Below, piece after piece: positions 1 through 64,000 of a stretch of 64,000 bases of DNA. The stretch is from Hyunsoonleella aquatilis (GTDB lineage: Bacteria; Bacteroidota; Bacteroidia; Flavobacteriales; Flavobacteriaceae), in contig NZ_JACNMF010000002.1 in NCBI RefSeq assembly GCF_014270105.1, forward strand, positions 682,001 to 746,000. Direction: 5' to 3'. The notes under the pieces are model-generated. The model was not told the origin of the DNA, made no database searches, and saw nothing but the letters and a program-made list of their open reading frames with translations. Both the position numbers and the translations under genes were made by a program. How positions within the stretch are numbered: the first letter of the stretch is position 1; each line of letters starts with the position of its first letter.

Positions 1-1
1 A

Positions 2-511
2 AATCTATTGAACTTCAAGCAGATTCTTGCCAAAGATGTGATGACACCTAGAACGGTGATGAAAACCGAGGATGAAACGACTACGGTTGAGGACTTCTTT
101 AAGCGAAACCTTAACATTCGCTTTTCAAGAATTCCTGTTTATTCTGGCGATACAGATAACATCACAGGATTGGTTCTTAAAGATGAAATTTTTAAGGAAA
201 TGGCTTTGGACAATAATTCTAAAAAACTGTCTGAATTAAAGCGAGATGTCATTGTAGTGAACCGAGGTCTTGCCATTCCTACCTTATTCGAAAAATTGGT
301 AGAGAGTAGGAACCACATGGCACTGGTGGTGGACGAATACGGCTCGGTAAGTGGGCTAGTTACTATGGAGGATGTTATTGAAACTTTGCTCGGACTTGAA
401 ATCATGGATGAGAGCGACAATGTTTCCGACCTACAGGTATTGGCCCGAAAAAGCTGGGAAGCCCGAGCAAAAAAATTGGGTATCATTTCTGAAGACAATC
501 CTTCAGAATAG
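2..511 (+). CDS. CBS-domain membrane protein of the CNNM/CorC (hemolysin-like) family, 5'-truncated
   Basis: The reading frame is open to the left edge, so only the C-terminal cytoplasmic part is present; the first ATG/TTG in view is not the true start. The visible 169 residues form a CBS pair: DVMTPRTVM near the beginning, then a second repeat with VVDEYGSVSGLVTMEDVIE. This is the signature of DUF21/CNNM-CBS proteins (CorC, TlyC), which are membrane proteins linked to divalent-cation handling. The protein ends shortly after the second CBS, so the extra CorC_HlyC domain of longer homologues is absent. GldE is a related flavobacterial protein, but no gldD follows, so I do not call it GldE. Confidence 0.85.
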   Translation, partial: NLLNFKQILAKDVMTPRTVMKTEDETTTVEDFFKRNLNIRFSRIPVYSGDTDNITGLVLKDEIFKEMALDNNSKKLSELKRDVIVVNRGLAIPTLFEKLVESRNHMALVVDEYGSVSGLVTMEDVIETLLGLEIMDESDNVSDLQVLARKSWEARAKKLGIISEDNPSE

Positions 512-543
512 CTAATAATCGATGTGAAAGCAGTTTCGACCTC

Positions 544-1008
544 ATGAAACAATTCATCAAAAATATATTGATTTTATTAAAATTATGGCCAAAACCGACA
601 CCCGTAAAACGCCATGATCTACAAAAAATAAGCATTCAAAAAGATCTGTATCTTCAAGTTTATTGGAAAGTCTTAAAAATAGGCAAAGGGCCAGCCGTTA
701 TTTTAAAATGGAAAACCATCGAGCTGATGAAATTTGACTGTTTCGGGCATAAGGATGGGCATTATCACATAGCTCCAAATTATGATTTTCGAATTTATTT
801 TACGGAACAAACAGCTAAAGCACAAATCAAACGGACTTCTGAAGAGTTGCTGATTAATGCCCAACGATATTTAAAATTGCATCCAGCAACAGAAATAAAC
901 AGAATTGAAATCGACCAAAATGCTCTAAAAGATGCGGTTAAAAAAGCAGAACAAAGCATGTTATACTATTTGGATAACATAAAGGAACTTCATAATAATC
1001 CTTCGTAA
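544..1008 (+). CDS. Hypothetical protein, 154 aa
   Basis: I do not recognise this protein. It starts at ATG, has no clear signal peptide or membrane helix beyond a short hydrophobic stretch (residues about 5-15), and is rich in Lys, Ile and aromatic residues. It sits 32 nt after the CBS protein and 4 nt before ogt on the same strand, so the three are probably co-transcribed. Codon use matches its neighbours and the reading frame is clean, which supports a real gene. No catalytic motif is visible, and no function is proposed. Confidence 0.7.
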   Translation: MKQFIKNILILLKLWPKPTPVKRHDLQKISIQKDLYLQVYWKVLKIGKGPAVILKWKTIELMKFDCFGHKDGHYHIAPNYDFRIYFTEQTAKAQIKRTSEELLINAQRYLKLHPATEINRIEIDQNALKDAVKKAEQSMLYYLDNIKELHNNPS

Positions 1009-1012
1009 TAAA

Positions 1013-1486
1013 ATGGAAACCTGTATCATTACTTCACCTTTGGGTTTTACCAAAATTATTGGTGATTCCAATGGCATTGCATCCGTTACCGTTCTAAATT
1101 CCGAAGAAATCCCCACTGATATTATCCCCGAGATTCTTGAAGATTGTGTCATACAGCTCAACGAATATTTTGATGGCACCCGGAAACATTTCAACTTAAA
1201 ATTAAATCCGCAAGGCACTGATTTTCAAAAGGGCATTTGGAAACTTTTGGAAGCTATTCCATATGGAAAAACCACAACGTATTTGGAGCTTTCCAAAACA
1301 TATGGAGATGAAAAAGCCATTCGCGCAGTAGCCAATGCCAACGGCAAAAACCCACTTTGGATTATTGTACCCTGTCACCGCGTGATTGGAAGCGACGGCA
1401 GTTTAACAGGTTATGCGGGAGGGCTACGCCGAAAACAATGGTTATTGGAACATGAAAGTCCGTACAAACAACAATCTTTGTTCTAA
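1013..1486 (+). CDS. ogt: Methylated-DNA--[protein]-cysteine S-methyltransferase
   Basis: This suicide repair enzyme transfers alkyl groups from O6-alkylguanine (and O4-alkylthymine) to its own cysteine. The active-site motif IVPCHRVIGSDG is present, with the nucleophile at about C121, followed by GYAGGLRRKQWLLEHE, typical of the DNA-binding C-terminal domain. The upstream FQKGIWKLLEAIPYGKTTTY segment is the conserved helix and loop before it. At 157 aa it is the normal length for Ogt without an Ada regulatory domain. It follows the hypothetical gene by 4 nt. The assignment is secure; the ogt versus adaB naming is conventional. Confidence 0.95.
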   Translation: METCIITSPLGFTKIIGDSNGIASVTVLNSEEIPTDIIPEILEDCVIQLNEYFDGTRKHFNLKLNPQGTDFQKGIWKLLEAIPYGKTTTYLELSKTYGDEKAIRAVANANGKNPLWIIVPCHRVIGSDGSLTGYAGGLRRKQWLLEHESPYKQQSLF

Positions 1487-1528
1487 ACCAACATTAATCC
1501 CTATATTTATGTACATTTATTTGTACGC

Positions 1529-2680
1529 ATGAAATTTCTGAAAAAATTCCTTAAATGGGTTATAATTAGTGCTGGAAGTATCATTATCCTACTTTACATT
1601 TTTGGATACGGGTACGTTTTGAGAGGCATCAAAATTGTTTATTTCACAGGACATACAACGGCTTTTATTGACGACTACCCCTACTTTGAGAACGATACCA
1701 TCAAAAAAGGAAAACACGTTGATGCTTGGCCAAAACACAATGACTATAATTCTGTTTCAGAAACTGATAAACTGAATCAGACCCATTCGGAACTTGGAAC
1801 AATAGCATACCTTATCATCAAAAACGACAGTATTTGGTTTGAAAAATATTATGGTGGATTTGGCAAAAACTCCAAAACAAACTCGTTTTCAATTGCAAAA
1901 AGTATTACTTGCGCATTATTGGGAAAGGCAATTAAAGAAGGTTACATCCAAGGTTTGGACCAACCCTTAAGCGATTTCTACCCTCAATTTTCTTATGCCA
2001 AAACTACTGTTGGCGATTTGGCTTCCATGGCTTCGGGATTGGAATGGGTAGAGCATTATAAAAACCCGCTTTCCATTACAGCAAGAGCAAACTACAGCAG
2101 TAATCTAGAGGACATTATGCTGGATAGAAAAATAACGGGAACTCCTGGGCAAGGTTTTGTATATAAAAGTGGAAACACCCAACTCTTAGGAATGGTGATA
2201 CAAAAAGCAACAGGGAAAAAACTGGCTAATTATCTTTCTGAAAGTTTTTGGCAACCAATGGGAATGTCCGAAGATGCACTTTGGCAGTTAGACGACAAAG
2301 ACAATCGAATGGCTAAAGCTTTCACAGCAATTTCTAGCAATGCTAGGGATTTTGCGAGATTCGGAAAACTTTATAAGGATTTTGGGAGATGGAATGGCCA
2401 ACAACTATTGGATTCCAGTTTTGTTGCCACTTCCATTGCACCTCGATTTCCTGAAGACCCTAGATACGGCTACGGCTTTTGGCTGAAAAAAATAAAAGAC
2501 AAAAACTTTTTTATGATGCGCGGCCATTTGGGACAATATGTTATTGTTGAACCAAATGATAACATTATTATTGTGAGGCTTGGACACCGAAAAGGGCCTG
2601 GGAATCCAATAGCAAATTTCACAAGCGACATCACTGTTTATATTGAAGAAGCTTATAAAATGCTTAGTTCCAAATCATAA
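1529..2680 (+). CDS. Membrane-anchored serine hydrolase, beta-lactamase (class C/AmpC) fold
   Basis: An N-terminal hydrophobic helix (residues about 10-30) anchors the protein, with the catalytic domain outside. The three family motifs are visible: SxxK as S121-I-A-K124, the YxS/N element as Y212-K-S, and H333-L-G in place of the KTG box. This is the pattern of class C beta-lactamases, esterases and D-aminopeptidases (PF00144). It is more likely an esterase or peptidase than a true resistance enzyme, and the substrate cannot be read from the sequence. It lies 42 nt after ogt and has its own spacing from the following S41 gene. Confidence 0.88.
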   Translation: MKFLKKFLKWVIISAGSIIILLYIFGYGYVLRGIKIVYFTGHTTAFIDDYPYFENDTIKKGKHVDAWPKHNDYNSVSETDKLNQTHSELGTIAYLIIKNDSIWFEKYYGGFGKNSKTNSFSIAKSITCALLGKAIKEGYIQGLDQPLSDFYPQFSYAKTTVGDLASMASGLEWVEHYKNPLSITARANYSSNLEDIMLDRKITGTPGQGFVYKSGNTQLLGMVIQKATGKKLANYLSESFWQPMGMSEDALWQLDDKDNRMAKAFTAISSNARDFARFGKLYKDFGRWNGQQLLDSSFVATSIAPRFPEDPRYGYGFWLKKIKDKNFFMMRGHLGQYVIVEPNDNIIIVRLGHRKGPGNPIANFTSDITVYIEEAYKMLSSKS

Positions 2681-2757
2681 TATTTTGTTATTTAACAAAT
2701 ATTTGGAGTCGTAAGAAATTTAATTCCTTTTTTTTGATTGAAACTACATCAATCATC

Positions 2758-4974
2758 ATGAAAAAATCATTTCTGTGTTTAACACTATTACTTTCTTGCA
2801 TATCCTGCGTGCAAAAACAGAAAAGTAAAAAATTTAACTTAGATTTTGAAACTTATAATACTCAAATGCTATTACCGGATAAGTGGTTTGAGTGGGGCAA
2901 TTATAATTTGCAAGCGGATACTGTGGAAGTTCATTCAGGAAATTATTCTGCAAAGGTTTCATCAAAAAACAAGCATGACTCCTTTGGATGCATTGCTTAT
3001 CGAATTCCTGCAAACTTCTCGGGCAAAAAAATTAAGCTAGAAGGCTACATGAAGTTAAAAAATGTTGAAAATGGATTTGGCGGGCTATTACTTAGACTTG
3101 ATAATGGCAATAGTAAAACACTGGAGTTTAGCAACATGAAAAACCAAAATATAAATGGCACCAAAAACTGGAAAAAGTACGTCATAGAATTGCCCTTCCC
3201 TAAAGAGGCTAAAAGGATTTATATTGGAGGTATTCTGTTAGGTAAAGGTGAGGCTTGGTTTGATGATTTCGTTTTGACCGTTGATGGTAAAGACATTCAA
3301 ACTTTTAAAGAAATAGAAGAACCCGTTTTTAAGGCAAAGTTAGATAAGGAGTTTGACCATAACTCAAATGTAAAAATTACCAGTTTAGATGATGTACAAA
3401 TTGAAAACTTAGAATTACTAGGAAGGGTTTGGGGCTTGCTGAAATATCATCATCCTGAAATTGCTAAGGGAAACTACAACTGGGACTATGAGTTGTTTAG
3501 AATACTTCCTAAATATCAAAATATTAAAAACAATCTCGATCGAGACCAATTAATTATATCATGGATAGATAATCTCGGTACTGTTGAACCTTGGGATGAA
3601 TACAAAGAAACCTCAAAAGATGCTCTTTTAAAACCAGATTTAGATTGGATTGACTCAGAAGACATTTCAGATGCACTTAAGGAAAAATTACAATTCATTA
3701 TTAAAAACAGACATCAAGGAAACCACTATTATATTGAACCTGATCGTGCGAAAAATCCAAAATTTAAAAATGAAAAACTGTACTACAGCATGTCTTTTAA
3801 AGACGACGGTTTTAAGTTATTGGCACTTTACAGATATTGGAACATGATACAATATTATTTTCCTTATAAATACCTAACGGATAATAATTGGAATACTATT
3901 TTAAAAGATTACATTCCTAAAGTAATTCAAACGAAAAATAAGTTAGAATATGAACTTGTAATGATAGAATTAATAGGAGAAATTAACGACACTCATGCAA
4001 CTACCTATACAGGTTTTAACAATGTTCAAAATAAAAGAGGGAAATACTTTGCACCCTTTAAGGTCAGTTTTATTGAAAACAAACTAGTTGTTACAGATTA
4101 TTATAACCCAGAATATAAAGATAAATCAAAGTTGAAAGTTGGAGATATCATTACTCATGTTAATGGAAAAACTATTCAATCAATTCTAGATAGTGTCTCA
4201 AATTATTATCCTGCATCAAACCAAACTTCAAAATTCAGAAATATTTCAAGAGATATTCTAAGGTCCAATAGCCAACAAATAAAAGTAAATTATTTATCGA
4301 ATAATCAAGAAAAGCATTATAATATACCTCTAATTTTAAAAGACAGTTTAAATCTCAATTGGTACAATTGGAAAGACGAAAAATGTTATAAAGTTTTGGA
4401 TAATAATATCGGTTACGTTACTCTACAACACATATCCAAAAGTGACATTCCTGAAATAAAATCTAAATTTAAAAACACAAAAGGCATCATCATTGACATA
4501 AGAAACTATCCTAGTACATTTGTACCATTCAAATTGGGGAATTTCTTTGTATCCTCTTCAACTCCTTTTGTAAAATTCACTACATTTAGCCTAGATAACC
4601 CAGGGGAGTTTTTAGTTATCGATGGCCCAAAAATCCCAAAGGACCGAGAAACCTTTAAAGGTAAATTAGTTGTTTTGGTAAATGAAGATTCTCAGAGTCA
4701 ATCCGAATATACCGCAATGGCATTTAGAGCAGGAAACAATACAACCATTATGGGTAGTACAACAGCAGGGGCAGACGGAAATGTTTCATCTATTTATTTA
4801 CCTGGTGGATTAAGAACAAATATTTCGGGAATTGGTATATACTACCCAGACGGAACGGAAACACAACGTGTCGGAATCGTACCCGATATCGTGGTAAAAC
4901 CTACTATTCAAGGAATTAAAGACGGTAGAGACGAGGTTCTTGAAAAAGCTATAGAGGTTATACTAAATGATTAA
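2758..4974 (+). CDS. S41-family peptidase, lipoprotein, with N-terminal carbohydrate-binding-like module
   Basis: I place the start at the ATG at 2758 because it gives a proper lipoprotein signal: a hydrophobic run and then a lipobox ending LSCISC. An earlier TTG at 2734 would add eight residues with no role. Residues about 20-185 look like a jelly-roll carbohydrate-binding module (LDFE at the start, WFDDFVLTVDG at the end). A PDZ-like loop (LKVGDIITHVNGK) and an S41 core follow. The serine region reads NEDSQSQSE at about residues 642-650, with TTAGADGN after it, matching the TxSxSE pattern of tail-specific/tricorn-type proteases. At 738 aa it is long for the family because of the extra module. 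It is probably periplasmic or surface-exposed; the substrate is unknown. Confidence 0.85.
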   Translation: MKKSFLCLTLLLSCISCVQKQKSKKFNLDFETYNTQMLLPDKWFEWGNYNLQADTVEVHSGNYSAKVSSKNKHDSFGCIAYRIPANFSGKKIKLEGYMKLKNVENGFGGLLLRLDNGNSKTLEFSNMKNQNINGTKNWKKYVIELPFPKEAKRIYIGGILLGKGEAWFDDFVLTVDGKDIQTFKEIEEPVFKAKLDKEFDHNSNVKITSLDDVQIENLELLGRVWGLLKYHHPEIAKGNYNWDYELFRILPKYQNIKNNLDRDQLIISWIDNLGTVEPWDEYKETSKDALLKPDLDWIDSEDISDALKEKLQFIIKNRHQGNHYYIEPDRAKNPKFKNEKLYYSMSFKDDGFKLLALYRYWNMIQYYFPYKYLTDNNWNTILKDYIPKVIQTKNKLEYELVMIELIGEINDTHATTYTGFNNVQNKRGKYFAPFKVSFIENKLVVTDYYNPEYKDKSKLKVGDIITHVNGKTIQSILDSVSNYYPASNQTSKFRNISRDILRSNSQQIKVNYLSNNQEKHYNIPLILKDSLNLNWYNWKDEKCYKVLDNNIGYVTLQHISKSDIPEIKSKFKNTKGIIIDIRNYPSTFVPFKLGNFFVSSSTPFVKFTTFSLDNPGEFLVIDGPKIPKDRETFKGKLVVLVNEDSQSQSEYTAMAFRAGNNTTIMGSTTAGADGNVSSIYLPGGLRTNISGIGIYYPDGTETQRVGIVPDIVVKPTIQGIKDGRDEVLEKAIEVILND

Positions 4975-4976
4975 AA

Positions 4977-5690
4977 ATGATTTCAAAACTCAATCTTGAA
5001 GATATATTATTTCTGGACATCGAAACGGTTCCAGAAACCGAGCATTTTTCTGAGTTAGATGAAGTTAAACAATCCCTTTGGGAAAATAAATCTCAATACC
5101 AGCGTAGGGACGAGTACACTCCTGAAGAGTTTTATAACCGCGCAGGCATTTGGGCAGAATTTGGGAAAATTATTTGTATTTCGGTTGGGTTCTTTAATTT
5201 TCAAGGGCAACGGCGCATGTTTCGGGTGACCTCCTATTACGGTGATGAGGTCACTATTTTAAAAGAATTCAAAAACCTTATCATCACCCATTTTAGTCAA
5301 ACCAAACATTTATTATGTGCGCATAACGGCAAGGAATTTGACTTTCCGTACATTGCCCGAAGGATGATTATCCATAATATCGAGTTACCCTATAAATTGA
5401 ACCTTTTCGGAAAAAAGCCATGGGAAGTCCCGCATTTGGACACTTTGGAGCTTTGGAAATTCGGTGATTACAAAACCTACACTTCCCTGAAACTATTAAC
5501 AAACGTTTTGGGCGTACCATCGCCAAAAGATGATATTGACGGCAGTGAAGTCTATCGGGTGTATTACGAAGAAGGTGATATCGACAGAATAATTGATTAT
5601 TGCGAAAAAGATACCATTGCCGTGGCGCAAATCTTTTTGAGATTGCGAGGCGATGATTTATTGGATAATGACGAAATTATTAGGATTTAA
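4977..5690 (+). CDS. 3'-5' exonuclease, DNA polymerase B-like (RNase H fold)
   Basis: Exonuclease motifs of the DEDD type are visible: FLDIETVPE (D14 and E16), AHNGKEFDFPYIARRM in the middle, and YCEKDTIAVAQIFLRL near the C-terminus. This matches the predicted stand-alone PolB-like exonuclease family (PF10108). No polymerase domain is attached. It begins 2 nt after the S41 stop and ends directly before the ABC ATPase start, so it is translated as part of a tight run of genes. The role is probably in DNA or RNA end processing; no specific pathway can be inferred. Confidence 0.88.
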   Translation: MISKLNLEDILFLDIETVPETEHFSELDEVKQSLWENKSQYQRRDEYTPEEFYNRAGIWAEFGKIICISVGFFNFQGQRRMFRVTSYYGDEVTILKEFKNLIITHFSQTKHLLCAHNGKEFDFPYIARRMIIHNIELPYKLNLFGKKPWEVPHLDTLELWKFGDYKTYTSLKLLTNVLGVPSPKDDIDGSEVYRVYYEEGDIDRIIDYCEKDTIAVAQIFLRLRGDDLLDNDEIIRI

Positions 5691-7370
5691 ATGAAGCTAA
5701 AGCCCTTATTGGATATAAAAAACCTCTCGATATCCTTTGGTGAAAATGAGGTGATTCACAGTATTTCCTATCATTTGAATGAAAATGAAATCCTGGGTAT
5801 TGTAGGCGAATCAGGTTCGGGAAAGTCGGTGTCGTCGTTGGCCATTTTGGGACTTTTGCCAAAGCGCATTTCGAAGATCGCCTCAGGGCACATTACTTTT
5901 GATGGCAAGGATTTGACCGAGCTATCAAACAAAGCATTCCAGAAGATTCGAGGCAAGAAAATCTCGATGATTTTCCAAGAGCCCATGAGTTCCTTAAACC
6001 CATCGATGACCTGCGGAAAACAGGTTCAGGAAATTTTGTTGCAACATACCGATATCTCAAAATCAGAAGCTAAGAAGGAAACTTTATCCCTATTCGAAAA
6101 GGTAAAACTCCCTAATATTGAGCGTGTGTTTAAATCCTATCCTCACGAAATTTCAGGTGGACAAAAACAGCGTGTGATGATTGCCATGGCCATCGCCTGC
6201 AAACCCGATATTTTAATTGCCGATGAGCCCACCACGGCTTTGGACGTTACCGTTCAAAAGGATATCATCCATCTGCTAAAGGAATTACAGATGGAGACTC
6301 AAATGAGCATCATTTTCATCACCCATGATTTGGCTCTAATTTCCGAAATAGCCAATAGGGTTTTGGTGATGTATAAAGGCAATATTGTGGAACAAGGGTC
6401 AATACAGGATATTTTCAGCAATCCTCAAAACGAGTACACCAAAGCGCTCATAAATTCTCGCCCATCTTTGGACGAACGCTTAAAGGTATTGCCCACCATT
6501 CAGGATTTTTTGGATAACACTTCAAAATCCGAAGTTATCACTTCCGAAGAACGCCAAAAAACACATAATAAACTATACAGCCAACCACCATTATTAGAGG
6601 TCATTGATGTTGAAAAGGAATATCTCTCAAAATCGGGATGGTTTTCAAAACCTGAATCTTTTAAAGCGGTTAATGGTGTAAGCTTCAAATTGTACGAAGG
6701 CGAAACTTTAGGGCTGGTAGGGGAATCTGGTTGTGGTAAATCCACTTTGGGTAATGCCATTTTACAATTGGACAAAGCGACAGCAGGAGCTATTATGTAT
6801 AAAGGTGTTGACATTACCAAACTTTCAACTGCCCATGTGCGCAAATTGCGAAAGGACATTCAAATTATTTTTCAGGATCCGTTTGCTTCTTTAAATCCTA
6901 GGATTCCTGTGGGCAAGGCCATTATGGAACCCATGCAGGTACATCAACATTATAACTCGGATGACGAACGCAAAGCCAAAGTCTTGGAAATTTTGGAACG
7001 GGTCGGACTTTCCGAAGATTATTTTAACCGCTACCCACATGAATTTTCAGGGGGTCAGCGCCAGCGAATTGGTATTGCGCGAACCATTGCTTTACAACCA
7101 AAATTAATCGTTTGCGATGAATCGGTTTCGGCTTTGGATATCTCAGTGCAAGCGCAAGTATTGAATCTTTTAAATGAATTGAAAGCAGATTTTGGCTTCA
7201 CCTATATTTTTATTTCGCATGATTTGGCGGTTGTAAAATACATGGCTGACCAGCTTTTAGTGATGAACCAAGGCAAAATTGAGGAACTGGACGATGCGGA
7301 TATTATTTATGCTAACCCAAAAAAGGAGTATACCAAAAAGTTGATAGATGCGATACCGAAGGGAATTTAA
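5691..7370 (+). CDS. Fused dual ABC ATPase of the oligopeptide/dipeptide (DppD-DppF / YejF) type
   Basis: Two complete ATPase domains lie in one 559-aa chain. Domain 1 has Walker A GESGSGKS (residues 39-46), signature [11 protein letters not shown] and Walker [15 protein letters not shown]. Domain 2 has Walker [10 protein letters not shown] (about residue 342), signature [11 protein letters not shown] and [14 protein letters not shown]. The LNPS/LNPR elements after the Q-loop and the TKxLIxAxP ends are typical of peptide and nickel importers. No permease or binding protein is adjacent, so its membrane partners must be encoded elsewhere. The ATG touches the preceding stop codon. Confidence 0.92.
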
Positions 7371-7390
7371 CTTGAATTATGTCCAAAAAA

Positions 7391-7411
7391 AATCCCGAAA
7401 AATTCGGGATT
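7391..7411 (-). terminator. Rho-independent terminator on the minus strand
   Basis: A perfect 9-bp stem (AATCCCGAA / TTCGGGATT) has a 3-nt loop. Read on the minus strand it is followed at once by a run of eight T, whereas on the plus strand no T-run follows. It therefore terminates a minus-strand transcript, which fits the 40-codon ORF at 7446-7568. Confidence 0.75.
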
Positions 7412-7445
7412 ATCTCAAAAACTATTCATCTTACAAAATCAAATT

Positions 7446-7568
7446 TTATAACATAAACACTTTTTTGGTGAGATAAAGCAAGCCTTTCATAAACTTCAGG
7501 TTTTCCTGCAAGGTTTCTTTAAACTTGCTCTCTCGTTTCGTAGGTTGTTCAGGTAGATTTGTTGCCAT
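7446..7568 (-). CDS. Small protein of 40 aa, unrecognised
   Basis: ATG at 7568 opens a 40-codon frame ending TAA at 7446: MATNLPEQPTKRESKFKETL, then a hydrophobic/basic half (LKFMKGLLYLTKKVFML). The N-terminal half is polar and charged; the C-terminal half could form an amphipathic, membrane-binding helix. A minus-strand terminator lies 35 nt downstream, which argues that this is a real transcription unit inside an otherwise empty 442-bp gap. No homologue is known to me. The alternative is a chance ORF within a small RNA. Confidence 0.5.
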   Translation of the reverse strand: MATNLPEQPTKRESKFKETLQENLKFMKGLLYLTKKVFML

Positions 7569-7812
7569 ATCTAAAAATTTTTAAGATTATGATAGATTTG
7601 GGGGAAATCTATTTTCAATTCGGTTGATTTGGGATTGCTAATATCTACTTTTTTTTCAAAATATCCGTTTAAAAACATAATAAATCGATGAAGTGTAAAA
7701 TTTTTTAACATTTTACCTCAATCACGTCACTTTTGTAAAAAAGAAAATGATATAGTTTGTCATTTTGGCTTCCTATATAATCTTTATCTTTGAGAAAGAA
7801 AGCTATCCTTAT

Positions 7813-9777
7813 ATGAACGCAAAAAAACTTTGGGAAGGTTCCCAGCAGTTTAAACAAAACAGCCATTTAAGTCATTATTGCAATTGGCTGAAAAAAAACT
7901 ACGAGCTGACTTTCGAGGACTATCACAGCCTTTGGCAATGGTCCGTGGCCAATATCGAAGATTTTTGGGAAAGCCTTTGGCATTATTTCGATATTAAATA
8001 TCATTCACCTTATTCCAACGTACTACCCTCCAACGACATGCCCGGCTGCAAATGGTTTGAAGGAGCTACTTTAAATTATGCGGAACATATTTTTAGGCAT
8101 TCCCATCCTGAAAAAACAGCCATTTATTTTAGCAATGAAGCTGGACGACGTGAGGAAATTACTTGGGCGACATTGGAAACCAAAGTGGCTTCTATGATAT
8201 CCTATTTAAAATCCCTTGGGGTTAAAAAAGATGACCGTGTAGTGGCATTTATTCCAAATGTTCCAGAAGCTACTATCGTTTTTTTGGCGGTTAATGCTCT
8301 TGGGGCCATTTGGTCTTGTACCTCTCCTGATTTTGGAACTGAAAGCGTGGTCAATCGTTTTGAACAGATTCAGCCCAAAGTTCTAATTGCCGTTGATGGG
8401 TATTTTTACAATGGAAAACCCTATGATAAAACCAATACTGTTAAAGATATTGCTTCGGCGCTCCCTACTTTGGAAAAGGTGATTATTCTACCCTACCTCA
8501 ACGCAAGTGCTTTGGAAAATTTTTCGGATGAATTCGTGGATATCCATTCTATTTTTGAAATAGATGGAGGTACATTAGAATTCGTACCGGTAGATTTCAA
8601 TCATCCCATTTGGGTATTATACTCTTCAGGAACTACCGGATTGCCAAAAGCCATTGTGCAATCGCATGGTGGGATTTTATTGGAGCATTTGAAATACATG
8701 GCCTTTCATAATGATGTGAAAGAAGACGAGCGATATTTCTGGTTCACCACCACGGGGTGGATGATGTGGAACTTTTTGCAATCGCCTCTACTTATGGGTG
8801 CTTCTATTGTACTTTACGATGGCTCGCCAACATATCCAAACTTTGACTCCCTTTGGAGATTTTCCGACCAAATTGGCATTCACCATTTTGGAACGAGCGC
8901 ACCGTTTTTGGTAGCCAATATGAAAAAGCAAATGGACATCAAATCCAATCATGATTTATCCTCCATCCGCTCAATAAGCTCGACTGGCGCACCTTTGCCT
9001 GCCGAAGCCTTTCAGTATGTTTACGATTTTATAAAGAAAGATGTGTGGCTATGCTCGATGGCCGGTGGTACTGATGTATGTACTGCTTTTGTGGGTGGCA
9101 CGCCCTTTAACGGGGTTTATAAAGGTGAGATTCAATGTCGCGCTTTAGGCGTTTCTCTGTATGCTTTGGATCATAAAGGTGAGCCCATTGAGGATGGTTT
9201 AGGCGAAATGGTGATTGATAAACCCATGCCCTCAATGCCGATTTACTTTTGGAACGACACGGACGATGCCAGGTATAAATCAAGTTATTTTGAAGATTAT
9301 CCTGGCAAATGGCGTCATGGTGATTTTATAAAAATCAATTCGAAAACGAAAGGCTTGGTGATTTATGGTCGTTCTGATGCTACATTAAACCGACATGGGA
9401 TTAGAATTGGCACTAGTGAAATTTACAGTGCCGTCAATAAAATAGAAGGTATTGCCGATTCCTTAATTATCAATTTAGAATTGGAAGAAGGCAAACATTA
9501 TATGCCCTTGTTTGTAAAACTAAAACCGGGCATTGAATTAAACGACGATATCAAATCCAACATCAATCAGCAACTAAAAACGGATTATTCCCCTAGGCAC
9601 GTACCCGATGAAATTATTGAGGTAGCTGATATCCCATATACCTTAAGTGGCAAAAAAATGGAAGCCCCGATTAAAAAAATTCTTCTGAAAATGCCTTTGG
9701 AAACCTCCATCAATATGGATGCCATGCGGAACCCGGAGTCGATTCAATTTTTTATTGAATTTGCAGAAGGTATTTAA
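7813..9777 (+). CDS. Acetoacetate--CoA ligase (acetoacetyl-CoA synthetase)
   Basis: It activates acetoacetate to acetoacetyl-CoA using ATP, via an adenylate. ATG at 7813 gives the family's usual start (KLWEGSQQFKQNSHLSHYCNWL); the upstream TTG at 7765 would add 16 residues that do not belong. The AMP-binding P-loop YSSGTTGLPKAIVQSHGG, the acyl-AMP motif region WRHGDFIKINSK and the C-terminal lysine region YTLSGKKMEAPIKK are all present. At 654 aa it fits acetoacetyl-CoA synthetases and is distinct from acetyl-CoA synthetase. The role is probably ketone-body or leucine-derived acetoacetate use. It overlaps the convergent PBP gene by 4 nt. Confidence 0.9.
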   Translation: MNAKKLWEGSQQFKQNSHLSHYCNWLKKNYELTFEDYHSLWQWSVANIEDFWESLWHYFDIKYHSPYSNVLPSNDMPGCKWFEGATLNYAEHIFRHSHPEKTAIYFSNEAGRREEITWATLETKVASMISYLKSLGVKKDDRVVAFIPNVPEATIVFLAVNALGAIWSCTSPDFGTESVVNRFEQIQPKVLIAVDGYFYNGKPYDKTNTVKDIASALPTLEKVIILPYLNASALENFSDEFVDIHSIFEIDGGTLEFVPVDFNHPIWVLYSSGTTGLPKAIVQSHGGILLEHLKYMAFHNDVKEDERYFWFTTTGWMMWNFLQSPLLMGASIVLYDGSPTYPNFDSLWRFSDQIGIHHFGTSAPFLVANMKKQMDIKSNHDLSSIRSISSTGAPLPAEAFQYVYDFIKKDVWLCSMAGGTDVCTAFVGGTPFNGVYKGEIQCRALGVSLYALDHKGEPIEDGLGEMVIDKPMPSMPIYFWNDTDDARYKSSYFEDYPGKWRHGDFIKINSKTKGLVIYGRSDATLNRHGIRIGTSEIYSAVNKIEGIADSLIINLELEEGKHYMPLFVKLKPGIELNDDIKSNINQQLKTDYSPRHVPDEIIEVADIPYTLSGKKMEAPIKKILLKMPLETSINMDAMRNPESIQFFIEFAEGI

Positions 9778-12125
9778 AACGCCAAGTCGTCTGGAAGTTC
9801 GTCTTCCTGGGCATCATCGTCATCAATTACTGTTTTACCAGTAGCCTTGGAACAATCCACTATGATCGATAAATCTTTGGGTTCTTCAAATTCTTCTTTG
9901 GATACATTTAAGGTCTCATCGGCATAACAACTTTTCATATAGAGCGCCCAAATAGGTAATGCCATTACACCACCTTGTCCATACGTAATGCTTCTAAAAT
10001 GTACTGCTCTATCATCACCGCCTACCCAAACGCCAGTAACCAAATTAGGGACCATTCCCATAAACCAACCATCACTTTGGTTTTGTGTGGTACCCGTTTT
10101 TCCAGCAATGGGATTAGTGAATTCATAAGGATAACCCGTTACCACTTTTTTGTATTCAGCTTTGTTCTTTTTATAGCTATGGCGCAAACTACCTCCAGAG
10201 CCATATTGAGTTACCCCCTCCATCAATTTAGTTGCCACATAAGCAGTTTCCTCACTCAATACATCCCGGGTTTCAGGAGTAAACTGGTACAATAATGTTC
10301 CATTTTTGTCCTCAATACTTGTTACCATGACAGGCTTGGTGTATACGCCTTTGTTAGCAAAAGTTGCATAGGCTCCAACCATTTCATAGACGCTTAAATC
10401 GGGAGTTCCCAATGCAATAGCAGGCGTAGGCAACATATCCGATTCAATGCCCAAATTCTTAGCTAAATCCACAACAGTTTGCGGGCCTACTTTGTCAATT
10501 AAACGCGCTGTTACCGTATTTATAGAGTTTGCCAAGGCATTTTTTAATGTTCGATTACCTCCGTAATTGTTGGTCGCATTTTTCGGACACCATTCTTCTG
10601 GATTTCCGAATTTATTTGCCTCAATACAGAAAGGCGTGTCGGGGAATTCATCACAAGGCGAAAAGTGCAACTGGTCAATAGCAGTGGTGTATACAAAGGG
10701 TTTAAAGGTGGAGCCTATTTGACGTTTACCCTGCTTCACCATATCATATTGAAAATGCCTATAGTCCATACCACCTACCCAGGCTTTTACATGTCCAGTA
10801 TGCGGATCCATGGACATCATTCCTGTTCGTAAGAATGACTTGTAATAGCGCATAGAATCCATGGGTTTCATGATAGTATCAATTTCGGAAGGTTTACCAT
10901 CTTTCCAAACAAAAACCGACATCGGAACAGGTTTATCAAAGGAGGCGATAATTTCCTTATTAGATTTTTTCAGGTCATATTTCATATGTCTCCAACGTTC
11001 CGATTGGCGCATGGAATTCTCCATTAGGGTATCAATCGCACCTCGCGTCAATTCCAGAAATGGCGCTGTAGGATTTCGCTTTGGCGTATTCTGATTAAAA
11101 AACTCAGCTTGAAGTCTTGGCATATGTTGTTGTACGGCGTCCTCAGCATATTGTTGCATTCGGGAATCGATGGTGGTATAAATCGTTAAACCGTCATTAT
11201 ATAAACTCCATTTGCTACCATCAGGTTTTGGATTCTTTTTAATCCAGTCTTTCATAAAGCCAGACAAATAGCCTCTAAAGTAAGTAGCGATGCCATCACG
11301 GTGGGATTGTGGCGTGTATTTAATATCCAGCTCCGTGGCTTGCAATGAATCCTTGAGCTTATCATCGATGTATTCGTATTTATACATTTGAGCCAATACA
11401 ACATTCCGTCGATTTTTCACCCCAACAGGATTACGGCGTGGGTTGTATAAGGAAGAATTCTTAAACATCCCTACCAACATAGCGCATTCCTTTAAATCCA
11501 GTTCTTTTGGTTCTTTGTCAAAATAAATCGCGGCTGCACTTCTTATGCCATCTGCGTTGTTTCCGAAATCATAGATATTAAAATATTGGGCAATGATTTC
11601 TTCTTTGGTATACTGGCGTTCCAGTCGCGTAGCGATAATCCATTCCCTAAGTTTTTGAGATAACTTCTCAACAATGTTGGCCTTCTCCCTTCTATGGAAT
11701 AATTGCTTTGCCAATTGCTGTGAAATGGTACTAGCACCACCTTTTTTACCCATAAAAACTGCAGCTCTTAAAGTTCCTCTGGCATCAATACCTGCATGTT
11801 CATGAAACCTGGCATCCTCTGTAGCTATCAAGGCATCCACCAAATTCTGGGGCAACTCTTCATAACCAACCGGGGTACGGTTATCGTTAAAATAGAATTT
11901 CCCTAAGGTTTTACCATCTGAAGATATAATTTCTGTGGCCAAGTTAGTTTTTGGGTTTTCTAAAACGGTATGGTCGGGCATTTCACCAAAGGCTCCCCAC
12001 GAGGCCAATAAAAATAATAGTATCACCAGAAGAACACCTCCCAGAAATACTATCCAAAACCATCGAATGTATTTTGAAAAACCCGATGGGGTAGCGGATT
12101 CCTTTTTTAATTTAGTTTTTGCCAT
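9774..12125 (-). CDS. Penicillin-binding protein 1A (bifunctional transglycosylase/transpeptidase)
   Basis: It polymerises and cross-links peptidoglycan at the outer face of the inner membrane. A cytoplasmic basic tail and one TM helix (residues about 18-45) precede the GT51 domain, whose TEDARFHEHAGIDARG holds the catalytic Glu. Transpeptidase motifs follow: SxxK in IGSTFKPF, SxN in ANSINTVT, and KTGTTQNQSDGWF. At 783 aa it is a normal class A PBP. The C-terminus is acidic (DDDDAQEDELPDD). It follows gldH by about 40 nt in the ricT-gldH-pbp order seen in flavobacteria. Confidence 0.95.
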   Translation of the reverse strand: MAKTKLKKESATPSGFSKYIRWFWIVFLGGVLLVILLFLLASWGAFGEMPDHTVLENPKTNLATEIISSDGKTLGKFYFNDNRTPVGYEELPQNLVDALIATEDARFHEHAGIDARGTLRAAVFMGKKGGASTISQQLAKQLFHRREKANIVEKLSQKLREWIIATRLERQYTKEEIIAQYFNIYDFGNNADGIRSAAAIYFDKEPKELDLKECAMLVGMFKNSSLYNPRRNPVGVKNRRNVVLAQMYKYEYIDDKLKDSLQATELDIKYTPQSHRDGIATYFRGYLSGFMKDWIKKNPKPDGSKWSLYNDGLTIYTTIDSRMQQYAEDAVQQHMPRLQAEFFNQNTPKRNPTAPFLELTRGAIDTLMENSMRQSERWRHMKYDLKKSNKEIIASFDKPVPMSVFVWKDGKPSEIDTIMKPMDSMRYYKSFLRTGMMSMDPHTGHVKAWVGGMDYRHFQYDMVKQGKRQIGSTFKPFVYTTAIDQLHFSPCDEFPDTPFCIEANKFGNPEEWCPKNATNNYGGNRTLKNALANSINTVTARLIDKVGPQTVVDLAKNLGIESDMLPTPAIALGTPDLSVYEMVGAYATFANKGVYTKPVMVTSIEDKNGTLLYQFTPETRDVLSEETAYVATKLMEGVTQYGSGGSLRHSYKKNKAEYKKVVTGYPYEFTNPIAGKTGTTQNQSDGWFMGMVPNLVTGVWVGGDDRAVHFRSITYGQGGVMALPIWALYMKSCYADETLNVSKEEFEEPKDLSIIVDCSKATGKTVIDDDDAQEDELPDDLAF

Positions 12126-12167
12126 ATTGAAAGTGCCTAAAGTATTTAAAGTTATAAGTACTTAAAG

Positions 12168-12668
12168 TTAGCGATTCCGGGTTGGTTTTTCTATCCGAAA
12201 ACCAACATCCGTTATGCCTTCAAGGTTTACAATTCCGTTGACCCTACCGTGCTCTCGCATGGCGTGCTGGATGTTTACGCTGTATTCGCCTGCTTCATTA
12301 AACACCACATTTTCCTTGTACCACAATTTGTTTTCTTTTGTATCGGTAGTTCCTGTTCCCAAAAATTTTCCTGACGGTTCTGCCATACGATACTCTAGGG
12401 TATCCTTGATGGTTTTTCCATGGGGAAAGGTCATCTCAACGATTAAAAACAGATTGTTGTACTTATAAGCATTGGTATTTCTAAGGTTAACGAATAAGTT
12501 GTATGGGTTTATTGTATCTGGTGGGTTAATTTTAAAATTTACTATCGAATCCTTGTGCCATCCGTTGGGTACAGAGTTATAGGCATCAAACACACGGTTT
12601 TCATCGCAGGAGACGACACAGAACACCAATAAAAATACCAAGAGACTATTTTTGGCTATTCTTAGCAT
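12168..12668 (-). CDS. gldH: Gliding motility lipoprotein GldH
   Basis: I choose the ATG at 12668 because it yields a signal peptide and lipobox (LVFCVVSC), which the longer frame would bury. The mature part (ENRVFDAYNSVPNGWHKDS ... TFPHGKTIKDTLEYRMAEP ... GIVNLEGITDVGF) matches GldH, a lipoprotein needed for gliding motility and associated with the type IX secretion apparatus in flavobacteria. At 166 aa the length is typical. Its start overlaps the end of ricT by 23 nt, suggesting coupled translation. sprE at 39.8-42.4 kb is a further gliding/T9SS gene in this window. Confidence 0.9.
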   Translation of the reverse strand: MLRIAKNSLLVFLLVFCVVSCDENRVFDAYNSVPNGWHKDSIVNFKINPPDTINPYNLFVNLRNTNAYKYNNLFLIVEMTFPHGKTIKDTLEYRMAEPSGKFLGTGTTDTKENKLWYKENVVFNEAGEYSVNIQHAMREHGRVNGIVNLEGITDVGFRIEKPTRNR

Positions 12669-13890
12669 TTTGAGGTTTTCTTTTATTATTGCGTCTTCTT
12701 TTGTTGTTCTGCTTCTGTTGGTTTTGATTCTGATTTCCAGAAGCATTTTTATTCCCTTGCTTGCCCTTCCTCCTATTATTTCTACGTTTGTTGCGGCGTT
12801 TTGGACTATCAAAGCGCGTTAAACTATCTTGTCCCACAACGTTTTCAAAGGTAGCTTTAGTATCTTCGTCCAAATCTAAAGCATATTCCTCAAGACTTGT
12901 TACCGGTTTGTTTTGCTTATTCAAATCGATAATTTCATTGGCCTGCTCAGCAGTAATTTTGTGCCAATTCATCCATTCGCCTTCATAGGCATACCACATA
13001 TGTCCTTTGAAAATATCAGTTTTTTGGCATACCGCGGTACCTTTTTCCGTTTGAAGTTTGATTTCGGTTTTTGGAAAATCCTTTAGGGCATCCAAATAAG
13101 TATCCAGTTCATAATTTAAACAGCACTTCAGCTTACCGCATTGTCCCGCCAATTTTTGTGGATTTAAGGACAATTGTTGATAACGCGCAGCGGAAGTACT
13201 TACCGAACGGAAATCTGTCAACCAGGTAGAACAGCACAGTTCCCGCCCACAGGAACCAATGCCTCCCAAACGCGAAGCTTCTTGACGAAAGCCCACTTGA
13301 CGCATTTCGATACGGGTTCTAAATTCGCGTGCAAAAACTTTGATGAGTTCCCTAAAATCAACACGTTCTTCAGCAGTATAATAAAATGTAGCTTTACTCG
13401 CATCCCCTTGGAATTCGATATCGGAAATTTTCATTTGCAACCGCAAATCGATAGCAAACTGGCGCGCTTTCACCTTCATAGGTTCTTCCCTATCGCGAGC
13501 CTTTTGCCAAATATCGATATCCTTTTGCGTGGCCTTTCGATAAATTTTCAAAATATCTTCGCCTTCAGGTGCAATATTTTTGCGTTTCATCTGCACACGC
13601 ACCAATTCCCCCGTAAGGGTAACCATGCCTATATCATGTCCGGCCTTGGTTTGTGTTGCCACAATATCGCCAATGCTTAAAGTAAGATTCTCAGTATTTT
13701 TGTAGTAGTTTTTCCGTCCGTTTTTATAACGCACCTCAACCCAGTCAAAAGGGGTTTCGCCATTAGGAAGGGACATGTTGGCCAACCAATCGAATACGGT
13801 GAGTTTATTACAACTGTCCGTTCCACAAGTACCATTATTTTTGCAACCTTTCGGAGTGCCGTCTTTCGTCGAGCAACTAGCGCAAGCCAT
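12646..13890 (-). CDS. ricT: PSP1-domain protein, RicT/YaaT family
   Basis: The core PSP1 domain contains GSCGRELCCSTWL and GQCGKLKCCLNYE. These cysteine motifs bind Fe-S clusters in the RicT/RicA/RicF complex of Bacillus. An extra Cys-rich N-terminus (ACASCSTKDGTPKGC, then CGTDSC) and a highly basic, Asn/Gln/Lys-rich C-terminal tail (residues about 365-414) are typical of the Bacteroidota version. The Bacillus complex affects RNA processing by RNase Y; the role in flavobacteria is not established. It sits directly upstream of gldH, overlapping it by 23 nt. Confidence 0.88.
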   Translation of the reverse strand: MACASCSTKDGTPKGCKNNGTCGTDSCNKLTVFDWLANMSLPNGETPFDWVEVRYKNGRKNYYKNTENLTLSIGDIVATQTKAGHDIGMVTLTGELVRVQMKRKNIAPEGEDILKIYRKATQKDIDIWQKARDREEPMKVKARQFAIDLRLQMKISDIEFQGDASKATFYYTAEERVDFRELIKVFAREFRTRIEMRQVGFRQEASRLGGIGSCGRELCCSTWLTDFRSVSTSAARYQQLSLNPQKLAGQCGKLKCCLNYELDTYLDALKDFPKTEIKLQTEKGTAVCQKTDIFKGHMWYAYEGEWMNWHKITAEQANEIIDLNKQNKPVTSLEEYALDLDEDTKATFENVVGQDSLTRFDSPKRRNKRRNNRRKGKQGNKNASGNQNQNQQKQNNKRRRNNKRKPQNAKNSQK

Positions 13891-14077
13891 ATTTTATATA
13901 TTGAATTCGCCAATAATCTAAAATTATTGCGAATGGAAGTTCATACCTGATTTTGTTTACCGCCATCCCTGTGAACGACAGTTTAAAGGATTTTTGAATA
14001 CAAGTTTCAAAAAATTCTTTTAATGTGTAAATATATGATTATTCCGAAGACTTAAAAAATATGGATGCCAAGCGATT

Positions 14078-15160
14078 TTAACTTTTAGGAACTTCCTTTT
14101 TCTTCAAAACCTCAAAAATATTCCTTAAGTCTTTTTTGTATGGCAAATGATCGGCTCTCCCTTTTTTAAAGATATCGTTGCTATTGCCTTGGCCTTTTCG
14201 TAGTGCTTTTTGCTCTTCATAAGGTAAGGCATTGATTTCCTTGCAGGCCTCCGAACAACAATTATCCATTTCTTCCTTACATTTATCGCACTGGATAAAC
14301 AGCAGGTGGCAGGCATCATTGGCGCAATTGGTGTGTATATCGAATGGCTCACCGCATTGGTGGCACTGCGCTATCACGTCATCACTTATTTTTTCGGCTC
14401 GGCGTTCATCAAAAACGAAATTTTTTCCAATGAATTTATTTTCGAGGTTTTGTTCTTTTATCTGGCGGGTATACTCTATAATCCCCCCTTCCAACTGGAA
14501 TACATTTTTAAAACCTTTGTGCTTAAAGTAGGCACTGGCCTTTTCGCATCGAATACCTCCAGTGCAGTACATTACCAGGTTTTTATCGGTTTTATGTTCT
14601 TTTAAATCATCCTCAATAATATCCAAGGATTCCCGAAAGGTATCCACATCCGGCGTAACGGCATTTTTAAAATGGCCTATTTCGCTCTCGTAATGGTTGC
14701 GCATATCCACGAGGACGGTGTTTTCGTCCTCAATCAATTTGTTGAACCTATCCGCATCCACATGGATCCCTTTGTCAGTAACATCAAAGGTGTTATCATT
14801 TAAACCATCCGCAACAATTTTATGGCGCACCTTCACCTTCAATTTTAAAAAAGACATATTATCCTGCTCCACGGCAATATTCAGACGGATATCCTTCAAA
14901 AAATCAATGGTATCCAAATGTGCTTTAAACGCGTCAAAACGATCTGCCGGAAGCGACAGTTGCCCATTGATGCCCTCAGAGGCTACGTATATTCGGCCAA
15001 GAACATCCAGTTTGTTCCAAGCGATAAATAATTGATCCCTAAATTCCTGCGGATTTGAAATGTGCGCGTATTGATAGAACGATAACGTCAATCGGTCCTT
15101 TCCGGCCTTTTCGATTAGCGCTGCTCTTTCTTTCGCACTTAAAGTATTGTACAGTTGCAT
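14078..15160 (-). CDS. trhO: tRNA U34 hydroxylase TrhO (rhodanese-like, YceA family)
   Basis: It catalyses oxygen-dependent 5-hydroxylation of uridine 34 in some tRNAs. The N-terminal acylphosphatase-like half (ASEGINGQLSLP) precedes a rhodanese domain with DMRNHYESEIGHF and the catalytic loop CTGGIRCEKASAYF. The C-terminus carries a Cys cluster (QCHQCGEPFDIHTNC, then CDKCKEEMDNCC) likely to bind zinc. At 360 aa it is slightly longer than E. coli YceA because of the C-terminal tail. It is transcribed alone, with 187 nt separating it from ricT downstream. Confidence 0.92.
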   Translation of the reverse strand: MQLYNTLSAKERAALIEKAGKDRLTLSFYQYAHISNPQEFRDQLFIAWNKLDVLGRIYVASEGINGQLSLPADRFDAFKAHLDTIDFLKDIRLNIAVEQDNMSFLKLKVKVRHKIVADGLNDNTFDVTDKGIHVDADRFNKLIEDENTVLVDMRNHYESEIGHFKNAVTPDVDTFRESLDIIEDDLKEHKTDKNLVMYCTGGIRCEKASAYFKHKGFKNVFQLEGGIIEYTRQIKEQNLENKFIGKNFVFDERRAEKISDDVIAQCHQCGEPFDIHTNCANDACHLLFIQCDKCKEEMDNCCSEACKEINALPYEEQKALRKGQGNSNDIFKKGRADHLPYKKDLRNIFEVLKKKEVPKS

Positions 15161-15242
15161 GCTATACCAAGTTTAAGTTAAAGAAAATATTTTGATGCGC
15201 AAATTTACAATTTATAAGTAATTAAAACCCCTATTTATCAAT

Positions 15243-15346
15243 AATTTGGGCGCTACCACAAGGGTCGGGCTTTTCGTTACAAGTCCTCGCGCCCTTTAAG
15301 GGGCGCTGTGGGCTTTCCTCTGCAATCCCTAGCGCACTTATCCGCC
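15243..15346 (+). repeat. Dispersed intergenic repeat, copy 1 of 2 (TTTGGGCG...TATCCGCC)
   Basis: This non-coding block begins ATTTGGGCGCTACC, contains GGGTCGGGC and a GCGCCC/GGGCGC hairpin (15289-15306), and ends CAATCCCTAGCGC then TTATCCGCC. A diverged copy with the same ends and the same GGGTCGGGC core lies at 42495-42663 but with a different centre. The 87-codon frame covering it on the minus strand is a by-product of the repeat. Confidence 0.7.
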
Positions 15347-15397
15347 AAAGTCCGTTCAAAAAACTAGCATTAAACCATCCGTAAAATATAAGGCATA

Positions 15398-15434
15398 AAA
15401 AAAGCACTTTTATTGGGATTAAAGTGCTTTTCTT
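15398..15434 (-). terminator. Orphan intrinsic terminator in the trhO-recA gap
   Basis: Eleven-bp perfect stem (AAAAGCACTTT / AAAGTGCTTTT, 15400-15410 with 15421-15431) and a 10-nt loop. On the minus strand a run of seven T follows; on the plus strand only four. No annotated gene lies directly upstream in either direction, so it may end an unannotated minus-strand transcript starting in 15432-15770. Confidence 0.6.
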
Positions 15435-15716
15435 GACTAACTGAATTTCAAAATTCCTGCCTTTCAACAGAAGAATTAAAAAAGTTAACCGCAAAGGGCT
15501 TCACAATTCTCATAGCAATTATAATAATTGAAACACCAAATGCCTATGTATGTTGATGTGGGATTCAGGTTTTTTCTTTTTCACAGCAAAAATTTTACCC
15601 ACTTTATAAGTAGATGCTGAAAATTTAAAAAGGTTGCGTCTGGCATTAAAATATCGTGCCAAGCCTCAAAAAATTGAGCTGATTTGTGCCTAGAATCCCT
15701 GTTGAAAACTATTATT

Positions 15717-15745
15717 GTGGCATCTCAAAAGATATAGTATTTTAG
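15717..15745 (+). promoter_or_regulatory. Possible recA promoter
   Basis: TATTTTAG at 15738-15745 is one mismatch from the Bacteroidota TAnnTTTG element. A TTG at 15715-15717 lies 20 nt upstream, within the usual spacing. recA starts 27 nt downstream. No obvious SOS box could be recognised. Confidence 0.35.
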
Positions 15746-15772
15746 CGTGAATAATTTTACAGAAAACGAGAG

Positions 15773-16774
15773 ATGAGTAACGAAAAAGAAGCAAAATTAA
15801 AAGCATTAAAACTAACTTTAGATAAACTAGACAAGGCCTACGGGAAAGGCACCGTGATGAAAATGAGCGATGCCGCGGTTGAGGATGTCGATGCCATTTC
15901 ATCGGGATCCCTGGGGCTTGATATTGCATTGGGTGTTGGCGGTTATCCGCGCGGCCGTGTGATAGAAATTTATGGCCCGGAATCTTCAGGTAAAACTACT
16001 TTAACGTTGCATGCCATTGCCGAGGCTCAGAAAGCCGGAGGTATTGCTGCATTTATTGATGCAGAGCACGCATTTGACAGATTTTATGCCGAAAAACTGG
16101 GTGTGGATATTGACAACCTCATCATTTCGCAACCTGACAATGGGGAGCAAGCCCTTGAAATTGCAGATAATTTAATCCGCTCCGGCGCTATAGATATTGT
16201 AGTAGTGGATTCTGTAGCGGCTCTTACACCAAAAAGTGAAATTGAAGGCGAAATGGGCGACTCCAAAATGGGACTGCATGCCCGTTTGATGTCACAGGCC
16301 TTAAGAAAATTGACAGCCTCCATCAGTAAGACGAACTGTACTGTAATTTTCATCAACCAATTGCGTGAAAAAATCGGAGTAATGTTTGGCAATCCAGAAA
16401 CTACTACCGGTGGTAACGCCCTCAAGTTCTATGCTTCCGTACGATTGGATATCAGACGTTCCACTCAAATTAAAGATAGCAGTGGTGGGGTACTAGGTAA
16501 CAAAACCCGTGTAAAAGTGGTTAAAAACAAAGTTGCACCGCCATTCAAAATGTGCGAATTCGACATTATGTACGGTGAAGGCGTTTCAAAAGTGGGCGAA
16601 GTATTGGATATTGCCGTGGAGCATGATATCATCAAAAAAAGTGGCTCATGGTTTAGCTATGCAGACACCAAACTCGGTCAAGGTCGAGACGCCGTAAAGT
16701 CAATTATAAAGGACAACCCAGAACTTCTGGAGGAACTGGAAGAAAAAATAATGCAATCCTTAAAAACCGAATAA
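15773..16774 (+). CDS. recA: Recombinase A
   Basis: RecA forms ATP-dependent filaments on single-stranded DNA, drives strand exchange and activates the SOS response where LexA exists. The Walker A motif [17 protein letters not shown], the [19 protein letters not shown] Walker B region, the [20 protein letters not shown] loop and the C-terminal [14 protein letters not shown] are all present. At 333 aa it is full length, with a short acidic C-terminus ([12 protein letters not shown]). It has its own upstream promoter region and its own terminator, so it is a single-gene unit. Confidence 0.97.
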
Positions 16775-16777
16775 CCT

Positions 16778-16808
16778 AAAAAATCCCGAATCTATCGGGA
16801 TTTTTTTT
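16778..16808 (+). terminator. recA terminator
   Basis: A stem AATCCCGA / TCGGGATT with loop ATCTA lies 4 nt after the recA stop, preceded by A-run and followed by eight T on the plus strand. It is a classic intrinsic terminator. Confidence 0.88.
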
Positions 16809-16881
16809 GCTTAAACACGCAACCATTGGGGGAAAAACGCATCTACTAAAGAAAAGAGAAAGTAAACCCAAATTGTGCATT

Positions 16882-17298
16882 ATGAAAAAGTTTTTAATAC
16901 TTGGCTTTTTGCTAGTGTTTTTAAGTAGTTGTGATTTAGCAGATGATGATGGAAATTTGAACTTCAACTTTGAAGTATTACCTATCGAAAGCGTTGACAT
17001 CCCTGATAGTTTTGAGTTAGGTGCTATTTACCCAATTACAGTGAGTTATTTAAGACCTTCAACTTGTCATCAGTTTAGGGATTTTTATTATTTGAAAGAG
17101 AACAATGAACGCACCGTAGCCGTAATCAATTATTGTTTTGAAAGGAATGATTGTGAGGAATTAACTGATGAAGTGGTAGAAGCCTCGTTTAATTTTAAAG
17201 TTACCAGTAATGGTTCGTATATATTCAAGTTTTGGCAGGGCGAAGACGAAAATGAAGTAGACCAATACTTAATCGTTGAAGTACCCGTTGAAGATTAA
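16882..17298 (+). CDS. Small lipoprotein, 138 aa, unrecognised
   Basis: ATG at 16882 gives a clean lipoprotein signal (MKKFLILGFLLVFLSSC); the frame upstream of it runs through the recA terminator and is not used. The mature domain has about 120 residues, is acidic, and carries three more Cys residues (in STCHQF, INYCFERNDCEE) that may form disulfides. It looks like a small beta-sandwich lipoprotein, but I do not recognise a family. Its neighbours (recA, sigma factor) give no functional hint. Confidence 0.72.
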   Translation: MKKFLILGFLLVFLSSCDLADDDGNLNFNFEVLPIESVDIPDSFELGAIYPITVSYLRPSTCHQFRDFYYLKENNERTVAVINYCFERNDCEELTDEVVEASFNFKVTSNGSYIFKFWQGEDENEVDQYLIVEVPVED

Positions 17299-17401
17299 TG
17301 CCTAATGGATTTTAAAATGATACTTTAAAATTTGATGTTTTGGTATTAATTTTAGGGTTCATTAGTTAAAAGGTTTAAGTGTTAATTAATCCCTGTATCA
17401 C

Positions 17402-17944
17402 TTGAGTTTAAACCAACTCATAGAAAATTGTAAAATCAATGATACTAAAGCACAAGGAGAATTGTACAAACGCTTTTCAAGCAAACTGTTTTCTACCTGC
17501 TTAAAGTATTCGCGCAACTATGTAGAGGCCGAAGACAATTTGCAGGATGCTTTTTTAACCATTTTTGATAAAATTGAACAGTATAAACACAAGGGCTCTT
17601 TTGAAGGATGGCTGAAACGTATCACAGTAAATACAGTGTTACAACGGTACAGAAACGAAAAAGTCTTTGACATCGTAAATGAAAACATAGCTGAAGATGT
17701 TGAAATAGATATTGATGAGGAACAGGTTTCTTTAGATTATTTATTACAAATCATTCAGGATTTACCCGACCGTTACAGGCTGGTGTTCAACCTTTATGTA
17801 CTGGATGGGTATTCACATAAAGATATAGCAGAAATGCTAAAGATTACTATAGGCACTTCAAAATCAAATTTAGCCAGAGCAAGACAGATTTTGAAGCAAA
17901 CCATAGAAGACCAAAACGCAAAGCAAAACCTACAGTCCTTATAA
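17402..17944 (+). CDS. ECF-type RNA polymerase sigma factor
   Basis: Region 2 (YKRFSSKLFSTCLKYSRNYVEAEDNLQDAF ... FEGWLKRITVNTVLQRYR) and region 4 (LPDRYRLVFNLYVLDGYSHKDIAEML, then GTSKSNLARAR) are clear, with no region 3. The start must be TTG at 17402 (or CTG at 17393), because an in-frame stop at 17387 leaves no ATG. The TTG gives the family's normal N-terminus MSLNQLIENCK. Its stop overlaps the ATG of the next gene (TAATG), so the two are co-translated, and the downstream protein is a candidate regulator. Confidence 0.9.
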   Translation: MSLNQLIENCKINDTKAQGELYKRFSSKLFSTCLKYSRNYVEAEDNLQDAFLTIFDKIEQYKHKGSFEGWLKRITVNTVLQRYRNEKVFDIVNENIAEDVEIDIDEEQVSLDYLLQIIQDLPDRYRLVFNLYVLDGYSHKDIAEMLKITIGTSKSNLARARQILKQTIEDQNAKQNLQSL

Positions 17945-19539
17945 TGGGAGACAAGAAACATATTGACAGATTGTTCCAGGAACGCTTCAAGGATTTTGAA
18001 GTTACGCCCGATAATGCGGTCTGGAGCAACATAGAAGCAAAGCTGAAGGCTAAGAAGAAAAAGCGTAGGGTAATCCCTATTTGGTGGCGCTATGCTGGTG
18101 TGGCCGCTCTTTTATTGTTATTTCTAACTATAGGAGGTATCGCTTATTTTAATGATAACGAAACGGCCAAAACGCCTCAAATTGTGGGTACCGAACAAAC
18201 GGATACTAATTCTGATAGCACCACTGGGGATATTAAAACACCTCAAAATAAAATTGCGGAAGACAATCTGGGCAATTCGGTGATTTCCGATGTCGATGAG
18301 CATCAAAATGCAGTTGATGAGACTAAAAGTGACAGCGGCATAAAAAATTCAGAAGAAATCTTGAAATTGAACCAGTCATCGCCTGCTTTAGCTAGTTCAA
18401 ATAAAGAGCAGAAAAAAGTTCCAACGAAAAGTGAGTCGATTTCAAAGGAAAATCCCATTATCGATGAAACTTTAGCTCAAAAGAACAACAATGAAACTTT
18501 GGCCGAAAACAATGAAAATAGTACGGCTAAAACCGAGACAAGTATTCAAAATAAAATATCGCCTAAAACTAATACTGTTGATAATGGCGCCCAACAGATA
18601 GCTGAAAATACTATTAAAAATAAGCCTGACGAACAAAATCTTGAAAAGGAAGCGCCCATCTTAAATAAAGAATTGGTTGGTGAAGAAACTCAGGCCATAG
18701 CTGAAAACACTACCCAAAAGGAAACCAAAACCATTGAAGAGGCTATTGAAGAAAACCAATCCCTGCTTGAGGATGAGGAAATTAAAAAACTAAATAAATG
18801 GAGCGTTGCCCCTAATGTAGCGCCCGTTTACTTCAGCAGTTTAGGAAAAGGATCGTCTATTGATCCGCAATTTAATAATAACTCTAAAAGTGGTGAGGTA
18901 AATATGAGTTATGGTATTAATGCCAGCTATGCCCTCAGTGACAAGGTTACCATACGTTCTGGTGTGAATCGCGTTAATTTGGGGTACAATACCAATGACG
19001 TTTTGGTCTTTAGGTCTTTAAATGCCAGTGCTTCCACGAGAACCAGCAATATTGAAACCGTAAATAGCACGTCCTTTGGTGATGTGAATGACACTCCTGC
19101 TGTGGATGCCGACAATTTTACCATTGTAAGTGCAGACAATTTCAACGCCAGTAATAGCCCAGCCCTGTTAGATACGGCAAATACCACAATTAATCAGTCC
19201 TTGGGTTATATTGAAATTCCTTTGGAAATTCAGTATGCACTAACTAGTAAGCGATTTGGCTTGAATGTTATCGGCGGATTCAGTTCCCTCTTTTTGAACA
19301 ACAACGACCTGTTTTCTGAAATTGAAGGGCAAAGTACGCGTTTGGGTGAAGCAAATAATATCAATAAAACCAGTTATAGTGCCAATTTTGGATTGGGCTT
19401 GAATTATAAAGTTTCTAAAAGGATTAATTTGAATTTAGAGCCGATGTTCAAATATCAAATTAATACGTTTAAAAATACATCCGGCGACTTTCAGCCCTTT
19501 TTTATTGGGGTGTACACAGGCTTCGGAATTAAATTTTAG
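17944..19539 (+). CDS. Single-pass membrane protein with Asn/Glu-rich linker and C-terminal outer-membrane-barrel-like domain
   Basis: A cytoplasmic N-terminus (about 45 residues, HIDRLFQERFKDFEVTPDNAVWSNIEAKL) of the type seen in proteins paired with ECF sigma factors is followed by a basic stretch and one TM helix (residues about 50-68). A long low-complexity Thr/Glu/Asn linker (about 70-280) follows, then a C-terminal region of alternating beta strands ending in GVYTGFGIKF. The strand pattern resembles PorT-like or OmpA-like barrels. Because it overlaps the sigma gene by 1 nt it may act as an anti-sigma or sensor that spans the envelope. That role is inferred, not shown. Confidence 0.75.
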   Translation: MGDKKHIDRLFQERFKDFEVTPDNAVWSNIEAKLKAKKKKRRVIPIWWRYAGVAALLLLFLTIGGIAYFNDNETAKTPQIVGTEQTDTNSDSTTGDIKTPQNKIAEDNLGNSVISDVDEHQNAVDETKSDSGIKNSEEILKLNQSSPALASSNKEQKKVPTKSESISKENPIIDETLAQKNNNETLAENNENSTAKTETSIQNKISPKTNTVDNGAQQIAENTIKNKPDEQNLEKEAPILNKELVGEETQAIAENTTQKETKTIEEAIEENQSLLEDEEIKKLNKWSVAPNVAPVYFSSLGKGSSIDPQFNNNSKSGEVNMSYGINASYALSDKVTIRSGVNRVNLGYNTNDVLVFRSLNASASTRTSNIETVNSTSFGDVNDTPAVDADNFTIVSADNFNASNSPALLDTANTTINQSLGYIEIPLEIQYALTSKRFGLNVIGGFSSLFLNNNDLFSEIEGQSTRLGEANNINKTSYSANFGLGLNYKVSKRINLNLEPMFKYQINTFKNTSGDFQPFFIGVYTGFGIKF

Positions 19540-19594
19540 GTTTTTGGTTAGATCTGGATATTGGTTTTCAATTAAGCTCGAAAATCGATATCTG

Positions 19595-19626
19595 AAAAAA
19601 CTGCCCTTCCCCAGGGCAGTTTTTTA
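19595..19626. terminator. Bidirectional terminator between convergent genes
   Basis: The stem ACTGCCCT / AGGGCAGT is flanked by A6 on the left and T6 on the right. It can end both the plus-strand sigma operon and the minus-strand small membrane gene that stops at 19624. Confidence 0.85.
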
Positions 19627-19860
19627 TTTTTCTTTTAATGTTTTTTTGTTGAAAATGCCATTAATGATCCATAGTGCTATCAAAAAAGATACAATAATGC
19701 ACAAATACATCATTGGATTGCTAATGTTAGCTCTTACAGTATCTAAAGAGCAAGGCTTATCACTAAAAAAATAGGCAATAAACATAATTACCGTAGATAA
19801 AGTAATTAGAAATATCTTGAAATAATAATAATATTTAAGGACAAATTTTCTTAGCTTCAT
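19624..19860 (-). CDS. Small membrane protein with two TM helices, possible partner/immunity protein
   Basis: A 78-aa protein with a basic N-terminus (MKLRKFVLKYYYYFK), TM1 about residues 15-33, a short loop (DKPCSLDTVRANISNP) and TM2 about residues 50-68. Its ATG lies 2 nt after the stop of the glycine-zipper lipoprotein gene, so the two form one operon closed by the terminator at 19595-19626. Small two-helix membrane proteins encoded directly after bacteriocin-like genes are often immunity proteins. Here that is an inference from layout only. Confidence 0.68.
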   Translation of the reverse strand: MKLRKFVLKYYYYFKIFLITLSTVIMFIAYFFSDKPCSLDTVRANISNPMMYLCIIVSFLIALWIINGIFNKKTLKEK

Positions 19861-19862
19861 TT

Positions 19863-20777
19863 TTAGTCGTTTAGCAGTAATTCAATTGCCTGTTCTTCTG
19901 GTAATTCAAATATTGATGCGTCAAATGTCAGAGTGTCTTTATCCAAATCCTCAAAGACTATAAATTCAAGCTCGACGGATTTTACAGCTGTAAGACAATC
20001 GGCGGCGGCCCAAATAGCACCCCCAACTGCTCCTCGTATCGCGCCTGAGGCTCCACCAAAAACTGCTCCACCAACTGCTCCGGTTGCAGTACCCAATCCT
20101 GGAAAAGCCACAGTGCCTCCAGCTGCACCAACAATTCCTCCTCCTATAGCACCCGTTACGGCCCCAAATACCATACCTCGGCCTATTTTCTTCCCGGCAG
20201 TTCTTTTCATGCAGTCCCAAAAACCACCACCTTTACCAGTTATACTGGTGTTTTGTATTTCACTATCCAAGTATGCTTGCTCCAAAGCTTCGATAGCATA
20301 TTTCGAGGCATTTAATATAATTTGAAATTCTAGTTTTTCGTCTTCGGACATTAAAAAACTAGTATCTAATTTATGTTGATATTCACTTACAATAGCAGGT
20401 ATTTCGTAATCATAGGCATTAACCATATCATTATAATATTGTAGCAACATACTATTCGTTGCTTCACCAAGTTGAGCGGGCAACTCTATAAAAACTTGTT
20501 GTGCATCCATTCCCCCTGTAGTTTTACTGGAAAAACTCTTCAAAGTATTAGTATTACTTTGTTTTACTTTAAAAGATTCATTGAAAGTACTTTTGATAGT
20601 CTGTTTAGTAAGAAACAAATCATTAATGGAATTCGAATAATTTTTAAGTTGAGTATCTATCTCTGCATAATCAAACGAATTCTTGGTGTCTTCATTTAAC
20701 TCGGACTCATTTTTGGCGCAAGATGCAACTAAAACAATGATTGTTGAAAGACATAGGAACAATTTCAATTTTTTCAT
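19863..20777 (-). CDS. Lipoprotein with C-terminal bacteriocin-like glycine zipper
   Basis: ATG at 20777 gives a lipoprotein signal peptide ending LVASC. Residues about 20-185 are alpha-helical and polar. There follows GKGGGFWDCMKRTAGKKIGRG, a cationic amphipathic start, and a long Gly/Ala segment with many GxxxG repeats (residues about 205-265) ending AADC. A short acidic C-terminus follows. Two cysteines bracket the glycine zipper. Such zippers occur in pore-forming class II bacteriocins and in membrane-inserting toxins, but also in envelope structural proteins. An unusual point is a lipid anchor and helical domain in front of the zipper. Family not firmly recognised. Confidence 0.75.
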   Translation of the reverse strand: MKKLKLFLCLSTIIVLVASCAKNESELNEDTKNSFDYAEIDTQLKNYSNSINDLFLTKQTIKSTFNESFKVKQSNTNTLKSFSSKTTGGMDAQQVFIELPAQLGEATNSMLLQYYNDMVNAYDYEIPAIVSEYQHKLDTSFLMSEDEKLEFQIILNASKYAIEALEQAYLDSEIQNTSITGKGGGFWDCMKRTAGKKIGRGMVFGAVTGAIGGGIVGAAGGTVAFPGLGTATGAVGGAVFGGASGAIRGAVGGAIWAAADCLTAVKSVELEFIVFEDLDKDTLTFDASIFELPEEQAIELLLND

Positions 20778-20791
20778 AATTTTTAGAATTT

Positions 20792-20812
20792 CATCCTTGA
20801 AAACCAAGGATG
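20792..20812 (-). promoter_or_regulatory. Hairpin in the 5' leader of the glycine-zipper operon
   Basis: Perfect 8-bp stem CATCCTTG / CAAGGATG with a 5-nt loop, about 15 nt upstream of the lipoprotein ATG on the minus strand. The distance suggests it could control ribosome access. The remaining 300 bp upstream gene-free stretch (20808-21108) holds a CTAGCGCTAG palindrome (20901-20910) and a 15-A run, but no ORF. Confidence 0.45.
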
Positions 20813-21108
20813 GTTAATAAACAATCTACTTTTGAAGTCCAAAAATTAAGAAGTCGATTCTAAGAAGTTTTTATACTAAATAATTTACTCAAGAAAAAAA
20901 CTAGCGCTAGCTGTGTTGCAACAATTTTGTCCAATACTTCTTCTTAGGGGACTTCTTAGATAACCTAAAATTCATATTGAACACACCAAAACTAAAAAAA
21001 AAAAAAAATCAATTTTACAAACTTTTCCTGCATATTTATTAAGAAAATTACCTTTATGGTTTTGCCGTAAATAAATAAAGAATATGCGTACAAATTAGAG
21101 CTTTGTAT

Positions 21109-21849
21109 TTACTTTGAGTTATAATTTTGCAGTTGATTTAAAACTATATCCCTTATTTTATCATTAAGTGCTCTCGTGTCATCAATTGTCATCCCTTCTG
21201 TAGTTATAAACTCATGTACCTTCGCCCGAATCTTTCCCGGACCTCCGCTAAAAAAGGTATATGAAAATCGTTTTTTATTATCGGCAAAAGTTAAAGGCAC
21301 AATTGGTATTTGATGATTTATCGCCAAACGAAAGGCACCATCCTTAAATTCATCCAAAATGACATCTTCTTCCGGAACGCCACCTTCTGGGAAAATGCAA
21401 ATACTCAACCCTTGTTGCAACCGTCTCTGAGCTCTTAAAAAAACGGCTTGCCTACTTTTAGGCGAACTTCTATCCACCAGAATACAGGTGCGTTTATAGA
21501 AAAACCCAAATAATGGTATCTTTGCCAGTTCCTTCTTGCCCACGAATACGAACGGGTTTTTTACTGCAGTTAGCATCAACATAATATCTACCATGGAGGT
21601 ATGGTTGGCAATAAACATGTAACTTTTGCCTGGTTCCGGAACTTGATCTCGTTCAATTTTCCATCGAAACCCCATACCTATTAAAATGAATTTTGCCCAT
21701 CCCCGAGCCAGCTTGAAAAAGAAAGGGTACCAAGATTCCTTAGAAATGGAAATTAAAAGAATCGGAAAAAGGATTAAAATTGGTAAAGCCACAAGAATGT
21801 AAAACCAAATACGGTATAAAAGCCAAAATATGTACTTGAAGACAATCAT
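21109..21849 (-). CDS. plsC: 1-acyl-sn-glycerol-3-phosphate acyltransferase
   Basis: It makes phosphatidic acid from lysophosphatidic acid at the inner membrane. The NHTSMVDIML box (HX4D catalytic motif), VGKKELAKIPLFG and FPEGGVPEEDVILDEFKDGAF are conserved PlsC motifs. The N-terminus has a membrane-associated hydrophobic region (residues about 8-35). I prefer the ATG at 21849 over a TTG at 21858. At 246 aa it is normal length. It is divergent from trpS and transcribed alone. Confidence 0.92.
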   Translation of the reverse strand: MIVFKYIFWLLYRIWFYILVALPILILFPILLISISKESWYPFFFKLARGWAKFILIGMGFRWKIERDQVPEPGKSYMFIANHTSMVDIMLMLTAVKNPFVFVGKKELAKIPLFGFFYKRTCILVDRSSPKSRQAVFLRAQRRLQQGLSICIFPEGGVPEEDVILDEFKDGAFRLAINHQIPIVPLTFADNKKRFSYTFFSGGPGKIRAKVHEFITTEGMTIDDTRALNDKIRDIVLNQLQNYNSK

Positions 21850-21873
21850 CACCGCCAAAAATAAGCAATAGTA

Positions 21874-21903
21874 TTGAGGTTTTTATGAAATGGATTACCT
21901 TTG
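21874..21903 (+). promoter_or_regulatory. trpS promoter (Bacteroidota type)
   Basis: TTG at 21874-21876 and TACCTTTG at 21896-21903 are spaced by 19 nt, matching TTG-N17-23-TAnnTTTG exactly. The predicted transcript start near 21909 leaves a leader of about 45 nt that contains the palindrome at 21931-21948. Confidence 0.6.
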
Positions 21904-21930
21904 CCCTTCGGTTGAAATTAATTAAAAAGA

Positions 21931-21948
21931 TACCTGCTGCCGCAGGTA
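21931..21948 (-). repeat. Palindromic repeat, GCAGGAATCTC family, in the trpS leader
   Basis: Perfect 7-bp stem TACCTGC / GCAGGTA with loop TGCC, followed on the minus strand by TATCTTTTT. The tail matches other copies of the family (for example 30733-30760). It lies 6 nt before the trpS start codon and would mask the initiation region in the mRNA. Confidence 0.6.
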
Positions 21949-21954
21949 ATTGTT

Positions 21955-22923
21955 ATGGCACGCATTCTTACAGGCATACAGAGTACAGGAACACCACATT
22001 TGGGCAATATTTTGGGCGCTATTCTACCCGCAATTAAAATGGCCGAAAACCCCGAAAACGATTCCTATTTGTTTATTGCCAACCTGCATACCTTAACGCA
22101 AATTAAGGATGCATCCGTTTTACGGGAAAATACCTATTCAACGGCCGCAACATGGCTGGCCTTTGGGTTGGATATTGATAAGACCGTGTTTTACCGACAA
22201 AGCGATGTGCCACAAGTGACGGAATTGTCGTGGTATTTAAGCTGTTTTTTTCCTTATCAACGATTGACTCTGGCCCATAGTTTTAAGGATAAAGCCGATC
22301 GATTGGAAGATGTAAATTCTGGTCTGTTTACCTACCCCATGTTGATGGCTGCGGACATTTTATTGTACGATGCCAATATCATCCCAGTGGGGAAAGATCA
22401 GTTGCAGCATATTGAAATGACTCGGGATGTGGCTTCTCGCTTCCATGCTCAAATGGGTGAAACTTTTGTGTTGCCTGAAGGTAAAATTCAGGAAAATACT
22501 ATGTTGATTCCTGGTACAGATGGTGAAAAAATGAGTAAAAGCCGTAACAATACCATCAATATTTTTCTACCGGACAAAAAATTGCGCAAACAGATTATGT
22601 CCATTCAAACGGATAGCACCCCACTTGAAGACCCAAAAGACTGGAAAACCTGTAACTGTTTTGCTATTTATAGCCTCTTAGCGAATGATACTCAAATCGC
22701 TGAAATGAAAGCCAATTACGGAAAAGGTGGTTATGGCTACGGACATGCCAAGCAGGCACTTTTCGAATTAATTCTTGAAAAATTTGCAGAACCTCGGGAG
22801 CGTTACAATTACTACATGAACAACTTGGAAGAGGTGGATAAAGCTCTGGCTATTGGCGCCACAAAGGCTAAAAAAGTGGCGGATTCCGTTTTGGAGAGAG
22901 TTAGAGCCAAGGTTGGATATTAA
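21955..22923 (+). CDS. trpS: Tryptophanyl-tRNA synthetase
   Basis: A class I aminoacyl-tRNA synthetase that charges tRNA-Trp. The HIGH-like motif appears as TGTPHLGN near residue 11 and the KMSKS loop as GEKMSKSRNN. The DILLYDANIIPVGKDQLQHIEMTRD segment is characteristic of the TrpRS family. At 322 aa it is the expected length. Its 3' end overlaps the end of the convergent dprA by 4 nt. Its leader contains a palindrome directly before the start codon (see 21931-21948). Confidence 0.96.
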   Translation: MARILTGIQSTGTPHLGNILGAILPAIKMAENPENDSYLFIANLHTLTQIKDASVLRENTYSTAATWLAFGLDIDKTVFYRQSDVPQVTELSWYLSCFFPYQRLTLAHSFKDKADRLEDVNSGLFTYPMLMAADILLYDANIIPVGKDQLQHIEMTRDVASRFHAQMGETFVLPEGKIQENTMLIPGTDGEKMSKSRNNTINIFLPDKKLRKQIMSIQTDSTPLEDPKDWKTCNCFAIYSLLANDTQIAEMKANYGKGGYGYGHAKQALFELILEKFAEPRERYNYYMNNLEEVDKALAIGATKAKKVADSVLERVRAKVGY

Positions 22924-24023
22924 ACCAACTCAAACAACTTCCCCGGCAAAGGCCGTACTACGCCTTTCAATTCCATATTCAATAAGGTACTGGACACTTT
23001 AAAAATGGGCATATTACAATTTAAGGCGATGATATCCAACTGCTGTTTTTCGTTATCCTTCAGGTAATTATAAATAATTTTTTCAGTAGCATCCAATTCC
23101 ACAAATAGCTTTTTTTGAATGGAGGGTTGCTGTTCATCCTCCAATTGCCAATTTAGGATATAAGGCACATCCAAAGGTGTCGTTAACATATGCGCCTTTT
23201 GGAATTTAATCAAATTATTGCACCCAGTACTAAGCTTGTCGGTAGTTCGTCCAGGTACTGCAAATACATCCCGGTTGTAGGAATGGGCAATATCCGCAGT
23301 TACTAAACTCCCCCCTTTTTCCGCAGATTCAACAACTATGGTAGCCTCGCTTACCCCAGCAATAATGCGGTTTCGTTTTAAAAAGTTTTTCCGGTCAAAT
23401 ACGGCCGTGCTCCAAAAATCAGAGAAAAACCCGCCGTTTCTTTCCATGTCCACCATATATTTTTTATGACTTTTCGGATAGATTTCATTGAGACCGTGTG
23501 CCAAACAAGCAATAGTCTGCAAATCATGCTTCATGGCATTTTTATGTGCGGTGATATCAGCACCCAAAGCAAAACCAGATACAATAATAGGGTTGTATGG
23601 TTTTAAGGCTTCTACTAGTTTTTCACAAAACGCAATGCCGTTTACGGTAATGCGTCGGGTGCCAACAATACTAATAATGTGCTTTTGATTTAGGTTAATA
23701 TTCCCTGTTTGAAACAATAAAACAGGTCCATCGATACAATGCTTTAACCTTTCGGGATAATCGGTATCCTGAAAATAGCTCACCTTAATTTGATGCTCAT
23801 TGATGAAGTTGATTTCTTTTTCGGCTTCAGACAAATGAATGCTATCAAAAAGCCCTTGCAACGCATGCTCACCAATGCCATCAATTTTGAGAAGTTTATG
23901 CTTCTTTTCTTTTAAAACCGCTTCAGCCGAACCACAATGTCCGATCAGTCGTTTTGCTGTGATGTCCCCAATATTTGGTACGTGATTTAAAGCTAGGGTA
24001 TAAAGTAGGTCGTTTTCCGTCAT
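22920..24023 (-). CDS. dprA: DNA-processing protein DprA (Smf)
   Basis: DprA loads RecA onto incoming single-stranded DNA during natural transformation. The Rossmann-like core shows SIVGTRRITVNGIAFCEKLV, SGFALGADITAHKNAM and VVESAEKGGSLVTADIAHSYNRDVFAVPG, all diagnostic. An N-terminal HhH/SAM-like region (residues about 1-75, VPNIGDITAKRLIGHCGSAEAVL) and a C-terminal winged-helix (DprA_WH, about residues 300-360) complete it. Length is normal. Presence of dprA is common and alone does not prove competence. Confidence 0.94.
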   Translation of the reverse strand: MTENDLLYTLALNHVPNIGDITAKRLIGHCGSAEAVLKEKKHKLLKIDGIGEHALQGLFDSIHLSEAEKEINFINEHQIKVSYFQDTDYPERLKHCIDGPVLLFQTGNINLNQKHIISIVGTRRITVNGIAFCEKLVEALKPYNPIIVSGFALGADITAHKNAMKHDLQTIACLAHGLNEIYPKSHKKYMVDMERNGGFFSDFWSTAVFDRKNFLKRNRIIAGVSEATIVVESAEKGGSLVTADIAHSYNRDVFAVPGRTTDKLSTGCNNLIKFQKAHMLTTPLDVPYILNWQLEDEQQPSIQKKLFVELDATEKIIYNYLKDNEKQQLDIIALNCNMPIFKVSSTLLNMELKGVVRPLPGKLFELV

Positions 24024-24107
24024 GTCAATCGTTTCTAACGCAATTAAAGCAATTTTGCATTGTTAATAAATAGTTAAGTGAAAAATTTAATGAAAACCAT
24101 ATTTTTT

Positions 24108-24115
24108 TAACTTTG
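24108..24115 (+). promoter_or_regulatory. -7 element directly before the HU/SPOR gene; possible leaderless start
   Basis: TAACTTTG is a perfect TAnnTTTG element ending only 5 nt before the ATG at 24121. With the usual distance from this element, transcription would start at or within a base or two of the ATG. No clear TTG -33 partner was seen. Confidence 0.5.
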
Positions 24116-24120
24116 TTTTC

Positions 24121-25056
24121 ATGCAACTGGAAACCTACATTAGCGATTTATTGTACCGATACGAATGTGTTGTGGTACCTAACTTCGGGGCGTTTTTAAC
24201 CGAACGCCAATCGGCTACAATTAATGCTGAAAACCACACCTTTTACCCACCAAAAAAGGTAATCTCCTTTAACGAACAAATTCAAAAAAATGACGGGTTG
24301 TTGGCACGCTATATTGCTGATGTTGAAAAGATTCCTTTTGAAGTTGCAACCAAAAAAATTAAAAAGCGTGTAAAAGCCTTAAAATCATATTTGACCCAAG
24401 GCGAAACGATTACGTTTAATAATATAGGTGAAATCATTTTCAATACAGAAGGTAAAATTGTCTTTGAACCTTCATATAATTTGAATTATTTGACCGATGC
24501 GTTTGGACTGTCTCCTTTTGAATCTTCGGTAATTTCCCGTGAGGTTTATAAGGAAACTGCACAAGCTATTGAAGAAACTACGCCAATTGTTTTCACACCT
24601 GAAAAACGCAAAAATAGAGGCTATCTAAAATACGCTGCAGTGGCATTAATTGCGTTGACCCTTGGAGGTTTTGGTGCTTCAAAATATTATGTGGATCAAA
24701 TCGAAACTCATAATCAACTAGCTCAGGAACAGGCTACACAACAGTTGGAAAGCAAAATTCAAGAAGCTACGTTTAGTTTAAACCCCCTACCGGCCATTAC
24801 CTTAAATGTTTCCAAACAAACCGGAAGCTATCACATAGTTGCGGGGGCATTTCGCGTTGAGGAAAACTGCGATAAAAAGGTCACCCAGTTAAAATCGGAG
24901 GGTTTTAGCGCCAGAAAAATTGGTGCTAATAAATACGGATTGCACCAAGTGGTTTATGCCAGCTACGAAGGCAGATTGGACGCTTTAAAAGCGCTTAGAA
25001 ACATTAAGCGAACCCATAACCGCGATGCCTGGTTGCTAGTAAAAAAACTGGACTAG
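24121..25056 (+). CDS. Transmembrane protein joining CCDC81-like HU domains to a SPOR domain
   Basis: Residues about 1-60 and 65-135 resemble the paired prokaryotic HU-like domains of the CCDC81 type (ISDLLYRYECVVVPNFGAFLTE; KALKSYLTQGETITFNNIG). A single TM helix follows (residues about 168-188, YAAVALIALTLGGFGASKYY). The C-terminus (residues about 235-311) is a SPOR domain (SYHIVAGAFRVEENCDKKVTQLKSEGF), which binds denuded septal peptidoglycan. Topology therefore puts an HU-like fold in the cytoplasm and a septum-binding domain outside. The fusion is known in Bacteroidota; the function is not established. Confidence 0.85.
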   Translation: MQLETYISDLLYRYECVVVPNFGAFLTERQSATINAENHTFYPPKKVISFNEQIQKNDGLLARYIADVEKIPFEVATKKIKKRVKALKSYLTQGETITFNNIGEIIFNTEGKIVFEPSYNLNYLTDAFGLSPFESSVISREVYKETAQAIEETTPIVFTPEKRKNRGYLKYAAVALIALTLGGFGASKYYVDQIETHNQLAQEQATQQLESKIQEATFSLNPLPAITLNVSKQTGSYHIVAGAFRVEENCDKKVTQLKSEGFSARKIGANKYGLHQVVYASYEGRLDALKALRNIKRTHNRDAWLLVKKLD

Positions 25057-25096
25057 TTTAACACAAAATTACAAATCACCTTACTGCTTTAATGCG

Positions 25097-25104
25097 TAAC
25101 TTTG
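25097..25104 (+). promoter_or_regulatory. -7 promoter element of the thioesterase gene
   Basis: TAACTTTG is an exact TAnnTTTG match, 18 nt before the ATG at 25123. It places the transcript start near 25110 and supports that ATG over the in-frame TTG at 25102, which lies inside the element. Confidence 0.5.
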
Positions 25105-25122
25105 CGCCATCAAAATGTTACG

Positions 25123-25632
25123 ATGAACGCAAAGACTCCCGAACAATCTAAAACCACAATGACGGATATGGTTTTACCCAGTGAAACCAATCCCTTAAAC
25201 AACCTATTTGGTGGTGAATTGTTGGCCCGTATGGATCGCGCTGCCAGTATTGCTGCCCGACGCCATAGTAGACGCATTGTGGTGACGGCCTCTGTAAATC
25301 ACGTGGCTTTTAACCGTGCTGTTCCCTTAGGAAGCGTAGTAACCGTTGAAGCAAAAGTATCCCGCGCATTCAATACTTCGATGGAAATTTATATTGATGT
25401 TTGGATGGAAGACCGAGAATCTGGAGAACGCACCAAAGCCAATGAAGCTATTTATACCTTTGTGGCTGTGGACTCCACCGGAAAGCCAGTAAAAGTTCCT
25501 GAAGTACTTCCCGAAACTAAAATTGAAAAGGAACGTTTTGATGCCGCTTTACGCAGAAAACAATTAAGCCTTTTGCTAGCGGGAAAGATTAAACCCAACG
25601 AAGCAAAAGAATTAAAGGCATTGTTTGATTAA
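25123..25632 (+). CDS. Acyl-CoA thioesterase, hotdog fold (YciA/BACH type)
   Basis: It hydrolyses acyl-CoA to free acid and CoA. The first half shows LPSETNPLNNLFGGELLARMDRAASIAARRHS, the hotdog helix and conserved Asn/Gly loop of the YciA/BACH family. ASVNHVAFNRAVPLGSVV and YTFVAVDSTGKPVKVP follow. ATG at 25123 is chosen because a good promoter element overlaps the earlier TTG. At 169 aa it contains one hotdog domain. It stands alone between the SPOR protein and a small lipoprotein. Confidence 0.9.
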   Translation: MNAKTPEQSKTTMTDMVLPSETNPLNNLFGGELLARMDRAASIAARRHSRRIVVTASVNHVAFNRAVPLGSVVTVEAKVSRAFNTSMEIYIDVWMEDRESGERTKANEAIYTFVAVDSTGKPVKVPEVLPETKIEKERFDAALRRKQLSLLLAGKIKPNEAKELKALFD

Positions 25633-25681
25633 ACCTTTTTAAATGGCCGAAGTCTTATAGTAAACCCAAAATCTTAATGCT

Positions 25682-25894
25682 ATGAGAACTTTTGTTATTT
25701 TATTATCGGCAATTTGTATGATGAGTGTTTCATCATGCGCCACGAGAGTAGTTACACGACCAGCTTCAGTAACTGTTGTAAAAACCCCACCAAGAAACTA
25801 TAAAGTAGTCACTGTAAAAGGAAAACGCTACTACTTCTGGAACGGAAAACACTATCGCAAAACAAGACGCGGTTACGTTTTTGTAAGGGTGTAA
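25682..25894 (+). CDS. Small basic lipoprotein, 70 aa
   Basis: A signal peptide ends in a lipobox (MSVSSC). The mature 50 residues are very basic and aromatic: KVVTVKGKRYYFWNGKHYRKTRRGYVFVRV. The YYFWNGKHYRK pattern resembles the short repeats of DUF6515-like envelope proteins. It is probably anchored in the periplasm or at the surface. No partner gene is evident, and the palindrome at 25908-25935 follows. Confidence 0.7.
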   Translation: MRTFVILLSAICMMSVSSCATRVVTRPASVTVVKTPPRNYKVVTVKGKRYYFWNGKHYRKTRRGYVFVRV

Positions 25895-25907
25895 AAACTT
25901 TATTTAT

Positions 25908-25935
25908 CCTGCAAGGTCTAGATAGACCTTGTAGG
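25908..25935. repeat. Palindromic repeat, CCTGCAAGGTCTA family
   Basis: CCTGCAAGGTCTA and TAGACCTTGTAGG form a 13-bp stem with one G-T pair and a 2-nt loop. A partial second copy (ACCTTGCAGGTATG, 25980-25993) follows, sharing the AGGTATG end. The pair fills the gap between convergent genes and may act in mRNA 3'-end protection or termination. Confidence 0.6.
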
Positions 25936-25993
25936 TATGACAACCCAATTTAATTCATGATATCTAAAAGGATTTGAAAACCTTGCAGGTATG

Positions 25994-27229
25994 CTACATC
26001 CTATAAATCCAACTCGCAGGGTTCTGAGTTTTTAAATCCTTAAACACCACAAAGTTGAGTACGGTTTCGCCTGTAGTAGGATTGGTAAAAACCTCTCCTA
26101 TTTCCTGTTTGGTTTTTACTTTATCGCCCTCTTTTACCGTTACTTTATGAAGGTTTTTATAAGCGGTAATGTAATTTCCATGTCGGACCATTACAATGGG
26201 ATTGGCGTTCTTTATACGCACAATTCTGCTGACGGTTCCATCAAAAACGGCGCGGACTTTTGCTCCTTTTTCAGTGGAAATCCTTACGCCATTACTTTTG
26301 ATGGTCAACGATCTGTCGATAGGGTGCGGTTGGGTGCCATAGCGCACCTTTACGAACCCTTTTTCGACTGGCCAAGGCAGTTTCCCTTTATTGGCGACAA
26401 AGCTATTGGCCAATACTTTCTCTTCCGCTGTTAATGCAAAGTTGGACTTACTGGTTTTAGTGGTTCTTGAACCCTTATTGGATTTGGCTATTTCGGCACG
26501 AATGATGCGTTCTATTTCTCTGTCAATTCTATCCGCTTCACGTTGTTTTGCTTTGATTTGAGCCGTATATCTACTTAAATTCTTTCGGATGGACGCCATC
26601 AATTCCTGATGCTGCGCTCGCTCTTTTTGTAGTGTTTTTTGAGTAGTTCGGTTCTCCGCAATTAATTTGTCCTTCTCTTTTTTTTGTCCCAGTAAGTTTT
26701 GATTGATCTGCTGTAATTCCGCAGTTTTGGCCTTGATGGTTTCCCCCTGTTCCTTCTGATGATTGGTATACTGTTTCATATACTGCAATCGCTTGTAGGC
26801 CTGTTTAAAATCGTTTGAGGACAACAAAAACATAATCCTGCTTTGCTGATTTCGGCTTTTATAGGACTTCACTATCATGGCGGCGTAATCCTCCTTCAGT
26901 AATTTTAATTCATTTCTAAGGTTTGAAATCTGTTTTTGATTATTATTGATTTCCCTGGTAAGCAAATTTGCCTGTTGATTGGTAACCTTAATCAAGTTGT
27001 TCAGCACACTTATTTTATAGTTGAAGTCCTCGATCAAAGACAGTTGTGATTTCTCTTTGGATTTGTTTTCTGCCCTTAATGCATTTATTTTTTGGATTTC
27101 TTTTCGTAATTCTTGCCGACGGTCTTCCAGCAGTTTTTGTTTACCGGATTGCCCAAGCAACGGGTAGCTACATGAAAGAAAAAGAAATATAATCAGACCC
27201 TTTAATATTTGGTTTTTTGCTACCATCAA
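25994..27229 (-). CDS. EnvC/NlpD-like murein hydrolase activator with degenerate M23 (LytM) domain
   Basis: A signal peptide (residues about 1-26) precedes a long coiled coil (about 28-250) rich in Lys, Glu and Gln, then a C-terminal LytM domain (about 290-411). The metal ligands of active M23 peptidases are lost. HxGxD reads SNGVRI, the HxH strand reads YKNLHKV, and the last LHF reads LNFVVF. It is therefore likely a regulator of cell-separation amidases rather than a peptidase, as in E. coli EnvC. Its start overlaps the DUF4292 stop by 4 nt. Confidence 0.88.
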   Translation of the reverse strand: MMVAKNQILKGLIIFLFLSCSYPLLGQSGKQKLLEDRRQELRKEIQKINALRAENKSKEKSQLSLIEDFNYKISVLNNLIKVTNQQANLLTREINNNQKQISNLRNELKLLKEDYAAMIVKSYKSRNQQSRIMFLLSSNDFKQAYKRLQYMKQYTNHQKEQGETIKAKTAELQQINQNLLGQKKEKDKLIAENRTTQKTLQKERAQHQELMASIRKNLSRYTAQIKAKQREADRIDREIERIIRAEIAKSNKGSRTTKTSKSNFALTAEEKVLANSFVANKGKLPWPVEKGFVKVRYGTQPHPIDRSLTIKSNGVRISTEKGAKVRAVFDGTVSRIVRIKNANPIVMVRHGNYITAYKNLHKVTVKEGDKVKTKQEIGEVFTNPTTGETVLNFVVFKDLKTQNPASWIYRM

Positions 27230-27996
27230 AGCTCTATCTTCTTGAATCCAGAAGGGATTTTAAATGGAAATCGGATGTCTTCATTTAAGGACACGGATTT
27301 GAACTCCAGTTCGGCAATTAACTCCTTATCCCCTTCAACAGCAATGACTTTTACATGTTCTGGTAAAACTTCCTTTTCCACCTCCTGGTGTGCCAAGTAG
27401 TCAATCTGTAAATGCCGTTGCTCCGAAAATTGTGTCAACTGCTGTGATTGAATTTTATAATGCGAGGGATTCAAAAGAAAGAAAATTTCGAATAGTTCCC
27501 GCTGGTTTTTGGGTTGCAACACATAACTGCCTTCATGCACCGAAACCTTATAGGAATCGTCTTTTAAATTGTATAAGGCCTCACCCAAAATGATATTTTG
27601 GATCTTTTGAAAATCCAATTCGGTCCCCAAAAGTTTACTGAAATATTTAAAATCGCCTTCAAAATACGTGTTGTCCAGTTTATTGTAAAACGCAACACTG
27701 CTAGGCGTAATTTTTGCCCGAATGATCCCAAAAGTGGCACTCATCCAAAGCACTTCATCTTTTTTCATACGATAGCTCACCGTATGCGATTGCTTTTTGT
27801 CCTTTTCGGAATAGGTAATCTTTAATTTGGACTGAAGCGTATTAAATTCCGGGGATTTCTTGCCGTTTTCTTTAATCAACTGCCGTGCCGAAAGTTTTAA
27901 ATTGGCATCGCCTTCAGCTACGGTTTTTGAGGATTTACACCCAAAAACACCAAAACTAAGAACTAAGATGATTATAATATTACGTGTTTGTTTCAA
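27226..27996 (-). CDS. DUF4292 lipoprotein
   Basis: A 256-aa lipoprotein with lipobox FGVFGC. The mature part has the beta-rich pattern of LolB/LppX-like envelope proteins: LQSKLKITYSEKDKKQSHTVSYRMKKDEVLWMSATFGIIRAKITPSSVAFYNKLDNTYFEGDF, matching the Bacteroidota family DUF4292. It lies between the TPR gene and the EnvC-like gene in an operon. The location suggests an envelope role, possibly lipid or lipoprotein handling, which remains an inference. Confidence 0.85.
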   Translation of the reverse strand: MKQTRNIIIILVLSFGVFGCKSSKTVAEGDANLKLSARQLIKENGKKSPEFNTLQSKLKITYSEKDKKQSHTVSYRMKKDEVLWMSATFGIIRAKITPSSVAFYNKLDNTYFEGDFKYFSKLLGTELDFQKIQNIILGEALYNLKDDSYKVSVHEGSYVLQPKNQRELFEIFFLLNPSHYKIQSQQLTQFSEQRHLQIDYLAHQEVEKEVLPEHVKVIAVEGDKELIAELEFKSVSLNEDIRFPFKIPSGFKKIEL

Positions 27997-28010
27997 ACTT
28001 CAATACTTTT

Positions 28011-29381
28011 TTAATTACCTGTGGAAAATTGTAACGCTTTCGCTTTTTTCATAAACGCACCCGATTTTTCCATATTGCCCAACATTTCGTAAGCTTTGCT
28101 TAACTGTAAATAAAAATCGGATTCCATTTTAGGATTATCAATAACCCAATCCAATCCCGATTCCAACACTGAAATGGCGTCGTTCGGTTTTTGCCGTGCA
28201 TTTAAGACCACACCATTAATTAGGTAACCTAAAGGCTGTGCAGGAAATTTTTGGATAACCTCTTCACTTTTTTGAGTGGCATCATCAAACAGTTGCAAAT
28301 CGATTTGAAGCAACAAGACGTTTTTTATGATATTGAAATCGTCTCCGTTTAACTTTAATGCTTCCTGAAAATAGTGTATCGCTTTGGCTTTGTCGTTTTT
28401 ACTTAAATAATAATAGCCCAAATCCGTTAAGGTTTTGGCATTGGTTTTACCATCTAAAAGAGTAGTAGTCTCTACTAAATCCGCCTCGTACTGTGGATAT
28501 TCTTTCACAAAGCCTACAAAATCTGAAAGCACTTTTAACTTGGCTTCTGGTTTTATTTCATTGCTTTTCACAACAATTTTCATTGATTTAATGGCCTCTT
28601 CGGTATTATCATCGTCCAAATAAAATTTGTATAGCGCCAAATGTACTACCTGCGAATTGGGGTTGACCTTTAGCAATTCCTTAGCCGTTTCAAAAGCTTT
28701 TTCCTTTTCATTGTTTTCGCTATATCTGTAAATCAAAGCCAAGTAATTGGACTCTTTTTCAGGATTATCTTCAATGCGAGATTCCAGATTTTCAATTTGG
28801 TCTTTAGTACGACCGGTAATCTGGTATATTTTATTGCGCATGATATCCCTTGAAATGGAAATACCGTAGGCTTTATCAAGTTCATCCAATACCCCTAAAG
28901 CGTCGTCAAACTTTTCCATTTTAAGATATAGCGTAGCTAAATCTTCTTTGTAATCTGGGTGGTACTCTACCAATTGCTGAACGGTTTTTAGGGCTTTTTT
29001 TAATTCGTTTTGAGACACATAGTACCCATAAAGCTCATCGAGATACCACTCGTTATCAGGATCTTTATCAACAGCTTCCTTTAGGGCATCTTCGGCCTCA
29101 CCGAAGTTTTTCAGCTTCATGTAGTTTTTGCCTAACTCGAAATATAACACGGCAGGGCTTTTATCCAAAGCGATACATTGTTGCAAGGCCTCAACAGACT
29201 TTTCATAATTTTCGATACCTTTCTGCTTTAAGGCTTCAAAGAAAAACTCTTGAAATTTGTCTTCAACAACTCCTAAATCATCATCTGGAGTTTTGTTGAA
29301 ATCTACTTGGGCAAAGCTTACCTGTGGAAAAACAAAAATTCCAACAAGTAAAAGTAATATGTTGCAACCCTTTTTAATCAT
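28011..29381 (-). CDS. Periplasmic tetratricopeptide-repeat protein
   Basis: ATG at 29381 starts a signal peptide (MIKKGCNILLLLVGIFVFPQVSFAQ); the longer frame upstream has no role. The mature 430 residues are TPR repeats from end to end (for example ALQQCIALDKSPAVLYFELGKNYMKLKNFGEAEDALKEAV, and YYLSKNDKAKAIHYFQEALKLNGDD). It has no enzymatic motif and presumably serves as a scaffold for envelope assembly. It belongs to the nucleotidyltransferase-TPR-DUF4292-EnvC operon and overlaps the ABM gene by 8 nt. Confidence 0.85.
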   Translation of the reverse strand: MIKKGCNILLLLVGIFVFPQVSFAQVDFNKTPDDDLGVVEDKFQEFFFEALKQKGIENYEKSVEALQQCIALDKSPAVLYFELGKNYMKLKNFGEAEDALKEAVDKDPDNEWYLDELYGYYVSQNELKKALKTVQQLVEYHPDYKEDLATLYLKMEKFDDALGVLDELDKAYGISISRDIMRNKIYQITGRTKDQIENLESRIEDNPEKESNYLALIYRYSENNEKEKAFETAKELLKVNPNSQVVHLALYKFYLDDDNTEEAIKSMKIVVKSNEIKPEAKLKVLSDFVGFVKEYPQYEADLVETTTLLDGKTNAKTLTDLGYYYLSKNDKAKAIHYFQEALKLNGDDFNIIKNVLLLQIDLQLFDDATQKSEEVIQKFPAQPLGYLINGVVLNARQKPNDAISVLESGLDWVIDNPKMESDFYLQLSKAYEMLGNMEKSGAFMKKAKALQFSTGN

Positions 29382-29688
29382 ATGGTTTTGTTGAAAGCAA
29401 GTCCTCAATAACTTCAAATTTGTCTGCAATTTTAATGGCCTCACAGGATGTTTTCATTAAACTTCTAAACCTGTTTGCTTCTTCTGGTAAATTACTTCCT
29501 GAACTTTCAAACTTTTCTTTAGAAGGCCACTGCGCGTAAGCCACATATTCTTCATCAGCCTTTTTATGCAATCTTGAGCCCAAACTTCCTTCGTATTGAT
29601 AAATCAGTTGTGTCAATCCCTTCCAGCCTTCAATAAATACATGCTCTTGGCCAGGTTTGACTTTAAATGAATATAATACGATATACAT
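29374..29688 (-). CDS. Antibiotic biosynthesis monooxygenase (ABM) domain protein
   Basis: A single 104-aa ferredoxin-like alpha/beta-barrel domain: MYIVLYSFKVKPGQEHVFIEGWKGLTQLIYQYEGSLGSRLHKK, then EEYVAYAQWPSKEKFESS. Members of this family range from quinone or heme monooxygenases to proteins of unknown role, so no substrate can be assigned. It is inserted between the nucleotidyltransferase and TPR genes and overlaps the TPR start by 8 nt. Confidence 0.8.
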   Translation of the reverse strand: MYIVLYSFKVKPGQEHVFIEGWKGLTQLIYQYEGSLGSRLHKKADEEYVAYAQWPSKEKFESSGSNLPEEANRFRSLMKTSCEAIKIADKFEVIEDLLSTKPYD

Positions 29689-29708
29689 GCCTAATTTCCT
29701 TATAATAG

Positions 29709-30728
29709 CTATTCCAAAACTGAATAATCCCCAATACTTATACTAGTGAAATCACCATTATATTTCACATGATTCCCGATCATCGCATTGTTCAACTTGG
29801 CATTTTTTATTTCAGAATCGGTCTGAATCAAGCTGTTTTCAATAGTTGAGTTTTCAATAACCGTACCATTTCCGATGGAAACAAAGGGGCCGATAGTGGC
29901 GTTTTTCAACACCACATTTTCACCCACGAAACAAGGCTCAATAATATTGGAATTTTCGAGTTTAGCAGAAGATGCTACTAATTGCTCTTCACCATCCGAC
30001 TTCAAAAAGCCCAACATGCGCTGATTGGTTTCTATGGTGATGGCCTTATTCCCGCAATCCATCCATTCATCCACAGTTCCTGTTTTAAATACCTTCCCAT
30101 CTACCATCATACGCTTGATGCCATCGTTAATTTGGTATTCACCACCATTCATAACGTTCTCATCCAGAATTTCTTGCAGCTTATCCTTTAAAACTGCAAC
30201 ATCCTTGAAATAGTAAATCCCAATCACGGCTTGGTCTGATACGAAATTCTCTGGTTTTTCAACAAGTTCGATAATTTCATTATTTTCATTCAATTTTACA
30301 ACACCGTATGCTTCAGGATTATCCACTTGTTTTGTCCAAATCACACTATCAGCATTTGGGTCTAAATCGAACTCAGCCCGTATTAGCGTATCAGCATAAG
30401 CAATTACAGCCGCCCCAGACAATGAAGGTTTGGCACACATAATGGCATGTCCCGTTCCTAAAGGTTTATCTTGGCGGTAAATGGAGGCCTTGGCTCCTAA
30501 ACTTTTGGCCAAATCTTCCAAACTTGATACCACATCATCCCCAAACCATGCCGGGTCGCCTAAAACAAAGGCTATCTCATCAATTGGTTGCTTCAACACT
30601 TTAGCAATATCTTTTACCAAACGGTGTACAATAGGTTGTCCGGCAACCGGGATTAATGGCTTTGGTACAGTTAAACTGTGTGGGCGCAATCGAGAACCTC
30701 GACCGGCCATTGGGACTATTATTTTCAT
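29709..30728 (-). CDS. Sugar-1-phosphate nucleotidyltransferase with C-terminal beta-helix
   Basis: The N-terminal nucleotidyltransferase signature is MAGRGSRLRPHSLTVPKPLIPVAGQP, followed by PLGTGHAIMCAKPSLSGAAVIAYADTL and the VEKPENF loop. The C-terminus (residues about 255-330) has left-handed beta-helix hexapeptides (NSNIIEPCFVGENVVLKNATIGPFVSIGNGTVIENS), as in GlmU or GlgC-type enzymes. The sugar (glucose, mannose or GlcNAc 1-phosphate) cannot be decided. Context: first gene of the TPR-DUF4292-EnvC run, downstream of flippase and dut, so cell-envelope precursor supply is likely. Confidence 0.88.
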   Translation of the reverse strand: MKIIVPMAGRGSRLRPHSLTVPKPLIPVAGQPIVHRLVKDIAKVLKQPIDEIAFVLGDPAWFGDDVVSSLEDLAKSLGAKASIYRQDKPLGTGHAIMCAKPSLSGAAVIAYADTLIRAEFDLDPNADSVIWTKQVDNPEAYGVVKLNENNEIIELVEKPENFVSDQAVIGIYYFKDVAVLKDKLQEILDENVMNGGEYQINDGIKRMMVDGKVFKTGTVDEWMDCGNKAITIETNQRMLGFLKSDGEEQLVASSAKLENSNIIEPCFVGENVVLKNATIGPFVSIGNGTVIENSTIENSLIQTDSEIKNAKLNNAMIGNHVKYNGDFTSISIGDYSVLE

Positions 30729-30732
30729 ATTA

Positions 30733-30754
30733 ATGCCCGCGGAAGCGGGTATCT
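30733..30754 (+). repeat. Palindromic repeat, GCAGGAATCTC family (copy a)
   Basis: ATGCCCGC-GGAA-GCGGGTAT forms an 8-bp stem with one G-T pair, followed by CTCTTTTT. It has the same design and tail as copy b, 40 bp further right, and both point toward the GIY-YIG gene. Confidence 0.7.
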
Positions 30755-30772
30755 CTTTTTAGGTTAAACACT

Positions 30773-30795
30773 ATTCCAGCCAAAGCAGGAATCTC
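30773..30795 (+). repeat. Left inverted repeat of the GIY-YIG unit (copy b)
   Basis: ATTCCAGCCAAAGCAGG then AATCTC; the stem ATTCCxGC / GCxGGAAT has one mismatch. It sits directly after the GIY-YIG stop codon. It matches the reverse complement of the repeat at 31130-31152 at 20 of 23 positions by eye. Confidence 0.75.
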
Positions 30796-31116
30796 TTATT
30801 TATATCGTTTTAATTTATTAAAATCTAAATTCCAATTCATACTTAAATCCATCCAACTCGGATTCATATCCTCAATCAACTCAATTTTCCAATCCCTTTT
30901 CCATTTTTTGAACTGCCGTTCTCGCTTTGCTGACTCTTCTCCAGATTCAAATCCTTCAAAATAAATCAGCTTATCACAATTATATCTCGCAGTGAACGAT
31001 TTGGGAAAAACTTTTAATTTATGCTCTTTTACTCTTTCTTCGATATTATCAGTTACACCTATATACAAAACTCCATTTTTCCTATTTGCCATTATGTAGA
31101 CATACCAAAGTTTCAT
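30796..31116 (-). CDS. Single-domain GIY-YIG endonuclease (UPF0213/YhbQ-like)
   Basis: I take the ATG at 31116 (MKLWYVYIMANRKNGVLYIG). The longer frame, starting MKAGISESVE, reads through the flanking palindrome. GIY-YIG hallmarks: WYVYIM, then LYIGVTDN, Arg in IEERVKEHK, and the E-containing helix SAKRERQFKKWKRDWKIELIE followed by NPSWMDL. These fit a complete 106-aa catalytic domain with no extra DNA-binding module. Small GIY-YIG proteins of this class have no settled function. The flanking inverted repeats make a repeat-processing or mobilising role a hypothesis worth testing. Confidence 0.9.
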   Translation of the reverse strand: MKLWYVYIMANRKNGVLYIGVTDNIEERVKEHKLKVFPKSFTARYNCDKLIYFEGFESGEESAKRERQFKKWKRDWKIELIEDMNPSWMDLSMNWNLDFNKLKRYK

Positions 31117-31129
31117 TTCAACCGATTCT

Positions 31130-31152
31130 GAGATTCCTGCTTTCACAGGAAT
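31130..31152 (-). repeat. Right inverted repeat of the GIY-YIG unit (copy c)
   Basis: On the minus strand ATTCCTGTGAAAGCAGG then AATCTC; stem ATTCCTG / CAGGAAT with a 6-nt loop. It begins 3 nt after the dut stop codon and ends 13 nt before the GIY-YIG start. It is the inverted partner of 30773-30795. Confidence 0.75.
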
Positions 31153-31155
31153 TTG

Positions 31156-31590
31156 TTACTTGGTTCCTGTGCTACCAAATCCTCCTTCACCTCTATCAGT
31201 TGACGACAATTCTTCTACCTGAACCCATTCAGCACGTTCGTGCTTGGCAATAATCAGTTGCGCAATACGCTCACCATTGTGGATGGTAAATTCTTCATTG
31301 GAAAGGTTGACTAAAATAACGCCTATTTCACCTCTGTAATCTGCATCTATCGTGCCAGGGGCGTTCAGTACTGTAATTCCCTTCTTAGCGGCTAACCCGC
31401 TTCTAGGGCGCACTTGGGCTTCTAATCCCACTGGGAGTTCAATAAACAGTCCGGTTCCCACAATACTGCGCTCTAAAGGTTTTAACACTCTTGATGCTGA
31501 AATGTTAGCCCTTAAATCCATTCCCGCGGAAGCGATGGTTTCATAATGGGGTAAATCATGGGTAGATTTATTGATGATTTTTATTTTCAT
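31156..31590 (-). CDS. dut: dUTP diphosphatase
   Basis: It hydrolyses dUTP to dUMP, preventing uracil incorporation and feeding dTMP synthesis. Trimeric dUTPase motifs: [41 protein letters not shown], and the C-terminal arm [10 protein letters not shown]. At 144 aa it is full length. The start codon follows directly on the flippase stop, so the two are translationally linked. A family palindrome follows the stop. Confidence 0.97.
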
Positions 31591-33045
31591 TTATCTATTT
31601 AGTAAGGTTTTAATCAGTTTTCTTTCAGAAAAATATACGATGCCCAAAAATACAACTAACAACGAAATTCCAATAATATATTGACCTCTAAATTGATAGA
31701 AAGACAGGATCGAAAATCCAATTGAAAGCAACAAATAGGCTCCCATTTTTTTTAAATTGTAGGGTATTGGGTAATACTTCCTTCCGAAATAATAAGACAA
31801 CAATACCATAGTGCCGTAAGCCGCTAAAGTAGCAATTGCTGAACCTTTATAACTTATAATGGGTATCAGCCAAATGTTTAGAGCTAAAGTAATTATGGCC
31901 CCAACTACGGAAATATATGCTCCAAACTTTGTGCGGTCCGTTATTTTATACCAAACTGAAAGGTTATGATAAATGCCCAAACAAAAACTAGCCACCAAGA
32001 TGATGGGTACAATCCACATGGCTTCCCAGTAGGATTCATCCCTGATAATTATGACTTTCAAAATATCTGAAAATACTACGACAACCAATAGAATCACAGC
32101 TCCGAAAGCGACGAAAGACTCCAAAATTCTGGCGTAATTCTTCTGCGGATTTTCACTTTTGGCATGGCTAAAAAAATAGGGTTCGATGCCCAATCTAAAT
32201 GCTGTGGCAAAAAGGGTCATAAACAAAGCTAATTTGTAGCATGCCGAAAACATCCCAACTTCCTCCTCAGGATTCTCAGCTGTGGATAAACTGCTCTCCA
32301 ATAAAATGCGGTTAAAAGTTTCAATGGTAGTATATGCCAGTCCTGCAACAAGCACCGGAAGCGCATATTTCATCATTTGGTTCCATAACTGAGCGTCGAA
32401 AATATATTTGATCTTACCATAAAATGGCAGCATCAATGCCAATGTGAATGCACTTGCAATCAAATTGGCAATTAATACATAACTGATTTCGAAATCGAGT
32501 TTGTAAATAGAACTAAAAAGGTCATTATTGTTGGCCAAATCAGCCAAAAGCAAAAAGAAGAATAAGTTAAAGCCAATATTGATGGCCACGTTAACAATTT
32601 TTATAATTGCATATTTAACAGGTTTTGCGTTGGCTCGTAACCAGGAAAAAGGGATAATTACCAGCGCATCAAGCAATAGAATCCAAATGACGAAGCTAAT
32701 ATGTTGTACTTTAATATCCGTTATCTCGGCAATTTGATGCTTAAACAAAAATGCCAAAAGGAATATCGCTAAAGATGTGAAAACTATGGACAATGTTGCC
32801 GTCCCAACTACTTTTTCCTGCTGCTCTTCCTTGTTAAAAAAACGAAAAAAGGCCGTTTCCATGCCGTAGGCCAAAATCACATTAAAAATGGCAAACCAGG
32901 AAAAAATGATGGATACTTTGCCATAAATGCCTACGGCCATCACATGTGTATAAAGTGGTGTGAGCAAAAAACTCAACATTCTGGGAAGCACAGTAGCTAA
33001 ACCATAAATAAAAGTTTGTTTGAATAATGTTTTGAGTCCGCCCAA
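31591..33045 (-). CDS. Polysaccharide flippase (Wzx/MOP superfamily)
   Basis: A 484-aa protein with about 12-14 hydrophobic helices, beginning TLFKQTFIYGLATVLPRMLSFLLTPLYTHVM, the pattern of lipid-linked oligosaccharide flippases. The start must be TTG at 33045: an in-frame stop lies upstream and the next Met (residue 23) would cut the first helix. It probably exports an undecaprenyl-linked glycan. It is followed without gap by dut and, past the GIY-YIG unit, by the sugar nucleotidyltransferase. Confidence 0.85.
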   Translation of the reverse strand: MGGLKTLFKQTFIYGLATVLPRMLSFLLTPLYTHVMAVGIYGKVSIIFSWFAIFNVILAYGMETAFFRFFNKEEQQEKVVGTATLSIVFTSLAIFLLAFLFKHQIAEITDIKVQHISFVIWILLLDALVIIPFSWLRANAKPVKYAIIKIVNVAINIGFNLFFFLLLADLANNNDLFSSIYKLDFEISYVLIANLIASAFTLALMLPFYGKIKYIFDAQLWNQMMKYALPVLVAGLAYTTIETFNRILLESSLSTAENPEEEVGMFSACYKLALFMTLFATAFRLGIEPYFFSHAKSENPQKNYARILESFVAFGAVILLVVVVFSDILKVIIIRDESYWEAMWIVPIILVASFCLGIYHNLSVWYKITDRTKFGAYISVVGAIITLALNIWLIPIISYKGSAIATLAAYGTMVLLSYYFGRKYYPIPYNLKKMGAYLLLSIGFSILSFYQFRGQYIIGISLLVVFLGIVYFSERKLIKTLLNR

Positions 33046-33128
33046 AGGATAGGTTTTATGCCACTAAAAATACACTATTAGAACCTGTTAAGCAAAGATT
33101 ATAATTTGCGCCAATTTATTGTGAAAAA

Positions 33129-33563
33129 CTATTGCTTTGCGACTCCAGAAACTTTGAAATAATGCGTTTTATTGTTTAATTCATAAAAAATCACGGCCTC
33201 ACCCGCCTTCAATTTAGAAAACTGTTTTGGTGGTAATTCTGGTAATTCGTTAGCATGCTCCGCATAGGGTTCATCGCTCATGATAAAATCTATTTTTGGA
33301 AAAGAGCCTGAGTACAAGTTTTTCTTTGAAAGATTCAATTTTGTAATTTTTCCTCGGAATAGAATACTATCTAGTTGCAAATTATTTGGATTCGATTCTA
33401 TAGGAATAAAGATGCTACCCACAGCAGAATTGGTATTCTGCTCTGTATATGAAATTTGACCTATTCCCAATGGAGGATTATCTTCAAGTTTTTGGGTACT
33501 GGCACATTGAAGACATCCGACACAAACGGAAAATGCAAGCAATAGGTGTTTTAATAATTTCAT
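33129..33563 (-). CDS. Lipoprotein of 144 aa, unrecognised
   Basis: The signal peptide ends with a lipobox (CVGCLQC). The mature domain (about 120 residues) contains short beta strands (AVGSIFIPIESNPNNLQLDSILFRGKITKL) and a Pro/Glu-rich loop (NELPELPPKQF). I do not recognise the family. It is separated from the atp operon by two palindromes and from the flippase gene by 83 nt, so it is probably its own transcription unit. Confidence 0.72.
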   Translation of the reverse strand: MKLLKHLLLAFSVCVGCLQCASTQKLEDNPPLGIGQISYTEQNTNSAVGSIFIPIESNPNNLQLDSILFRGKITKLNLSKKNLYSGSFPKIDFIMSDEPYAEHANELPELPPKQFSKLKAGEAVIFYELNNKTHYFKVSGVAKQ

Positions 33564-33622
33564 AATCCTTTGTTCTAAAAGTACGAGTTCAAAAGTTATA
33601 CCAAATAAACCATAGAGAAAAA

Positions 33623-33655
33623 AGACCTGTCAGGTTTTGGAAACCTGACAGGTCT
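33623..33655 (-). terminator. Terminator of the atp operon formed by an AGACCTGTCAGGTTT palindrome
   Basis: Perfect 15-bp stem (AGACCTGTCAGGTTT / AAACCTGACAGGTCT) with a 3-nt loop. On the minus strand, downstream of atpG, it is followed directly by six T (the first overlapping the stem end) and CTCT, giving an intrinsic terminator. I have seen this palindrome type in many Bacteroidota intergenic regions, so it may be a repeat recruited as a terminator. Confidence 0.8.
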
Positions 33656-33677
33656 AATAAGCTTGTCATTAATGAGG

Positions 33678-33695
33678 TTCCTGCGTTCGCAGGAA
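33678..33695 (-). repeat. Palindromic repeat, GCAGGAATCTC family (copy d)
   Basis: Stem TTCCTGCG / CGCAGGAA, perfect 8 bp around a 2-nt loop, followed on the minus strand by CCTCA. It starts 4 nt after the atpG stop, and TAACAAATTCCTG is shared with copy c after dut. Confidence 0.7.
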
Positions 33696-33699
33696 TTTG

Positions 33700-34560
33700 T
33701 TAATTATTCAACGCTTCCGCACCACCAACAATTTCTAAAATTTCGTTGGTAATGGCCGCTTGACGGGCCTTATTGTAAGTTAATTTCAACTGATCTCTTA
33801 ACTCAGTAGCATTATCCGTTGCTTTATGCATGGCTGTCATACGTGCACCGTGCTCTGAGGCAAAAGAATCTCTAATGCCTTTATACAATTGTGTTTTTAA
33901 AGATTTTGGAATCAATTGCTCAACGATTTCAACTTTTGATGGCTCAAAAATATAATCAGCGTTGGCATTTGCTTCACCTTCAACGGGAACAATCGGTAAA
34001 AACTGTTCTGTCATCACGATTTGAGTCGCCGCATTTTTGAATTTGTTGTACACGATTTCAATCTTATCAAAATCGCCAACAACAAATTTATCCATAAGTT
34101 CTTGTGCAATGGCAGCAACATTTTCAAACGTTAAATCATCAAAAACCGCACTATGGTTTGCAACGACCTTTTTTGATTTTTTAAACGCATCATTCGCCTT
34201 TTTACCTATGGCCACATAAGACACTTCCTGATTTGCATAGGTTTCAGAAGTTAATCTATTTACTTCTTTAATGATGTTTGAGTTAAACGCACCTGCCAAA
34301 CCTCTGTTAGATGTGATAGCGACAATAAGTACTTTATTAACTTCACGTTGGGTTGAAAACTTACTTCCAGAATCAGCATCCAAAGTCGCGCTTAAACTTT
34401 GTAAAAGTTCGGTCAACTTATCCGCATAAGGGCGCATTGCCGTAATAGCATCTTGTGCCTTCTTTAACTTTGCAGCCGATACCATTTTCATGGCACTGGT
34501 AATCTGCATCGTTGAAGATACCGATGATATTCTGTTACGTATTTCTTTAAGGTTCGCCAT
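33700..34560 (-). CDS. atpG: ATP synthase F1 gamma subunit
   Basis: The central rotor shaft of F1. MANLKEIRNRISSVSSTMQITSAMKMVSAAKLKKAQDAI at the N-terminus and AMHKATDNATELRDQLKLTYNKARQAAITNEILEIVGGA at the C-terminus are the conserved coiled-coil ends. At 286 aa it is normal. It is the last gene of the operon, followed by a palindrome and a strong terminator. The space to atpA upstream (90 nt) holds a repeat and an AT-rich hairpin. Confidence 0.97.
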   Translation of the reverse strand: MANLKEIRNRISSVSSTMQITSAMKMVSAAKLKKAQDAITAMRPYADKLTELLQSLSATLDADSGSKFSTQREVNKVLIVAITSNRGLAGAFNSNIIKEVNRLTSETYANQEVSYVAIGKKANDAFKKSKKVVANHSAVFDDLTFENVAAIAQELMDKFVVGDFDKIEIVYNKFKNAATQIVMTEQFLPIVPVEGEANANADYIFEPSKVEIVEQLIPKSLKTQLYKGIRDSFASEHGARMTAMHKATDNATELRDQLKLTYNKARQAAITNEILEIVGGAEALNN

Positions 34561-34592
34561 TCTTTTGTATTATTCGAATGTTATTTTATAAA

Positions 34593-34619
34593 GACTCTTC
34601 GACTGCGCTCAGAGTGACA
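34593..34619. repeat. Dispersed repeat (CTTCGACTGCGCTCAG type) inside the atp operon
   Basis: The string ACTCTTCGACTGCGCTCAGAGT, then GACA, is an imperfect palindrome of a type I have seen scattered between genes in many bacterial genomes. It sits between atpA and atpG, within one operon. Confidence 0.55.
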
Positions 34620-34629
34620 ATTAAAAATT

Positions 34630-34646
34630 AGAGTTTTAAAAACTCT
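34630..34646 (-). other. AT-rich hairpin after atpA
   Basis: Stem AGAGTTTT / AAAACTCT with a 1-nt loop, 5 nt after the atpA stop. It may lower readthrough or stabilise the upstream mRNA. Confidence 0.5.
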
Positions 34647-34650
34647 GAAC

Positions 34651-36228
34651 TTATTTATACCTTCCTGATAAATCCTTAGCAACAGCTGTTAATGTATCTG
34701 TAGCCTCATCAGTTAATTTTCCAGCTTTTAGGGTATCCAAAACACCTCTATGTTTAGCGTTTAGGAACTCAATAAAATCTCTTTCAAATTCTTTTACTTT
34801 TTCTACCGGTACATCTCTCAACAAGTTTTTAGAACCGGCATAGATAATTGCAATTTGGTCTTCAACAGTAAAAGGATCGTTTTGTGCTTGCTTTAAGATT
34901 TCAACGTTACGCTTACCTTTTTCAATTACATTTAAAGTAACGGCATCCAAATCAGAACCAAACTTCGCAAACGCTTCCAATTCACGGAACTGCGCTTGGT
35001 CTAATTTTAATGTACCTGATACTTTCTTCATCGATTTCACCTGAGCGTTACCACCCACACGAGATACCGAAATACCCACGTTAATTGCTGGACGTACACC
35101 AGAGTTAAACAAATCACCGTCCAAGAATATCTGTCCGTCAGTAATCGAAATTACGTTTGTTGGGATATATGCCGATACGTCACCTGCTTGTGTTTCAATG
35201 ATTGGCAAGGCCGTTAATGAACCACCACCTTTCACTAAAGGTTTCAATGAATCTGGTAAATCGTTCATGTCCTTAGCGATACTATCATCGTTAATCACCT
35301 TAGCTGAACGCTCTAATAAACGAGAGTGTAAGTAGAAAACGTCTCCAGGATATGCTTCACGTCCCGGGGGTCTTCTTAATAACAAAGATACCTCACGGTA
35401 TGCAACTGCTTGCTTAGACAAATCATCATAAATAATTAATGCTGGACGACCAGTATCTCTGAAATACTCACCGATTGCAGCTCCTGCCATTGGTGCATAT
35501 ACCTGCATTGGTGCAGGATCTGATGCGTTTGCCGCAACTATAGTTGTATAAGCTAAAGCACCTCTATCTTCTAAAGTTTTAGCGATGTTTGCCACAGTAG
35601 ATGCTTTTTGACCTACGGCAACATATATACAATATACAGGCTCACCTGCATCGTAAAATTCTTTTTGATTTAAGATGGTATCAATACAAACTGTTGTTTT
35701 ACCAGTTTGACGGTCGCCAATTACCAACTCACGTTGACCACGACCAACAGGAATCATCGCATCGATAGACTTGATACCCGTTTGTAATGGCTCAGTTACC
35801 GGTTCACGGAAAATTACCCCAGGTGCTTTACGCTCTAAAGGCATTTCGTACGTTTTACCAGAAATTGGACCTTTACCGTCGATTGGGTTACCTAATGTAT
35901 CAACAACACGACCAACAATACCTTCACCAACATTGATAGAAGCAATACGTCCTGTACGCTTTACAGTTGAGCCTTCACTAACTCCTACCGAAGCACCCAA
36001 AAGTACGATACCAACGTTGTCTTCCTCAAGGTTAAGTACAATACCTTCCAGGCCACCATCGAATTCTACCAACTCACCATATTGTGCGTTAGACAATCCG
36101 TATGCACGTACAATACCATCTCCAACGGTAAGCACTGTTCCTACTTCATTTAACGAAGCTGAGGCTTCAAAACCTTTAAGTTGTTTTTTTAAGATTGCTG
36201 ATACTTCAGCTGGTTTTACTTCTGCCAT
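34651..36228 (-). CDS. atpA: ATP synthase F1 alpha subunit
   Basis: The non-catalytic nucleotide-binding subunit of the F1 hexamer. The P-loop [26 protein letters not shown] and the [33 protein letters not shown]-type segment (here [11 protein letters not shown]) are conserved. At 525 aa it is full length with the usual N-terminal AILKKQL segment. It follows atpH by 6 nt. The partner beta subunit gene (atpD) is not in this operon. Confidence 0.98.
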
Positions 36229-36234
36229 CTTATT

Positions 36235-36771
36235 TTAATTTAATGTAAATTCTCTTTTTAGTTTGTTTAGGTTGTTAGAGATACTTGCATCGTACTGCTT
36301 GTCTCCAACTCTTAAGATGAAACCTCCAATGATGCTTTCATCTACTATATTTTCTAACTCAACTTTTTTATTGGTTAACTCCTTTACCTTAGCCAAAACC
36401 TTTGATTCCAAAGCTGCCGTTAATGGCACTGCTGTAGTTACTTGAGCAGTCTCCTTCCCATTATGCGCATCAAATAAAGTGCTATAGTTTACAGCAACGT
36501 CATTTAAAATATCAATACGTTTATTGGAAATCAATACGTCAAATAAACCAGTAGTAATGCTATTTAATTTTGGGAAAATAGCGAGTAATGCCGTTTTCTT
36601 GGTGTCAGATTTAACTACGGCGTTGTTTAGCATACTGCTCAACTCATCGCTTTTGGCAATAGTACTGGCAATAGCTTTCATGTCTTTGTCAACCGCTTCA
36701 GCCCTTTTTTCTGAAAGGGCTAAACTCAAAACTGCTTTTGCGTAACGTATAGCTGCTCTTGTTCCTGCCAT
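36235..36771 (-). CDS. atpH: ATP synthase F1 delta subunit
   Basis: Stator protein joining the b subunits to the alpha subunits. It has the OSCP/delta pattern: AIRYAKAVLSLALSEKRAEAV at the N-terminus and VTTAVPLTAALESKVLAKVKELTNKKVELENIVDESIIGGFILRVGDKQYDASISNNLNKLK at the C-terminus. At 178 aa it is normal. It lies 7 nt after atpF and 6 nt before atpA. Confidence 0.95.
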   Translation of the reverse strand: MAGTRAAIRYAKAVLSLALSEKRAEAVDKDMKAIASTIAKSDELSSMLNNAVVKSDTKKTALLAIFPKLNSITTGLFDVLISNKRIDILNDVAVNYSTLFDAHNGKETAQVTTAVPLTAALESKVLAKVKELTNKKVELENIVDESIIGGFILRVGDKQYDASISNNLNKLKREFTLN

Positions 36772-36778
36772 AATTCTA

Positions 36779-37279
36779 TTAGTTTAAAGTAGCATCGTCC
36801 AACATAGACTCTACTAACTTTTCTTGCTTACCTTTATTTGATAATTCTCCACGAACCACCTTTTCAGCAATATCAATAGATAAATTAGCTACTTGCGATT
36901 TTAAATCGGCAATAGCTGCTTTCTTTTCACTTTCTATGCTTGCCTGTGCTTGAGTGATTAACTTCGCTGCTTCAGCTTGTGCCTCACCTTTAGCATCCTC
37001 AATCATTTTATTTTTGATATCCCTTGCTTCTTTCAACATGGTTTCACGTTCAGCTCTGGCCTCCTTTAACAACTTTTGGTTATCAGCCTGAAGGTTTTGC
37101 ATTTCCAACTTTGCTTTTTCAGCAGCATCCAAAGCGTCTTTAATACCTTCTTCTCTACTGTTAACTGAATCCAATATTGGTTTCCAAGCAAATTTCTTCA
37201 ATAGAAAAACTAAAGCAATAAACAAAACTGCTTGCCAAACAAATAACCCTAATGAAAAGTCTTCAAATAATTTTCCCAT
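36779..37279 (-). CDS. atpF: ATP synthase F0 b subunit
   Basis: One N-terminal TM helix (FVWQAVLFIALVFLLKKF, residues about 14-31) is followed by the highly charged peripheral-stalk coiled coil (EGIKDALDAAEKAKLEMQNLQADNQKLLKEARAERETML...). At 166 aa it matches bacterial b subunits. It is the gene after the atpE hairpin (37320-37348), where lower output than subunit c is expected. Confidence 0.96.
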   Translation of the reverse strand: MGKLFEDFSLGLFVWQAVLFIALVFLLKKFAWKPILDSVNSREEGIKDALDAAEKAKLEMQNLQADNQKLLKEARAERETMLKEARDIKNKMIEDAKGEAQAEAAKLITQAQASIESEKKAAIADLKSQVANLSIDIAEKVVRGELSNKGKQEKLVESMLDDATLN

Positions 37280-37319
37280 AATAATCTATATTATAAAATA
37301 CCTGATGTTTAATTAAAAG

Positions 37320-37348
37320 AACAGCTATAACCAACCGTTATAGCTGTT
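37320..37348 (-). other. Strong hairpin between atpE and atpF
   Basis: Perfect 12-bp stem (AACAGCTATAAC / GTTATAGCTGTT) with a 5-nt loop, starting 12 nt after the atpE stop. On the minus strand it is followed by CTTTTAATTAA, a weak T-run. It could partly terminate or protect the atpE 3' end, helping to give many c subunits per b dimer. Confidence 0.65.
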
Positions 37349-37360
37349 TCTTTGTTTGTT

Positions 37361-37570
<210 letters not shown>

Positions 37571-37602
37571 TTAAACATTCAAAAAATTAAAAAACACCTG
37601 TA

Positions 37603-38685
37603 TTAGTGGTGCTCATCGTGTTCCTCCACGGCCATACCAAAGTAAAGCGCTGAAAGTACCGTAAAAATATATGCTTGTAAAGCTGCAACTAACAGCTCTA
37701 GAATAGCTAAAACAAATGCCAACAGGAATGACAATGAACTACCAATCCAATTTTGGAACAAGAATATCATTCCAATAATACTCATCAATACGACGTGACC
37801 CGCAGTAATATTCGCGTACAAACGAATCATTAAAGCGAAAGGTTTGATGAATGTTCCTAACAATTCAATAGGAGCCAAAACGATTTTCATCGGCCATGGC
37901 ACTCCTGGCATCCAAAATATGTGCTTCCAATAGTTGGCGTTTCCTGAAAAGGTGGTGATAAAATATGTAATCAACGCCAAACATAAGGTTACCGCAATAT
38001 TGTTTGTGACGTTCATCCCTATTGGCGTCAAACCAAATAGGTTGATAATCCACACAAAGAAAAATACGGTCAATAAATAACTCATGTAACGCTTATAATG
38101 CTTTTCACCAATGTTCGGAATGGCAATTTCATCCCGCACATACAATACAATCGGCTCTAAAAAACGACCCAATCCCTTTGGCATGCCATTGTTTTTTGCA
38201 TAGGCCTTCGCCATTCTGCTGAACATAAAGAACATCAATGCAAACACCATCATAATCATCAACACATTTTTAGTCAATGAAAAATCCAATGGCTTTTCGT
38301 TTAAGGCATGATGATGATCGTCCTCAATGATTTCGCCATTGGGGCCATCTACCTTGTATATTTTACTGTGGTGCAATTTGTAATAGCTTCCATCCACTTC
38401 GGCCACGGTTTCGCCATGGTGGAATTTTGAAGATGAAAAGACTTTTAAACCGTCATCCCATAAAATTACTGGAAGCGGGAAGCCTACGTGCTTTTCCTCA
38501 CCAGAATCAGCCGTGTATGAAAAGAGGTTAAAATCGTAGGAGTCTTTTAAGTGATGCTGAATGTATTCTTTAACATATTCCTCGGTATCTTTTCCTTCGG
38601 AATGCCCTTTGTCTTTTCCATAAGAAACAAAGGTTAACAAAAACAGTAAAAATGTAATTGGCTTTAAAGCTAGTTTTTTTCGCAT
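37603..38685 (-). CDS. atpB: ATP synthase F0 a subunit with long N-terminal extension
   Basis: The stator subunit forming the proton half-channels. The conserved essential Arg is in FALMIRLYANITAGH. The core starts near residue 140. Before it lie a signal-peptide-like start (MRKKLALKPITFLLFLLTFVSYGKD) and a charged, His-rich periplasmic segment (residues about 25-140, with EDDHHHAL). Such extensions are typical for Bacteroidota AtpB and make it 360 aa instead of about 270. It is upstream of atpE with a 50-nt gap. Confidence 0.95.
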   Translation of the reverse strand: MRKKLALKPITFLLFLLTFVSYGKDKGHSEGKDTEEYVKEYIQHHLKDSYDFNLFSYTADSGEEKHVGFPLPVILWDDGLKVFSSSKFHHGETVAEVDGSYYKLHHSKIYKVDGPNGEIIEDDHHHALNEKPLDFSLTKNVLMIMMVFALMFFMFSRMAKAYAKNNGMPKGLGRFLEPIVLYVRDEIAIPNIGEKHYKRYMSYLLTVFFFVWIINLFGLTPIGMNVTNNIAVTLCLALITYFITTFSGNANYWKHIFWMPGVPWPMKIVLAPIELLGTFIKPFALMIRLYANITAGHVVLMSIIGMIFLFQNWIGSSLSFLLAFVLAILELLVAALQAYIFTVLSALYFGMAVEEHDEHH

Positions 38686-38789
38686 ATCACTCTAAATAAT
38701 AGTGGCTTAAAAATCGGTGCAAAGGTATGTTTTTATCTCAAAAACAAAAACAATTTTTCTTTTTATTTGAGGATATGTTTGTTTATTGA

Positions 38790-39191
38790 TTACGAGGAGG
38801 TTTCATCGAGTTTGTTAAGCCATTTGCTTAGGCTTACCGTTTCTAAAATTAATCCGACTAAATATGGAACGAAAAAAGAGGCGAACTCCAGCTTGGTGAT
38901 AACCCCGTCTGCCTTGAACCTTGGATGGAATACAATAAAAAATACGGCGAATTTGATGATGCTCCCGGCCAAAAATAGAAAACCGAGTTGTCCTTTATAT
39001 TTATAACGCAATAAATAAAGGATGCCAAAAACCTTTAAAACAAGAATAAGGTTGATGACATACGACAGCACAATATGATCTTCAAAAAGGTGACAGTTTA
39101 AGGCGCAAAGCACCCCCAAGTGTAAAAAAAAGGCAAGTAACAATGCGCCACTTGCTTTCAATGCGAAATTGATGAAAGGGTTACTCATCAT
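38790..39191 (-). CDS. Small membrane protein of the atp operon (DUF6168-like)
   Basis: A 133-aa protein with four predicted TM helices (FALKASGALLLAFFLHLGVL; LSYVINLILVLKVFGILYLL; LGFLFLAGSIIKFAVFFIVF; FFVPYLVGLILETVSL). It sits between the atpI-like gene and atpB, the position of assembly factors in other atp operons. Family placement as DUF6168 is from memory. It overlaps the atpI-like gene by 11 nt and a second ATG three nt downstream is also possible. Confidence 0.8.
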   Translation of the reverse strand: MMSNPFINFALKASGALLLAFFLHLGVLCALNCHLFEDHIVLSYVINLILVLKVFGILYLLRYKYKGQLGFLFLAGSIIKFAVFFIVFHPRFKADGVITKLEFASFFVPYLVGLILETVSLSKWLNKLDETSS

Positions 39192-39417
39192 TATTGATTC
39201 GATTGACTTGTTTTAAAACGGCATAAAGGGATACAGCCACGCCAAGAAGGGTCATGATGATAATATAAAGTTTATCGCCATTATTGAATTTGCCATCCAA
39301 CCATTTGCCTAAAAGGACAAAAAGATAAATGGTTACTCCCATTTGAATGGCAATCCCCGAAAGAATGGCAACATTTTTAAGCGGTCTTTTCGGTTTGTTG
39401 TTTTTTGGCTGGCTCAC
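39181..39417 (-). CDS. AtpI/AtpZ-type ATP synthase assembly protein
   Basis: A 78-aa protein with a basic N-terminus (KPKRPLKN) and two TM helices (VAILSGIAIQMGVTIYLFVLLGKWL; LYIIIMTLLGVAVSLYAVLKQV), the AtpZ/AtpI pattern involved in c-ring assembly or Mg2+ supply. The start is GTG at 39417; no ATG precedes the first helix. This gives a 41-nt overlap with the end of the bactofilin gene in another frame, suggesting translational coupling. Confidence 0.85.
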   Translation of the reverse strand: MSQPKNNKPKRPLKNVAILSGIAIQMGVTIYLFVLLGKWLDGKFNNGDKLYIIIMTLLGVAVSLYAVLKQVNRINNDE

Positions 39418-39799
39418 CTCCGTTGGTCATTGGTTTTACGGTGCCTTTCATCACACAGGTCACATTAAAAGTAGCTCCTGGCTCCACTGCAAGCTTACCA
39501 ACAGTAACCTCGCCTTCAATAAAAGCCGAAGATTTTAAGGTCAATGTTCCTGACAACGATAGCTTCCCAGAAAATTTACCTTCAAAATGGGCGTCAGTGC
39601 CTTGGAGGGTACCTTTGATATAACCTTCTTTTCCAACTACAAGTTTACCTGTAGTTTTGATATTGCCTTCAATGGTACCATCCACTCTAAAATCGCCTTC
39701 ACTGTTGAAGTCTCCAACAATTTTAGTGCCTTGGGCTATAATGTTTTGGTTTGATGTTGATTCGGTCATGTGCTTATCTTTTTTGTTTTCAGAGAACAT
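39377..39799 (-). CDS. Bactofilin (polymer-forming cytoskeletal protein)
   Basis: A 140-aa protein whose centre is a right-handed beta-helix of short repeats (VDGTIEGNIKTTGKLVVGKEGYIKGTLQGTDAHFEGKFSGKLSLSGTLTLK). Disordered N- and C-terminal tails flank it, as in bactofilins that self-assemble into membrane-associated filaments affecting cell shape or polarity. It lies 13 nt after sprE and overlaps the atpI-like gene. Confidence 0.92.
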   Translation of the reverse strand: MFSENKKDKHMTESTSNQNIIAQGTKIVGDFNSEGDFRVDGTIEGNIKTTGKLVVGKEGYIKGTLQGTDAHFEGKFSGKLSLSGTLTLKSSAFIEGEVTVGKLAVEPGATFNVTCVMKGTVKPMTNGGEPAKKQQTEKTA

Positions 39800-39811
39800 A
39801 ACATCTTGTTT

Positions 39812-42385
39812 TTAATTGGTGTTCAAGTTTAAGTAGGTGTCCAAATTCTTATGAATTTGTAGAATTTGGTAGTTTGTAGATGAAACTACAAAGTAGGGCT
39901 CTTTAATTTTCTTTTGATCTTTGTCCAATAATATTTGGTGAAAGGTCTTTGCCACACCGGCCGTTCTTAGTCCGTGGGCCACTACAAAGGTAGTATTTGT
40001 ATCGTAAACATCAACGGAAGAGTCTAATTTATAATATCTTACGTTTTTTAAAACCGTATCCAAAACGGTTTTAAACTTCTCAATTTTTTCAGGTTTATCC
40101 CTTTTGAATTTAAACACCACCTTGAAATTATCGGCAATGCTGTCGTTCACAAATTCCTTGCTTTCTATCTTAGGAATCATTTCGTCCACCAAACGTTGTG
40201 CGCCCTGACCCTCTGGTGTATTGGCATAGGTTACTGCAATATAATTCAACGCTTTTTTATAGGCATCAAAACCGTACAAGCGTCCCGTAGCCGTGGCTTT
40301 CAGTAGCTCAAATTTTGGCACTACCGGCTCACCATCAAAAGTTTTAATATGCTCCTCACATTTATCAATTACCATTTGATAATCCTGTTTCTGATGGACG
40401 GCATAAAGATTTTCATAAAGCACGATAGGGCTGTTTTCATCTTTATCAGATACATCTTCGGGGTTGTTCAAAATGGCTGCATATCGGCTATCTGGATATT
40501 TTGAAATGATATCCTCCTTGGCAATTGAAGCTTCGTCATTTTGGCCCAAAAACTCATAGATTTTGTACAAATTATATTTTGAGGGCAATATCAAACGTTC
40601 TTCGGGATTGCTTTCCAATAATTCCTGAAATTTATCCTTTGCCAAATTATACTCCTTAAACTTTTCTTTGTAAATCAGGCCCAGTTGGTAATAGGCGTAA
40701 TTGCGTTCTTTTGAAATACTATCGATTTCTTTTTCTTCTGACGGAATTTTGGAGATATAAAACTGGGGGTCAAAACGTTCTTCTTCCGAGGCACTTGCAA
40801 CAATATCAGTTCCAGAAATTCCTCCGGTCGAACCACTGGAAATTCCTTTATTGGCCCATCGCCAATTATCTTCTAAAGTTCTATCGCCCCAAACTTTTCT
40901 AAATTCATTTTTACCGTAAGCCACTGTGGTGGGGTTGTAAAAATAAAAGGTGTTGGCCTGTCCTTGATTTGCAAGTGCGGCCCGCTGACCAATATTGGCC
41001 CTCGATAATTGATTGTTTACAGTGGCCAATCCTGAACTGTTGCGTTCCAGGGCCTCCTGCTTCTCCTTTTCTTCTTCAGCCTCTTCTTTAAGTTTATCCA
41101 CCAAACCTTGGAAATAATCCAATTTTTCAGCATCGGAAAGATTGACAAGTCTCAAAATACTATCATCCACTTTGGCGATGCCTTCATAATAAATCACATC
41201 CTCCAAATTGTCTCGCTTGCGTTTGATAACGCGATATGGTTTGGAATTGAGTTTTAGGTTGCCCAAAGTACTATCATAATAAGCTCCAGCATCGGCATAC
41301 AACCTCTTGTCAAAATTCATATCCCCTAAAATCTCGTAGTTCTTGGATTTCAAAATCTTATCAGGTGTATTGGTGCGCAAGGATTTATTGAAATAACTGA
41401 CCGCCAGAGAATCTGAACCGTTCGTTAAATGATGTGAACCAATACGGTGATAAATCTTATCCAAAAACGGCCTGTTTTCTCGGTTTTCCTCCAATTCGTC
41501 CAGCAACTCTATTAATGCCAATTTATCCCCATTCTCGTAATCAAAGTTTTTGATTTTCTCTAAATGAGCGGTAATCATATAGATTCTTGGGGTTTTCCTG
41601 TTTAGCTCAATCACCTTATCAAAAGCGATATTGGCGCTGTCTTTGTAACCCAATTGATTATACAATTGCCCTTGAATAAATCGGTAACGCCCACGCTCAT
41701 CATTACTTTTTGTAGCGTTGGACGCTATTTCAAGCATAGTGATGGCCGTGTCAACCACCTTAGTATTCAAATAGGCCTGGGCCAACATTGAGGTAGCATC
41801 GGCCAAATCCTGACCTTCCAAATCTTCCTGACGCAACAGGCGTTTAAGATTTTTAATAGCCAACTCACTATTATCCAAACGAATGTTGGTCTTTTCGCGC
41901 CATACCTTGGCCTGATTGATTTTATCACTCGCTGGGTATTTATACAAAATGTAGTTGAAAGCCTGCAAGGCCGGCACAAAACGCTGGTCAAAATACCGGG
42001 CTTTACCCAAAAGCAAATAGGCCTCATCCATTTGAGGATTATACTCTTTGCCCTCAACATTGATGCTGTGTTTCTGAATGGCTTTGGCCGCCTTTTCCTC
42101 AGCCCTAGTGAAGTTTTCATTTTTGGACTGCCCCGGCAAAATAATTTCCTCCGAAATCTGCATCCGCTCAATAGGCAGCACCTCCCAATAATTGTCCTGA
42201 TAGCCATCGTTAAGGCTTGTGGTGCCCAGCTCCAATGCGTTATGGCCGTTGTACAGCGCGTTGTATTCCGCAGTAACGGCATGGTAATTTCTACTTAAAA
42301 ATGTGCTTTTTTTACGGGAACACCCCGTAATGGCAAGACTGGCAAGAATTACAAATAGTATAGGTTTCGTATATGGCTTCAACAC
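39812..42385 (-). CDS. sprE: Gliding motility / type IX secretion lipoprotein SprE (PorW)
   Basis: An 857-aa TPR lipoprotein with lipobox SLAITGC. The N-terminus SRKKSTFLSRNYHAVTAEYNALYNGHNALELG and the repeated TPR units (residues about 100-400 and 560-760) match SprE/PorW, required for type IX secretion and gliding. A low-complexity KEEAEEEKEKQEALER stretch separates the two halves. The bactofilin-atp order downstream fits the flavobacterial arrangement as I recall it. gldH elsewhere in the window supports a gliding/T9SS organism. Confidence 0.88.
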   Translation of the reverse strand: MLKPYTKPILFVILASLAITGCSRKKSTFLSRNYHAVTAEYNALYNGHNALELGTTSLNDGYQDNYWEVLPIERMQISEEIILPGQSKNENFTRAEEKAAKAIQKHSINVEGKEYNPQMDEAYLLLGKARYFDQRFVPALQAFNYILYKYPASDKINQAKVWREKTNIRLDNSELAIKNLKRLLRQEDLEGQDLADATSMLAQAYLNTKVVDTAITMLEIASNATKSNDERGRYRFIQGQLYNQLGYKDSANIAFDKVIELNRKTPRIYMITAHLEKIKNFDYENGDKLALIELLDELEENRENRPFLDKIYHRIGSHHLTNGSDSLAVSYFNKSLRTNTPDKILKSKNYEILGDMNFDKRLYADAGAYYDSTLGNLKLNSKPYRVIKRKRDNLEDVIYYEGIAKVDDSILRLVNLSDAEKLDYFQGLVDKLKEEAEEEKEKQEALERNSSGLATVNNQLSRANIGQRAALANQGQANTFYFYNPTTVAYGKNEFRKVWGDRTLEDNWRWANKGISSGSTGGISGTDIVASASEEERFDPQFYISKIPSEEKEIDSISKERNYAYYQLGLIYKEKFKEYNLAKDKFQELLESNPEERLILPSKYNLYKIYEFLGQNDEASIAKEDIISKYPDSRYAAILNNPEDVSDKDENSPIVLYENLYAVHQKQDYQMVIDKCEEHIKTFDGEPVVPKFELLKATATGRLYGFDAYKKALNYIAVTYANTPEGQGAQRLVDEMIPKIESKEFVNDSIADNFKVVFKFKRDKPEKIEKFKTVLDTVLKNVRYYKLDSSVDVYDTNTTFVVAHGLRTAGVAKTFHQILLDKDQKKIKEPYFVVSSTNYQILQIHKNLDTYLNLNTN

Positions 42386-42494
42386 CGTTTTGTTTGGTTT
42401 ATAGATAACTACAAAGTCTTATATATATTATGCAAGTGGGTAAAAATAAGCATCTTTTTTGATTATGCTAAGAAGTAAAAGGATTTTTGATTTG

Positions 42495-42663
42495 ATTTGG
42501 GCGTTACCCTCGATGACATATTCGTTGTTTGAAGAAACCAGCGTCCTCGGGTCGGGCCTGCCTGCCGGCAGGCAGGCTTTCACTACTCAATCCCTCTCCC
42601 GATAGCTATCGGGATCGGGGATTTCAAACAGGCCGTTCAATCCCTAACGCGGTACTATCCGCC
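42495..42663 (+). repeat. Dispersed intergenic repeat, copy 2 of 2
   Basis: It begins ATTTGGGCGTTACC and ends CAATCCCTAACGC, then ACTATCCGCC, like the copy at 15243-15346. Its centre holds two further palindromes: CCTGCCTGCCGGCAGGCAGG and CCCGATAGCTATCGGG. There is no ORF of substance. It fills most of the gap between sprE and the next gene. Confidence 0.7.
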
Positions 42664-42675
42664 AATTACAAAATG

Positions 42676-43185
42676 TTATGTCGTCTTTTCTATTTTTTCC
42701 GCAATCATTTTTTTTAACCCATCTTTTAAATCCTCATAAACAATTCCATTTTTAGGATTATTCGATTGATAGATTATAAAATCTGATTTAACATTTCGAC
42801 TTTTGTTTTTAAATATTACTTCAAACTTTTCATTATCCACTTTATATTCAAAAAGATGAACATAGAATGATGACTCATAGTTCGGTTTAATCTTTTCACT
42901 GTATTTAAGATTTCCACGAATTATTGTTCCATTCGAAAGAATTTTAATAATTCGTTGCTTTTTAAATTTCCATTGTATTAATGTTCCAATAAATACTATT
43001 TGAAATACAATTGCAATTCCCTTCCAAAAGAAACCCTCAGTAATCAGAAACTTAGGCTCAGAGCTGAATAAATCATAATCAATTATTAAAAAAATAAGTC
43101 CGACTATTATAATTAAATAGTTACTTCTATTGAGAATTTTTGAAATTTGAGTTTTGTCAGATAATTGGATTTTTCCTGTCTCCAA
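42676..43185 (-). CDS. Hypothetical membrane protein, 169 aa
   Basis: Two TM helices (residues about 23-40 and 50-70) are followed by a cytoplasmic or periplasmic beta-rich domain (residues about 80-150, TIIRGNLKYSEKIKPNYESSFYVHLFEYKVDNEKFEVIFKNKS) reminiscent of DUF3592-type proteins. Composition is more AT- and Lys/Ile-rich than the surrounding genes, and a dispersed repeat lies immediately 3' of it, so recent acquisition is possible. No function is assigned. Confidence 0.65.
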   Translation of the reverse strand: METGKIQLSDKTQISKILNRSNYLIIIVGLIFLIIDYDLFSSEPKFLITEGFFWKGIAIVFQIVFIGTLIQWKFKKQRIIKILSNGTIIRGNLKYSEKIKPNYESSFYVHLFEYKVDNEKFEVIFKNKSRNVKSDFIIYQSNNPKNGIVYEDLKDGLKKMIAEKIEKTT

Positions 43186-43233
43186 TATTTCGTATTTAGT
43201 AGTTTTTATAGTTTGCTAACATAAGAAATTAAA

Positions 43234-43929
43234 CTAATTCGCAAAATGCGCCTCCAATTCCTTCAAAGTGGCCTCAGTAGTTATCAAATCCTTTACAATT
43301 TCGCCCTTTTCCAAAACCACGATACGCTCGCATACATCGGTCACATGTAATAAATCATGACTTGAAATCAACACGGTAACTCCTTGTTGTTCTGCAAGAT
43401 GCTTTACAATTTCTTTCAGTCGAATTTGAGTGGTGGGGTCCAGATTGGCAAAAGGCTCATCCAAAATCACCACCTCCGGGTTTCCGATAAGGGTCGCTAC
43501 AATGCCCGCCTTCTTTTGGTTACCCTTGCTTAAATCACGCAAGTATTTCTTTTTACCCAAAATTTCACCATGGAAAAAATCCTCAAACTGAGACACAAAT
43601 GCATCCACGGTCGCCTTATTTTGTCCGCGAAGCTCACCTACAAAATAGAAATATTCCTCGGGCGTTAAATAGCCAATCAAAAAACTTTCGTCGATAAATG
43701 CCGATGTGAAAGGTTTCCAATCTTCACTTTTATTCACCTGAATGTCATGCGAAACGATATGCCCCGTAGTAGGTTGGATCAAATCCAATAATAAGCTGAA
43801 ATAGGTGGTTTTCCCTGCTCCGTTATTCCCAACCAAACCGAAACTTTGTCCCTTCGGAATTTCCAAGTCCTCAATATGCAATACTTGATTGCCACTATAT
43901 GATTTTGATAAATTTGTTGTAGTAATCAT
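43234..43929 (-). CDS. ABC transporter ATP-binding protein (ABC-2 exporter type)
   Basis: A 231-aa ATPase with Walker A GNNGAGKTT, a signature LSKGNQKKAGI, Walker B EVVILDEPFANLDPTT and the H-loop SSHDLLHV. The short C-terminus fits exporters rather than importers. It follows the DUF5687 permease gene by 5 nt and forms the transporter with it. The substrate is unknown. The operon begins with a PadR regulator. Confidence 0.9.
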   Translation of the reverse strand: MITTTNLSKSYSGNQVLHIEDLEIPKGQSFGLVGNNGAGKTTYFSLLLDLIQPTTGHIVSHDIQVNKSEDWKPFTSAFIDESFLIGYLTPEEYFYFVGELRGQNKATVDAFVSQFEDFFHGEILGKKKYLRDLSKGNQKKAGIVATLIGNPEVVILDEPFANLDPTTQIRLKEIVKHLAEQQGVTVLISSHDLLHVTDVCERIVVLEKGEIVKDLITTEATLKELEAHFAN

Positions 43930-43934
43930 AGCTT

Positions 43935-45413
43935 TTAATTTTCCTGATCGAACGCATCGATCATTTTATATTTTGATCCTAAATATTTTTTGGTGATAAA
44001 ACTCATAATCCTATGATGCAAAATGATGCCCATAATGCCCATTATAACTAGTATCAAGCATGCCAGTTCAAAATTTAGCAACCAACTAAGTAACCAAAAC
44101 AAGGCCATGGGAAACAATAATAATGGAATCCCGATGAGCCACTGCATCGCTCCTGTACCTTGATAATTAAAGGTCGCTTTTTGGTCCAGATTAATTCGTT
44201 TACGATTGTACGAACCACCCAAAAGGATGACGTGGGTATTCACTCCAATATTATAAATAGCCGCCACTAAATGGGCAATCAATATTTTCCACCCGAAATA
44301 CACATAAGGGATTCCCAAAACAAAAAGTATCACAACACTAATTGCCATTAAGGTGAACTTAGATTTCAGATATTGCTCATACTTGATGTTTTGGCTCATC
44401 AGCAATTTGTAGTAAGCGCTGTCCCATGCCGGCACAAACTGGCCGAAGTTCATGAGGAAAATACCTGTTGAAAATATCCCGACAAAAATGAAAAACACCT
44501 CTTTGTCTTGAAATTTTGGGTTAACATAAATGAACAGTCCATATAAAATACCCATCGCCAACATCCAAAGGGAGGATTTTGTGCGCTTATTGCGCAAAAT
44601 CAATTTTAAGTCCAATTGCATAAACGGTGCGATGTCCCCAAAACTTTTGGTCCATTCCATGTTGGAGGCGTTGACTTCCTTTACAGCAGTTTTCAAACCA
44701 CTGTCCAAAAACAGTTTCTTTTGCAGTAGTTTAAAATTGACCCAATACAGTAAACTCAAAATAAGGATGGGCACCAAGATAAGTAATGGGGAAGTGTAAA
44801 CGGCATTGTATGCCTCTCCGAAAATAGCAGAAAGAGATATCACATTGAAATGGTTCAATGCATACAAGCCCCCAGCCAGTAAGATGATTGGTAAAAACGA
44901 TAATTCAGTTTCGGCCGAAAAATTTTCGATAATAAAATTCAGGAAATTAATTATTAGAGCCGTGAGCATCAATGCCAACATCCAAACAAGAACATTTCCA
45001 GCGGGATAATCCGCTATCAACAACCTAATTCCAAATGGGACAATAGCAAAAAGAGGCAGGAAGTTGAAAAAGGACAATGCCGATTTTCCAAGAACATAGT
45101 TTACTATTTTGCTTCGTTTTATGGGCAAGGTTAATAAAGGTTTAACGCTCATCACCGGTAATTTCTGAAAGAAAAACCGAAATACTAAATCCGCTAAAAT
45201 CCAATAGAATAGGATTTGATTAAAGGCCATAAGCAAATCCATATCAGGAAAAACCTTTCCCAAAATTTTGTGCATATTAAAGCCAACAAACAAAAATGAC
45301 ACGACCATGTACAAGGCCATAAACCCCATAAAAAGCTTTATTCCCAAGCTTTTCCCAAAGCTGGCCGATCTAAAAAATGATTTCCATTCTAATCCTAAAA
45401 AACGTTTTATCAT
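43935..45413 (-). CDS. ABC-2-type permease, DUF5687 family
   Basis: A 492-aa polytopic protein (about 11-12 TM helices). The N-terminal MIKRFLGLEWKSFFRSASFGKSLGIKLFMGFMALYM and the central LKLILRNKRTKSSLWMLAMGILYGLFIYV segment are typical of DUF5687 in Bacteroidota. With the downstream ATPase it forms an ABC-2 exporter. It is preceded by a DUF2059 gene (9-nt gap) and a PadR gene in the same direction. Confidence 0.85.
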   Translation of the reverse strand: MIKRFLGLEWKSFFRSASFGKSLGIKLFMGFMALYMVVSFLFVGFNMHKILGKVFPDMDLLMAFNQILFYWILADLVFRFFFQKLPVMSVKPLLTLPIKRSKIVNYVLGKSALSFFNFLPLFAIVPFGIRLLIADYPAGNVLVWMLALMLTALIINFLNFIIENFSAETELSFLPIILLAGGLYALNHFNVISLSAIFGEAYNAVYTSPLLILVPILILSLLYWVNFKLLQKKLFLDSGLKTAVKEVNASNMEWTKSFGDIAPFMQLDLKLILRNKRTKSSLWMLAMGILYGLFIYVNPKFQDKEVFFIFVGIFSTGIFLMNFGQFVPAWDSAYYKLLMSQNIKYEQYLKSKFTLMAISVVILFVLGIPYVYFGWKILIAHLVAAIYNIGVNTHVILLGGSYNRKRINLDQKATFNYQGTGAMQWLIGIPLLLFPMALFWLLSWLLNFELACLILVIMGIMGIILHHRIMSFITKKYLGSKYKMIDAFDQEN

Positions 45414-45422
45414 GGTAATAAT

Positions 45423-45824
45423 TTACTGATACTTTTGAGCTACCCCTTGAACTTCCATGCCCCAGGTTTGCCCCAACAGCATGCCTTTTTGTGCTAGCAT
45501 CACTTGCTTGCTTGCCAATTTTTTTCCCAATTCCGTTTTGTAAAACTTCACCAATTCTTTGATTTCCTCTTGATTGAATTCCGCCATATATAGGTCAGCC
45601 AATTTATCATATAGGCCCCCTAAAGTTCCCTTGGCCTCCTTGGTATAAGCCTCCTTTTTTTCTTCAGGAACCATAGCTCCCAGTTGGCTAATGGCAGTCT
45701 CAAATGCCTGAGTTGCTCCGGTGATTTTTATAAATTCAATGGTTTCGGATTTGAAGTCGGTACTCTCCTGTGCCGTTATAGATAATGTAAAAATAAAGAC
45801 AAGCGCAAGTAAACTATTTTTCAT
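45423..45824 (-). CDS. DUF2059 secreted protein
   Basis: A 133-aa protein with a signal peptide (MKNSLLALVFIFTLSITAQ) and an all-alpha mature domain matching DUF2059: AFETAISQLGAMVPEEKKEAYTKEAKGTL, then IKELVKFYKTELGKKLASKQVMLAQKGMLLGQTW. Periplasmic; function unknown. It lies upstream of the ABC-2 permease and may be co-expressed with it. Confidence 0.85.
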   Translation of the reverse strand: MKNSLLALVFIFTLSITAQESTDFKSETIEFIKITGATQAFETAISQLGAMVPEEKKEAYTKEAKGTLGGLYDKLADLYMAEFNQEEIKELVKFYKTELGKKLASKQVMLAQKGMLLGQTWGMEVQGVAQKYQ

Positions 45825-45951
45825 TTTGAAAAGAAATTATGGTTAATGTTAATTCGTGTTATCGGTATACAAATTTGAGGAAACGTTACATCTCAAAATG
45901 CATTTTTACATAAAAAAGTGAAATTAGAAGATTTCAACCAAACCCCATCCT

Positions 45952-46290
45952 TTATTCCTCCCGAAATCTTGGGTTCACCAAAGCGCGCATATTTCTGATA
46001 TAGGATTCCAACTCGGCAAGCCTCTCAACAGTTTCCTTAGTGCCCAATTCGGTGAGGGTGTAATATTTCCGCATTCGGTTTGCCACTTTTTTAAATTCGA
46101 CATCGACCAAACCCTGTGCCTCCAACTTGTGTAGAGCTGGATAAAGTGAACCCTCGGTTATTTTCAGTTCCCCCTTAGTTATTTCCTTAATTCTTTGGGC
46201 GATTTCATAGCCATACATCCTATCATGCTCGTTTAATAACTTCAAAATGATAATAGACATACTCCCTTTGTAAAGATTGCTGTTTTTCAT
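45952..46290 (-). CDS. PadR-family transcriptional regulator
   Basis: A 112-aa winged-helix regulator: KGSMSIIILKLLNEHDRMYGYEIAQRIKEITKGELKITEGSLYPALHKLEAQGLVDVEFKKV, then RMRKYYTLTELG, and a short C-terminal dimerisation helix (VERLAELESYIRNMRAL). PadR proteins commonly repress neighbouring ABC exporters and respond to the exported compound. An inverted repeat (46293-46308) lies directly at its own start. It heads the DUF2059-permease-ATPase gene run. Confidence 0.92.
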   Translation of the reverse strand: MKNSNLYKGSMSIIILKLLNEHDRMYGYEIAQRIKEITKGELKITEGSLYPALHKLEAQGLVDVEFKKVANRMRKYYTLTELGTKETVERLAELESYIRNMRALVNPRFREE

Positions 46291-46292
46291 GG

Positions 46293-46308
46293 ATATGAAT
46301 ATACATAT
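46293..46308. promoter_or_regulatory. Possible PadR operator
   Basis: ATATGAATATACATAT contains the inverted half-sites ATATG/CATAT with a 6-nt spacer, immediately upstream of the padR start codon. PadR operators are often short AT-rich inverted repeats of ATG/CAT halves, so autoregulation is plausible. Confidence 0.35.
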
Positions 46309-46378
46309 TATTCTTATGCATAGAAATATAATGTATTTATTTTTTAATGAAAATCTGCATTAAATGATGAGGCTTCAT

Positions 46379-46386
46379 TATTTTTG
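46379..46386 (+). promoter_or_regulatory. -7 promoter element of the reductase gene
   Basis: TATTTTTG is an exact TAnnTTTG match, 18 nt before the ATG at 46405, so the leader is only about a dozen nt. No clear TTG -33 element was found at the usual distance. Confidence 0.45.
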
Positions 46387-46404
46387 CGAAAACTATATTT
46401 GAGC

Positions 46405-47463
46405 ATGTCCGGATTTCACAAACTTTCAGTAAAAAGCATCAAACGGGAGACTGATAAATCTGTAAGTATTTCATTTAATGTACCCGAAAACCTAAAAGAA
46501 ACCTTTCAATTTGAAGCAGGGCAATACATTACCTTAAAATCTGAAATCAATGGTAATGAAGTCCGCAGGGACTACTCCTTGTGCGTTTCTCCTAAAAGCG
46601 GTGATTTAAAAGTAGCTGTTAAAGAGGTTAAAGATGGGACGTTTTCGGCCTATGCCAATAATGAATTAAAAGTGGGCGACACTCTTGAAGTAGCGCCCCC
46701 AAAAGGACGCTTCACATTTGAGCCCAATGACAAAAAAACAAAAAACATTGCCGCCTTTGCTGCCGGGAGTGGTATTACTCCTGTTTTGAGCATAATTAAA
46801 TGTGCTTTGGAAGAAGAAGTTCATAGCAAAGTGATTTTAGTCTATGGCAATAAATCCACCAAGGATACCATGTTCTTGGACGAGCTACTTGAACTGCAGC
46901 ATACCCATAAAGACCGATTTTCCATTCAATTTGTATTCAGCCAATCGGATGAAGAAAACTCTATTTTCGGGCGAATTGAAAAGAGTACTGTTAATTATGT
47001 GATGAAAAATAAGCACAAACATGTTGAAGTGGATGCCTTTTATCTCTGTGGTCCAGAGGCTATGATACGCGTTGTAAAAGACGTTTTAACAGGCCATGGC
47101 ATTGATGAGGATCGCATACATTTTGAATTGTTTAAAGCCGCCAAGACCAGTGAAATTGAAGGAGATCGTACTGCCGCCGTGGGCAATACAAAAATAACCG
47201 TCGTAGTGGATGACGAGGAAACCACCTTTGAAATGTCCCAAAAGCAAACCATCCTAGAGGCGGCTTTAGATGAAGATTTGGATGCCCCTTATTCGTGCCA
47301 GGGAGGCATCTGCAGTAGCTGTATGGCTAGGGTAACCGAAGGTGAAGCCAAAATGCGTCAAAACAACATTCTTACCGAAAACGAAGTGGCCGAAGGCTTA
47401 ATTTTAACTTGTCAAGCGCATCCCACCACGCAAACCATTGTCGTGGATTATGATGATGTGTAG
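46405..47463 (+). CDS. Ferredoxin-NAD(P)H reductase with C-terminal 2Fe-2S domain (PaaE-like)
   Basis: A three-domain electron transferase of 352 aa. FAD domain with RRDYSLCVSP (RxYS motif), NAD(P) domain with FAAGSGITPVLSI and DAFYLCGPEAMIR, and a plant-type ferredoxin domain whose YSCQGGICSSCMARV and LTCQAH hold the four cluster cysteines. It resembles PaaE, the reductase of phenylacetyl-CoA epoxidase, but no paaABCD genes adjoin it, so it may serve another oxygenase or desaturase. ATG at 46405 is preferred over TTG at 46384, which overlaps the promoter element. Confidence 0.9.
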   Translation: MSGFHKLSVKSIKRETDKSVSISFNVPENLKETFQFEAGQYITLKSEINGNEVRRDYSLCVSPKSGDLKVAVKEVKDGTFSAYANNELKVGDTLEVAPPKGRFTFEPNDKKTKNIAAFAAGSGITPVLSIIKCALEEEVHSKVILVYGNKSTKDTMFLDELLELQHTHKDRFSIQFVFSQSDEENSIFGRIEKSTVNYVMKNKHKHVEVDAFYLCGPEAMIRVVKDVLTGHGIDEDRIHFELFKAAKTSEIEGDRTAAVGNTKITVVVDDEETTFEMSQKQTILEAALDEDLDAPYSCQGGICSSCMARVTEGEAKMRQNNILTENEVAEGLILTCQAHPTTQTIVVDYDDV

Positions 47464-47508
47464 AAATACGTTCCAACTAACACTCTGGCCGGCATTAATA
47501 GGGTAAAA

Positions 47509-48531
47509 TTAGACGATAGATTTTATTTTCCCAACTACAGTTTCTGGTAAAATACTGGCCGAGGCTTCTTCATAGCCATTTGGGCATTTATTTCCGTAAA
47601 CCGAGGTTGGTATCAACGGAAATTGCTCCCTATCGGCCAAAAGAGCGTAATCTTCGGGCTGATTAAATGGTGCGAATCCCGCGTACGGATGGGTCACTCC
47701 CCAAACGCTCACCACTTTAATACCCAGCATGGCCGCAACATGAGCATTTCCCGAATCCATGGATAACATGACATCTAAATTTGAAATGATGTCCATCTCT
47801 TCATTCAAAGTCAACTTACCTGCAACACTTGAGACGTTGCTGAAATCTGCTTGAATATCGTTTAGCAATTGAATTTCCTTTTCCCCACCACCAAACAGAA
47901 TGATGCTATAATCCTTCTGAAGTTGCGCAATGACTTTCTTCATCAAATCCAAAGGGTACATTTTTCCTTGATGCGCCGCAAAAGGCGCGATGCCGATACA
48001 CTTTTTGAAATTCTTGCCAAAATAGGCTCTTGTTTTTACATCCAGATTCCCCTTTTTTGGAAATTTGGGGTTTGACAGATCCAACTCGTAACCCAAAGCC
48101 CTAAATACATCAGCATAACGCTGATGTGTGGTTTTCAATTGTTTGAATGTTTTTCCTTCTATTAGTGCCTTTTTTTCTTTACGCCCTTTATCTATGGAAA
48201 TGAACCTTCTGCAACGAATAAACTTCTTTAAAACCTTACTGCGAAGGACACTGTGCAAATCCGCTATCGCATAAATCTGATGTTCACTATTGAGTTGTTT
48301 TGCCAATTTATAAAGGCCAAAAACACCCTTATGTTCGCCTTTAACATCTGCCGAAAAGACATCGACATTTTGAATATCCCTGAAAAAAGGTTTGAAAAAT
48401 CCTTTGGTTAAAACAGTAATTTTTAATTCTGGGTGTTGAGTTGTTAATGCCCTTAAAACTGGGACGGTCATAGCCACATCTCCCATGGCGGAAAGGCGTA
48501 TGACGAGGATGTGTTTTGAAGCTTTGGGCAT
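47509..48531 (-). CDS. Glycosyltransferase family 9 (heptosyltransferase-like)
   Basis: GT-B fold enzyme of 340 aa. N-terminal ILVIRLSAMGDVAMTVPVLRAL, middle IGIAPFAAHQGKMYPLDLMKKVIAQL, and the C-terminal donor loop NLDVMLSMDSGNAHVAAMLGIKVVSVWGVTHPYAGFAPF are diagnostic of GT9. It probably adds a sugar to the lipopolysaccharide core. It follows the DUF4254 gene by 35 nt, and a palindrome lies between them. Confidence 0.92.
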   Translation of the reverse strand: MPKASKHILVIRLSAMGDVAMTVPVLRALTTQHPELKITVLTKGFFKPFFRDIQNVDVFSADVKGEHKGVFGLYKLAKQLNSEHQIYAIADLHSVLRSKVLKKFIRCRRFISIDKGRKEKKALIEGKTFKQLKTTHQRYADVFRALGYELDLSNPKFPKKGNLDVKTRAYFGKNFKKCIGIAPFAAHQGKMYPLDLMKKVIAQLQKDYSIILFGGGEKEIQLLNDIQADFSNVSSVAGKLTLNEEMDIISNLDVMLSMDSGNAHVAAMLGIKVVSVWGVTHPYAGFAPFNQPEDYALLADREQFPLIPTSVYGNKCPNGYEEASASILPETVVGKIKSIV

Positions 48532-48545
48532 CTCAATTTATTGAG

Positions 48546-48565
48546 ATTCCTGTTTTCACAGGAAT
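48546..48565 (-). repeat. Palindromic repeat, GCAGGAATCTC family (copy e)
   Basis: Stem ATTCCTGT / ACAGGAAT with loop TTTC, followed on the minus strand by CTCA. It starts 1 nt after the stop codon of the DUF4254 gene and ends 14 nt before the GT9 start. Confidence 0.7.
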
Positions 48566-48566
48566 T

Positions 48567-49172
48567 CTATTTTTGGGAGCGCAATACAGGGTTCAGCTGG
48601 TCGTCATTATACATCTTCATTTGCTTGTACACCTTCATGTATTTATCGCCCTTTTCAATATCGCTCAATAAGGTGTCAATTGCGGTGGATAAATCTACGC
48701 GTTGTTCCAATAGTACTTCCAACTTCTTCTGGCAAGCTTCCCTATGCGCCTCAGAAGCATCTGTTCTTGTGGCTTCTTCATTCATATGGTAAATCTTAAG
48801 GGCCAAAATCGAGAGTCTGTCAATTCCCCAAGCTGGGCTCTCAGTATTTATAGTAGCGTCAGACTTTGGAGTGACATCCTTATATTTTTCCAAAAAATAA
48901 CTGTCAATATATTCTACCATATCCGTTCTATCTTGATTGGAAGCATCAATCAGGCGCTTCAATTTCAGAGCGGCTACTGGGTCGATATTTGGGTCTCGGA
49001 TAATGTCTTCATAATGCCACTGTACAGTATCAATCCAACACTTTCTGTACAGCAAATGTTCGATTAGATTTTCCTTTGAATAGGGGTTATCAAACGATTG
49101 GTCAACGGTGTTAATCACGTGGTATTTTTCAATGACATCTTGAAATATTTTATTGGCTTTGGTAGTGAACAT
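48567..49172 (-). CDS. DUF4254 protein
   Basis: A 201-aa alpha-helical protein with a conserved His/Trp-rich start (NLIEHLLYRKCWIDTVQWHYEDIIRDPNIDP) and NTESPAWGIDRLSILALKIYHMNEEATR, matching DUF4254, found next to glycosyltransferase 9 genes in Bacteroidota. No enzymatic motif is assigned. It is likely co-transcribed with the GT9 gene and so tied to LPS biosynthesis, by context only. Confidence 0.85.
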   Translation of the reverse strand: MFTTKANKIFQDVIEKYHVINTVDQSFDNPYSKENLIEHLLYRKCWIDTVQWHYEDIIRDPNIDPVAALKLKRLIDASNQDRTDMVEYIDSYFLEKYKDVTPKSDATINTESPAWGIDRLSILALKIYHMNEEATRTDASEAHREACQKKLEVLLEQRVDLSTAIDTLLSDIEKGDKYMKVYKQMKMYNDDQLNPVLRSQK

Positions 49173-49275
49173 ATGGCGTGGTGTTTAAAGCACAAAACTA
49201 CATAAATTAAATAAGATTCTTTGGCTGATTGAGGTGTAGTTTATGATCTCAGACCTTTTATGGCGCTATTTCAAG

Positions 49276-49308
49276 TTGGGCTTATATTTCTTTATTTGGT
49301 TAACTTTA
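49276..49308 (+). promoter_or_regulatory. Possible upp promoter
   Basis: TTG at 49276-49278 and TAACTTTA at 49301-49308 (one mismatch to TAnnTTTG) are spaced by 22 nt. The upp ATG follows 20 nt later. Confidence 0.35.
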
Positions 49309-49327
49309 CTTTCTCAAAAAAACTGTC

Positions 49328-49987
49328 ATGCATATTCATCATCTATCCAAAGAAAACTCCATTTTAAATCAATTTATTTCTGAAATACGGAATATAAAAG
49401 TGCAAAAGGACAGTATGCGTTTCCGAAGAAATATCGAAAGGATAGGTGAAATTTTAGGGTACGAAATGAGCAAAACCCTAAATTACAAACCAAAAACCGT
49501 AACTACTCCTTTGGGTAAAACCGCGATAGATGTCATTGACGACCAAATTGTACTTTGCTCTGTTTTAAGAGCAGGTGTACCGTTACATACGGGTTTATTA
49601 AATTATTTTGATACTGCTGAAAATGCCTTTATTTCAGCCTACCGCCACCACAAGGGCCACCCCGAAAGTTTTGAAATCGTAGTAGAATACCTAGCTTGCC
49701 CAGATCTTGAAAACAAAACGCTTGTTTTGGCTGATCCCATGTTGGCAACCGGCCAATCTTTTGCGTCTACTTTTAATGCCTTAAAATCCTTTGGCACACC
49801 TAAAGATATACATTTAATCTCGGTAATTGGCGCGCAAAAAGGGGTTGAATATGTCGCTGAACACTTTCCGGAACAAACGCATTTATGGGTTGCATCCATC
49901 GATTCAGAATTAAATGACAAGGGTTATATCATACCAGGACTAGGAGACGCAGGTGATTTGGCCTTTGGCCCAAAACTACAGTATTAA
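49328..49987 (+). CDS. upp: Uracil phosphoribosyltransferase
   Basis: It salvages uracil to UMP using PRPP. The PRPP-binding loop is VLADPMLATGQSFAST, and uracil-binding residues are in the C-terminal YIIPGLGDAGDLAFG. At 219 aa it is normal. It is convergent with the DUF6427 gene, overlapping it by 12 nt. The DUF6341 and DUF6427 neighbours are found near upp in related genomes, as I recall. Confidence 0.95.
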   Translation: MHIHHLSKENSILNQFISEIRNIKVQKDSMRFRRNIERIGEILGYEMSKTLNYKPKTVTTPLGKTAIDVIDDQIVLCSVLRAGVPLHTGLLNYFDTAENAFISAYRHHKGHPESFEIVVEYLACPDLENKTLVLADPMLATGQSFASTFNALKSFGTPKDIHLISVIGAQKGVEYVAEHFPEQTHLWVASIDSELNDKGYIIPGLGDAGDLAFGPKLQY

Positions 49988-50899
49988 CAGGACAAACGGC
50001 ATCAAAACAAGAATAGACAGAAATACTTCGCGAAACCATTTCTCATTGATCACCTCAATATAATTAGAGACAATAATTGCCAAAGGCGCATACATAAACA
50101 GAAACTCGCTACCCTGTTTATTTGGAGATAATATCACGATTAGGAATGAAATCACCACGGTTATCATCACCAAATTAAAGGCTGGGCGCAAGGATTTTTT
50201 CTTTTCCCGGATACTTCGGATGTAAAATAAGGAGGACCAAAGTCCGAATGAAAATAACAGCGTGGTAGCAATTAAAAATGGTGTAGTGTTATAATTAGTG
50301 AAATCAAAACTTACTAGAAATCCATTGAAATAATAACCCATCAAATCAAAGTCTATAAAAAAACATACGCAGTAAGCAATGAGCAAAACTGCTATGATTG
50401 CCGTTAACGGCACGAGCCAATTTCTCAGCTTATTCTCTGTATAAAGCAAAATAGCAATGGGTAGGAGAATAAAAAAAAGAATAGCCCAAGGATGAAACAG
50501 CGTTGCAATGGCTATCCAAAATGAAGTATCAAACAGTTTTTTCAACACGCTTTTTTGAGAGCGTAAACTAATCATTCTTCTTAAGCTAAACAGCAAAAAC
50601 ACGTTGGAGAGCATAACACTTATACTTCCAGTGGTTTGGGGTATCAGCAATAAAAAAAAGCCGTAAAGTACAATTTCAAAGCTATTGTGTTTGGTTAAGT
50701 TGTTTTTGCTCGAGACAAAATTGAGTATCAAAACAGAAAAAAAGCTAATTCCTAAACATAGCAACATATGCACCACTTTTGCGGATGAAAAACTATGTTT
50801 GGCCGAATTGAATGTAAATATAGAACAGGCCAAACCGATAAGAAAAAAAACGATTATGAGATTTACAGGTTTAGATTTTCTAAAAATACTTGTTATCAT
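49976..50899 (-). CDS. Polytopic membrane protein, DUF6427 family
   Basis: A 307-aa protein with about nine to ten TM helices and short basic loops (SLRSQKSVLKK, IREKKKSLRPAFN). The early helix pair, the central YTENKLRNWLVPLTAI and the closing SNYIEVINEKWFREVFLSILVLMPFVLLIL fit DUF6427, a Bacteroidota family of unknown role. It is divergent from the DUF6341 gene and convergent with upp. Confidence 0.8.
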   Translation of the reverse strand: MITSIFRKSKPVNLIIVFFLIGLACSIFTFNSAKHSFSSAKVVHMLLCLGISFFSVLILNFVSSKNNLTKHNSFEIVLYGFFLLLIPQTTGSISVMLSNVFLLFSLRRMISLRSQKSVLKKLFDTSFWIAIATLFHPWAILFFILLPIAILLYTENKLRNWLVPLTAIIAVLLIAYCVCFFIDFDLMGYYFNGFLVSFDFTNYNTTPFLIATTLLFSFGLWSSLFYIRSIREKKKSLRPAFNLVMITVVISFLIVILSPNKQGSEFLFMYAPLAIIVSNYIEVINEKWFREVFLSILVLMPFVLLIL

Positions 50900-50938
50900 T
50901 AACGGTTTTTGTATTTTTGTTCCGTAAATATACTAATC

Positions 50939-51166
50939 ATGAAAGACTTCTTTTACGCGATACAGGATTTATTTGTAAATGTGCTTTTTGCGCCTTATGA
51001 TGCTTTAAGAGCCTTAGAATTAGATAATTGGTGGTTGGCCAATATCGTATCTTGGATTTTCCTAATTATCGGTTTTGTTGCTGCTATTTACTGGATGAAG
51101 CAACTGAAAATTTTTAATGATAACAACGAAGAGGACAAAACGGTTACCGCACACCAATATTTATAG
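50939..51166 (+). CDS. Small membrane protein, DUF6341 family
   Basis: ATG at 50939 gives 75 aa: MKDFFYAIQDLFVNVLFAPYDALRALELDNWW, then one TM helix (IVSWIFLIIGFVAAIYWM) and a charged tail (NNEEDKTVTAHQYL). The family is a small conserved Bacteroidota group. The N-terminus may form a second, amphipathic membrane helix. It is convergent with purD (6-nt overlap). Confidence 0.85.
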   Translation: MKDFFYAIQDLFVNVLFAPYDALRALELDNWWLANIVSWIFLIIGFVAAIYWMKQLKIFNDNNEEDKTVTAHQYL

Positions 51167-52432
51167 GTCGAAACCGATATCCTTACGATAATACATCTTA
51201 TCAAAATGTAGCTTTTCTATACTTTGGTAAGATTTTTTTATGGCCTCTTGGTACGTATTCCCGTAGGATGTAATAGCAATAACGCGCCCCCCAGAAGTGA
51301 CTACCTTCCCATCTTTTAATTGAGCTCCTGCATGAAACGGGATAGAATCCTCAATGGTCTCAAGACCATCTATTTCCTTTCCTTTTTCATAGGCTTCCGG
51401 ATAGCCCCCAGAGACCATCATAATCGTAGTGGCCGCACGATCGTCGATTTCAATATCGATTTTATCCAAAGTGCCGTTGGCCATAGCTTGGAGGATTTCA
51501 ACCAAATCGTTCTTTAGCCTTGGGAATACTACTTCCGTTTCAGGGTCTCCCATGCGGACGTTGTATTCAATAACTTTTGGATCCTCGTCCACTTTAATCA
51601 AACCTATAAAAATGAAGCCAACGTAAGGCAGGTTATCTTTTTTTAGACCTTCCACCGTTGGTTTAACTATACGCTCTTCAATCTTGTTTAAAAATTCGTC
51701 CGTTGCAAAAGGCACCGGGGAAACAGCACCCATGCCTCCCGTATTCAATCCGGTATCACCTTCACCGATGCGCTTATAATCCTTTGCCGTTGGCAGGATT
51801 TTATAATTATCACCGTCGGTTAAAACAAAACAGCTGAGTTCAATACCATCTAAAAATTCCTCAATTACTACTTTGTTGCTCGCCTCCCCAAATTTGGCAT
51901 CCACCAACATACGTTTCAATTCAGTTTTGGCTTCATTTAAATCACGTAAAATCACAACGCCTTTTCCTGCAGCCAAACCGTCTGCTTTTAATACGTAAGG
52001 CGAGTTGAGTGTTTCCAAAAAGGCATAGCCCTGCTCTACGGTATCTTTGGTAAAACTTTCATAAGCTGCAGTTGGAATATTATGCCGATACAAAAACTCC
52101 TTTGCAAATTCCTTGCTTCCTTCAAGTTCGGCCGCTATTTTTTGGGGGCCAATCACCGAGACATGACTGATTTCCTCATCATTAAGAAAAAAATCATGTA
52201 CCCCTTTTACCAAAGGATCTTCTGGACCAACTACCACCAGGTCAATTTTCTTTTCAATGACTAGATTTCTGATGGCTTCAAAATCCGTAACGCCAATATT
52301 AACGTTGGTTGCAACCTCAGCAGTTCCTGAATTTCCTGGAGCAACGTAGAGGTTTTCACATCTTTCACTTTGCGCTATTTTCCAAGCAAATGTATGTTCT
52401 CTGCCACCAGAGCCTAGTACTAAAATATTCAT
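51161..52432 (-). CDS. purD: Phosphoribosylamine--glycine ligase (GAR synthetase)
   Basis: Second step of purine synthesis: joins glycine to phosphoribosylamine with ATP. ATP-grasp features are clear: VLGSGGREHTFAWKIAQS at the N-terminus, KADGLAAGKGVVI, EEFLDGIELSCFVLTDG, GGMGAVSPVP and YNVRMGDPETEVVFPRL. At 423 aa it is full length. A decayed family palindrome (52448-52467) lies in its 5' leader, 16 nt before the start codon. Confidence 0.97.
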   Translation of the reverse strand: MNILVLGSGGREHTFAWKIAQSERCENLYVAPGNSGTAEVATNVNIGVTDFEAIRNLVIEKKIDLVVVGPEDPLVKGVHDFFLNDEEISHVSVIGPQKIAAELEGSKEFAKEFLYRHNIPTAAYESFTKDTVEQGYAFLETLNSPYVLKADGLAAGKGVVILRDLNEAKTELKRMLVDAKFGEASNKVVIEEFLDGIELSCFVLTDGDNYKILPTAKDYKRIGEGDTGLNTGGMGAVSPVPFATDEFLNKIEERIVKPTVEGLKKDNLPYVGFIFIGLIKVDEDPKVIEYNVRMGDPETEVVFPRLKNDLVEILQAMANGTLDKIDIEIDDRAATTIMMVSGGYPEAYEKGKEIDGLETIEDSIPFHAGAQLKDGKVVTSGGRVIAITSYGNTYQEAIKKSYQSIEKLHFDKMYYRKDIGFDL

Positions 52433-52447
52433 TAGTATTGTTTTTAG

Positions 52448-52467
52448 ATTCCCACCGTGGCAGGAAT
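52448..52467 (-). repeat. Palindromic repeat, GCAGGAATCTC family (copy f, decayed)
   Basis: On the minus strand ATTCCTGCCACGGTGGGAAT then CT; the outer arms ATTCC/GGAAT pair, and two inner positions are mismatched. It lies upstream of purD, unlike the copies that follow stop codons. Confidence 0.55.
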
Positions 52468-52587
52468 GACAAATTATCGGTTTTAATACTGCGTATTAAA
52501 GACGTTTCTATAGTTTGCGCAAAAATAAAACTAATGCGACTAAATCACGAATAATTTTTATTTACTTTACGGCTAATCTGTATTTCC

Positions 52588-53898
52588 GTGAATTTTTTTA
52601 ATCTTTCGTTGCAACTCAAGGGGTTCCCTATAAAGAAGGCCAAACAAGATTTTGCCGAGATCCAAAGCCAATCGGAAGATGAATTTATAGCGTATATTCA
52701 GAATAAAAAACGGCAGATTCTTGAGTACCATTTAAACAACAACCCTTTTTACAAAAATTTTGTGAAAGGAGCCGATTTGAGCGATTGGAATTCCATCCCA
52801 ATCATTCATAAAAGTGATTTACAGATTCCCTTGGCCCAAAGATTATCAACCGGGTTTACGACAAAAAACTGCCATTTACACAAAACTTCCGGTTCCTCAG
52901 GGACACCATTAATTTTTGCAAAGGATAAATATTGCCACGCCCTAACTTGGGCCAATTTTATGGACCGCTATGCTTTGTTCGGGATTGATGTAGAAACATC
53001 AAAGCAGGCACGTTTTTACGGTATGCCTTTATCGGGAAATGGGCATTATAAAGAACGTTTAAAGGATAAATTGGGCAACCGTCATCGGTTTTCAGTTTTT
53101 GACTTGAGCGACGATACGTTTGAAAGGAATATTCATCAATTTGAAAAAACAGCTTTTGATTATATAAATGGTTACACAAGCACTATTGTGCTATTTGCCA
53201 AATATTTAGAGAAAAAGGAAGTTGTTTTAAAAACAATCTGCCCCAGCCTAAAAGTCTGTATTGTCACTGCAGAAATGCTTTTTGAAGCCGATAAAGTTCT
53301 ATTAGAAAAGCAATTGGGCGTTCCAATTATCAATGAATATGGCTCAGCGGAATTGGGGCTGATCGCCTTCAACAACCCCCAAGGCGAATGGCAGGTAAAT
53401 ACACAAGACCTCTTCGTGGAAATTCTTGATGAAAATGATTTACCAGTTCCAATTGGAAAGGAAGGACGTGTAGTTATTACTTCACTCTACAATTTGGCGC
53501 ATCCTTTTATTCGTTACGATATTGGGGATATTGGGTCTATTGCGCCTTCTTCCTCAATTCAAAAACCAATTTTACAAAGTTTGATGGGTAGGACAAGTGA
53601 TGTGGTTAAACTTCCCAGCGGTAAAACCGCGGCGGGCCTCACTTTTTATTATGTTACCAAAACCATAATTGAAGACGATGCCGATGTCAAAGAGTTTGTT
53701 ATTGACCAATTAACGCTGGACACTTTTAAAATCACTTATGTGAGCTCCGATAATCTTTCCACGGAAAAAACAAAAGCTATTCACCAGGCTGTAGAAAACT
53801 ATCTTGAACCGGGTTTGACCATTCACCTCAATAGAACCAACAAATTGGAGCGAACCAGTTACGGAAAACTAAAGCAGTTTACATCCCACTTGACCTAA
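52588..53898 (+). CDS. Phenylacetate-CoA ligase-like adenylating enzyme (CapK/PaaK family)
   Basis: A 436-aa ANL-superfamily protein with the P-loop KTSGSSGTPLIFAKDK, the later NEYGSAELGLIAF and RYDIGDIG motifs, and the C-terminal KLKQF/TSYGK lysine region. This is the CapK/PaaK type usually found in capsule or exopolysaccharide loci, where it may transfer acyl groups. The start is GTG at 52588. It is divergent from purD and convergent with the polysaccharide cluster (20-nt overlap with the GT2 gene). Confidence 0.85.
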   Translation: MNFFNLSLQLKGFPIKKAKQDFAEIQSQSEDEFIAYIQNKKRQILEYHLNNNPFYKNFVKGADLSDWNSIPIIHKSDLQIPLAQRLSTGFTTKNCHLHKTSGSSGTPLIFAKDKYCHALTWANFMDRYALFGIDVETSKQARFYGMPLSGNGHYKERLKDKLGNRHRFSVFDLSDDTFERNIHQFEKTAFDYINGYTSTIVLFAKYLEKKEVVLKTICPSLKVCIVTAEMLFEADKVLLEKQLGVPIINEYGSAELGLIAFNNPQGEWQVNTQDLFVEILDENDLPVPIGKEGRVVITSLYNLAHPFIRYDIGDIGSIAPSSSIQKPILQSLMGRTSDVVKLPSGKTAAGLTFYYVTKTIIEDDADVKEFVIDQLTLDTFKITYVSSDNLSTEKTKAIHQAVENYLEPGLTIHLNRTNKLERTSYGKLKQFTSHLT

Positions 53899-54664
53899 CG
53901 GTTTGCTTGGATTTCACAAAAAAATACTCGAAAAAAAACAAGGCCAAATAGTAGAGCGACTTTGCAGTTGAAAAGCTCAAACCCTTTTTGTACACCAAAT
54001 AATTATATTTTAATAAATTAAATTTATTGGATGAAATGGAGTTCTTTCTAATTCTGTAAACTCCTAAAGGCTCTTGTATGCCCAAAGCTGGTTTTTTACT
54101 TTTTTTGACGGCTTTAAGCCATAGCAACCAATCCTGCCGTTTTCTTAAATTTGGGGTGTATATTTTGCCTAAAACTTTGGTATTATAGATTCCTGTTAAG
54201 TTGCCGATGTAATTGCATCTTAAAAATTTTTGATACGAAAGTTCTGGAAGTGCCACGACAGTTTTGTGTAAAAGTGCTCCTGATTCATCCATTAAATCAT
54301 AGCTGGAAAAGCATATATCGCAGTTGTTTTTACTCATAAAGTTAATCTGCTTTTCTAATTTTCGGGGCTTCCAAAGGTCGTCTGCATCTAAAAAAGCAAT
54401 ATAGTCGCCTTTTGCGTGTTCAATGCCTTTATTTCGTGAAATGGCGGTACCGTGGTTTTTTTCGTTTTGAATCAGTTTTATATTGGAGTGCTTCTTTAGG
54501 TAGTTTTTAATTGTCTCAACAGTACTATCTGTTGAGGCATCATCAATTAGCAACAATTCCCAATTGGATTGAGACTGATTTAAAACACTTTGGATAGTTT
54601 GATCAATATATGCATCGGAATTAAAGGTGGGCGTTATAATTGAAACCAAAGGAGCTGTTTCCAT
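53879..54664 (-). CDS. Glycosyltransferase family 2
   Basis: GT-A fold: VSIITPTFNSDAYIDQTIQSVLNQSQSNWELLLIDDASTD at the N-terminus, then ISRNKGIEHAKGDYIAFLDADDLWKPRKLE with the DxD metal motif. ATG at 54664 (METAPL) lies right at the end of the wcaJ-like gene and gives 261 aa. The acceptor is unknown. It is the last gene of the minus-strand polysaccharide cluster. Confidence 0.92.
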   Translation of the reverse strand: METAPLVSIITPTFNSDAYIDQTIQSVLNQSQSNWELLLIDDASTDSTVETIKNYLKKHSNIKLIQNEKNHGTAISRNKGIEHAKGDYIAFLDADDLWKPRKLEKQINFMSKNNCDICFSSYDLMDESGALLHKTVVALPELSYQKFLRCNYIGNLTGIYNTKVLGKIYTPNLRKRQDWLLWLKAVKKSKKPALGIQEPLGVYRIRKNSISSNKFNLLKYNYLVYKKGLSFSTAKSLYYLALFFFEYFFVKSKQTVRSSGM

Positions 54665-54665
54665 C

Positions 54666-56078
54666 TTAATACGCCTTCTTTTCACCCTTGAAGATATTGA
54701 TAATCGTTTGAAAAATAATTTTCAAATCAAGTAGGAGCGACCAGTTTTCTATATAAAAAATATCCATTTTAACACGGTTGATGATGTCGCTATCAGATTC
54801 TATTTCCCCTCTAAAACCACTTACCTGCGCCAACCCTGTGATTCCGGGCTTTACGTTGTGGCGGTACATGAAATTGTATTTATCAATGATTTTGGCATAC
54901 TCATCTGTATAGGAAAGCATGTGAGGCCTTGGGCCTACAACGCTCATTTCTCCCCGTAAAACGTTAATAAACTGGGGCATTTCGTCAATACTTGTTTTTC
55001 GTAAAAATTTTCCAATCTTGGTAATGCGTTGATCACCTTGTGTAACGTAAGTGCCCCTTAATTCCTGCGTAGTCCTTAATGAGCGGTACTTGTAACAATT
55101 GAATTCCTGATAATTAATGCCGTTTCTTTTATGCCTATAGAATAGCGGGCCCTTAGATTCAAGCTTAATCAATATGAATAAAATAATGGAAAGCCAAGAC
55201 ATGATAAAAATAATAACCAATAGGGAAAATACAACGTCAAAACTTCGTTTGACAAACTTATTCAAATCATCGTTTAGGGAAACCTCTGGCAGGGAAAGTA
55301 CCGGCAGGTAACTGTAATAATCCGTTTTTAACCTCTTTGTCAAAATTTTGTCTGTACTTGGTATAAACTTTATGTTGCATTTGTTTTTCTCTGCGTATTG
55401 CATAAACTTCTTTACCTGTTTATCGTTAAGCTCATCTATGGCACAGTAAATCTCGTCTATTTCATGGTTTCTCTCTAAAAATTTATAACTCTCATTTATG
55501 GTCCCCGATACGTTTTCTGCTTCTTTAGAATTAGTAAAAAACCCTTTTAGGTTGTATCCTAATTCCTCTTTTTCAGTAAAAAGCTGACGGAGTTCTTTTG
55601 CGTTATCGCAATCCCCAATTATCAACACGTTCCTCAGATTTCCTTTTAAATACGCCCGAAACCCTTTAAGGGTATAGTAGCTTAAAAATTTGACAAAGGC
55701 TATAGCCAAAAAGGAATAGATCAGATAATTAAAGGTGACAAAGGCATCCAACTCCACACTCCTAAATATCCCAACAAATGCGAAAGTTATGATGGCGTAG
55801 GCACCAAACTGCTTGAGTAATAAAGAAACAATATTAAAAGGTGAAGTGTATCTATAAACGCGATAAAACTTCAGAAAATAAGCGGCCAAAGACCAAAAAG
55901 TGATAGAATAAAAGGCATAGAGCAGGTATTTATTGTTCAGCGGTTCAAATGAGAAAAAGTATAAATCCTCCTCATTCAATCCCAACATATATGCTGCCAT
56001 AAGATTTAAGACGAATAAATCATATATCAGCAATAATGGTTTCAACAACCAGGAATACCTGCCTCTTGCATACTCCAT
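54666..56078 (-). CDS. Undecaprenyl-phosphate glucose-1-phosphate transferase (WcaJ/EpsL-like)
   Basis: A polyisoprenyl-phosphate hexose-1-phosphate transferase of 470 aa. Four N-terminal TM helices, a soluble CoA-binding-like middle (NVLIIGDCDNAKELRQLF), another TM and the catalytic domain with KRSFDVVFSLLVIIF, GPLFYRHKRNGINYQEFNCYKYRSL, LRKTSIDEMPQFINVLRGEMSVVGPRPHM and PGITGLAQVSGFRGE. It starts repeat-unit assembly on undecaprenyl phosphate. It is one of two initiating transferase types in the cluster. Confidence 0.93.
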   Translation of the reverse strand: MEYARGRYSWLLKPLLLIYDLFVLNLMAAYMLGLNEEDLYFFSFEPLNNKYLLYAFYSITFWSLAAYFLKFYRVYRYTSPFNIVSLLLKQFGAYAIITFAFVGIFRSVELDAFVTFNYLIYSFLAIAFVKFLSYYTLKGFRAYLKGNLRNVLIIGDCDNAKELRQLFTEKEELGYNLKGFFTNSKEAENVSGTINESYKFLERNHEIDEIYCAIDELNDKQVKKFMQYAEKNKCNIKFIPSTDKILTKRLKTDYYSYLPVLSLPEVSLNDDLNKFVKRSFDVVFSLLVIIFIMSWLSIILFILIKLESKGPLFYRHKRNGINYQEFNCYKYRSLRTTQELRGTYVTQGDQRITKIGKFLRKTSIDEMPQFINVLRGEMSVVGPRPHMLSYTDEYAKIIDKYNFMYRHNVKPGITGLAQVSGFRGEIESDSDIINRVKMDIFYIENWSLLLDLKIIFQTIINIFKGEKKAY

Positions 56079-56081
56079 CCA

Positions 56082-57068
56082 CTATTTATTAATATATCCT
56101 GAAAAATCTTTATGCTCCCTTTTATGAAGCTCTTCTTGGCTAAGGCCTTTAAAATATTCGAAGGTAATGGCCATCCCCTCTTTTCTGTCTACCTTGGGTT
56201 CCCAGCCCAAAACTTTTTTCGCCAATGAAATATCCGGTTGCCTTTGCAAAGGATCGTTTATAGGTAGATCTTTATAAATTACTTTGTTTGCAGCCCCTGT
56301 AAGCCTTATAATCTCCTCTGCAAAATCCTTTATAGAAATTTCGTTCGGGTTGCCAATATTCACGGGATATTGATAATCACTTAACAATAATCTGTAAATA
56401 CCCTCAACCTGATCATCCACAAAACAAAAGGAACGTGTTTGCGAACCATCACCAAAAATTGTCAAATCCTCGCCCCGCAATGCTTGCCCCATAAAAGCAG
56501 GTATAACACGACCATCGTTCAATCTCATCCGTGGGCCATAAGTATTAAAAATTCGAACAATACGGGTTTCCAGGCCATGAAACCTGTGGTAAGCCATAGT
56601 TATGGACTCCTGAAAACGTTTTGCCTCGTCATATACCCCTCTTGGACCAATTGTATTTACATTTCCATAGTAGTCCTCGGTTTGCGGATGCACCAAGGGG
56701 TCTCCGTAAACCTCTGAAGTTGAAGCTATAAGTATTCTTGCTTTTTTTGCCAAGGCCAAGCCTAGCAGGTTATGCGTGCCCAGAGAACCTACCTTTAAGG
56801 TTTGGATTGGAATCTTCAAATAGTCTATTGGGCTCGCCGGAGACGCAAAATGTAAAATATAATCTAGGTCTCCGTTCACACTTACAAACTTTGTGACATC
56901 ATGTTCAACAAATTCAAAATTAGGATGGCCCTTAAGGTGTTTGATATTCTTTTGGTCGCCAGTAATAAAGTTGTCCATTCCTATGACCTGATATCCTTCA
57001 TTTATAAATCTATCACACAGATGAGACCCTAAAAACCCCGCGGCACCTGTAACCAATATTCTTTTCAT
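56082..57068 (-). CDS. UDP-glucuronate decarboxylase (UDP-xylose synthase) family NAD-dependent epimerase
   Basis: An SDR-family enzyme of 328 aa: the NAD-binding [16 protein letters not shown], catalytic YxxxK in GVYDEAKR, and the UXS-typical [26 protein letters not shown] and [16 protein letters not shown]. It probably converts UDP-glucuronate to UDP-xylose (or a related 4-keto sugar) for the polysaccharide made here. It lies 3 nt from the wcaJ-like gene. Confidence 0.88.
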
Positions 57069-57097
57069 ATTATAATCTACATTTTACTTGTGGCTCC

Positions 57098-58255
57098 CTA
57101 TTCATCCTTGTTATTTACATTATGTAAGACCTCTTTGCCCTTGTTTTTTACATTATTCACTTTATTCCTAAAACGTATTCTCCTTTTTATATTGGAAAAG
57201 CTATAGTTGTACCTGTAAAAAAAATATCCTAGCCCTATCACAGTAACTACCAGTACAGCTACCATCCAAAAGTTATAAGATGTGCTTCCCAAAATGATAA
57301 ATAAATAAACGAATACCAAGTTAAACGCCCCAATAATTAGACTCGCTTTTTTATGAGACAGATTAAAGTAATCAATTAAGATATGATGCGTATGGTTTCT
57401 GTCAGCCGAAAACGGACTTTTTCTATTGGCTAATCGAATTGTAAAAACCCTGGCCGTATCAAATAGAGGCACAATAAGTATTCCTATGGCAATTAACGGT
57501 ATGTTCTCAATTAAAAATGGAAGGTGTTCTAACTTATCGGAAGGAAGTGCCAAAAACTTTAAGGTAAGGATGCTTATGATGAACCCAACTATAAGAGAAC
57601 CGGTATCCCCCATAAAAATCTTTTCATGAGAAGCGGATAAGTTGTATTTTAAAAATGCAATTAAACAACCATTTAGAGTTAAACTCAATAAAAGATAAAA
57701 ATAGTCCTTTGTCATATAAAAAATGGTGGAATAAATAATCAGTATTACTATACCCACTATGGCAGCCAAACCGTCAATGCCATCAATAAGATTATAGGCA
57801 TTAACAATAGTCATCATAATAAATCCGCCAATCAAATAAGATATATACAATGGAATATCATAAACACCAAAAAACCCGTGGAGCGAACTAATGACGAACG
57901 CTTCGTTACTTAAAACAAAAGCTATTGATATAAACTGTGCGGCCAATTTGGTATATGGAGATAACACAACCAAATCGTCCTTGAGGCCAATAATAAAAAG
58001 AATGGTCAACCCAGGAATAAAAAACATGGCCTCACTATTATCGCTCCATTCCCTTAAAAAAAATAGAGCGAAAATTAATGTGTAAAAAAATGAAACCCCC
58101 CCCAAAGTTGGAGTCCTTTTTAAATGAGAACTCCTGCTATTGGGCTTGTCCATAAGGTTTTTGTATTCCACAAGTCCAATAATTTTTGGGATAGTAAAAT
58201 AGGTTAACACATAAGCTCCAAGGAAGAAAAGAATACATTGGTAATAGACAGGCAC
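57098..58255 (-). CDS. WecA/MraY-like undecaprenyl-phosphate N-acetylhexosamine-1-phosphate transferase
   Basis: A 385-aa protein with about 11 TM helices and the family motifs SSHLKRTPTLGGVSFF, IIGLKDDLVVLSPYTKLAAQF, NAYNLIDGIDGLAAIVG and KIFMGDTGSLIVGF, then HTHHILIDYF. It makes undecaprenyl-PP-HexNAc. Basic C-terminal tail (FSNIKRRIRFRNKVNNVKNKGKEVLHN). It is the second initiating enzyme type in the cluster, beside the WcaJ-like one. Confidence 0.93.
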   Translation of the reverse strand: MPVYYQCILFFLGAYVLTYFTIPKIIGLVEYKNLMDKPNSRSSHLKRTPTLGGVSFFYTLIFALFFLREWSDNSEAMFFIPGLTILFIIGLKDDLVVLSPYTKLAAQFISIAFVLSNEAFVISSLHGFFGVYDIPLYISYLIGGFIMMTIVNAYNLIDGIDGLAAIVGIVILIIYSTIFYMTKDYFYLLLSLTLNGCLIAFLKYNLSASHEKIFMGDTGSLIVGFIISILTLKFLALPSDKLEHLPFLIENIPLIAIGILIVPLFDTARVFTIRLANRKSPFSADRNHTHHILIDYFNLSHKKASLIIGAFNLVFVYLFIILGSTSYNFWMVAVLVVTVIGLGYFFYRYNYSFSNIKRRIRFRNKVNNVKNKGKEVLHNVNNKDE

Positions 58256-58328
58256 AGCTAACTTTTATTTTCCAAAAGTAAGCATTTTATTTTTTTGAAA
58301 CGTTTTATAACACTTAAATGCATTACTA

Positions 58329-59525
58329 TCATGCCTTTAAGAAGTCCAGCATTTTGAAAGCTAATTTTTTACGGTCAAAATCTTCTTTGAGTCTATGAAA
58401 GCCTTCTCTATAATCTTTTGGTTGATTCAACATCAAATGGACCTTATCCAAAAAGTCGGACTCATTTTCCGGCTCGAATACCTCGCCAATTTTGTATTCC
58501 AGAACCAACTTTTTGGATTCACCTTCAACGCCTAATAAAATAGGTTTGTGCATTGCCACACTTTCAAAAATCTTAGACGGTATTACGGATTTAAAAGTGT
58601 CGCTTTTTTTTAAGTTTACCAAACTTACATCCAATATTGAAATATAATCCTTAATCTCATTCTTGGGCACGAGACCAATCATCGAAACATTGTTAAGTTT
58701 TAGTTCGCTTTTCAGCAACTCAAGTTCTTCTTTTTTTGCACCTGATCCAATAAAAAGGAAATGTATTTGTTGATTTGATATTTTGCTCGCGCTTTTTAAA
58801 ATAAAGTCCAATGCATGAGCCATACCATGGGTGCCTATATAACCTATTACAAACTTGCCATCAAGGTTCAGTCTTTCTAGCAGTTCTTTGGGTTTTTCCT
58901 GTGGTTTGAATAGTTGCAAATTCATTCCATTTTTTACAACCATGACCTTTGACGTTTCAATATTATGCCTTTGTGTTAGCTGCACCTTAAAAGTATCCGT
59001 AACAACAACAATTTTATGAGCAGACTTGTACATCCTCCTTTCCAAATATTCAAAGAACTTGATTGCTGGGGTGTCTTTCATGGCTCCAACGGCTTTGATA
59101 GACTCTGGCCAAAGATCTCGTACTTCCATTATCCAATATTTTCTTTTCCAAAAAGACAACCATCTCCCAGAAATGGCGGTGAAAAACTGTGGAGAGGTTG
59201 CTACTATTAAATCGGATTTGATGAATAGGCCTGCTATAAAGGATGAAACCATGAAGCTTACATAATCCAAAATTCGTTTTACAAAACCTTTGTTTGCGCT
59301 GATATACGACCAAACCCTAACCACATTTATACCATCAATTTCTTCTTTTTGGAACAATTTGTTCTTGTAGCCGCCAAAAACTTTTCCTTCCGGAAAGTTA
59401 GGGGCGCATGTGATTATAGTAACCTCAACACCCTCCTTCACCCATTCCTTACAATGTTCATATGTCCTCGTTGCAGGAGCGTTAACCTCGGGAGGAAAGT
59501 TGTCGGTTAAGAAAAGTATTTTCAT
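58329..59525 (-). CDS. Glycosyltransferase family 4 (WbuB-like)
   Basis: GT-B retaining enzyme of 398 aa: ILFLTDNFPPEVNAPATRTYEHCKEWVKEGVEVTIIT at the N-terminus, and FVIGYIGTHGMAHALDFILKSA, FIGSGAKKEEL, SVIPSKIFESVAMHKPILLGVEGES at the C-terminus. It resembles WbuB-type fucosamine transferases, but the sugar is not certain. It overlaps the heparinase-like gene by 4 nt. Confidence 0.92.
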   Translation of the reverse strand: MKILFLTDNFPPEVNAPATRTYEHCKEWVKEGVEVTIITCAPNFPEGKVFGGYKNKLFQKEEIDGINVVRVWSYISANKGFVKRILDYVSFMVSSFIAGLFIKSDLIVATSPQFFTAISGRWLSFWKRKYWIMEVRDLWPESIKAVGAMKDTPAIKFFEYLERRMYKSAHKIVVVTDTFKVQLTQRHNIETSKVMVVKNGMNLQLFKPQEKPKELLERLNLDGKFVIGYIGTHGMAHALDFILKSASKISNQQIHFLFIGSGAKKEELELLKSELKLNNVSMIGLVPKNEIKDYISILDVSLVNLKKSDTFKSVIPSKIFESVAMHKPILLGVEGESKKLVLEYKIGEVFEPENESDFLDKVHLMLNQPKDYREGFHRLKEDFDRKKLAFKMLDFLKA

Positions 59526-61102
59526 AAACTAATTTTAGTGTCAAGTGATTGATTAAACCTAATTATGGCCTTTTTAGCTTTTTGCGTTCTATTAAAGCCC
59601 ATTGCATAATCAAAATTGGCCACTTCAATATTTGAAGCCCCAACAAATTCAATAATTAAACCACTGTCAAGTTTTATGCTTCTGGATGTAATTTCCTCAA
59701 ATTCAACACTGGGGTGAAAGTGTATGTATGCCCTTTGAGTGTGCATGGTATCAGTTACTCTATCAGAAATCAAAATTTTATTGTTTGCGGTACTAAATTC
59801 TCGGGAATGTAAAACGCCTAAACTTTTGTATCCATCGTGTGTAGCCTTCACACTTTTTTCTGTCTCCTCAAGGGCAATTATTCTAGCTCTTTTTCCAACC
59901 CTAAAACCCCCCCATATTTCGGACTGTTCAAAACCGTCCATTTGAACAGTATTGTGGGCGCAGGTTGCACGCTCCAATTGTCGCCTTTCATTTTTTTCAT
60001 AAGTTGATATTCCCGTTTCAACAATTACAGGTCTCATTTTAACATACAGCTCAAAACTGAAGGTATCGGAGTGGGCATGCCCTGGTTGATATGTAGGTCC
60101 AATATCACCAACATCAAGGAAGAGCTCATAACTGTCGTTTGTAAACTTTCTATAGCCACTATCACTTAGCTTTAATTTTGAACCATCCCATTTGATATCT
60201 AGTGTCCTTGCATATTTAAAAAGCTCCTCTGAACTTGGCGCTATTGCGTATGCGCTATCATTAACCATTGGAATATTACCATTTTTATAGGTTACCGCGT
60301 ACAACCAAGATAACATTCTTGAAGCACAATCGGTTAAAAAAGACAACAAACCATCATGTTTCCATATATTGGACCTAACGAGATGAATACTATCCATCAA
60401 ACGACACAGGATTATTTGATGATACATTGGAGACAGTTCAAAGTGAGCTCCGTCATCCAGTGTTTGTTCCATTAGCTCATTAAATAGAATCTTCTTTGCC
60501 TTTTTATAAAATCTTTCGTCCTTAAAGTAATACGCTCCAAAGAGCAGCGCAAAACCATTCTCCAATAAATGATTGCCCAACAAATGATATTCTAAATTCC
60601 TCGAAAGAATTTGATAATGATTAAACAAAGTCTTATCAATGGAATCGTCTGAAATATTATGCTTTGATAAAAACTTAATCCAATTAATTCCTCTTAAGGA
60701 TATTGGATAGGGCTCTTTACCATCTTTTAAAATTGCATCCTTTTTGATATAGCCCCTTATTAATTCCAAAGCTTCGTCTGGCTGAATGTCTTCTTGATTT
60801 ATAAAATCAAAATAGTTCAAATTATAGGTCCAAAGTTTACCATATATATTTAGATTCCAATTTATCTCTTTTTCAAAGACATGCTCAATATTTAGAAAAA
60901 TAAACTTGTTTGAAGAAAAAAAACAATGGGAACAGTGTTGTATGTCCTTCCAATTAAGGTTAGAAACATTTTTTTTTAACTCTCTGTAAAACAATTTATT
61001 CGAAAAACTATTCCGAATAACATAAAACAGCCTATAATAAATTTGTTTAAGCTTAAGGAACCTTAAAGTGTTATATAGCCTAAGAATACCCCTCATTTCC
61101 AA
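59522..61102 (-). CDS. Heparinase II/III-like (alginate lyase family) protein
   Basis: A 526-aa protein with an N-terminal alpha-barrel (residues about 60-300, including GNHLLENGFALLFGAYYF and GAHFELSPMYHQIILCRLMDS) and a C-terminal beta-sandwich with the family GHAHSDTFSFELYVKMRPVIVETGISTYEKNERRQLERATCAHNTVQMDGFEQSEIWGGFRVGKRA. Such proteins occur in polysaccharide clusters, where they may trim or depolymerise the product. No signal peptide is obvious, so the cellular location is uncertain. Confidence 0.88.
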   Translation of the reverse strand: MEMRGILRLYNTLRFLKLKQIYYRLFYVIRNSFSNKLFYRELKKNVSNLNWKDIQHCSHCFFSSNKFIFLNIEHVFEKEINWNLNIYGKLWTYNLNYFDFINQEDIQPDEALELIRGYIKKDAILKDGKEPYPISLRGINWIKFLSKHNISDDSIDKTLFNHYQILSRNLEYHLLGNHLLENGFALLFGAYYFKDERFYKKAKKILFNELMEQTLDDGAHFELSPMYHQIILCRLMDSIHLVRSNIWKHDGLLSFLTDCASRMLSWLYAVTYKNGNIPMVNDSAYAIAPSSEELFKYARTLDIKWDGSKLKLSDSGYRKFTNDSYELFLDVGDIGPTYQPGHAHSDTFSFELYVKMRPVIVETGISTYEKNERRQLERATCAHNTVQMDGFEQSEIWGGFRVGKRARIIALEETEKSVKATHDGYKSLGVLHSREFSTANNKILISDRVTDTMHTQRAYIHFHPSVEFEEITSRSIKLDSGLIIEFVGASNIEVANFDYAMGFNRTQKAKKAIIRFNQSLDTKISL

Positions 61103-62339
61103 TAAGTTTAGAGTTTTCGCTAAGAAACAACCCTGTAAAGAAAAATGTTTGTAAAATACCCGATTGCCTACTAAGAAAAGGTTCTACAAAACAAATTATA
61201 AAGACAAAACTTATGTAAAAGAGAATCAAACGATCCTTGTAAAAATTAAGGTGATAATAAAAAGAGGCGAAAATACCCATAAAAAGCATAAATCCAATAA
61301 TTCCCATACCTATGTATGCCTTTAGAAATTCATTATGTGGATCAAACACACCTCGTTCTAATAAATAGGTGAATTTATACTTTGCTAGCTTAGCCTTCAT
61401 AACCACACCAATATCTCCTACACCATAGCCAAATAGTGGCGATTCTTTAATTAACTCAAAAGCACACTTATTATACTGAAAACGCTCCGACAGGCTACCT
61501 TCTTTGCTCTCGTTGAAAGAATGTATCTGCTGATAGGACTGGTTCAATCTATACCTTAAAAGATAAATTGCGCCACAAAAGACCAATATTAGCATCAATA
61601 CTGCAATTACTCTTTCCTTTACACCACCTGATTTGAATACCTGAACACTTCGATACAGCAAAATAGTACCTAAGAGAATTATGGCGATTTTAGACTTTAA
61701 AAGAAGTATCACCGAAGTAAAAACTATGGCCAAAAAGTATTTCAAAACCCTATTGCCAAAAAGATTTTTGTAAAATGTGAGAAACAAAAGACTGGATAGA
61801 AGTGAAAAGGAAAAGTACAACCTGTGGACCCCAAATGTTATAAAATTTGCACCTCCATGATAAGTAATATATCTAAAGGTATGAAATGTAATTCCCTCAT
61901 TCATTGTTTTATTAATGAAATGCATTTTTTCATTAATGAAAAAAGGAATCAAGTTGGCAGTACAAAAAAGACAGATTACAAAATTGGTAATTATAAAAAG
62001 ACGCAAAAGAAGGTTTACTGGCCATTTCTTGCAAATAACAAAGAGTATTGGGGCAACAATGTAAAACGCCTTGTGCTCCGCCGCCTTTAGTCCCATTCCT
62101 AGTTCATTAGACCAAAAAAATGAAACCAACAACCATAAATAGAATAGTACAAAAAAAGCATAATACTTTTTATATCGATTAATATTGGCTAAAACTAAGG
62201 GTCTATCGAACTGCACTAGACCTATTAAAACCAACAATCCGATTAAAGGAGGAAGAAGTTTAGAATCAAGAGGTAGCAGACATACAAATACACTTGACAG
62301 CACCAACTGCGCTTTATCTAAAATTTGGTTTTGTATCAT
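61080..62339 (-). CDS. O-antigen ligase / polysaccharide polymerase family membrane protein
   Basis: A 419-aa protein with about 11 TM helices and a large periplasmic loop. The Wzy_C-type motif region reads LIKESPLFGYGVGDIGVVMKAKL, then GVFDPHNEFLKAYIGMGIIGFMLFMGIF, with the conserved His in DPHNEFL. It may polymerise the repeat unit (Wzy) or ligate it to lipid A core (WaaL); sequence alone cannot decide. It overlaps the heparinase-like gene by 23 nt. Confidence 0.88.
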   Translation of the reverse strand: MIQNQILDKAQLVLSSVFVCLLPLDSKLLPPLIGLLVLIGLVQFDRPLVLANINRYKKYYAFFVLFYLWLLVSFFWSNELGMGLKAAEHKAFYIVAPILFVICKKWPVNLLLRLFIITNFVICLFCTANLIPFFINEKMHFINKTMNEGITFHTFRYITYHGGANFITFGVHRLYFSFSLLSSLLFLTFYKNLFGNRVLKYFLAIVFTSVILLLKSKIAIILLGTILLYRSVQVFKSGGVKERVIAVLMLILVFCGAIYLLRYRLNQSYQQIHSFNESKEGSLSERFQYNKCAFELIKESPLFGYGVGDIGVVMKAKLAKYKFTYLLERGVFDPHNEFLKAYIGMGIIGFMLFMGIFASFYYHLNFYKDRLILFYISFVFIICFVEPFLSRQSGILQTFFFTGLFLSENSKLIGNEGYS

Positions 62340-62349
62340 TTGCTTACCA

Positions 62350-64000
62350 TTAATCTACAAAGATCCATTGTTGTTTTTTCAATGAATCAATTGCTGCGAA
62401 TGAGGATTTAGTTGTATTTACAATTTCTTCAAATGGTATAATAGGCAAGCCCCCGGTTTTCTGACCCTTGATAAGTTCAAAAAACTGATTGTAATGGCCT
62501 TTATCTTGTTTAGAGGAAACATTGCTTTTTCCTTTAAAACCATAGGTTCTTAATTTGCGCCAATTGTCCATTACCATGGTGCGTTCCTGCGAATAGATTT
62601 CCACACGCTCTTTGGAATACGCTTTACTCCCGTTTGCAAAATAATTGATTACGGCATTGGATCCGTTTTCATATTTTAATAAGATACTGGCATTGTCCGT
62701 ATTCTCCTCGGGAGTTACACCCATGGCATTCATACAAACAGCCTTTACCTTGCTTCCGGTAAAATAAGTGCATAGGTCAATATAGTGACATGCTTCGCCA
62801 ATTATACGTCCTCCTCCAACTTCCATATCGTGAACCCAAACATCACTTGGAATAAAACCGGCATTCATCGTTGCCAAAATGTTAATGGGCGAGCGATCCT
62901 TTCCTAATAAGCGCTTCATTTTTTTTGCCAAAGGCGCAAACCTTCGGTTAAATCCAACTGAAATATTTAAGTCATTCGCATTGTAGGCTTTTATAATTTC
63001 GTCCAAATCAGCCCGGTTCAATGCAAGCGGTTTTTCAACGAAAACACTCTTATTAGATTTTATTGCCTCCAACACCATTGGTGCATGCATATTATGCTTT
63101 GTGGTAATGAACACTAAATCTACCTCATGGTCTTCAAGAATTTCCTTATAATTGGAAGTTGAATTGGCAATGTCGTGCCGTTTGGCCATGATTGTGGAAG
63201 ACAACCCGCCAGAACTGGCGATGTATTTTATATCGGCATTTAGTTTTTTTAAGTTTGGCAAAATAGTAGAACTTGTAAAGTTGCCCGAACCAATAATACC
63301 AATAACTCCATTTTTACCCTGAAACGATTTTTCCTTTATTACAACAGTTGATTGGGGTTTATCGGTACTGGTATATTCAATAATTGAAGCAATGGATTTG
63401 GAGTTTTTCATATCTCCATAAATCTGCTTATAATCGTTTAAAGCAACGCGCTCTGTAATTAGAGGCTTTACATCGAGATTTCCTTTTGAAATTGCGTTTA
63501 AGATGGCTTCAAAATTGCGTTTTTCCGTCCATCTCACATAGCCTATGGGGTAATCATGCCCTTTGGTTTCATAGGCATCATCATATCTGCCCGCCCCATA
63601 AGAACAGGATACTTGGAACGAAATCTCTTTTTCATAAAAATCAGCCCTGCTGATGTCCAGTCCAATAACGCCTACCAAAATAATCCGACCACGCTTTCTG
63701 CACATGTTTGCAGATTGGGAGATGATTTCATTGCTTTTATTTGAGGCAGTAATAATAACACCGTCTGCACCAACGCCATTTGTAAAGGATTCGACAAACT
63801 TGACTTGATCGGTACCTTCTCCGGGGTTGATGGCAGTAATGCCTTTGGTTTTGGCGATTTTTATTTTTGCAGGATCAAAATCAAATCCTATAACGTTACA
63901 CCCATTAGCAAGAAGCAATTCAGCCGTAACCAAACCAATAAGCCCAAGCCCTACCACCACAATAGTCTCTCCAAAAGTGGGGTTGAGCAACCTGATGCCC
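62350..64000 (-). CDS. Bi-domain oxidoreductase (zinc alcohol dehydrogenase + Gfo/Idh/MocA), 5'-truncated
   Basis: The frame is open to the right edge, so the ADH N-terminal (GroES-like, zinc-binding) part is missing. Present: an ADH nucleotide-binding domain (TIVVVGLGLIGLVTAELLLANGCNVIGFDFD), then from about residue 225 of the visible part a Gfo/Idh/MocA domain (GVIGIIGSGNFTSSTILPNLK, VFVEKPLALNRADLDEI, GGGRIIGEACHYIDLCTYFTGS). The fusion recurs in capsule and O-antigen loci and likely modifies a nucleotide sugar. It is followed by the polymerase gene after 10 nt. Confidence 0.9.
   Translation of the reverse strand, partial: GIRLLNPTFGETIVVVGLGLIGLVTAELLLANGCNVIGFDFDPAKIKIAKTKGITAINPGEGTDQVKFVESFTNGVGADGVIITASNKSNEIISQSANMCRKRGRIILVGVIGLDISRADFYEKEISFQVSCSYGAGRYDDAYETKGHDYPIGYVRWTEKRNFEAILNAISKGNLDVKPLITERVALNDYKQIYGDMKNSKSIASIIEYTSTDKPQSTVVIKEKSFQGKNGVIGIIGSGNFTSSTILPNLKKLNADIKYIASSGGLSSTIMAKRHDIANSTSNYKEILEDHEVDLVFITTKHNMHAPMVLEAIKSNKSVFVEKPLALNRADLDEIIKAYNANDLNISVGFNRRFAPLAKKMKRLLGKDRSPINILATMNAGFIPSDVWVHDMEVGGGRIIGEACHYIDLCTYFTGSKVKAVCMNAMGVTPEENTDNASILLKYENGSNAVINYFANGSKAYSKERVEIYSQERTMVMDNWRKLRTYGFKGKSNVSSKQDKGHYNQFFELIKGQKTGGLPIIPFEEIVNTTKSSFAAIDSLKKQQWIFVD

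Follow-up and report, generated by a model that had tools for sequence, protein, structure and literature searches.

In RAYT (TnpA-REP) systems, a small transposase gene with flanking REPs accompanies single REPs and REP pairs dispersed through the genome. The locus described here raises the question of whether a GIY-YIG nuclease can stand where a RAYT would stand, as an initial annotation of this DNA had proposed. Our analysis started from the window, a 64,000-nucleotide stretch of the 3.93 Mb genome of Hyunsoonleella aquatilis (G000 in genome comparisons), and followed the gene and its repeats through related genomes, named loci and plasmids.

The window locus and its repeats

The gene is flanked by a nucleotidyltransferase (NTase) gene (29709-30728, minus strand) and a dUTPase gene (31156-31590, minus strand). 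The unit and its dispersed relatives in the window are:

30733..30755, plus strand: palindromic repeat ATGCCCGCGGAAGCGGGTATCTC, the unit's left end as common to other genera
30773-30795, plus strand: palindromic repeat ATTCCAGCCAAAGCAGGAATCTC, an extra left-side copy, AATCTC facing the gene
30796..31116, minus strand: nuclease gene of 106 aa with the W.R.WK motif (Pfam GIY-YIG, E = 1.2e-17)
31130..31152, minus strand: palindromic repeat ATTCCTGTGAAAGCAGGAATCTC, the unit's right end, AATCTC facing the gene
33674..33696, minus strand: dispersed single palindrome, motif match
48543..48565, minus strand: dispersed single palindrome, motif match
52445..52467, minus strand: dispersed palindrome, more diverged (5 mismatches), whose end on the other strand is GGAATGAC, the GTC-tag form

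The initial annotation described a 106-aa gene between inward-facing 23-bp repeats, and this arrangement is present, with the 30773 and 31130 repeats identical at 20/23 positions. As the ends of the unit the pair holds only in part, since the left end common to other genera is the 30733 palindrome and the 30773 repeat is an additional copy. The 30733 palindrome (TGCC[CT]GC..GC[AG]GGTA[TC]CT) has the same position in L110, L040, L041, L043-L046, L049, L053 and L054, and the 30773 copy is absent from L040, L044, L045, L049, L053 and L111. As single-stranded DNA the 30733 repeat folds into a hairpin of -7.2 kcal/mol, the 30773 repeat into one of -4.2 kcal/mol (z -3.2) and the 31130 repeat into one of -6.0 kcal/mol (z -3.6). 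The 30773 and 31130 repeats each have one imperfect stem position (A-A and T-G), so that the window copy falls below our strict palindrome threshold and is scored as not flanked in the locus counts below.

Isolated copies of the palindrome elsewhere in the window, also part of that annotation, were recovered at 33674 and 48543 and, in diverged form, at 52445. In all, the window holds seven consensus matches at ≤5 mismatches, one of which falls in the dUTPase gene. In three Markov shuffles of the window there were none at ≤5 mismatches and 0, 0 and 2 at ≤6. The match within the dUTPase coding sequence (31520-31542, 5 mismatches) recurs at the same place in L041, L043 and L053 and is probably a conserved dUTPase protein motif rather than a repeat. 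A motif count over the whole genome, which the initial annotation had suggested, returned 41 matches at ≤3 mismatches (a few being both strands of one palindrome) and 0 for a reversed control pattern. Three pairs face inward at spacings of 48, 87 and 94 bp and resemble REPIN dimers.

The same genome has further genes of this kind. A second W.R.WK gene (L005, G000:C15:661881-662156) is bordered by GTC-tagged repeats whose stems differ, a 64-bp direct repeat lies on each side, and palindromes with stems similar to those of L005 are dispersed in the genome (L030, L032, L038). Two paralogues without W.R.WK (L006 and L007; C1:632866 and C15:364179) have no adjoining palindrome and form a natural negative control.

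Palindromes and copy number in other genomes

We scored strong palindromes in equal 145-bp intervals at both gene ends under one tag rule, with control intervals taken from the loci. The family set comprised 72 loci, 4 from the window's own genome, with L070 and L052 being the same locus and counted once; another 29 loci (L040-L068) were complemented by 40 taken in order of score with two passed over, which biases the set toward close relatives. The named set was the best 80 of 574 confirmed loci, sharing one locus with the family set (L062 = L232), and the plasmid set was 14 of 32 matches.

Palindromes adjoin most of these genes. They were found upstream in 51/72 family loci, downstream in 44/72, on both sides in 33 and on either side in 62, against 22/615 control intervals. 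For the best 80 of 574 named loci the numbers were 54, 54, 44 and 64, against 169/1422. The initial annotation mentioned GIY-YIG genes near similar palindromes in other bacteria; the association is widespread, with 62/72 family loci and 64/80 named loci (best 80 of 574). An inward-facing GTC tag was present upstream in 19/72 family loci, downstream in 21/72, on both sides in 12 and on either in 28 (controls 6/615, either orientation), and in the best 80 of 574 named loci in 39, 37, 27 and 49 respectively (controls 13/1422, either orientation). Nine of the 14 plasmid loci are GTC-tagged inward on both sides, including the close relatives L143 and L149, the locus of S. meliloti Ak57 pSymB and that of A. 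lipoferum 4B, which lies between sufB and sufC; one further locus has palindromes without the tag. No palindrome at either end was found in 10/72 family, 16/80 named (best 80 of 574) and 4/14 plasmid loci. Among the named loci listed, those tagged on both sides under a looser tag rule include many Pseudomonadota together with records titled Deltaproteobacteria (L159, L174), Desulfobacteraceae (L193), Ignavibacteriaceae (L166) and Moraniibacteriota (L218).

Flanking follows one subclade: in the family set, 61/64 genes with the W.R.WK motif are flanked vs 1/8 without it (Fisher p 6e-7), the one being a truncated copy. Stems vary from locus to locus, and the left and right arms agree inside one locus. 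Over the 72 loci with both ends (32 family and 40 named), left/right arm identity was 0.884 vs 0.695 when permuted, the largest of 2000 permutations reaching 0.733. The GTC tag is on the outer side only in 106 of the 198 nearest palindromes, on the inner side only in 22, on both in 4 and on neither in 66; 71 have a CCA tail.

Repeat number also goes with presence of the gene. The exact pattern TTCCYGCNNNNGCRGGAATC, which covers one stem family only, occurs in 149/299 family genomes, and a control pattern in none. In counts that are uncorrected for kinship and include the copies flanking the gene, at least 10 repeats were found in 38/143 family genomes with the gene (E≤1e-14) vs 4/156 without it (odds ratio 13.8, p 6e-10). 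No repeat of this one pattern occurs in 39 of the 143 gene-bearing family genomes. A phylum sample of 395 genomes, searched with a 49-row profile at E≤1e-10, contained any copy in 74/395; under the same counting, at least 10 copies were present in 28/216 genomes with the gene vs 0/179 without it, and at least 5 in 35/216 vs 2/179 (G386, 9 copies; G482, 8). Outside the family, the corresponding figures for at least 10 copies were 25/184 vs 0/170. Equal repeat numbers in genomes lacking the gene, named by the initial annotation as an outcome that would count against its idea, were thus not found in either sample (38/143 vs 4/156; 28/216 vs 0/179).

That repeat-bearing relatives would always carry the gene is true of nearly all genomes with at least 10 repeats (38/42 in the family, 28/28 in the phylum sample) and fails for single ones, such as G097 and G096. 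The family genomes with at least 5 copies and no gene at E≤1e-14 are G027, G034, G096, G097, G107, G131, G265 and G282. A profile search finds the gene in G131 (E 3e-16); G096 (41 repeats) and G265 (18) have distant gene matches only, and no gene at E≤1e-3 was found in G097 (15 repeats) or G282 (9).

We found Y1 transposases (PF01797) in 117/299 family genomes; the window's own genome gives three weak matches. At least 10 copies of the repeat were found in 17/67 genomes with the gene and no Y1, 21/76 with both, 1/41 with Y1 only and 3/115 with neither. In a regression on repeat number the gene had t 8.9 and Y1 had t 0.04, and a Y1 transposase as driver was rejected, as it has no effect once the nuclease gene is in the regression.

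Empty sites, filled sites and possible scars

The unit occupies different sites in different genomes. In G255, perfect 29-bp direct repeats border it where an E2 lipoyl-acyltransferase gene starts, and the congener G028 has one 29-bp copy (one base different) in an unbroken E2 start, MSKFELKMPKMGESITEG, and no palindrome there. On comparison of the two sequences, G255 vs G028 is a clean empty/filled site with a 29-bp target duplication, and it is the only clean case; the comparison of empty and filled sites that the initial annotation had suggested thus gave one such pair. A start within the unit (MKDKEIPAFAGSYELKMPKMGESITEG) is possible for the E2 frame of G255, and the repeat would then be translated; G310 has a decayed unit at the same E2 place. 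In two genera a repeat lies within the E2 reading frame near the N-terminus, reading EIPAFAGS (L050) and VPAFAGN (L052, by eye), so that the protein has apparently taken up an insertion.

Long direct repeats are infrequent. Those of at least 29 bp at repeat boundaries occur in 3/90 distinct loci, and the ones at L005 and L052 look like remnants of tandem units. Flanking direct repeats of at least 12 bp occur in 8/91 entries (permuted fraction 0.0033); of these eight, four are off the repeat boundary and two are the same locus.

Other sites show derivatives or one hairpin in the place of the unit. S. meliloti Ak57 has, beside an intact unit, a second one that retains both ends and has lost most of its gene. 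Sinorhizobium K101 has a symmetric hairpin, with CTC on one side, where Ak57 has the deleted unit. Among 11 Sphingobium plasmid records that have both fnrL and a regulator gene as flanks, 7 cover the unit lying between them. TYG73 has a one-base gap in the gene of its unit. At the unit's place, TYG64 has one symmetric hairpin of the form GTC[stem]GAC, with the loop found in the right-hand repeat of TYG73; the hairpin is worn in TYG74, and TYG72 and TYG65 have other sequence there. One dimer is present in MM15 and TYG73 and absent from TYG46, with no clean boundary; at the place of a dimer in MM15, TYG73 has exactly the symmetric form. A search of six Sphingobium plasmids with one stem and restricted tails gave 28 distinct matches, of which 2 are symmetric, those in TYG64 and TYG73. 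Dispersed head-to-head dimers occur in Sphingobium 50-kb stretches and, as the three inward pairs, in the window's own genome. Places with one hairpin and no unit fit either an insertion target or a deletion scar; we take the symmetric forms to be probable deletion scars. The dimers and the unit have their inner end sequence in common and leave the same symmetric form, which links units and dimers. At a Shinella site, records are apparently both filled and unfilled, and in Azospirillum the intergenic DNA between sufB and sufC is replaced, with no clean split.

The window copy has a longer history. Among 12 genomes of the genus, the dut/NTase site holds the unit in 3 (G000, G308, G302), a palindrome-bearing remnant in G305, and is empty in 8. 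Ten other genera, represented by 10/29 family loci (L040-L068), have the same site filled, three of these loci carrying stops in the gene, and a recent insertion in the window is ruled out on this ground. The dN/dS of the window gene against nine relatives was 0.06-0.11 in the 7/9 where dS could be estimated. As the same site is filled in other genera and dN/dS is this low, we conclude from sequence comparison that the window locus is old and was inherited vertically, its repeats being worn and its gene constrained. RAYTs are likewise often vertically inherited. In the window's genus the intergenic DNA at the dut/NTase site is replaced and not simply split, and no footprint is readable at the empty sites of the eight genus members, which are too diverged. 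A related GIY-YIG copy of 75% DNA identity (L132, G306:C37:17227-17574) lies elsewhere in a congener whose dut/NTase site is empty.

The enzyme, CGTC REPs and a proposed mechanism

The protein retains the GIY-YIG catalytic residues. In an alignment of 49 rows, made of the window protein and 48 of 72 stop-free frames from named loci, Y7, Y18, G20, R28, H32, E66 and W76 are invariant; we take R28 and E66 to be the catalytic Arg and Glu of GIY-YIG nucleases. For a structure model of the window protein (pLDDT 91, pTM 0.82), UPF0213 is the nearest fold (1zg2, E 9e-4), Slx1-Slx4 follows (E 0.02) and UvrC ranks lower. Phage homing-endonuclease families match weakly. UPF0213 (PDB 1zg2, 1ywl), the UvrC N-domain and Slx1 are nearest by sequence profile and fold, with weak sequence similarity. 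Slx1 is a structure-specific nuclease, and the modeled Slx1-like fold would suit a hairpin substrate. We know of no report of UPF0213 genes between REPs. The catalytic domain, with its conserved Y, YIG, R and E, is common to I-TevI-type homing endonucleases and free-standing phage GIY-YIG enzymes. The proteins here differ from GIY-YIG homing endonucleases in having no attached DNA-binding domain (~95-120 aa in all), palindromic ends and dispersed non-autonomous copies.

In its architecture the unit resembles RAYT/GTAG REP and REPIN systems, with a small gene between inward copies of a palindrome of its own family that is also dispersed as singles and inverted pairs, the arrangement of a REPtron. 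The enzyme is a GIY-YIG protein rather than an HUH Y1 transposase and the tag is GTC rather than GTAG; classification as a RAYT was rejected, there being no HUH Y1 transposase between the repeats. The deleted, end-keeping derivative beside an intact unit is reminiscent of MITEs, although the ends of the unit are self-complementary hairpins and not plain terminal inverted repeats. An empty site and a target-site duplication, as expected of transposable elements in general, are found in the one case of G255 vs G028.

The tagged repeats recall the CGTC-REP superfamily. As described by Di Nocera et al. 2013 (PMC3733652), these REPs have a CGTC tag (often TGTC or CCTC), a CCA tail, 8-9 bp stems with AT almost always in the first two positions and loops of 4-5, and form mostly head-to-head dimers. 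Their host species, A. lipoferum and S. meliloti included, span 5 phyla, and the superfamily takes in Neisseria dRS3 and some Rickettsia RPE. That paper states that they "apparently lack a dedicated transposase", that no tyrosine transposase gene is flanked by CGTC repeats and that other transposases are associated fortuitously. The tagged repeats at GIY-YIG genes look like CGTC REPs in their 8-9 bp AT-ended stems, loops of 4-5, CGTC or TGTC tag, CCA tail and dimers, and A. lipoferum and S. meliloti are common to the species of PMC3733652 and to our GIY-YIG units. An outer GTC tag is carried by 110/198 nearest palindromes, in relatives of the window copy. The window repeats themselves have the stem and loop of a CGTC REP and differ in that a CTC tail is kept and the GTC tag is absent. 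Where PMC3733652 reports no dedicated transposase, a GIY-YIG gene lies here between the repeats, and its protein is a strong candidate for the enzyme, missing so far, by which CGTC REPs would spread. No published link of GIY-YIG genes with REP-type repeats was found in a search of titles, abstract openings and passages, among them passages of PMC12306157 and PMC10928387, that took in few subscription papers and no bioRxiv preprints. The plasmid search gave two matches in Neisseria gonorrhoeae; the gene survey covered genomes other than those of Rickettsia and Wolbachia, both bearers of CGTC repeats.

We consider it probable that the palindrome/GIY-YIG/palindrome unit is an autonomous REPtron-like mobile element and that the dispersed palindromes, whether single or in head-to-head dimers, derive from it as non-autonomous copies. 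A GIY-YIG nuclease in the position of a RAYT, as the initial annotation had it, gains support from the association across genera and phyla, the matched ends, the copy numbers and the one empty/filled site. In the mechanism that we propose, the terminal palindromes would fold to hairpins in single-stranded DNA, on the lagging strand or extruded, and the small Slx1-like enzyme would recognize hairpin and tag and nick at the outer tag. Nicks in the target staggered by tens of bases would then leave a long target-site duplication after repair. Cutting by the GIY-YIG protein, the cut position, the single-stranded substrate and the order of steps are what we infer for this scheme.

Several other explanations deserve consideration. 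An enzyme of homing type might cut palindromes already in place, with the unit copied in by gene conversion and the repeats being targets that spread otherwise. The GIY-YIG fold is a homing-endonuclease domain with weak matches to phage homing-endonuclease families, and the single hairpins at unit-free places in Sphingobium TYG64/TYG74 and Sinorhizobium K101 could be such targets. We nevertheless find this unlikely: the empty site of G028 has no such repeat, G255 has a target duplication, the hairpin loop in TYG64 and TYG73 is exactly that of the right-hand repeat, as expected of a deletion between arms, and homing alone leaves dimers and repeat numbers unexplained. It is more doubtful still that the unit and its repeats are moved in trans by a Y1 or other transposase, the nuclease gene being cargo. 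The 117/299 family genomes with Y1 genes and the three weak matches in the window's genome would allow for it, but repeat number does not follow Y1 in a model that includes the nuclease, flanking is confined to the W.R.WK subclade and the window nuclease is under purifying selection, and PMC3733652 describes the association of other transposases with CGTC repeats as fortuitous, having found no tyrosine transposase gene flanked by them.

Constraint on the gene could be read as a service to the host, with a domesticated nuclease that resolves or trims palindromes without spreading them and came to lie among them by descent. The dut/NTase site shared with ten other genera, the dN/dS of 0.06-0.11 and the Slx1-like fold agree with such a role, yet it seems very improbable, as the gene goes with more repeats and not fewer, and differing sites, matched ends, the internally deleted unit and the insertion in the E2 gene are left unexplained. 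Ordinary hairpins around a small gene, such as terminators or regulatory stems, are common enough near genes (169/1422 control intervals in the named set), but the strong excess over controls and the dispersed copies make this reading scarcely tenable; terminators in particular are ruled out by the conserved outer tag and tail, the dispersed copies and the covarying stems of the two ends.

If the preferred reading as a REPtron-like element is true, the REP lifestyle of small gene, hairpin ends and dispersed dimers has two origins, each with a nuclease unrelated to the other, a function can be given to many genes annotated only as 'GIY-YIG nuclease family protein', and a compact hairpin-guided nuclease joins those under study. 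A candidate enzyme of ~100 residues with matched ends makes the question of the CGTC-REP transposase testable at the bench. More tentatively, we suggest an undescribed class of prokaryotic transposable elements, made of hairpin-ended units with a stand-alone GIY-YIG nuclease and long target duplications, which might reach from Bacteroidota and Alpha-/Gammaproteobacteria to candidate phyla and be the source of CGTC REPs generally, possibly with Neisseria dRS3 and Rickettsia RPE.

Some loci of the survey stand apart. On a Planktothrix agardhii plasmid (L140, 2001-2285), a palindrome-free GIY-YIG gene has a type IIL restriction enzyme on one side and DISARM drmA on the other. A padloc search of the analysis returned weak partial matches at most. 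GIY-YIG genes can be clustered, with four in ~6 kb of G087 (C1:1187326-1193549; L097, L069, L051) and further clusters in G157, G261 and G220, and G174, with 16 matches, is one of several many-copy genomes. Besides the usual palindromes, a subclade with the motif ..HP.TFSARYNLDKL.. (L057, L065, L066, L068, L076, L077, L092) has a long inverted repeat in common, which is rich in AT, lies ~33-50 bp upstream of the gene, is often centered on CTATAG and has stems of 17-24 bp in six of these loci.
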